Source: Theodoxus fluviatilis (Eukaryota > Mollusca > Gastropoda > Cycloneritida > Neritidae). From it: DNA of 35,000 nt. The notes below the pieces were generated by a model. The model was given only the letters and a program-made list of their open reading frames with translations, was not told the DNA's origin and made no database searches. Below, in pieces: positions 1 to 35,000 of the stretch. Positions within the stretch are counted from its first letter, which is position 1. Each line of letters opens with the position of its first letter. The DNA lies in contig JAWQFJ010020518.1 of the NCBI GenBank assembly GCA_034096865.1, positions 12,501 to 47,500 on the forward strand, read 5' to 3'. Both the position numbers and the translations under genes were made by a program.

Positions 1-383
1 TAAAATAACCAAATCCACGCTACAATTGTAGTGGGGTCAAGACATAAGATATAAATAGGGCTACTGCAATGGAAATGCATCATGAATGTGAAAGCTGTGT
101 CTTTTGTGAACACAGTTCATTAACGGTTTAGCTGGAATGGGTATAAAAAGCTTGGGTGGGGGAGGCTCAAACAGCCTTGTATTGTATGTCAGTATGATGG
201 AGCGCATGGTTTAACTGGTCCTGAACTTTCTGCCTGTAGTACATGTACAGTTCATTTCACTGATATCAAAATCCTATAAACGGTATAGTAAGACCTTTGG
301 TGAAACTATACACGTGCTCTTACAAGAAACAATCACTGACCCGCAGCAACCATTTTTAATTTCCACGGTGCATGTGTTGGGTT
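1..383. other. Stretch with no recognisable gene
   Basis: Mixed-composition DNA without a domain, RNA gene or repeat that I recognise. If the minus-strand amine oxidase exon at 2249-2441 is real, this stretch lies in its first intron. Confidence 0.4.
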
Positions 384-419
384 GTTTACAACGTGCGCGC
401 GCGAGAATGTGTGTGTGTG

Positions 420-451
<32 letters not shown>

Positions 452-490
452 TGCGTGCGTGTGTGTGTGCGTGCGAGCGCGTCCGAGCAT
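384..490. repeat. GT/GCGT microsatellite
   Basis: Alternating purine-pyrimidine tract: a (GT)n core, then (GTGC)n and again (GT)n. Alternating GT/GC DNA is a known Z-DNA-prone composition. Open reading frames across it on both strands are products of the repeat. Confidence 0.9.
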
Positions 491-524
491 GTATGTGTGC
501 GTGTGTTTTCTGAGCAAGCGACCA

Positions 525-1126
525 AGAGGGAGGGAGGGAGGTAAGAAATGCATGGCTGCTTCGGGGAGGGAGGTAGAGAGAGGGAGAGATGGGGAGGGAG
601 GTAGAGAGAGGGAGAGATGGGGCGGGAGGTAGAAAGAGGGAGAGATGGGGAGGGAGGTAGAGAGAGGGAGAGATGGGGCGGGAGGTAGAGAGAGGGAGAG
701 ATGGGGCGGGAGGTAGAGAGAGGGAGAGATGGGGCGGGAGGTAGAAAGAGGGAGAGATGGGGCGGGAGGTAGAGAGAGGGAGAGATGGGGAGGGAGGTAG
801 AGAGAGGGAGAGATGGGGAGGGAGGTAGAGAGAGGGAGAGATGGGGAGGGAGAGATGGGGAGGTAGAGAGAGGGAGAGATGGGGAGGTAGAGAGAGGGAG
901 AGATGGGGAGGGAGGTAGAGAGAGGGAGAGATGGGGAGGGAGAGATGGGGAGGAAGAGAGAGGGAGAGATGGGGAGGGAGAGATGGGGAGGTAGAGAGAG
1001 GGAGAGATGGGGAGGGAGAGAGAGGGAGAGATGGGGAGGGAGAGATGGGGAGGAAGAGAGAGGGAGAGATGGGGAGGAAGAGAGAGGGAGAGATGGGGAG
1101 GGAGAGAGAGGGAGAGATGGGGAGGA
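525..1126. repeat. Purine-only minisatellite, 28-bp unit
   Basis: Tandem array of units of the type GGGAGGTAGAGAGAGGGAGAGATGGG. The period is about 28 bp in the first half. The second half is a shuffle of shorter pieces (GGGAGAGATGG, GGAAGAGAGA). Nearly pure G/A on the plus strand, so H-DNA or triplex formation is possible. The 297- and 329-codon minus-strand frames (Pro/Ser/Leu repeats) come from the array and are not genes. Confidence 0.92.
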
Positions 1127-1572
<446 letters not shown>

Positions 1573-1707
1573 CGTATGGATGCTTTAGAAGACTTCATGG
1601 AAGTATTGTTCCTTTCACGTATGGATGCTTTAAAAGACTTCATGGAAGTATTGTTCCTTTCGCGTATGGATGCTTTAAAAGACTTCATGGAAGTATATTG
1701 TTCCTTG
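1573..1707. repeat. Three tandem copies of a 45-bp unit
   Basis: Units begin CGTATGGATGCTTTA at 1573, 1618 and 1663 and differ by one or two bases. The third is altered at its end by an inserted TAT. As 45 is divisible by three, one plus-strand frame reads a 15-residue repeat (MDALEDFMEVLFLSR and a variant with K for the first E). No splice context or domain supports a gene here. Confidence 0.85.
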
Positions 1708-1826
1708 GGTGCAGTTCGAGAGATAAGGCGGCGGTTCCTCCAGCGTGAACACTCACTTAAGGCCAGATACATGCAAGGAACATTACATCGCAGTCATGGT
1801 CAGCGGTCACTTTCTCGGTCAGCTTC

Positions 1827-1834
1827 GCGCGCGT

Positions 1835-1926
<92 letters not shown>
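1827..1926. repeat. (CA)n microsatellite
   Basis: About 100 bp of uninterrupted CA dinucleotides, preceded by a GCGCGCG stretch. The lack of interruptions suggests an actively length-changing locus. Confidence 0.97.
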
Positions 1927-1928
<2 letters not shown>

Positions 1929-2248
1929 GAGTTTCTGTGAGAAACAAAATACCAGCAAGTCAGGATGAGGATGGAATACTGCATCATACAGCAGCACGGC
2001 TGAATTTCCCGCAATTGCTCGACAGCTGACCGGCTGCCAAAGCGCTCATTCTCAGCCACGGCGGCTCCTCATGCATGCTGCACGTAGGACCATTTCGGCA
2101 TTTGGCAGGGGGAGAGCTACTCACTGCATATTTATACACACACCCACTGCAGCTTGCAAAAGTGCACACGTTCGGATGAGGAGCTTACTGCTAACTGAGA
2201 CTGCATATACATCACCAGTCAGTCAACCGAGCGAGATGTTTCACTCAC
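1927..2248. other. Probable first intron of the amine oxidase-like gene
   Basis: Non-repetitive DNA downstream, on the minus strand, of the candidate exon at 2249-2441. I looked for the expected next exon of an amine oxidase (a segment ending in LEARDRVGGR-like residues) here and in the rest of 1-2248 and did not find it. The intron must continue past the left edge. Confidence 0.35.
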
Positions 2249-2441
2249 CACTCAGGCCAGCGCCCACCACCACAGCATCCGCCTGCTTTTGCGTCATGTC
2301 TGGAGAGAACGGTCCTCGACTCACGGTAGCTGCAGCGTCTCCTAGCTGTCTGGCCGTGCCTGGGCGCGCTCGCATTGCCTGCAGCGCGCTTGTACCACGT
2401 GATCCTACATCTCCAAGGCCTTGCACTGTTGCAGCCCCCAT
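2249..2441 (-). CDS. Flavin-containing amine oxidase-like gene, first coding exon (partial)
   Basis: Seen: a minus-strand frame ends KQADAVVVGAGLSG and is followed at once by a consensus donor (codon split after its first base at 2249, then GTGAGTG). The sequence DAVVVGAGLSG is the beta-strand and GxGxxG turn that binds the ADP part of FAD at the N-terminus of monoamine oxidases and related flavin amine oxidases. Known: in animal MAO genes the first exon ends near this glycine motif, which fits the donor here. Two starts are possible: Met at 2441, giving a 64-residue leader rich in Ala, Gly and Arg, or Met at 2297, giving 16 residues before the splice. The second resembles typical family N-termini more closely. 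The enzyme would oxidatively deaminate amines; MAO itself sits on the outer mitochondrial membrane. Other Rossmann-fold FAD enzymes share this motif, so the exact family is an inference. The remaining exons lie off the left edge. Confidence 0.55.
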
Positions 2442-2539
2442 CGATTGAGTCCGTGCCAGACTGACGGTGCTGCTGGCACGGTCAAAACCAGCAGTCTAGT
2501 TCTCGGAAAGTCGCCTTGCCTGCCTCTTGTTTACTCAAG
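2442..2539. other. Region upstream of the amine oxidase-like exon
   Basis: On the minus strand this is immediately upstream of the candidate first exon and would hold 5' UTR or promoter. I see no TATA box or other defined element. Trinucleotide repeats begin just beyond it. Confidence 0.3.
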
Positions 2540-2542
2540 AAA

Positions 2543-2573
<31 letters not shown>

Positions 2574-2583
2574 GCTGCTGCTG

Positions 2584-2617
<34 letters not shown>

Positions 2618-2710
2618 GGCTACTACTACTACTGCTAATAATGCTGCTGCTGCTACTACTACTGCTACTATTACTACTAACGATGCTAGCTGCTGCCGCT
2701 GCTACTATAT
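2540..2710. repeat. CTA/CTG trinucleotide repeat
   Basis: (ACT)n and (GCT)n triplets with a few interruptions. Poly-Thr, poly-Leu and poly-Ala frames across it are by-products. CTG-type triplets near a candidate promoter are prone to length change. Confidence 0.9.
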
Positions 2711-2728
2711 ACCGGTGCTGCTGCTACC

Positions 2729-2774
2729 CATTCTAGTAAACTAGAGATTTCGCTATACTCGGGTTTACAGAATG
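2729..2774 (-). mobile_element. Micro-element copy A, 46 bp, with 9-bp target duplication
   Basis: Seen: begins CATTCTAGTAAAC and ends GTTTACAGAATG, imperfect inverted ends. GCTGCTACC flanks it directly on both sides (2720-2728 and 2775-2783). The reverse complement shares 18 bp at one end and 24-26 bp at the other with the 60-bp element at 12540-12599; only the middle differs. No coding capacity. Inferred: a very short non-autonomous DNA transposon, or MITE remnant. A 9-bp duplication would suit the Mutator-like superfamily, but I cannot assign it. The host DNA is CTG/CTA-rich, which makes chance duplication easier here than at copy B. Confidence 0.75.
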
Positions 2775-2784
2775 GCTGCTACCA

Positions 2785-3009
2785 GCACCCTCCATCACTA
2801 CCACCACTGCTACAACTACTACTTCTACTACTGTGCGATACTACTACTACCACTATCATTGCAGTTACTGCTACTGATCGAATTACTACCACTACCACAA
2901 CGTACCACTACTGCTGGCGCTGTTATTACTCTAATTTCTGTCGCCTCCATTCTGCTGCTGCTGCCGCTACCACCACCACCACCACTACTACTCCTGCCCC
3001 TACAACTAT

Positions 3010-3040
<31 letters not shown>

Positions 3041-3160
3041 GCTGCTGCTACTTTTACCACTACTAAGCACGCACTATACTTCTACCACACCACCACTGTC
3101 ACCATCACCACCACACCAGTTGCTGCCGGGGCTACCATCACCATTACTATCACTACTACT
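2785..3160. repeat. Degenerate trinucleotide-derived DNA
   Basis: (CTA), (CCA), (CTG) and (CAC) triplets with heavy interruption, including a purer ACT run near 3010-3050. Probably decayed from the same kind of array as 2540-2710 and 3900-6375. Ser-rich and Leu-rich frames are spurious. Confidence 0.75.
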
Positions 3161-3349
3161 TCCACCATTCAGACTACTACTACATCAGAATCCCCCATTA
3201 CTGTCACTAGCAATTCTACCATCACCAATACTCATTCTAGTCCATCCCGTGATGGAAGGTTTTCGTCCGAAAAATTCTAATGTGGGATAGCCGATCTGCT
3301 CCCTGACAAACGCAGTTAAAGTAGTTCTAAGACTATTTCGCACGAAACT
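3161..3349. other. Stretch with no recognisable gene
   Basis: Transition from triplet-derived DNA into the left flank of the transposon at 3350. Nothing else recognised. Confidence 0.3.
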
Positions 3350-3660
3350 CAGGGGCGGACGAGGGGGTGGGGGTGGGGTGGGGGGGTTCTGAGGTTTCCG
3401 GACCCCCCCCCCCCCTTCCCCCAACAGCAAAAAAAAGTTTTACTTTGAGTGTCAATTTTTGGGGTATTCTTCAGTAACAAAATCTGCTGCCTGAAACTGG
3501 CAATAATCATCATCAGAATGCACCAGATTGCACCATTTTGCATCCTGGTTTTCAAAATTGTCCGGGGGAGCATGCCGACGGACCCCCCCACCCCCCCACC
3601 CCCCCTTGAACTAAAGTTTGGAAACACGCCAACCCCCCAAAATGAACTGATCCGCCTCTG
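3350..3660. mobile_element. Non-autonomous TIR transposon with C/G runs, copy 1 (311 bp)
   Basis: Left end CAGGGGCGGAC, right end GATCCGCCTCTG, imperfect inverted repeats. Flanks AAACT (3345-3349) and AAAAT (3661-3665) look like a 5-bp target duplication with one change. Inside are long C runs and the block GATTGCACCATTTT...GTCCGGGGG.GCATGCC.., which is shared with the copies at 8230 and 17264. Known: hAT-type transposons often have CAG-starting termini, and some hAT groups make 5-bp duplications, so hAT is my inference. No transposase is present. This copy is the most diverged of the three and lacks the TTC-loop hairpin seen in the others. Confidence 0.7.
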
Positions 3661-3899
3661 AAAATCATAACTTTCCTTTTTTAAAGGCAATAAACAAGCG
3701 TTTATTCGATAAAATAAAATGTGTTTAAATGGAAACAAGTTTTGACATCTCAATGATTTCTGTTAAAAAAAGATGGAGAAAAAAATAGTATCAAAACGAA
3801 CTATTTTTGCCGCAATGGTGTAATGCAAAAGGTCAAGTCTATTACTCATTCATTGCGAACTGTGCCAGAGTCACTATACTGACTCGGGTTCACAGAAAG
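3661..3899. other. Spacer with a possible decayed micro-element
   Basis: AT-rich DNA. At 3882-3899 the string ACTCGGGTTCACAGAAAG resembles the ACTCGGGTTTACAGAATG end of the micro-elements at 2729 and 12540, but the other end and a target duplication are not convincing. Confidence 0.3.
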
Positions 3900-6375
3900 C
3901 ATCAATACTATCACTACTACTTCCACCATTACGACAACTATTAATTCCACCATCACCATAACTATTACTACTACTTTTACCATCACCATTAGATTACTAC
4001 TACTTCCATCATCACCATTACTATCACTGCTACCTCTACCATGAGCATTACGATTACTACTACTTCCATCACCACCATTACTATCACTGCTACCTCTACC
4101 ATGAGCATTACGATTACTACTACTTCCACCATCACCATTACTATCACTGCTACCTCTACCATGAGCATTACGATTACTACTACTTCCACCATCACCATTA
4201 CTATCACTGCTACTTCCATCATCACCATTACTATCACTGCTACTTCTACCATCACCATTAAGATTACTACTACTTCCACCATCACCATTACTATCACTGC
4301 TACTTCTACCATGAGCATTACGAGTACTACTACTACCACCATCACCATTACTATCACTGCTACCTCTACCATGAGCATTACGATTACTACTACTTCCATC
4401 ACCACCATTACTATCACTGCTACCTCTACCATGAGCATTACGAGTACTACTACTACCACCATCACCATTACTATCACTGCTACCTCTACCATGAGCATTA
4501 CGATTACTACTACTTCCATCATCGCCATTACTATCACTGCTACCTCTACCATGAGCATTACGATTACTACTACTACCACCATCACCATTACTATCACTGC
4601 TACTTCCATCATCACCATTACTATCACTGCTACTTCTACCATCACCATTAAGATTACTACTACTTCCATCACCACCATTACTATCACTGCTACCTCTACC
4701 ATGAGCATTACGATTACTACTACTTCCATCACCACCATTACTATCACTGCTACCTCTACCATGAGCATTACGATTACTACTACTTCCATCACCACCATTA
4801 CTATCACTGCTACCTCTACCATGAGCATTACGATTACTACTACTTCCATCATCACCATTACTATCACTGCTACTTCTACCATGAGCATTACGATTACTAC
4901 TACTTCCATCACCACCATTACTATCACTGCTACTTCTACCATGAGCATTACGATTATTACTACTTCCATCACCACCATTACTATCACTGCTACCTCTACC
5001 ATGAGCATTACGATTACTACTACTTCCATCACCACCATTACTATCACTGCTACCTCTACCATGAGCATTACGATTATTACTACTTCCATCACCACCATTA
5101 CTATCACTGCTACCTCTACCATGAGCATTACGATTATTACTACTTCCATCACCACCATTACTATCACTGCTACTTTTACCATGAGCATTACGATTATTAC
5201 TACTTCCATCACCACCATTACTATCACTGCTACCTCTACCATGAGCATTACGATTATTACTACTTCCATCATCACCATTACTATCACTGCTACCTCTACC
5301 ATGAGCATTACGATTACTACTACTTCCATCATCACCATTACTATCACTGCTACCTCTACCATGAGCATTACGATTACTACTACTTCCATCATCACCATTA
5401 CTATCACTGCTACCTCTACCATGAGCATTACGAGTACTACTACTTCCACCATCACCATTACTATCACTGCTACCTCTACCATGAGCATTACGAGTACTAC
5501 TACTACCACCATCACCATTACTATCACTGCTACCTCTACCATGAGCATTACGATTATTACTACTTCCATCACCACCATTACTATCACTGCTACTTTTACC
5601 ATGAGCATTACGATTACTACTACTTCCACCATCACCATTACTATCACTGCTACCTCTACCATGAGCATTACGATTACTACTACTTCCATCATCACCATTA
5701 CTATCACTGCTACCTCTACCATGAGCATTACGATTACTACTACTTCCATCACCACCATTACTATCACTGCTACCTCTACCATGAGCATTACGATTACTAC
5801 TACTTCCATCATCACCATTACTATCACTGCTACCTCTACCATGAGCATTACGATTACTACTACTTCCATCACCACCATTACTATCACTGCTACCTCTACC
5901 ATGAGCATTACGATTATTACTACTTCCATCACCACCATTACTATCACTGCTACCTCTACCATGAGCATTACGATTACTACTACTTCCATCACCACCATTA
6001 CTATCACTGCTACCTCTACCATGAGCATTACGATTATTACTACTTCCATCACCACCATTACTATCACTGCTACTTTTACCATGAGCATTACGATTACTAC
6101 TACTTCCATCACCACCATTACTATCACTGCTACCTCTACCATGAGCATTACGATTACTACTCCTTCCATCATCACCATTACTATCACTGCTACCTCTACC
6201 ATGAGCATTACGATTACTACTACTTCCATCATCACCATTACTATCACTGCTACCTCTACCATGAGCATTACGATTACTACTACTTCCATCATCACCATTA
6301 CTATCACTGCTACCTCTACCATGAGCATTACGATTACTACTACTTCCATCATCACCATTACTATCATTATTTAAA
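3900..6375. repeat. 60-bp satellite array, about 40 copies
   Basis: Each 60-bp unit is two diverged 30-bp halves: ATTACTATCACTGCTACC followed by TCTACCATGAGC, and ATTACGATTACTACTACT followed by TCCATCATCACC. From about 4021 to 6366 the period holds without a single insertion or deletion; units differ only by substitutions. Because 60 is divisible by three and no unit creates a stop, the plus strand reads as 777 codons (Thr/Ile/Ser) and the minus strand as 792 (Val/Met/Ile). The variable sites often fall at second codon positions (Thr/Ile, Ser/Thr), so there is no sign of protein-level constraint. I call it satellite DNA, not a gene. The first 120 bp are a degenerate version. Confidence 0.95.
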
Positions 6376-7018
6376 CTTCCACCAATATAATTAGTTCCAC
6401 TTCCACCATCATTATTACTATTACTAGTACTTCTACCATCACCATCACAACACTATTAATTCCACCATCACCAATACCACTGCTTCCATCATCACCAGTA
6501 CTACTACTTCCACCCTTATCATTACTATTACCACCATATTCCCACCATCACTATCACTATTAATACCACGTCCATCACCACCGTTTCTATCACTACTACT
6601 TCCATCATCAGGATTATTATTGCTACTATTTCCACCATCACCACTACTACTACTTCCACCATCATCATTCCTATCACTACTACTTCAGCCATTGCCATTA
6701 CTACGATCCACCATCACCAGTACGATTACTACTACTTCCACCATCACCATTACTATTACTCCTATACATCCACATCACTATTACTATTACTCCTATACAT
6801 CCACATCACCAGTACGATTACTACTACTTCCACCATCACCATTGCTATTACTCCTATACATCCACATCACCATTACTATTACTCCTATACATCCACATCA
6901 CTATTACTATTACTCCTATACATCCACATCACCATTACTATTACTCCTATACATCCACATCACTATTACTATTACTCCTATACATCCACATCACTATTAC
7001 TATTACTACCACTTCGAT
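6376..7018. repeat. Degenerate flank and 30-bp sub-array of the satellite
   Basis: Interrupted ACT/CCA triplets to about 6735, then about nine copies of a 30-bp unit of the type ATTACTATTACTCCTATACA plus TCCACATCAC to about 7000. It is the same triplet vocabulary as the 60-bp array and probably a related expansion. Confidence 0.85.
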
Positions 7019-7605
7019 CATCGCCATTGCAGACTGCAGTCGACATGAGTTGCTGAACAAGATAGTGATAAGGTCCTCGATATAAATAAAGAAATCACTA
7101 CTTTGGTCCTAGCTATACCCCCAATCCCTGATCTTTATGGCTTTACACATGTACGAGAAATGAAAGATTTCATCCAACAACGTGGCTGCTTACGCTCGCA
7201 GCTCGATGGTTTCGACTCTCATTCCCATGTCACCATAAGTGGCGGGAATGTGGCTACAAGCGCGGCTCCCTCTGCATGGTGGCTGGCCATTAGCTCCGGT
7301 CGCATGACGTGACGGAGCTAATGTAAATCCAGGGCAGCTAGCAACCTCCTCGGTCTCTGTGGAGTTTGGAATTGCCTGCTAAGATTCAAACTGCTTCCTT
7401 GATATGATTTGGAGCAAACTGACCTCCCTCTTAGGCATATTGATGTCTTCGTGAGCAGTTAGAGGTTTGTGTCTTTTCGTGTAGATGCAAAAGAATAGAG
7501 GAGTCTATTTCCGTGCTTCCCGTGCAGCTCAGTTCAACCTCACCATCCGCATTCTTGTGGGAACCTTGCTCTCACTCACATAAACTTATTCTGCCGCCTG
7601 CGCCC
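7019..7605. other. Stretch with no recognisable gene
   Basis: Mixed-composition DNA. The short frames here carry no domain or splice context that I recognise. Confidence 0.4.
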
Positions 7606-7638
7606 CCCACCCCCCCCCCCCCCCCCCCCCCCCCCCCC
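7606..7638. repeat. Poly-C tract
   Basis: About 32 consecutive C residues. i-motif forming composition, and G-quadruplex on the other strand. The length may be inexact because such runs are hard to sequence. Confidence 0.9.
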
Positions 7639-8007
7639 TGTAGTGCAGGGAAAGAACTAGAACAGCAGGGCTGTGACCCTGCACTGGTTGCATTGCTGGA
7701 CAAGAGGCAGTAGCAATCTGAACGTAGTTGTGCTGTACAGCAGCTCCACAGGCAGAAACATATCAGTGAACCTGCTGAAGTGCCTGGGATGGGCACCACA
7801 CTGTATGGAGCAGTGTCAACGAGAATGCCCTCATTGCTGGCCTCCTCTTCGTCATTGTCGCTGCCCTCACTCCTGCATTATTATGGCAAAGGTGAATGAG
7901 GTGAAAGGTCAGGCTGGGTCGCAAAGCGCTAGCGTCTATTCTATCGGCAAAGGTTCGTTCGCGTGGCACTCCAAAGCACTCTTATGTCGCATAACATTTT
8001 GCAATGC
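7639..8007. other. Stretch with no recognisable gene
   Basis: Overlapping 137- and 68-codon frames on opposite strands have no recognised domain. They are probably chance frames. Confidence 0.4.
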
Positions 8008-8080
8008 TCGACCCCCCCCCCCAGCCCCACCCTACCCCCCACCCCCACCCCACCCCACCCCACCCCCACCCTCCTTCAAC
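8008..8080. repeat. C-rich low-complexity tract
   Basis: CCCCCACCCCA-type repeats. Not inside the transposon copy that begins at 8230. Confidence 0.85.
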
Positions 8081-8229
8081 CATTGAAGGTGCAAAGCGAC
8101 ATTTGCTGCGTCTACTTAATGTATTGTTGGCATGCAGATCTTTTCGTTCATTTGATGGTATCGTGACTGCAAGCAGGATGAGAGACAGGGTATTAAAGAA
8201 ATAGGGGGTGGGGGTGGGACATCAAGCAG

Positions 8230-8576
8230 CAGGGCCGGACCCAGGGGGGGGTTCCAGGGGTTCCGGAACCCCCCCCCCCCTAGAAAAAGCATGTACCTTG
8301 GTTTGAGTTTGTTTTTTTTTAATATATTTTTTGTCTGTGTCTCCAAAAACAATGCTGCTCTTACCCCTCAAAACAAGGCTTAAAATGCACCAGATTGCAC
8401 AGATTTTAACCGTTTTTCAAACATTTTCCGGGGGGGCATGCCCCCGGACCCCCCTAGTTTGCGCGCCTGCTTCGCAGGCGCGCGCTCTTGGCTTCGCCAC
8501 TTCGATGATTTGTCCCCCCCAACCAAAAAGGAACCCCCCCCACACACACACACACAACTCATTTGGTCCGGCCCTG
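8230..8576. mobile_element. Non-autonomous TIR transposon with C/G runs, copy 2 (347 bp)
   Basis: Ends CAGGGCCGGAC and GGTCCGGCCCTG. Flanks AGCAG at 8225-8229 and 8577-8581 form a perfect 5-bp target duplication. The host is the GGGACA..AGCAGGATGA minisatellite, which confirms the insertion point. Inside: poly-C runs, the palindrome-like GGGGGGGCATGCCCCC, and a perfect stem at 8461-8483 (arms GCGCGCCTGC and GCAGGCGCGC, loop TTC) followed by a smaller TGGC-TTC-GCCA stem. No coding region. Same family as 17264-17894 and, more distantly, 3350-3660. Confidence 0.85.
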
Positions 8577-8581
8577 AGCAG

Positions 8582-9175
8582 GATGATGAGAGAGAGTGTG
8601 AAGAAGTAGGGTGTGGGACAGCAAGCAGGATGAGAGAGAGGGTATGAAGAAGTAGGAGGTGGGGGTGGGACAGCAAGCAGTTTAACATACAGAGCCGAAA
8701 CCCTGCGCGGGACAGACAGGAAAATGTAGGACCGAAAGGTCGCGGCCGAAGAGCATTTTGGGCGCTAACCGAAAGGTCGCGGGTTCAGTCCCTGCCTGTG
8801 GTCCTACATTTGAGAGAAGGTATGAAGAAATATGAGGTGGGGGTGGGACAACACAGGAAGGCAGCGATGTCGAGAAGGAGAGAGGAGAGAGAGAGAGAGA
8901 GGGAGAGAGAGGAGGAAGTCAGGATGAGTGAGGAGAGGGAGAGAGGGGAGAGAGAGAGAGAGAATATGAAGAAGTAGAGATCGGGGGTAGGAGTGGGACA
9001 ACACGCAGGATGAGAGAGAGGGTATGAAGAAGCAGGGGGTGGGGTGGGACAGGAAGCACAATGATAGAGAGGGTAGTAGGGGTGGGGGTGGGACATCAAG
9101 AAGGATGATGAGAGAGTGTATGAAGAAGTGGGGGTGGAACAGGAGGCAGAATGAGAGAGAGGGTGAAGAAGTATC
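8582..9175. repeat. Purine-rich minisatellite
   Basis: Imperfect tandem repeats built from GGGACA(G/T)CAAGCAGGATGA, GAGAGAGGGTATGAAGAA and GTAGGGGGTGGGGGTG. The array starts before the transposon at 8230 and is interrupted by the tRNA-like insertion at 8681-8812 and by a GA-rich segment near 8875-8965. Confidence 0.85.
8681..8812 (+). mobile_element. tRNA-related SINE-like insertion
   Basis: This segment breaks the surrounding minisatellite. It holds a pol III B-box-like GGTTCAGTCC at 8782-8791 within a T-arm-like stem-loop (GCGGG / CCTGC around a 7-base TTCAGTC loop). An A-box-like CGGCCGAAGAG lies about 39 bp upstream, a tRNA-like spacing. AAATGTAGGACC (8722-8733) and GGTCCTACATTT (8800-8811) form perfect 12-bp inverted ends. 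A 15-bp direct repeat ACCGAAAGGTCGCGG occurs at 8731 and 8769. The acceptor stem does not close directly after the T arm, so it is not a functional tRNA gene. A short SINE or tRNA-derived hairpin element is the likely identity. Confidence 0.5.
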
Positions 9176-9334
9176 TAATTGGCTGATCGACTGCATCGCC
9201 TGTCTAGGATAAAGCCTGATTATTAAAAAAATTATTTGTATAAAAATGGTTTTTATTAGCAGTGAATTTGGGCGGAAACATTCTTAGGCAACTGCATTTC
9301 AAAGTGTCTCATCTTCATGTGATCCCTTTTTACG
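9176..9334. other. Spacer between two arrays
   Basis: AT-richer DNA with no feature that I recognise. Confidence 0.3.
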
Positions 9335-11685
9335 AAGGTGGGAGGCACGCTGGGAGGTGGGTGGATGGGTGGGGTGTTGAGGATGGGAGACACGCTGGGA
9401 GGTGGGTGGATGGGTGGGGTGTTAAGGATGGGAGACACGCTGGGAGGTGGGTGGATGGGTGGGGTGTTGAGGATGGGAGGCACGCTGGGAAGTGGGTGGA
9501 TGGGTGGGGTGGTGAGAATGGGAGGCACGCTGGGAGGTGGGTGGATGGGTGGGGGTGTTGAGGATGGGAGGCCACGCTGGGAGTGGGTGGAGGGGTGGGT
9601 GTTGAGGATGGGAGGCACGCTGGGGAGGTGGGTGGATGGGTGGGGTGTTGAGGATGGGAGGCACGCTGGAGGTGGGGTGGATGGGTGGGGTGTTGAGGAG
9701 GGGAGGCACGCTGGGAGGTGGTGGATGGGGGGGTGTTGAGGATGGCAGGCACGCTGGTAGGTGGGTGGATGGGTGGGGTGTTGAGGATGGCAGGCACGCT
9801 GGGAGGTGGGTGGATGGGTGGGGTGTTGAGGATGGGAGGCACGCTGGGAGGTGGGTGGATGGGTGGGGGTGTTGAGGATGGAGGCACGCTGGGAGGTGGG
9901 TGGATGGGTGGGGTGTTGAGGATGGGAGGCACGCTGGGAGGTGGGTGGATGGGTGGGGTGTTGAGGATGGGAGGCACGCGGGGAGGTGGGTGGATGGGGG
10001 CTGGGAGGTGGTGGGGTGGGGTGTTGAGGATGGGTGGCCGGCTTGGAGGTGGGTGGATGGGTGGGGTGTTGAGGATGGGAGGCACGCTGGGAGGTGGGTG
10101 GATGGGTGGGGTGTTGAGGATGGGAGGCACGCTGGGAGGTGGGTGGATGGGTGGGTGTTGAGGATGGGAGGCACGCTGGGAGGTGGGTGGATGGGTGGGG
10201 TGTTGAGGATGGGAGGCACGCTGGGAGGTGGGTGGATGGGTGGGGTGTTGAGGATGGGAGGCACGCTGGGAGGTGGGTGGATGGGTGGGGTGTTGAGGAT
10301 GGGAGGGCACGCTGGGAGGTGGGTGGATGGGTGGGGGTGTTGAGGATGGGAGGCACGCTGGGAGGTGGGTGGATGGGTGGGGTGTTGAGGATGGGAGGCA
10401 CGCTGGAGGTGGTGGATGGGTGGGGTGTTGAGGATGGAGGCACGGGTGGATGGGTGGGGTGTTGAGGATGGGAGACACGCTGGGAGGTGGGTGATTGGGT
10501 GGGGTGTTGAGGATGGGAGGCACGCTGGAGGTGGGTGGATGGGTGGGGTGTTGAGGATATGGGAGGCACGCTGGAGGTGGGTGGATGGGTGGGTGTTGAG
10601 GATGGGAGGCACGCTGGGAGGTGGGTGGATGGGTGGAGTGTTGAGGATGGGAGGCACGCTGGGAGGTGGGTGGATGGGTGGGGTGTTGAGGATGGGAGGC
10701 ACGCTGGGAGGTGGGTGGATGGGTGGGGTGTTGAGGATGGGAGGCACGCTGGGAGGTGGGTGGATGGGTGGGGTGTTGAGGATGGGAGGCACGCTGGGAG
10801 GTGGGTGGATGGGTGGGGTGTTTGAGGATTGGGAGGACACGCTGGAGGTGGGGGATGGGTGGGGTGTTGAGGATGGGAGGCACGCTGGGAGGTGGGTGGA
10901 TGGGTGGGGTGTTGAGGATGGGAGGCACGCTGGGAGGTGGGTGGATGGGTGGGGTGTTGAGGATGTGGAGGACACGCTGGGAGGTGGGTGATGGGTGGGT
11001 GTTGAGGAGGGGAGCCACGCTGGGAGGTGGGTGGATGTGTGGGGTGTTGAGGATGGGAGACACGCTGGGAGGTGGGTGGATGGGTGGGGTGTTGAGGATG
11101 GGAGACACGCTGGGAGGTGGGGGATGGGGGGGTGTGAGGATGGGAAGGCACGCTGGAGGTGGGTGGATGGGTGGGGTGTTGAGGATGGGAGCACCGCTGG
11201 GAGGTGGGTAGATTTGGGTGGGGTGTTGAGGATGGGAGGGCACGCTGGGAGGTGGGTGGATGGGTGGGGTGTTTTTGAGGATGGGAGGCACGCGTGGGAG
11301 GGTGGGGTGGTACTGGTGTGGGGTGTTGAGGATGGGAGGCACGCTGGGAGGTGGGTGGATGGGTGGGGTGTTGAGGATGGGAGGCACGCTGGGAGGTGGG
11401 TGGATGGGTGGGGTGTTGAGGATGGGAGGCACGCTGGGAGGTGGGTGGATGGGTGGGGTGTTGAGGATGGGAGACACGCTGGGAGGTGGGTGGATGGGTG
11501 GGGTGTTTGAGGATGGGAGGCACGCTGGGCAGGCGGTGGGTGGGATGGGGTGGGGGTGCTTGAGGAATGGGAGGACACGCTGGGAGGTGGGTGGATGGGT
11601 GGGGTGTTGAGGATGGGAGGCACGCTGGGAGGTGGGTGGATGGGTGGGATGTTGAGGATGGGACCCACACTGGGCGGGGGATGTC
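9335..11685. repeat. G-rich 45-bp satellite, about 52 copies
   Basis: The unit is 45 bp: GGAGGTGGGTGGATGGGTGG, then GGTGTTGAGGATGGGAGGCA, then CGCTG. Each unit has four or more closely spaced G runs on the plus strand (GGG, GGTGGG, GGATGGG, GGGG), so nearly every copy is a potential G-quadruplex. Unlike the 60-bp array, copies differ mainly by one-base gains and losses in G runs, plus a few partial units (near 9990 and 10440). The minus-strand 748-841 codon frames (Pro/His/Ser) and many plus-strand Gly/Trp frames come from the repeat. Confidence 0.96.
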
Positions 11686-12127
11686 AAGGTGGAAATGCAC
11701 TAGTATTACTAACTGAATCGTTGAATCAAGGTTTTTAGATACATGTGCTTGAATCTTTGCGAGTCGTTGTAACTTGTCCAAACTTGAATGTAGACCTCAG
11801 AATCCGGAAGAGTCCAACAAAACGAATTCAGTCGACTGGTTTTTATGACTTTTAATGAAGACTTCAAAGGCACGACTCTCTCCTTGACAAAAGGGAAGGG
11901 AAGGCGAAGACTGTCCAGGATGTACAGGATGGGTGGGGAGTTTACACGTCTTGCGCCAAAGACAAATGAAGCTCGTCTCCCACTATGCAATGCAGCGCAA
12001 AGGTCCAAATACCATCCAGACGAGGAACGCCACCGTATAGAGGAACGCCTCCACTGCACTGACCAATGGTCACGTAATCAGTATGACGTGAACGTCACGT
12101 CATTACATACATTACTATCACATGTTA
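11686..12127. other. Stretch with no recognisable gene
   Basis: Overlapping frames of 102 codons (plus, 11845-12153) and 116 codons (minus, 11709-12059) have no recognised domain. The only distinct motif is the double CRE-like palindrome at 12083. Confidence 0.4.
12083..12103. promoter_or_regulatory. CRE-like palindrome
   Basis: Perfect 9-bp arms ATGACGTGA and TCACGTCAT around ACG. TGACGTGA and TGACGTCA-like strings are classic CREB/ATF-type sites. No gene start next to it can be shown, so a regulatory role is only a possibility. Confidence 0.25.
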
Positions 12128-12200
12128 CGAAAACTTTCCATATGTATCATTAGGAATGCAAATGCTCATTTCATTAACGGCACACGTTTCTCAGTTAAAT
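12128..12200. repeat. Single diverged copy of a 75-bp repeat, left of the LINE
   Basis: GGAATGCAAATGCTCATTTC followed by a CACGTTTCTC-type segment resembles the two tandem copies at 14542-14672, on the other side of the LINE. It suggests the LINE landed in, or next to, a small tandem array. Confidence 0.55.
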
Positions 12201-12539
12201 ATTGATCAGAGAGACACATATTAACATAGCGGGGGCGAACATAGCATTTGCCACAAGTGCGAAATATCTCGGGGTCATGTTAGATCAAAACTTGTCACCA
12301 GACCCCCAAATTCGTAAAATCATCTCCTCAGGCTACATGCACCTACACCGCATTTGGAGTATCAGGGATTGTCTGACTGAAAAGACTGCAGCAGCCCTGG
12401 TGGTGACTCTTGTGCTGTCCAATCTTGATTACTGCAACAGTCTGCTGACTGCTGCAACCAACGGTCAATTGCAGAGACTTCAGCGTCTTCAGAATTCTGC
12501 AGCTAGGGTAGTGAAGCGACTGCCGAGGTGGGCTCGCAT

Positions 12540-12599
12540 CATTCTGTAAACCCGAGTCAGTAGTTTGCCGGTAGGCGAAATCTCTAGTTTACTAGAATG
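12540..12599 (+). mobile_element. Micro-element copy B, 60 bp, with 9-bp target duplication
   Basis: Begins CATTCTGTAAACCCGAGT and ends CTAGTTTACTAGAATG. GGCTCGCAT flanks it perfectly at 12531-12539 and 12600-12608. It splits the LINE reverse transcriptase frame between the Arg-Ile and Thr-Pro-Val codons; omitting the insert and one duplication keeps the frame open, which fixes both ends to the base. Same family as 2729-2774, with a middle that is 14 bp longer. No coding capacity. Confidence 0.85.
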
Positions 12600-13740
12600 G
12601 GCTCGCATAACCCCTGTGCTCAGTGACCTTCATTGGCTTCCAGTTCGCCAACGGGTGGAATTTAAGACCCTCTCCATCGTGTTTAAGTGTGAAACTGGTT
12701 GTCGCGAGCAGGTTGCAGGTTTGGGGGCGGGGTAATTTTCGTGTTCGTGAGCTTGTGTGTGCATGCTCGGCGTGTAGTGTGTTTGTAGCGCGTTAGCGCG
12801 CTCCTCGTCCGCGCTTTTCGCTGTTTCACGTGAGGGGTGACGAGGTGAGTAAACTCTGTGCGCCCTCGCACGGGATTTGCGAGGCCGGCAGGGGTGAACG
12901 CACTGCTCGTTGGATTTTGGGGAAGATTGGTTTTGGAGAGTCAGATGCTAACTTGTGAGCATAGAGGCAACATCGCTGTTGTGGTGGTTGCCGGAATTGT
13001 GGTGAGACCGCTGTCGACCCAGTGCGTGGCGTGCCTACTGCCAGCCCAGAATCGTTAGCGACTGTATTGTCGTTGTCGGCGTAGGCCGAACAGAACCATC
13101 ACCAGGGGAAGGGCCGAGTTTCTTCCATGAGAGTATTTGTTTGTGTGTAAATGTCTTTGTGGAAGTTTTCACTAGGTTGTTAGTCTGTTGTTCTATGGGT
13201 GGGTGGGAAGTTGAAATAGGCAGTATAATTTTAGAACCAGTCGGTTGTCGTTCATTCATTTGCCTTGTTTCCAGCTCGCCTCATTTGCATCATGTCATGG
13301 TTCGTGGTAGGTTTGCTGTTGTTTGGATTTGCTTGATTTGGTTAAAAGCTAAATGCTCGAAATGGCTCTAGTTTGAGGCTAAGGCTAGGACTGTGTTTTG
13401 AATGAGTGCCGTCATTTCGTTACGGTGGAATGGCTATTTCCAGTTTAGTGGGGTGTAACAGTTTTGAGTTGGGATTTGTGTGCCATGTGTTATGCCATGT
13501 ATGCTAATTCTGGCCATTTAGGCCTGTGTGGATTTTATGTTTCACGACCGTCATCGTCCAAGGTCCTCGTGGCTCCTCATCGCTGTCGTCGTCATCAACT
13601 GCCGCTCATTCGTCCTCGCATCCCTGACAGTGCTTGATGCTCATCACCTTGAGCTCACCTGGTCCAGGGGAAGGTCGACTTTCAGCGTCACCTTGGTTCT
13701 TCATCTCCGTTCTGCGGCCTGTCGCAGAAGGCCGCCATGT

Positions 13741-13905
13741 GACAGTGGTGGACAGCTGTAGCTGTTGTGCTGGCGTGAGTGACAGTGGTGGACAATCGTA
13801 GTTTGTTGTGCTTGCGAGTTTTGACAGTTGTGGACTACCGTAGTTTGTTGTGCTTGCATGTTTTGACAGTTGTGGACAACCGGGGGTTTTGTTGTACTTG
13901 CGTGG
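13741..13905 (+). repeat. Four tandem 40-43 bp repeats in the solo LTR
   Basis: Units start GACAGT(G/T)GTGGAC at 13741, 13781, 13824 and 13866 and continue with GTAGTTTGTTGTGCTTGC-like sequence. Tandem repeats in this part of an LTR often act as U3 enhancers, but no activity can be read from the sequence. Confidence 0.75.
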
Positions 13906-14138
13906 AGATGGTGGTGTTGTTAAGGCTGCACCGTGAGAGCCACGGGCAACCATTAAGGTTTTGTTGGGTTGGGAGGGGAATGAGTTTTCACCTGTGTTGG
14001 GTTTGAGGTGTGTGGTGTAGCATTGTTTCATCTTTCATCGCTTGGTTGCATAAATTGTAGGTCATCAATCATCTATCGTCATTATCATCATTCACTTTCG
14101 CATCCATCTACTTCATTCTGCGGCATTGCCGAGGAGTT

Positions 14139-14144
14139 AATAAA
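14139..14144 (+). terminator. Polyadenylation signal of the LTR
   Basis: AATAAA 90 bp from the LTR end, followed by the T-rich TCTTTGTTTAT. It is positioned as expected at the R/U5 boundary. Confidence 0.55.
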
Positions 14145-14541
14145 TCTTTGTTTATCCCATAGTAGTTTTTGAGTTCCTGACTCCCTCTGCATGAGAGGTT
14201 AAGGTCCCACCTAGCAGGTGTGGGCGCGACACTGGTGAAGCCCCAACCTACCTCGGAGAACTCCTTAAACCTCACAACCCCACAAGGAATCTCCGTTCCT
14301 CAAAAAGAAGACTTGATTGTCCCACAAACTAGGCTACGGAGCTTCGGTGACCGCTCCTTCAGCGTTGTTGGACCGAGACTCTGGAACCAACTTCCTGAGG
14401 GTCTGAGGGTTAGTCCATCCTTGGCCACATTTAAAACTGGCATCAAAACTTTATTTCGTCTTGTCGCGCCATGAGCATGTTTATCATGATAATGGCGCAG
14501 TAAAAAATGAAAATACATACATACATACAAATACTGGGATC

Positions 14542-14672
14542 CCAATAACTTACTTTAAGAATGCAAATAGTATTTCATTAGTAGCGTATGTTTCTCTGTT
14601 AATTAAGCACAGGTGTCCCCATAACTTACATTGGAAATGCAAATGTTATTTCATTAGTAGAATATCAATTCG
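14542..14672. repeat. Two tandem copies of a 75-bp repeat
   Basis: Units start CCCAATAACTTAC (14541) and CCCATAACTTAC (14617). Both contain AATGCAAAT, then TATTTCATTAGTAG. A third diverged copy lies on the far side of the LINE at 12128-12200. Confidence 0.65.
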
Positions 14673-15025
14673 AGTAATCTGTGGGATGGCCTTCTATGCT
14701 AGGCACGGAGAGCAAAGGAGTTCGACTTTGGGATACCGTCTTGTAAATATATATAGACAGATACTCGGCGATAAGATGGACGTACCGTTATTAAAACATT
14801 TACTTGTAATCCTAGTCATTGGGATGAGGGTGGGACATAGCCTGGTGAATGGGGTGGGGTTGGGAAGTAGAGTGATGAATAAGAGCGTGGAGGGTAGAGT
14901 GATGAATGGAATAGGAATAGAGATGGGACAGGGATGCGAGTTGTTTTCACTGTTTCCACAATTACTACCAGACTATAGAAAGGAAGCTCATGCAGAGGCT
15001 TTGCACTGAACCAAACCCTGAGCAC
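14673..15025. other. Stretch with no recognisable gene
   Basis: It contains a G-rich segment with loose GTAGAGTGATGAAT repeats at 14866-14908. Nothing else recognised. Confidence 0.4.
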
Positions 15026-15395
15026 ATCAGCCACTGCTGTACTTGCCTTCACAGTAACACACTTTCTCTCACCTCGCTCTCTGTCGGCAGTGGACTCCCA
15101 CAGCTACTGCTGTACTTGCCTTCACAGCAACACACTTTCTCTCACCTCGCTCTCTGTCGGCAGTGGACTCCCACAGCTACTGCTGTACTTGCCTTCACAG
15201 CAACACACTTTTCTCTCACCTCGCTCTTTGTCGGCAGTGGACTCCCACAGCTACTGCTGTACTTGCCTTCACAGCAACACACTTTCTCTCACCTCGCTCT
15301 CTGTCGGCAGTGGACTCCCACAGCTACTGCTGTACTTGCCTTCACAGCAACACACTTTCTCTCACCTCGCTCTTTGTCGGCAGTGGACTCCCCCT
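15026..15395. repeat. Five tandem copies of a 73-bp unit
   Basis: The unit starts CACTGCTGTACTTGCCTTCA or CTACTGCTGTACTTG and ends CGGCAGTGGACTCCCACAG. One copy has an extra T (74 bp). Because 73 is not a multiple of three, all three plus frames cycle through the repeat, giving overlapping frames of 87-241 codons that are not genes. Copies are nearly identical, so the expansion is recent or homogenised. Confidence 0.95.
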
Positions 15396-15785
15396 GTGCA
15401 GACACGCCTGTAGGCAGCCTCAGTAGCTCTCATCCAAGCCCGCTTAATGGATCGATAAATTGGATGCAGCACCTGGGCACACTCCCATCGGCGGCTGAGC
15501 ACCGTCCCTCTAAGGGGGTGAGCACGCTGTCTGGACGCATCTTACCTCCAAACAAATGGCGTGCCACTAAGATCAGGCAAGCTCACGTACAAGGAAAAAG
15601 TGTCAGGAAAAATCATCGGCATAACTGCATCCTACTTTTCACATACCAGTTCGAAATTTGGTCAAACGATGATTTTGAATTATATCGTTATCATTGCCAG
15701 GAAGTTCTCAGATAGTTTTCTCAGCAAAAGTCATTCAATGACTCTATCGATCCCCGCCCCCCCCCCCCCTCCCCTAATGAACGCA
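15396..15785. other. Stretch with no recognisable gene
   Basis: Moderate GC followed by AT-rich DNA and a short C run at about 15757-15770. No domain in any frame that I recognise. Confidence 0.4.
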
Positions 15786-15788
15786 CAC

Positions 15789-15845
<57 letters not shown>

Positions 15846-15941
15846 AAGAGAACGAACGGTTTGTTTGTTAGGCCACGGGCCTATCACAACTTACAAAATC
15901 GAATTATCTGCAGCAGCAAGAGAGAGAGAGAGAGAGAGAGA
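15786..15941. repeat. Two (GA)n tracts
   Basis: (GA)n at about 15790-15842 and again at about 15918-15941, separated by about 75 bp of ordinary sequence. Confidence 0.92.
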
Positions 15942-17163
15942 GACTTTCAGAAGCGCACAGTTAGAGAAGCATTTCTGATGACTCAAATAGCGAAAAGATG
16001 TGAAGCATTCTTACAGCAGAGACTTATCTCCTATCAACACAGTGTGGGATGAGAAGCGAGGGTGCTTTGATGAAAGACTTACGTTGCCACACACTGGGAC
16101 ATTCACCCCTGTGCAAGTCTCTTCATTGAAACGTTGCTTAGTATTTTAGCAATGCTGCTAATCCTTCTTTTTGTATAACCCTTGTCCCACAAACCAAGTT
16201 CCCCTTTCATAACTGTGCTTCTATTTAGTATGTTTGTGAAATGAGAACTATAGTGCGTATATCGTGACAGTTCAAGTAACATGACATACATTGTGCGAAC
16301 AGTAACCGCATTTAGGATTACGATGACGACAACGATCGTTTGGTGAAAGAGTGGTGATAAAATGGTTGAGGTTACCCATATAATAGAATCCATTTCACAC
16401 ATTTCCTTCAAAGCTTGATTTGTGGTCTGTCACTTCCACCCCTATCGACAGGTCTCGTTCTATTGACCTTGCCCTAAGTGGGCTGATGCAGAGGCTTGTG
16501 ATCTTGCCTTCATGTCGTGGTTGAGAGCGCTGCCTGTGTGGCTATGCAGTAACTGTGAGTGCTTCATGTCTGGTCGCCGAAGGAAGCACTCCAATTCCTC
16601 TCTGCATTTCTCCAAAGAGAAACAGCTGCCTGCGCATGCCATCGCAATGGCACCATGTCCCTGTAATATCAACAGTGGTTCCCAGTCCAGTGATCAGCAA
16701 GCCAACCATCTAGCTGTCCTCATCGGACAAATGCCGCAATATGGACGTAGACGATGATGATGATGCCAAGCAGATCATGAAAATCCAACCATCATGTCTG
16801 CCAGTTCTCTCGGACGAACACCCGCAATTTTCTTTTCACTGCCGACGGCTGCACAACAACTGACGTAATGCCATGGCTGACGTCCTGTGCGGGGATCATC
16901 GACACTGGGTGCAATCCCCTGACCAGGCAGTGAGCAGTGATCTGGAGACGTGACCCAGATCCAAACCTCCCGGCCCCAGACTGTCGATTCTGCACGGTGG
17001 CGGAAGTGTTCCCTGGCTGTGTCCACTGGCTTCCTGATCTGGTCACCCAGGCATGAGAATCCTACTGTCCTCACACTCAGCCTCCACTTTCTTTGGCGTC
17101 GGGTTGCCCTCTTGGGGTGCCTGTTGATGCTTCTTGTCCAGCTTCCACTTGTGTCTGTGTCCA
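15942..17163. other. Long stretch with no recognisable gene
   Basis: Non-repetitive DNA with several short frames: 81 codons on plus (16512-16757), 129 and 84 codons on minus (16775-17164, overlapping). None shows a domain, and overlapping frames on both strands argue for chance. Exons of an unrecognised host gene cannot be excluded around 16500-17150, where GC content is higher. Confidence 0.35.
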
Positions 17164-17258
17164 TCTGTGTTTGTCACCTCGTCTCTGTGTGTGTGTTCGT
17201 GCGTGCATGTGCGCGCGCGAGCTCGCGTGTGTGTTAGTGTGTGCGCGCGCTCGTGTAT
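17164..17258. repeat. GT/GC-rich alternating tract
   Basis: GTGTGTGT and GCGCGCGC alternations with interruptions. The transposon copy at 17264 is inserted at its end. Confidence 0.8.
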
Positions 17259-17263
17259 ATGTG

Positions 17264-17894
17264 CAGGGCCGGATCTAGGGGGGGTGCTGGGGGTGCTCGA
17301 GCACCCCCCCCCAAAAAAAAAAACAAAAAAAAAAACCTCCGTGGCAGCCAGGAGTTGGGGGAAGGAGGGAGGGGGGGGGGTGGTGGTTGCTCAAATATGT
17401 TGATCTACTTCCCACCTCATCGGATATCGGCACACTTTGCTTGGTAGCAGAGACAGTATAGTTAGTAAAAAGCTTGGGAAGGAGGGGGGGGGGGGGGGGG
17501 GGGGGGGCTAAAAGATGCTGGGCCCAGATGCTGTACTACTCTCCACTTGGTATAAGCACACTCTACTTGGCAGCCAAGGTAGCTGGGGAGGGAGGGGGGG
17601 GGGGGTGCTGCTATAATTAAGATGCCTTCCTTTTGCTACTCGCACAGACAAATCAAACCCGGGCAGAGACAGGAAGAATCTGTGACCAAACAAAAACTCT
17701 TGGAAATGACCGCACTGCCAGATTGCACAGATTTGCACCATTTTTCTCAAAATTTTCCGGGGGGGCATGCCCCCGGACCCCCCTAGAGGGGCGTGCCTGC
17801 TTCGCAGGCACGCACTCGTGGCTTCGCCACTTCGATGAGAAGACCCTAAAACAATTTTAAGCACCCCCCCTCAAAAAACTTTGATCCGGCCCTG
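17264..17894. mobile_element. Non-autonomous TIR transposon with C/G runs, copy 3 (631 bp)
   Basis: Ends CAGGGCCGGATC and GATCCGGCCCTG. ATGTG at 17259-17263 and 17895-17899 is a perfect 5-bp duplication. It shares with copy 2 about 34 consecutive identical bases around GGGGGGGCATGCCCCC, the TTC-loop stem (17791-17813, arms GCGTGCCTGC and GCAGGCACGC) and the GGCTTCGCCACTTCGATGA block. The left half is expanded by A, G and C homopolymers (a G run of more than 20 near 17485-17507). No transposase frame. Confidence 0.85.
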
Positions 17895-17948
17895 ATGTGT
17901 ATGTGTGTATTTGTGTGTCTATGTATCTATCCGTATGTCCGTCCGTCC

Positions 17949-17950
<2 letters not shown>

Positions 17951-17996
<46 letters not shown>
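17951..17996. repeat. (CT)n microsatellite
   Basis: About 46 bp of CT dinucleotides after a GTCC-repeat lead-in at 17935-17950. Confidence 0.95.
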
Positions 17997-17999
<3 letters not shown>

Positions 18000-18570
18000 T
18001 TTTTGGTCCTGTCCCCTGCCTGTGTGAAAGACAATGAGGGAAAATCCAATGCGATTATCAACAAAGTGGTATATTTGTAGACATTCATGGTATTTTAGAT
18101 GCATAGAGTTTTTTTAAATATAAGTTTTGTATCTAAACATGCAAATAGAATGCACATTTATTTCATTGCTGTCACTGATACATTATGAACTCACCCATCA
18201 TAAAGTTGGCATCTAATTTGGAAGTGTGTTTACCAGGAACTGCAGCATATGAAATTAATTCTTTAAATCATCCTTTAAAAGCACGCACATTCGATGCAAC
18301 TTTTAGGCATGAATCCTATCACAGGAAATGTCAGCGGAAAGTGCGAGTGGATATCTGTTAAGTTCTTGATGTAACGACACTATCTCCATCCGTATATAAA
18401 TTATTGAAGATTACAACTTGATGAGTTGCAAAATGGGACCAGTTGAGGAAATTGCGTGGCTCGAAATAATCGCATGTTGAGTCCGGCTTTCAGAGTCCTC
18501 ACAGCTATATAAATTTATAATAGCTGATTTTACGATAATGTGACCAGGATGCGAGCATTTCTTTTACGTT
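17997..18570. other. Stretch with no recognisable gene
   Basis: AT-rich DNA without recognised coding or structural elements. Confidence 0.4.
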
Positions 18571-18622
18571 TCCTCCTCCTCCTCCTCCTCCTCCTCCTCC
18601 TCCTCGCACCTCCTCCTCCTTG

Positions 18623-18675
<53 letters not shown>

Positions 18676-18689
18676 ACTCTCTCTCTTTC

Positions 18690-18733
<44 letters not shown>

Positions 18734-18747
18734 TCTCTCACTCTCTG

Positions 18748-18797
<50 letters not shown>
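18571..18797. repeat. (CTC)n then (CT)n microsatellite
   Basis: CTC triplets at about 18571-18618, then about 175 bp of CT dinucleotides with sparse interruptions. A polypyrimidine tract of more than 220 bp. Confidence 0.95.
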
Positions 18798-18799
<2 letters not shown>

Positions 18800-19589
18800 G
18801 TGCTTTTCTCTAGAGTATGCTCATTTCGCTGTGTCCTGATTTAAAGAGTCTTATAATTCCCATTGCCCATAATTCTGCCCTGTTTGTCCTCCCCCTCCAG
18901 CTGCCTGCCCGTATGTTTCCAGCAGACGCTACCCCTTCCTCCTCACTTCCCCCATGACTACACGCAGATGGTCTCATTCAATCTGCCGGTTCAGATCGAT
19001 ATCCCGGTTCTGTGAGGTCGACGTTCTCCTCGAGCTACCGGAAGTCCCAGTGCGCAGGTGCAAGAACGTGCCAGACCCGGATGCACGACCTTGCCTGCGT
19101 AACTAGAGCAAGTGATACCATTTCAGTTTTTACGATTTAGTGTGCCTTGGATTTCTAGAGACGCTAGCAAAAAGGAGGAAGGTTTTTAATGGCATGCGTA
19201 GAGATGTTACGGTTTCATAGGAAAGTTTTGTTTAAATGCAAATCGATGTTGAAGTCTAGAAGAATATTTTTCCAGGATACTCATGAATGTCGGGCCTGGA
19301 AGGAAGATTTTGTCTGGATGCATAGTGATGTTACAATCTGGAGGGAAGGGGCTTCCCCTAAGTTTCCCGTGACATTGCAGTCTGGAAGAAATTAAGGCCC
19401 TGAACTGAGATGAAGATTGCTGGGAAGGGTTCTCAATGAGTTACTCCAAATTGCACAGTTTGGAAGACTGCATTTAAGTCGATTAAGAGGAGATTGAAGT
19501 GAGGAGTAACGCTTTTACTGTTATGCCTGGAGTCGTTGTAGTATGCTTTTTTGCCTTGGATGCCAAAAAATAATTATTGTATAGAGAAA
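18798..19589. other. Stretch with diverged repeat copies
   Basis: No gene recognised. From about 19190 to 19400 it contains loose copies of the motif in the array that follows (TGGAAGGAAGATTTTGTCTGG, GATGTTACAATCTGGA), so the array seems to have older, decayed members upstream. Confidence 0.45.
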
Positions 19590-19935
19590 GGATTTTGACT
19601 GGAAAGGTTTTGTCGGGAAGCATGGAAATGTTGCAGGCTGGAAAGGAGGATTTTGCGAAGCATGGAAATGTTGCAGGCTGGAAAGAAGGATTTTGTCGAG
19701 AAGCATGGAAACGTTGCAGGCTGGCAAGAAGGATTTTGTCGGGAAGCATGGAAACGTTGCAGGCTGGAAAGAAAGATTTTTTCGGGAAGCATGGAAATGT
19801 TGCAGGCCGGAAAGAAGGATTTTTTCGGGAAGCATGGAAATGTTGCAGGCCGGAAAGAAGGATTTTGTCGGGAAGCATGGGAATGTTGCAGGCCGGAAAG
19901 AAGGATTTTGTCGGGAAGCATGCAAATGTTGCACA
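19590..19935. repeat. About eight copies of a 41-43 bp tandem repeat
   Basis: The unit reads GGGAAGCATGGAAATGTTGC, AGGCTGGAAAGAAGGATTTT, GTC. Copies vary at GTC/TTC, CTGG/CCGG and AAATG/AACG. Both strands stay open in several frames because of the repeat (AGKKDFVGKHGNV-type peptides on plus). I treat it as a minisatellite. Confidence 0.92.
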
Positions 19936-20361
19936 GCTGAAGAAGGTTTTTGCCATAACGTTAAATTGAATAAGGTAAAGCTGTGTCTTTATGTACCGAC
20001 TTATCCCCCTTGTCTGGGTCTCAGACTGCTTTACGCTTTACCCCCTGATCACTGGGCTGCTTGATCAGTGCTTCACTGGCACCTGGCGACGCTCACAGTG
20101 AAGGACAGAACAACCACACAGGTACCACTACCAGCACCAACTTCACTCCTTGAGGAATATTCCAACCTATTCCTGCTCATGGCCGCATACAAGGGTCAAT
20201 CGCACTGCAGTGTGCCACCCCAACTCTCACAGGTGCCCGGTTATACCAAAGATTATAGGTTACACAAAGATAGTTCATTAGCTCATTGTTGTAAGGATCG
20301 AGACACGTTGCGCCCCAAGCGGGAATGAATATGGGTGAATCAAGGGAAGTAATCACACCGC
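19936..20361. other. Stretch with no recognisable gene
   Basis: Left flank of the TIR element at 20365. Short frames only. Confidence 0.35.
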
Positions 20362-20864
20362 TTAAGCCCTGCCTTAATAGCCCGAACGGTTGCACGGCGA
20401 CAGGCCCGTGCAGCTGTCGCCCGTCCCACTCGTTCAGCGAGAACTGGGTTCGCCCTTAACTGCCCGTGCTTCGTGCGCGCCGAACGCCCCAACAGCTAGC
20501 TCGCTCTTTTTCTGCGAGAAGGTGTCGGGGTAAAATTTGCTTGCAGCGCATGTTATGGGAGCTTGCTTCTCATTGGCTGAGAAACCGAATCTTCTTGGGA
20601 GGAGGTTTTGTTGGCTTCTCGCGACTGTTTCCACAATTAAAATGGCAAATATAATATACGGTTCGACCAGAAAACGCTGCATCTGTTGATACTCAAAACC
20701 CATCCAAAGAAAATATAAGCCATGAACAGCATTAATTTATCACAGCTGTATGTTGATTGCATCGTTAGGTTGTGAAAGCACTCACATTTTACAACTGGAA
20801 TGGAGGTCGACTCGCCCTCTGTGTGGACCAGCCGAAGGCAGGTTCAAGGACAACAATCACAATA

Positions 20865-21378
20865 GGCTTGTTCAGGAGTACTCAGCGCTGCATGAGCGCT
20901 TCATGTTGGCAATTGAGCTCTCTTTGCCACTCCTGAACGCCTAAGATGTAGTGCAGCGCTTCACTTGTTAAAGGGGAGGTAAATCTTCTGCGCCCCATGT
21001 TGTGTTGATAGACGCGAAGAAAGTGTTTTCTTTGCCACAGACATCGTTTATGCACGTTTACATGTATTCTGCATGAATAAAATCCACTACTGTGTCATCC
21101 TTACTTGCCAATTACTTGCACATACAGAGCGCTTGGGGCAAATAAAGCCCGTTCCAATCCCAAAATGATGTTTCTGAGGGTTATTTTACGCGTCGTCGGC
21201 CAGTGCGAGATCGAAGACGCCATTTTGAAATGATGCAAAATCATTCTGCATCATCTCGGATCGGTGATGCAGAGCGCTGCTTAGCGCTGAGTGAAGCACG
21301 CCCCAAATGGGCCGTTCAGGAGTAAATCACATGCAGCGCTGAGCAGCGCTTTGAATCGCTGCGCGTCCTGAACAAGCC
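20865..21378. mobile_element. MITE with GGCTTGTTCAGGA ends (514 bp)
   Basis: Ends GGCTTGTTCAGGA (20865-20877) and TCCTGAACAAGCC (21366-21378), perfect 13-bp inverted repeats flanked by TA on both sides. Each terminal 75-80 bp is itself an inverted repeat: TCCTGAACGCC at about 20931 on the left and GGCCGTTCAGGA at about 21310 on the right. AGCGCT palindromes are dense in both ends. No coding region. The ends resemble the left end of the Harbinger element at 25884 (GGCGTGTTCAAGA, also next to TA), so mobilisation by that or a related transposase is plausible. Confidence 0.75.
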
Positions 21379-22114
21379 TATAGTATTTATAATCTTTCCT
21401 GGTGTCGGTGAGGTCCGCGCGTCAGCTAGGCCTATAAATAGAAGTGCGCGAAGCTTGGCTGGGCTCGTATCAACAAGACTGAGTAATTTAGTCAAGAAAA
21501 CAGCAAATTTACAACGCATACTTCAATTTCAATGCAAAATTCGATGTAACACACAGCAAAAGAAGGTCATCGAAATACAGCCACGGTTAGACTCGACTAA
21601 GCTCCACAGTCAGAGGAAATCTGTTGTATGCGTGAACTCTCAACTCTCTCGCTGACGCTGTGCGTTCGCCTCTATTAAAATAACAACAACGCCCGGTTGG
21701 CGACGACAATGAAGACTGGGGGACTGCATGAGAAGGGGGAGCGGTTTGACAACTTGGTTTGGCCGATAAATCGCTATATAAACCATACTTTTACAATAAG
21801 AATTAGTACTCGCATTGGCAACGACTGCTATAGAGAATAGTTTCGACCAGAAGGATTTCGACCAGAATCAAAGATAAGAATAAGAATATACAGGTATGCA
21901 TCTATGATCCTCTTTGCATCAGATGTTGTATAGAAAATAATAGCTCACACACACCGGTTTATATGATACTAGACAGCAATCTGAGAGCACAGACCCTCAC
22001 TAAGTACGCCACAGTTTCTCTTCCGTGACCTCCATGACAACAATCTGAGTCGTCACCTCCGTCAAGTTCGTCGACACCATCCGAACGACAAGCAATTAAG
22101 TTAGGCCTTATAAC

Positions 22115-23130
22115 TTAATAGCCCGACTGTCAGACGGGGGAACCGGCGTTTGGAGTGTGATAAGTGATAGGTCTTGAAACTGATCCATAGCGTTGGCTTT
22201 CAGCGATAACAAAGAAGACGGGACTGACGTCATTTTCTTAATTACGTCATTCGGGAGGAGATTCGGGGAGTGGAAGAACTTTTGAAGGGGAGAATTTTGG
22301 TCTCGGGCCAGTTTTGGGAAGTTGAAAGACAACTTCGAGAGATTCCCTGTTTCCTGGGGGCTTGGTCTCATGACCCCTTGGTGCACCGAGGATTGTTGAC
22401 GTGGTCAGAGGAGGCTGAACGCTTTCTACACATGGCTGACCGCTAGTCAGTCGGTACCACTCCCTGATGAGAAACGGACATGCTCGACTACCTTCCGTTG
22501 CCTGGACGGTTGGTGGTGGTGTTTCCATGGAAGCGGTGGAGGAAGAGAAAGCCTTCTTGCCACCAGAATGAACAACACCGTGGTCTCTCCCTCTTGGTCC
22601 CGAAGATCTCCTGCCCATGTCTACAGAACCAGTGATGAGTAGAAATGAAACCTGTTTCTCCCTCTGTCCCCTGTGTTTCATAAACATCGGATGAACTTTG
22701 ACAAAGAATGAACTCTCAGTCTGATGCTAAGAACTCTGCGTACCAACATCATTGAACTCTCTCCTTTATTCGTCGTAATGAAGATGAACAATTATCAGGC
22801 TTTTATTCATGAAGATGAACAGTTATATGGCTTTAATTAATAATTGATACTGGCTGGTCATTTTTAAATTCTGATAATTCATGAAGAAGTACTTTAGTTT
22901 GATGTTGCATGTTTTGCCTGAAGATTCGGGTAATCCGTTTTCAATAGAAATTTGATATTCATTCCACCTCCGTGTCTTTATTGAGAGTTAGTCTATCTCT
23001 AAAATAGACAACAATGTTGTAACCCCCTTGGGTTGTAACAGGAGTCAGACGGCGCACTCTATTAAGAACGAACTCAGTTTCGGCGAGAACCCCAAACGCC
23101 CGTTCGTCCGTCTGACAGTCGGGCTATTAA
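22115..23130. mobile_element. Inner TIR segment, about 1.0 kb, TTAA at both ends
   Basis: A perfect 23-bp inverted pair: TTAATAGCCCGACTGTCAGA and three more bases at 22115-22137, complemented at 23108-23130. If TTAA is the target duplication, this would look like a piggyBac- or Kolobok-type MITE. If instead the true end is at 23139 (see the outer element), this is a subterminal repeat of the larger element. The two readings share the same right end and cannot both be simple insertions. Confidence 0.5.
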
Positions 23131-23142
23131 GGCAGGGCTTTA

Positions 23143-23615
23143 GAGACATGTAAAAACTGCATGTTTGTCGACGCGTTTCTGATGCGTTCCGATCATGTTT
23201 GTGAATAAATTTACGGTGTAATGTGTAATAAAATGATTTGCTGCAATAATGGGGGTGTTTTGGCTTTGTTTTTTGTAGCAGGCGTTGTGAAATCGAAATA
23301 TTTGGTTCATCAAAATGGATGGTTCTGCGCATGTCCGTGAGCCTAGCTATAGTCCGTTTAAACATTGCTCTGTCAGTGGAGATGCTACCGTTCGATTGCG
23401 TTCGTCTGCTAGCCACCTAGGTACATACGGTGAGGTTTGTTTACTTATCTTCTGTGGGTTTTGTGCAGAAAGTATACGTTAAAACAGTCTAATATGACTA
23501 TTTTCGATTAGTTTTTAATCTAATTAATATTTTTGCATGCTTTAACGCGGCCGAATCTTTGGCATAACTCCCCGGGCGTGCAAGTGGCATCATTGAAAGC
23601 TCGATAAATGATTCC
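23143..23615. other. Upstream region of the ZZ-finger ORF
   Basis: AT-rich DNA with AATAAA at about 23202 and 23229. A 123-codon minus-strand frame (23045-23416) has no recognised domain and runs into the transposon end, so it is probably spurious. Confidence 0.35.
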
Positions 23616-24164
23616 ATGAACAAGAGTCATCTTTCACCCCCGCCGTGTGAATTGACACCGTCCACGCAAGGACCCGTGAACCTCGAAGCACGTGAGGATT
23701 CAGCGTCACCTGGATGCGTGCAAGGTCGAGCCGCAAGTGAATCGTGCTGCAAGTCTCCTACTGTGCTGGATTTGAGCCAAGTGATGCACAGAGATGAAAA
23801 CGAAATATCGCCCCTTGCGCATGAAAGTAGAGTGCAACAGCTTGACACCAGCGAGAGCCCAAGCCCACCAGGATCTGACGGACCGGCAGGATGTGACGAA
23901 CATGCAGGGAAGAGTGCAGAAGCAAGCTCTCAGTGTGCTTTTGATGGTTCCATGTACCGTGAGAGCGCAAACTCATCGGACATAACGAAGGAATTGCAGT
24001 GCATGTCAGGGGAGGGGTGGTCCGTTGCGTGGTGTGACTGCTGCTCAGAACCCATTCGTACATCACCAAGCTTTGTCTGCCGAGTATGCCCTGACCGCAT
24101 CTACTGCACAGACTGCTTCGCCTCTGTTTCCCACCCAGATCATGACTTCCGCAGAAAACCGTAA
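23616..24164 (+). CDS. Small protein with C-terminal ZZ-type zinc finger
   Basis: Seen: an uninterrupted 182-codon frame. Residues 1-135 are Ser/Pro/Glu-rich and look disordered. Residues 138-178 carry paired metal ligands: Cys140 and Cys143, Cys155 and Cys158, Cys164 and Cys167, then His173 and His176. The order and spacing (CxxC, 11, CxxC, 5, CxxC, then HxxH before Asp-Phe) fit the ZZ-type zinc finger of dystrophin, CBP/p300, p62 and many ubiquitin-pathway proteins. Known: ZZ fingers bind protein partners, some reading N-termini of histone H3 or N-degrons. Inferred: a protein-binding adaptor of unknown pathway. The chosen Met is the first in the frame; its context (TTCCATGA) is weak. The frame may be an intronless gene or the last exon of a longer one. 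No clear AATAAA lies close downstream. Confidence 0.6.
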   Translation: MNKSHLSPPPCELTPSTQGPVNLEAREDSASPGCVQGRAASESCCKSPTVLDLSQVMHRDENEISPLAHESRVQQLDTSESPSPPGSDGPAGCDEHAGKSAEASSQCAFDGSMYRESANSSDITKELQCMSGEGWSVAWCDCCSEPIRTSPSFVCRVCPDRIYCTDCFASVSHPDHDFRRKP

Positions 24165-24479
24165 TTCTCGCAGCCGGGTCAGAATACAGATTAAGAACTT
24201 TAAAGAGTCACGAGAGGTATTTGCTATTTTAATCCTTACATTCCAGCTCGTGCTCATACCCAATGAATGATGACATTTACTGTTCGTTTTTCTTGTCCGA
24301 ATCTGAGAGTAAAATTATATCCTGATAAATGTGTAAGCTTAAAGGTCACACTGACAGAATGTAAGCTGCCCTGTTCTCTTCTGTGTTCCTATGTAAATAG
24401 TGTCTTAGTTTTTTTTTCGAGCATTCTTCTTTGCATCCCTACAGGTTCTACAATATCTTAATTTCCCATTATACACTAT
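24165..24479. other. Downstream region of the ZZ-finger ORF
   Basis: AT-rich DNA, probably 3' UTR and spacer. Only short chance frames. The LINE fragment on the minus strand ends near 24480. Confidence 0.35.
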
Positions 24480-25184
24480 TGTTCTCTTTTAAAAATCAGC
24501 AGCTCTTACAAGAGATGTTGAGATGAGTTAGTTGCGGCATTGACGTCGAAATGCTCACCAGATATAATGTCCTCAGTTCTATCTTCCGTCATAATATTAC
24601 GAAGATTACTAACATATTGATCAGTTGCATTCTCGTCCCAAATTATTTTCGTATAAGAAATCAGACCACTAGTACATTCATCAACTTTTGCAGTATGGTC
24701 AAATTCTCTGAGCGACAGCTCCAAGCACATATGAAGGAAAATGACAGATTCTCTCTCAAACAGATTTTGAAACAATGATAATAGATCTCTCGATGAAATT
24801 ATGTAGTCAATGACACTGCTGCCATTGGGCGAAACAAATGTAAATTTGTCAGATTCCCTTTCATTCAAGTAACCATTCAAGATACAAAGGTCAAAGACAG
24901 CACGCAAAGACAATAAGGCGAGTCCATAATCATTAACTATATCATCCTACGATAGCCGAGAGTCATAAAACATTTCATTTCTAACATCGAAAATGCTGTT
25001 ACTAGATGTATTCCATTTTGAAGTCCTCGCATTCAAGTCACCGCACAGGATAAGACTACAGTCATCATGCATGCAACTTACATCAAAAAGGCAATTTTGC
25101 AGCAATAGTATACTGTCTGTCTCATTAACAACATTATAGTAAGGTGAGCCAGATGGCGGAGCGTAAACGAAAAAGACAACAACG
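24480..25184 (-). pseudogene. LINE ORF2 fragment: APE-type endonuclease domain
   Basis: Reading the minus strand from about 25184 down: RDVVVFFVYAPPSGSPYYN, ILLLQNCLFDVSCMHDD, LILCGDLNARTSKW, then after one in-frame TAG (at about 24950) DDIVNDYGLALLSLRAVFDL and FTFVSPNGSSVIDYIISS. These match the order of apurinic-endonuclease-like motifs of non-LTR retrotransposons: YAPP.GSPYY, GDxNAR and GSSxIDY. The domain nicks target DNA for target-primed reverse transcription. It lacks its N-terminal third and all reverse transcriptase. The frame joins the ORF1 C-terminal segment directly upstream, so an internal deletion fused the two ORFs. Confidence 0.8.
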
Positions 25185-25878
25185 TCTCTTTCAGACCCTG
25201 CTCTCTGGCTTGCTGCAGATCCCGACGCTGCCTCGGTGTCAAGTCCCCCGATACTCCGACACCTTTAAGTTTCAGCTCATTCCTCCATTGAGTATGGAGA
25301 ACTTGACAGCTGTTCTGGCAACTTTGGCGATCAAGGGTCTCGATTTTCCCTGTCTTCTCGTGCCAAGCCTGTGAGCGCGAACAATGTCAGTAACTTGGAT
25401 TGGAGACTGCAGCATGGAGTTCACGATCTCCACGAACTTTCGCTCGCTGTCCTCATGCTCACAGTCAACCTCGGGAACCCCGTGCAGAATGAGGTTGTCC
25501 CGCCTGTCACGGATCTCGCGTTCTTCTATTTTTTCTTCTATTCTTTTGTAACTTTCGGCGATCAAATCTATATCTGCTTCTTGATCATCAATTTGGTCAC
25601 GCATGGCCCCTAAATCCTTTTCAATGGAGGAAAGCTTCGCGTCCAAATCACCTAAGTCATTTCTCATTCTGTCTATACTCCCTTTCATCCTTTCTTCCAT
25701 TTCATCCAATCTTCGCATAATCATTTCACCCATCCCTTTGACAAATCTATCAACATCCTCCATCTCACAAGGCCCGGGGTTACGCTCTACGCCGTTGCAC
25801 TGGAGCAAAATCCCACTCATGTCCACCACATAGCACACGGCTGTTCCCAACACCTCAGTGCGCGGCAACACAATCAGA
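25185..25878 (-). pseudogene. LINE ORF1-like protein with 2A-like N-terminus
   Basis: The minus-strand frame from Met at 25820 starts MSGILLQCNGVERNPGPCE, then a long charged coiled coil (about residues 25-115, with runs like MEERMKGSIDRMRNDL and SYKRIEEKIEEREIRDRR). An L1-type ORF1 nucleic-acid-binding segment follows (RRDNLILHGVPE, DIVRAHRLGTRR, RPLIAKV). VERNPGP matches the 2A ribosome-skipping motif DxExNPGP except for Gly in place of Asp. A frameshift near 25275 separates the last ORF1 segment (RNELKLKGVGVSGDLTPRQR). The 5' part continues in frame to 25878, where the Harbinger end begins, so the Harbinger element interrupts this LINE. Not functional: frameshifted, and fused by deletion to the endonuclease part. 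Confidence 0.8.
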
Positions 25879-25883
25879 CCATA

Positions 25884-25977
25884 GGCGTGTTCAAGACACC
25901 TACCGGTACGTACCGGTACGTACCGGTAGCATCTTGAACGACTTGTTACGGCTACCGGTACGTACCGGTACGTACCG
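25884..25977. promoter_or_regulatory. Terminal and subterminal palindromes of the Harbinger element
   Basis: GTTCAAGA (25889-25896) and TCTTGAAC (25932-25939) are inverted arms around a perfect 30-bp palindrome at 25900-25929 made of TACCGGTACG units repeated every 10 bp. A second block of the same units lies at 25952-25977. The Myb-like gene starts 43 bp later. Ten-bp phasing and dyad symmetry suggest sites for a dimeric DNA-binding protein, plausibly the element's own trihelix protein. It may also serve as the promoter region of that gene. Function is inferred. Confidence 0.6.
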
Positions 25978-26019
25978 CGCCCGAGAGCCGTTGCGCCCGC
26001 TGCGCCGTGCATAGCAAAA

Positions 26020-29000
26020 ATGGCGGATGTTGGAGAAATCTGCGAAGTCGCCCTAGTGGAAAGCGTTGGTGGCAGAAGGTTCAGCCTGCTACTACCGCCA
26101 AGACTAGCTGATATGATAGAAAAAGGTAAGCTGATGTTATGGTTATTTATTTATTTGCTATTTTACCTGTTTGTTCATACCAAATTTATTTCTATACCGT
26201 TGATGGGCGATTTAATATGTAGAAGATATAAATGGCGTGGCGACCTGTCAAGCGTTGAGCTGCTCGCAGCCCATCTGGACAGCGACAAGGTCAAATCATG
26301 ACTCAGACTGACAAATGTAAAACAGATGAGCTATCGTTCATAACAATTACAATCAGATAAATGAATGTTTGTCACAAGAAATTTATACAAACTATGTTGG
26401 CTTGTTTAGACTACAGTCAGGGTACTTAACGCCCTTAGTAATGTGTGAGAGGTAGGGCGAGATTCTTGCAACAACAAAACGTGGCATTTAAATGGTTGGA
26501 AATACAGAAATCTTTCACCCGCATGCCCACAGAGCAAGGAGGAGAACAGATAAAACAAAAGCTATGATGCCTTTATTGTTTAATCCGAGAGAGACTACTA
26601 TTTAAGGATTGCCAAGTATTTGAAACATGTATTATTGCAGATCATTTACCATCAACCGTCCTGGCCATTCTCCAACAGAGATATGGCACCCAAGAGGACA
26701 TTTCACTTTGTAAGTACTATAGTTGAACGACTGGATGCATTATAACCCATTAAGACAGCCCACAGATGACCATTATATTGAAATTTTTACAAAAGTATTG
26801 GATGTGAGAATGAAGCAGCAGCATCTTATGATGCCAAATAAGTCATTTTTAAGTTTACAAGGATTTGAGAAGCATGTATTATGTACAGAATGGTGCATTT
26901 ACAAGCCACTCACTTTACTCATTATCAAATTTATTATATCTTCCAATTTCAAGCCATTAAAATTTATTTATTTATGACGATTTATCTGGTGTTAAAATGA
27001 TATGCACATTTTAAGTGTAACAAATGAATATTGTAGTATTGTTGAGCATATCTGAAATTTAGTTTTACTTTATCATTGTTTATTTGCATTTCTATTCATG
27101 CAGTCCTCTGCATCCATGGGTAAGATAAGAGTGGCCTGATGTTAGAGTGCTGCATGCTTTAATTATCCAACCTTGCATTGAAAACCTTTATAAGCGAAAA
27201 ATAACATTTGCATTTAATCTTCTGCCTTTGCTTTTTTTCCCCCAATTATAAGAAGCTTTTGCTGTCCGCTTACCTCTTTGTGTGTATTTGTGTGGCCCAA
27301 GTAGTTCTGGCATCCCAACGCTTCATGGTGGTGGTCTGCTTTTTAGTTGCATCGTCCATTTGTAGTTAGGCCAACATTTTCATGTATATGCTGCTTGCAT
27401 TGCTTTAATAATGCATCTAAATAACACTTTCATCATTGCCTATCTTTGAAGTTGTTTTAAATGGAAATGCATGCACCATTTATGATAATGGAGTTTAGTT
27501 TCATGAGAGTTGCATGTACTTGGATTTCAGTTATATATTGGGAATCAGATGGAACAGCAACTGTTATAAAATACAACATTTATGAATTTGAAGAGCTTTT
27601 GATAATTCAAAATGAAAATGAAAATGAACAGGAAGTCTGTGTGCATGCATGCATGCATACATGTGTGTATGTTAAGGACGTCTATGTGACTTTAGCATTA
27701 AGTACTAGCATTTCCTGCAGATGAATCAACGACACAGTAATACCCTTTCCAACACTGATTGTGGTGTGTTGTTTTTTGCAGCCACAAGACAGGCATCAGC
27801 CGGTCCCTCTCAGCAGCCGCTGTCAGAGGCCCCTGAATCAGTCAGCCTGAGAGGTAAATGTAGGCATGTGTATCTATTCCTTGTTTCTGCAAATGAATGC
27901 CTACGTATCCATAGCCTCCCTGATGCTATTTGCAGCATCATTTACACTTCATCACCATTCCCTTCACATCCAGTGATTCATGGTGATACAATTCCTTCAT
28001 ATTGCTGTGCATGTCTTGCATGATAGACGTGTGTTGTGCGTGTGTGTATGTTGAGGACGTCTATGTGACATTAGCATTATGTACTAGCATTTCCTGCAGA
28101 TGAATCAACGACTCAGTAATACCCTTTCCAACACTGATTGTGGTGTGTTGTTTTTTGCAGCCACAAGACAGGCATCAGCCGGTCCCTCTCAGCAGCCGCT
28201 GTCAGAGGCCCCTGAATCAGTCAGCCTGAGAGGTAAATGTAGGCATGTGTATCTATTCCTTGTTTCTGCAAATGAATGCCTACATATCCATAGCCTCCCT
28301 GATGCTATTTGCAGCATCATTTACACTTCATCACCATTCCCTTCACATCCAGTGATTCATGGTGATATAATTCCTCCAGATTGCTGTGCATGTCTTGCAT
28401 GATAGACGTGTGTTGTGCGTGTGTGTATGTTGAGGACGTCTATGTGACTTTAGCATTAAGTACTAGCATTTCCTGCAGATGAATCAACGACACAGTAATA
28501 CCCTTTCCAACACTGATTGTGGTGTGTTGTTGTTTTTTGCAGCCACAAGACAGGCATCACCCGGTCCCTCTCAGCAGCCTCTGTTAGAAGCCCCTGAATC
28601 AGCCAGCCGGAGAGGTAAATGTAGGCATGTGTACCTATTCCTTGTTTCTGCAATGAATGCCTAATGTGGTGAACCAAATATATCACTGTCTTTTTAGTAT
28701 GTGGGACACTCATGACTATAAAGCTTTTGAGACTAAATGTGTATGTTTATGTTCTTATGCAGATCGAAGCCAGTGGTCACATGAGGCCACCCTGCTTCTC
28801 ATTAACGAGAGGCAGGAGAAGGACCACTTGTTCCTTCACAACACCACTCAAAGACAGGCATGGCGCAGAGTGGCCAGCTCTATGGAAGAGAGGGGCTACT
28901 GCTTCACTGCGGAGGACTGCTGCCAAAAATTTAGAAACTTGAAGCAGAGGTTTGTGTTTCTCATGCATACAATTGTAGCTGCTAGAATATTTATAGGATT

Positions 29001-30462
29001 ATTGATCAAAGGTTATTGTTGTCAATAATTTGAAATCAACAGTTATGAAACAGAAAATTAATATTTATTATACAACATGGTTATGTCACAAACAATTTTA
29101 TGATAAACTAAATGTAGCATGTTGGGGTTACTGACATGTTTCAATGGTTTAGTTGCTTTACAAGGATAACATATAATTATATATAAAAATAATTAATGGA
29201 CATTAACTGATGATTAAGGCTCAGGTGTAATTCAGTTGAATTATGAAAACAAATGGGAGGGGGAGATGGGAGAGGTTTCCAAAGGATGGTGGAGGAACGA
29301 AATAATACATATAGTTTTCACAGCAGGAGCCTCCTCATAATCATCAGTAACATTATCATAATCAGTAACATCATTTTAATTATCATTAATATTATCTTAA
29401 TAACATCATCATTGTCAATATCTTTTCAATAATCAGGGACATTATAACCATCAGTAACATCATTGTCATAATAATTTTTATACTTGATTTTTCACAATCT
29501 GTAACATTATCATTCAGACCCCCACGCCACCCCAAATGTGTATATGTACAAAAGCATAAGTATACACATTGATCATGATACAGTGAATATGTTGAAATCC
29601 ATGTAACACTTTACAATTGAGGGTAAAATATAGACTGCCAGAGTCCAGAAAACAAAACCCATCAAGATAGCCTTTGACTGATCATTGTCCCTCACTTCTG
29701 CTGCTTGCCAAACTGAGGAAGGACTGGCTGAAATGTTTATCGTTCATTAAACCAGGGATCCCTACACCTTCCGTTCAACCAGGTGATCAATATACTCATG
29801 GACATGGCTTTGTACATTTACCAAGTTACCTCCTTTGCCACTGAAACCATCATTGTTACCTTCTTTTCTGCAATATGTTTTCTGTAGCAATTGTATGGAA
29901 CAAGTAAAATTTTAGGCCAGATGTGTATGGAATCAAAGATTTTCTTTTTGATAGTAAATGTGTTTCTTCACACAAGTGTAATTACCTTATTCAAAACTTT
30001 GTCATGATCTCTTAAGTCAAATATAATAATTGTATTTATTTCAGATACAAAACAATCAAAGACAAGCATGGCACAACTGGGAGCAGCAGGTGCCATTGGC
30101 CGTATTTTGATCTGCTGGATGCCATGTTCCAGTCGGATCCGGCCATTGTCCCTGTTGCCCCAGTGGCATCAATGCCATGGCCAACGTCCTCCTCAGCAAC
30201 ATCAGCACCACAGGAAGAAGAAGACGAAGAGATGCAGGCTCATGATGAGTTGCCCACTCTTCATGTGCCAAGACGGCGTAAGAGAAAACAGAGGGATGAG
30301 CCGGAATGGTTCAAGACCTTCCATGAAGACTTGAAAAAAATGCATATGGAGCGATTGGAGGAAGATAAACGAAAGACTGAGATAGAGAGGCAGCGGTTGG
30401 CAGTCCTCACGCGAATTGCAGACAATCTTGAAAAACTCAACGTCCACCAACCTTTTCCCTAA
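26020..30462 (+). CDS. Harbinger trihelix (Myb/SANT-like) DNA-binding protein, 7 exons
   Basis: Exons by splice consensus and phase: 26020-26125, 26641-26709, 27782-27853, 28161-28232, 28543-28614, 28763-28949, 30045-30462; 331 codons. The first five introns are phase 1, the sixth phase 2, and no stop appears. Residues 1-58 (FSLLLPPRLADMIEK, LPSTVLAILQQRYG) are of unknown fold. Residues 59-130 are three copies of a 24-residue Ser/Pro/Gln-rich segment, one per duplicated exon. Residues 131-221 form a Myb_DNA-bind_4/trihelix domain: WSHEATLLLINE, AWRRVASSMEERGY, CCQKFRNLKQRYKTIKD, CHWPYFDLLDAMF. An acidic linker, a basic PRRRKRKQR stretch (probable nuclear signal) and a C-terminal coiled coil (EWFKTFHEDLKKMHMERLEE on) follow. 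Known: such proteins bind Harbinger ends and help import the transposase. Exon 2 is the least certain. The gene converges with the transposase gene 0.7 kb away. Confidence 0.8.
26126..26640 (+). other. Intron 1 of the trihelix gene
   Basis: GTAAGC donor at 26126 and TATTATTGCAG acceptor at 26630-26640. AT-rich, no other feature seen. Confidence 0.6.
26710..27661 (+). other. Intron 2 of the trihelix gene, before the duplicated unit
   Basis: GTAAGT donor at 26710. AT-rich. A 16-bp acceptor/donor-bounded piece at 27104-27119 does not keep the reading phase and is not counted as an exon. Confidence 0.5.
27662..28662 (+). repeat. 379-bp tandem triplication carrying an exon
   Basis: Units recur at exactly 379-bp spacing for the first two (ATGAATCAACGACACAG at 27721, a one-base variant at 28100, again at 28479); the third unit is cut short near 28662. 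Each holds a TTTTTTGCAG acceptor, a 72-bp exon and an AGAG/GTAAAT donor. Exon copies 1 and 2 are identical. Copy 3 differs at six positions (for example CAGCC to CACCC and CTGAGAG to CGGAGAG), with splice sites intact in all three. Confidence 0.95.
28950..30044 (+). other. Last intron of the trihelix gene
   Basis: Donor GTTTGT at 28950 is weaker than the others; acceptor TTATTTCAG at 30036-30044. It contains degenerate ATCATCAGTAACATTATC-type repeats at about 29330-29520. No exon seen inside. Confidence 0.55.
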
Positions 30463-31160
30463 TTGATCCAATTGCAGTTGACATAATTATACATGTAATA
30501 TCACAGTTAGCCTGTGAGCCCAAACCTATGGCTAATCTTGAAAAAGATCTGACATAGGTCATTAATGAATGAGTTCAGAAACATTTGGCCTGATAGTTTT
30601 ATTGTTGTAGCAGTTTATTTGGTATTCAAGCAACATGTGCATTCTTTCAACTCTTCATGTGTACCTCTGGGCAATCTCTCCAATCTTGTTTTGTTAAGGG
30701 GAGACATGGGTAAAAGAGAAGATATTTTTTTACTGCAATGAGTTTTGAAACTTTCATGCATGGTAATTCAAAGATATACATGAAAATAAGAGAAAACCAC
30801 TTTTGCTCAATGGAAAAAAAAGTACATCATTTGTTAATTATTCAAATAACACATAATTTTCTATCTTTTGAAAAAATGTTCAACTCAAAAACTATATACA
30901 GCATGATAAAAATGTTGGTTTCCTTAGATTTGTCATGTCAATATATAAAACTATTCAAAAGTGATCTTACTCAAAATCACCAGAAAATGACATTTGACTG
31001 TTTTTACAGTGGTGTCTTCCCTTAACTTAAATGCTGTTCATAAACTTTTCACTGCAAACTTATGGGTATTCCATAAAAAATCTTATATGGGTCATTATGG
31101 TTCAAGTTCCAAACTTTTGGGGTACCTAGTTTTTTTGTTGTAGTTTTTGGTTACTGATAA
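30463..31160. other. Intergenic region between the two convergent Harbinger genes
   Basis: AT-rich, holding the 3' UTRs of both genes. TTTATT on plus at about 30598 and 30612 (AATAAA on minus) could serve the transposase transcript. No clear AATAAA for the plus-strand gene was seen. Confidence 0.4.
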
Positions 31161-32809
31161 TTATGCCAAAGTGTACATTATTTGGACTCTTTTGGTGTGT
31201 GCTTCTTGAGCTATTGCCCCCTCTTGTTCTGTGATTACACTGCTGATCTCTTCTACAATGATGTCTGTTTCATCAAAGGACTCTTTCTGCAGAATGAAGT
31301 TATGTAGCACACAACAGGCTGTGATAACTTTGGGCATGTCTCTAGTTCTCCTCATGTCTAAGTTGATCAGACGCCTGAATTTTCCCTTTAGGAGACCAAA
31401 AGCACGTTCTATGTCTACTCTGGTGGAGCTATGCAGCTGGTTGTACTTTTTCTCTTGTGGCGTCAGATGGCCATTGTCACGAAATGGATTCAAGAGAAAC
31501 GTGGTCAACCCATATGCTGAATCCCCCAGCAAATGGAAATTGTTTGGAGGTGGATTTGCTCGCAGATAAGAATAGAGGGGACTGGATTTGAACGCGCGTG
31601 CGTCATGGACAGACCCAGGGTAGCCACAATAGATGTCAAGGAAACGCAGATGGCTATCACAAACACCCTGCAAATGAAATGCAGGATATCCTTTCCTGCA
31701 AATGAAGGAGTTGCGGAAGTCAGAGGGGCCAGTGATGGGAATGTATGTTCCATCAATGGCACCAATGACCCCCGGAAAACCTGTGCGTGCACTAAATGCA
31801 TCTGCAATTGCAGCATACTGTCGTGGTGATGGCCATGAGACCAATTCTGGAAGAAGTGTTCCTGACAGGATGTTGCAGATGTTCATCAAGCAATAGTGCA
31901 ATGATCCCTTGCTCATTCCAAATCTGTCAGCCACACCTCTCAAACTCTCTTGGTTGCTCAAACACCAGAGTGATGCCAGGGTCCTCTTCTCCAGGCTGAT
32001 GGTTCTTGCTGGGGTATGTGGACCAAGAAGTTCCAAAAGATCCTGAAAATAAAATGAAAAGATTGTTACACTTTTCAAAAGATATCATCAGTCATACAAA
32101 ATCATTAAATTGCTAACTTGATTACAATTCTTGTTTTTCAAAGTGTTGGGTCTTTGAACAAAATATTTATGCTTGTAAATTGTCAAGTTGGAATTGATCT
32201 TGTAAGTAGGGTGACCCTGGGTTATTTTCACCTCTAGGAGAATGAGTGGCTAGCTCCATGCCAGAAAGTTGGTTCACTTTCTTTGCTAGCTCATTACAAA
32301 TTTTCATTATTAGTTAAACTCAAAGATGACAGGACAGGCACAGCTACTTTCCTTTAGCAGTAATTTATATTTTAAGATTACATCTTTCAATCATATCAGC
32401 AGTCCACATTTCAGGGAAAGGGCATGCACACATTCTAATGATGTGCTACAATCCAGACTTTTGCTGTCAAGTTAATGTATAGATTTATTTAGTAGTCAGA
32501 CCTTTGAATTTCTGGAAGATTTGTAATGGCATTGAAAGGATTTTGTAGACTTGCAGCTTTCTGTTAGTTATGATTTGTTTCTTCCCTTTTCAACTTTATT
32601 ATTGGTTTGAAGAACAAATGTTTGTTAGTTATTGAATTCTGTATCAAAACATGTTTTCTACACTGTCTCTAAAATGTTTTATGCACACTTCATTTAGCAC
32701 ATAAAACTGCAGTTGTCAGATGTCTAGGTATTACAGAAAGATAGCTAATAGTGATGGAGTGGTTGAGGTTTGTGTGAGTGTGTGTGTGAGTGAGTGTGTG
32801 TGTGTGTGA

Positions 32810-32878
<69 letters not shown>

Positions 32879-34640
32879 CAAGAGTTAAATTATTATGTTA
32901 TATAAATGCATTTCTTTGGCTATAATATTGTGTGTTGGATATTTATATCTGGTCATTTAGGGTTGACTAGCCTTTGGTCACTCTATTGTCTGCAGTCTCT
33001 GCAGGGCAGTTTTTTTTTTACTGACAATTAATGCACAATGTAATTTGATTGCACATGAGCATATTTAGAACAATGCAAATCTATTAGAAGTCAAATCACA
33101 TTCTGTCATAGTAAGGAACTTGTTTGAGTTACATTGCTGTAAACCATTTTAAAATGATTGTGAAATTTGCTTTTCATGTGAATGATGGAAATAAATACAT
33201 AAAAACAAAACATGAATCATCATTATAATTTAAATGTACTAGATTCCTCAGTTGCTTTTGTGATAGGGTGCACCCATCACCAAATGTATTTGCCCTCTCC
33301 CTCTCCCCCTCCCCAACATGCATCATGTGTGTCCAGTGAGTCTGACACCCGTTCCACATGGCCAGCCACAACACTGTTCTCTTCTGCTAGTCTGGAAGGG
33401 TCGAGTGGCTGCTGTTTATATCACTTGTTAACTGGATATGTCACACTTTCCCTCTCTCCCTGTCATATGTCTTGAGTGTTACATGTCCATTCTCTATTAC
33501 TATCCGAATATGAAGCTCTGTACTGCTGTCAGTTTGGTAGGGTCCAATGGTTGCGCGTTCGATCACTTGTTTCAACGTGACATGTGAATGCAGACTGTTC
33601 CCCAGGCATGTGCATTGTTCCACATTGTGGGAACAATGCCAACTCTTCCCTTTGTTCATCCCCACCAAGAACCTGTCTTACCACCAGGCCCAATCACACT
33701 TGCAAAATTATTTTAAGGTGACATCATTTAAAAATTCCATTAAGACAGAATGCCTGATTTCCCGATTTGACTGTAACACATCCATCCCTAAGTGATTTGT
33801 GGGTGAAGATGGAAATCGCGATGTGAATTTTGCCCTATTGCCCTTTATGCTTTTTCGTTTTGAAGGTTCTACACATCCTCCGCTGGCTGATAGGCAGTGG
33901 AACTCTATTTCATAGATTTCATGTGACTGGTTAGTTGAGTCGTACTAGACTCCACTGGTGTGTATTGTTTTTATACCTTGGTAAAGATGGGTATTTATTA
34001 ACGTTGTGGCCTTATATAGCCTACAAGGCTGATAGGCCCTTGAACTCCATCCATCCACCCACACCCATGTTGACACTGCTTCGTATCGTAGCTGCTTTGA
34101 GAATTTTTAAGAAAGATCAGAATAACCACAAAATTGAAAACGAATACAGTTGTAAAATCCGCGATGTCAAAGGAACATTTATCCTTTTATATTGAAATAT
34201 CCATAAATCGTTGGATGCAGTAGCATAAATGTAAACACGAATGATGCACTACCAATGCAGTGGAGTTTAAAACGTTCCTCACAATTATTATCTCTTTATA
34301 AACAATTAATGCACTAAATTATAGTTTACACCCATGAAATTATCCATCTTTAATTTCGGTGTGTGACTGTCTACATCACAAATCGACCTATCAACACTAC
34401 TCCGAGAGCCGAAAGGTTATTATTCATTCAAACGTTCACAAATGTACGAATACGTCTCCAAAACATACATCCTTAGATAATAGGAATATATAATAATAAA
34501 ACAAAGAGATTTCCGAAATAATCTGAGCTAATAATAATTACCTGAAATGAAGATCGGCTCATTCGAAAATGCGCCTTGAAGAGCGGATCGCTGTACTTCG
34601 GCACAGTCTCTTCCACGTAGTTTTTTATGCGAGCGTACAT
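31161..34640 (-). CDS. PIF/Harbinger DDE transposase (HARBI1-like nuclease), 2 exons
   Basis: Exon 1 runs 34640-34542 (33 codons: MYARIKNYVEETVPKYSDPL, then FKAHFRMSRSSFQ). The intron has donor GTAATTA and acceptor TTTTATTTTCAG, phase 0. Exon 2 runs 32042-31161 (293 codons). Total 326 residues, near the usual 350-400. An HTH-like segment reads LSNQESLRGVADRFGMSKGS. The DDE_Tnp_4 catalytic core shows GAIDGTYIPI (Asp130), LLGDSAYGL (Asp207) and VDIERAFGLLKGKFR (Glu245), with GSVHDARAF between. CVLHNFI near the C-terminus is also typical of the family. It cuts and joins DNA at the element ends, in the nucleus, with the Myb-like partner. The 2.5-kb intron holds a GT microsatellite. The start is uncertain: longer family members have 40-60 further N-terminal residues, and such a segment lies upstream in another frame. 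Confidence 0.88.
32043..34541 (-). other. Intron of the transposase gene
   Basis: About 2.5 kb, AT-rich, without recognised exons; the protein motif order is continuous across it (MSRSSFQ to DLLELLGP). It contains the (GT)n tract at 32766-32876 and two loosely similar segments near 33385-33445 and 33525-33590. Confidence 0.6.
32766..32876. repeat. (GT)n microsatellite in the transposase intron
   Basis: GT dinucleotides, interrupted by GAGTGA in the first half and pure in the last 60 bp. Confidence 0.95.
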
Positions 34641-34840
34641 GCTTGATGCAAAGCTTCAGCACCAATCTCTGCAGCAGTAGCATCATCAAGGTATGACCAG
34701 TCCATCTTTTCTGCTGGTGAAGTCAGTTGGTCTAGAAGCATCCACAGTACGACTCCGGAATGACGAGAATGCAACGCTGCAGCCATATTGATTATTGGTC
34801 GAGAGTGAGAATTAGGCGGGCAGTGGGCAAAATTGCCCAC
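34625..34840 (-). other. Upstream frame of the transposase gene (uORF or broken N-terminus)
   Basis: A 71-codon minus-strand frame (Met at 34840, or internal starts such as MAAALHSRHSG and MDWSYLDD) ends ACTLA and a TAA at 34627-34625. It overlaps the first 16 bases of the accepted transposase start in a different frame. Its composition fits the variable N-terminus of Harbinger transposases. A one-base loss near the A6 run at 34620 would explain it, or it could be an upstream ORF. Confidence 0.5.
34823..34840. promoter_or_regulatory. Palindrome upstream of the transposase gene
   Basis: Arms GTGGGCAA and TTGCCCAC separated by AA, just 5' of the transposase frames. Possible binding site or core promoter element. 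It does not match the TACCGGTACG sites at the left end. Confidence 0.35.
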
Positions 34841-34856
34841 CGATAACTACATGTTT

Positions 34857-34900
34857 AAGGGAGGCAACTCTGTATCTTAATTAGTTGTGTAACCTCCCTT
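34857..34900. repeat. Short inverted repeat with AAGGGAGG arms
   Basis: AAGGGAGG (34857-34864) and CCTCCCTT (34893-34900) enclose 28 bp containing CAACTC. AAGGGAGATAACTC-like motifs are, as I recall, common in molluscan non-coding DNA, which is part of my taxonomic guess. It could be a tiny foldback element or the edge of another repeat. Confidence 0.4.
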
Positions 34901-35000
34901 GAAGGCTTGATGTCAGTGTCGAGTCTTACGCCCCGTCAGCACTGTCATTTTGACATAATTTTCTATTTGAGCGGTGCCGAGCCTTCATGTACAGCTGCAA
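34901..35000. other. Right edge of the window
   Basis: No gene recognised. I searched here for the complement of the Harbinger left end and did not find it. Confidence 0.3.

Follow-up and report, generated by a model that had tools for sequence, protein, structure and literature searches.

A 60-bp insert lies between two identical 9-bp repeats and interrupts a reading frame in the stretch of Theodoxus fluviatilis DNA analyzed here (35,000 nucleotides, hereafter the window), and a 46-bp relative is present in the same window. These inserts raise the questions of whether sequences this short are transposons, how they came to consist of little more than two ends, and whether they have moved in this form. 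The reading preferred here, with a probability of about 0.68, is that MITEs have been cut to near-bare ends several times and that some of the products then moved as short elements. The 60-bp insert would accordingly be a non-autonomous cut-and-paste DNA transposon (MITE) that has been reduced to its two ends.

Two micro-inserts and an older relative in the window

Both inserts described in the earlier note were located (Table 1). The 60-bp insert has base-exact ends and a perfect 9-bp duplication, and the 46-bp copy, which is in the opposite orientation, has a perfect 9-bp duplication of its own. Direct comparison also reproduced the reported extent of similarity between the inserts, which match exactly over 18 bases on one side and 25 bases on the opposite side; their middles measure 17 and 3 bp. 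When the window was searched with the right-end 16-mer, allowing up to three mismatches, the two matches obtained were these two inserts; a mean of 0.23 matches is expected, and two matches were reached in 1 of 100 shuffles. By eye, the 46-bp copy resembles a 59-bp copy (L104) minus 13 bp.

Table 1. Positions of the micro-inserts, their target-site duplications and the older long copy in the window
Feature	Position	Strand	Details or basis
Left target-site duplication GGCTCGCAT of 60-bp insert	12531..12539	+	sequence
60-bp micro-MITE	12540..12599	+	left end 12540-12557, middle 12558-12574, right end 12575-12599
Right target-site duplication GGCTCGCAT of 60-bp insert	12600..12608	+	sequence
Target-site duplication GCTGCTACC of 46-bp copy, one side	2720..2728	+	sequence
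46-bp micro-MITE, 3-bp middle	2729..2774	-	opposite orientation to 60-bp copy
Target-site duplication GCTGCTACC of 46-bp copy, other side	2775..2783	+	sequence
Old, decayed copy of 417-bp family	3233..3900 (approx.)	-	84% over 242 bp, 93% over 70 bp

The 60-bp insert was also described as splitting a LINE reading frame. The frame is open across the site once the insert and one duplication are removed (...KRLPRWAR on one side, ITPVLSDLHWLPVRQR... on the other), and the insert adds a stop to it. The putative LINE identity of this frame rests on HITPVLxxLHWLPV, a motif of CR1/L2-type elements, as a Pfam search with the 79-aa left part of the frame returned no match.

The old long copy listed in Table 1 is a third relative of the family in the window and was overlooked in the earlier note. 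It holds an insert of ~310 bp, the flanks of which were identified by eye as ACCAATACT and ATCAATACT. This insert (window 3350-3660) has the ends CAGAGGCGGA...TCCGCCCCTG, presumably hAT-like, and a relative in L005. The window also contains large tandem arrays at 3927-6366 and 9339-11674, with 60-bp and 45/135-bp units, and a stop-free frame of 307 aa for a PIF/Harbinger-type transposase (PF13359) on the minus strand at 31161-32084. Among the 120 of 957 matches listed for this transposase, the best named homologues are molluscan.

Copy number, size classes and transposon hallmarks

The distribution of the family was examined in the 965-Mb genome (19,668 contigs). The exact 18-base right end is present 1,823 times (904 + 919), while the reversed control is present 0 times. 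In a similarity search with the insert and its flanks, in which the ends were not presupposed, 40 of 1,141 candidates were scored, and most of these matches ended at, or only a few bases away from, the insert ends, indicating that the motif is not part of a longer repeat.

A catalogue of 102 copies (48 short, 54 long) was assembled by searching via the ends with few errors allowed. Two of the 48 short copies, L084 and L088, are one insertion with common flanks, and both were counted. Left out before counting were L001 and L008, which show copies already represented by other rows, L049, whose element and 12-bp left flank are those of L048, the copies cut by N (L075, L090 and L091), and the nested copy L094. 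Since the first 42 short copies were chosen mostly by likeness to the 60-bp query, two further samples were taken. The second sample, which required the full right 40 bp and was ranked by chance flank similarity, gave 36 new loci: 26 long copies (404-421 bp), 6 short rows that represent five insertions of 59-73 bp, 3 copies cut by N and 1 nested copy. The third sample consisted of 21 right ends taken in contig order, with long copies recognized by their interior and not by measured size, and gave 12 long copies, 6 short copies (44, 46, 58, 62, 66 and 68 bp) and 3 others. Three previously read ends had been omitted from it (C7, long; C26, 61 bp; C35, 59 bp); with these restored, the first 24 right ends in contig order comprise 13 long, 8 short and 3 unclassified. 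Scaled roughly, some 500-600 short copies are expected among the 1,823 right ends.

Overall, the copies are either 44-73 bp or 382-421 bp in length, and none of the 102 catalogued copies has a size between 73 and 382 bp. The most common short sizes are 61 bp (22 of 48) and 64 bp (11), followed by 60 and 66 bp (three each), 58 and 68 bp (two each), and 46, 59, 62, 67 and 73 bp (one each). Among the 54 long copies, 35 are 417 bp, with the remainder at 410 bp (six), 416 bp (four), 412, 414 and 419 bp (two each), and 382, 404 and 421 bp (one each). The many genomic copies of 44-73 bp support the earlier suggestion of a family of near-TIR-only elements. Several loci have unusual arrangements. In L122 and L126, ~39-41 bp of the right end adjoin unrelated DNA, and these are either truncated or longer elements. 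The right end of L125 is tandemly duplicated together with its flank, 176 bp apart. Contig C11176 appears to contain an inverted duplication, as its 417-bp copies L048 and L049 share a 12-bp left flank and lie ~7 kb from each other in opposite orientation.

An exact CATTCT start and AGAATG finish are found in 44 of 48 short and 53 of 54 long copies. Both ends carry CATTCT(A)GTAAAC terminal inverted repeats, which are imperfect further inward. Duplications of 9 bp with 0-1 mismatch, for which the earlier note had proposed to test other genomic copies, flank 45 of the 48 short copies and 52 of the 54 long copies (chance ~1e-4 per copy). The short exceptions have a perfect 10-bp duplication (L022), three mismatches (L016) or no visible duplication (L041), and the long exceptions have two mismatches (L025, an old copy) or a perfect 10-bp duplication (L082). 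L112 has no target duplication. Additionally, an empty site was found for the 61-bp insert L013, which is flanked by GGCCAAGAC; the repeat copy L009 contains one GGCCAAGAC and no insert, and the flanks of the two are 97% and 91% identical. The ten bases past the empty site in L009 resemble the element start by chance.

Short and long copies have the same target preference, as judged from copies with no more than one duplication mismatch (45 short, 52 long). The first duplicated base is G in 41/45 short and 46/52 long copies. Outside the duplication, G or C is found at -3 (40/45 and 49/52) and at +3 (38/45 and 43/52), G or T at -4 (39/45 and 45/52), and A or C at +4 (42/45 and 43/52). These flank preferences are mirror-symmetric, and the mirror C of the duplicated G is absent as a preference (15/45 and 14/52). 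The common target preference suggests that one transposase served both forms, or served the long form alone if the short forms arose by deletion in place. Both forms have several features of MITEs: they are short (417 and 44-73 bp) and non-coding, have a high copy number and inverted repeats, and are flanked by duplications of constant length. It is practically certain that these inserts were made by a transposon.

The 417-bp parent and the origin of the short forms

The earlier note proposed a search for a longer, autonomous element with the same ends. A longer element does exist, in many copies, as a non-coding form of 417 bp; an autonomous one was not found in the four MULE loci and the long copy (L105) that were inspected. 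The long family is young, as 50 of the 54 copies, about half of them chosen by similarity, differ by less than 3% from the consensus. The short copies correspond to the 417-bp form without its middle, and the ends, duplication and target preference are common to both. The 60-bp insert in the window, for example, is composed of the left 24-25 bp and the right 35-36 bp of the parent.

The 48 short copies contain 22 middle sequences; 13 of these, accounting for 38 copies, join two parts of the parent exactly, with no filler. In these 13 junction types the left part ends at 18-29 and the right part starts at 376-386, with 0-3 bp of microhomology, and the commoner junctions tend toward more microhomology. 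The other nine middles fit the parent more loosely and reach slightly further. The 44-bp copy from the contig-order sample (L128) retains only ~14 bp of the left end and ~30 bp of the right end. In another short copy (L118), which has its own perfect duplication, GTGAAC and GAAGTC are those of an older subfamily also represented by L025. It is very probable that the short forms arose repeatedly via internal deletion.

Structure prediction for the parent strand identifies the left break zone as the loop of GAGTCA-GTAGTAT-TGACTC and puts the right break zone on the 5' side of a second hairpin. The small indels of long copies are likewise concentrated at the left stem-loop: of 25 indel rows, 15 begin at 15-30, and by eye, ~6 of 16 indel classes fall within 16 of the 417 positions (p = 2e-5).

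These features suggest a mechanism in several steps. A transposase supplied in trans, presumably with DDE chemistry, would recognize CATTCT...AGAATG and make a staggered cut of 9 bp, at clearly preferred targets, into which the element is inserted. Next, the young 417-bp MITE would lose its interior through breaks in two narrow zones at the subterminal stem-loops, which may themselves cause the breakage, and the broken ends would be rejoined with 0-3 bp of microhomology. This loss would have occurred several times over, with the older subfamily included. Finally, some of the short forms would have transposed as such, with their middles still changing.

The last of these steps was probed with a marker and with a shared middle. 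Near the left end, CCAGAG (in place of CCCGAG) is found in 5 of 11 independent short copies from the later samples and in 1 of 26 long copies from the second sample (Fisher p = 0.005, for a marker selected after the data were seen). The p value is 0.003 when L128, the left end of which is too short to score, is excluded, and 0.06 within the second sample alone (2/5 short vs 1/26 long). CCAGAG is present in 1 of the 42 first-sample short copies, which were mostly chosen by likeness to a CCCGAG query. Furthermore, L084 and L101 share the middle CAGATAGATA, which is not a direct parent join, and have different duplications. The CCAGAG enrichment, the presence of CAGATAGATA at two sites, and the older-subfamily copy L118 with its own duplication support movement as short elements, and a substantial share of the short copies has probably moved in this way. 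Counting against the preferred reading are the copies with no duplication (L112, L041) or a poor one (L016) and the lack of these ends in the stretches fetched around four MULEs. Movement as short elements is also weakened by the very diverse junctions and by the tendency of the commoner ones toward more microhomology, both of which would be expected from the deletion of each copy after insertion.

This diversity is the starting point for the account in which deletion takes place in situ: insertion of a 417-bp element creates the 9-bp duplication, end joining between the two stem-loop zones afterwards removes the interior, and the short form never jumps. The absence of filler and the 0-3 bp microhomology in the 13 exact junction types fit this account, as do the indels of long copies at the left stem-loop and the identical target preference of short and long copies. 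However, it does not readily accommodate the enrichment of CCAGAG in the later-sample short copies or a middle as complex as CAGATAGATA at different insertion sites. Several junctions also recur five to eight times in the similarity-chosen sample, which speaks against separate deletions, although favorable microhomology could also explain this recurrence. Taken together, deletion in place appears rather unlikely. It is more doubtful still that the element, within its own cycle, brings about the reduction from 417 to ~60 bp; the transposase, or a structure-specific nuclease acting during transposition, would then cut both subterminal stem-loops and discard the interior, such that near-bare-end transposons of one size class would be continually re-made and then move.

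It is also conceivable that a nested mobile element makes up the inner ~350 bp and departs from the long form. The ~60-bp forms would then be empty sites with footprints, containing one TA in the 64-bp form and two in the 66-bp form. The 64- and 66-bp forms do fit a TA target duplication (CAGTAGTA joined to CTTTTGCC and CAGTAGTA joined to TACTTTTGCC). However, all of the best 40 of 2,430 candidate parent matches (query included) have the outer ends, both outer and inner parts are present in copies as old as L025 and the one in the window, and the short copies of 44-59 bp are cut outside the supposed inner ends, making this explanation highly improbable. An origin by chance or slippage within a LINE and a microsatellite gains some appeal from the trinucleotide-rich DNA that surrounds the 46-bp copy, but it is refuted by the counts of exact right ends relative to the reversed control, by the duplications of the short copies and by the empty site.

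Transposase source and comparison with known systems

A target duplication of 8-10 bp, typically 9 bp, is the rule in the Mutator/MULE superfamily, and the ends of MULEs usually begin differently from those of the CATTCT...AGAATG family. The 9-bp duplications observed here fall within the Mutator/MULE range and for this reason suggest Mutator, an assignment for which the odds are even. MULE transposases are abundant in the genome (at least 150; 150 scored of 333 candidates). Stretches of 5.0-5.8 kb around 4 of the 150 scored matches contain no copy of these ends, and none of the four MULE families was shown to be a partner; such ends may lie beyond the fetched stretches. The family resembles Mutator-like (MULE/Foldback) MITEs in its 9-bp target duplication and inverted-repeat ends, and differs from them in that no MULE carrying its ends was seen in the four fetched stretches. 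A candidate long autonomous copy (L094/L105; 2,048 bp with a perfect duplication) proved to be a 417-bp element with two nested inserts. In L105, the nested element at ~6150-7274 has long inverted repeats (TCAAAGATTATAGGTTACACAAAGATAG...), is flanked by TATAT and contains an exon that we take to be THAP-like.

No exact right end was found in viral and prokaryotic contigs, and an Rfam search returned no match. A literature search with the end sequences returned no paper, and the family was not recognized in the titles and abstract openings of literature on short and 9-bp MITEs, MITE size and MADE1.

Mariner elements target TA, and the duplications of the present family are 9 bp and not of this type. 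Among the nearest parallels is MADE1, described as an 80-bp MITE of the human mariner Hsmar1 that consists of two 37-bp repeats and 6 bp (PMC1784062). A Mos1 study states that DNA under ~90 bp is hard to bend, names 80 bp (human) among the smallest mariner MITEs, and explains 80-bp mariner MITEs by transposase-driven bending; a 122-bp element was found to transpose, and 80-120 bp was concluded to be sufficient (PMC2642840). The short copies resemble MADE1 in being near-TIR-only and non-coding, with many copies, little room between the ends and a longer relative with the same ends (PMC1784062, PMC2642840). In contrast to MADE1 as described, they are 44-73 bp in length, retain unequal ends, have many different middles, and are accompanied by a still-abundant non-coding 417-bp parent. 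The micro-MITEs described here are shorter than the 80-bp MADE1, have a different target and coexist with an abundant longer parent.

Some likeness is also seen to Introners, which are short, resemble DNA transposons and are flanked by repeats of 3-9 bp (PMC9860276). Introners are spliced out at many genes. The genomic sequence of the present family gives no sign of splicing, and at least one of its copies (L013) is inside another repeat. One 61-bp copy (L015, 4905-4965) follows an exon-like frame at what resembles a 5' splice donor, and the sequence that it duplicates is AGGTAAGAT; such an arrangement could create an intron.

If the 44-73 bp copies, which have clean 9-bp duplications, moved as such, they would lower the limit on end bending and would provide a natural series of minimal substrates that retain ~14-32 bp on the left and ~25-48 bp on the right. 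The two size classes, together with the many junctions, make the origin of MITEs directly testable. Should the loss of the interior be part of the element's own cycle, both ends would move within a single stiff stretch of DNA well under 90 bp.
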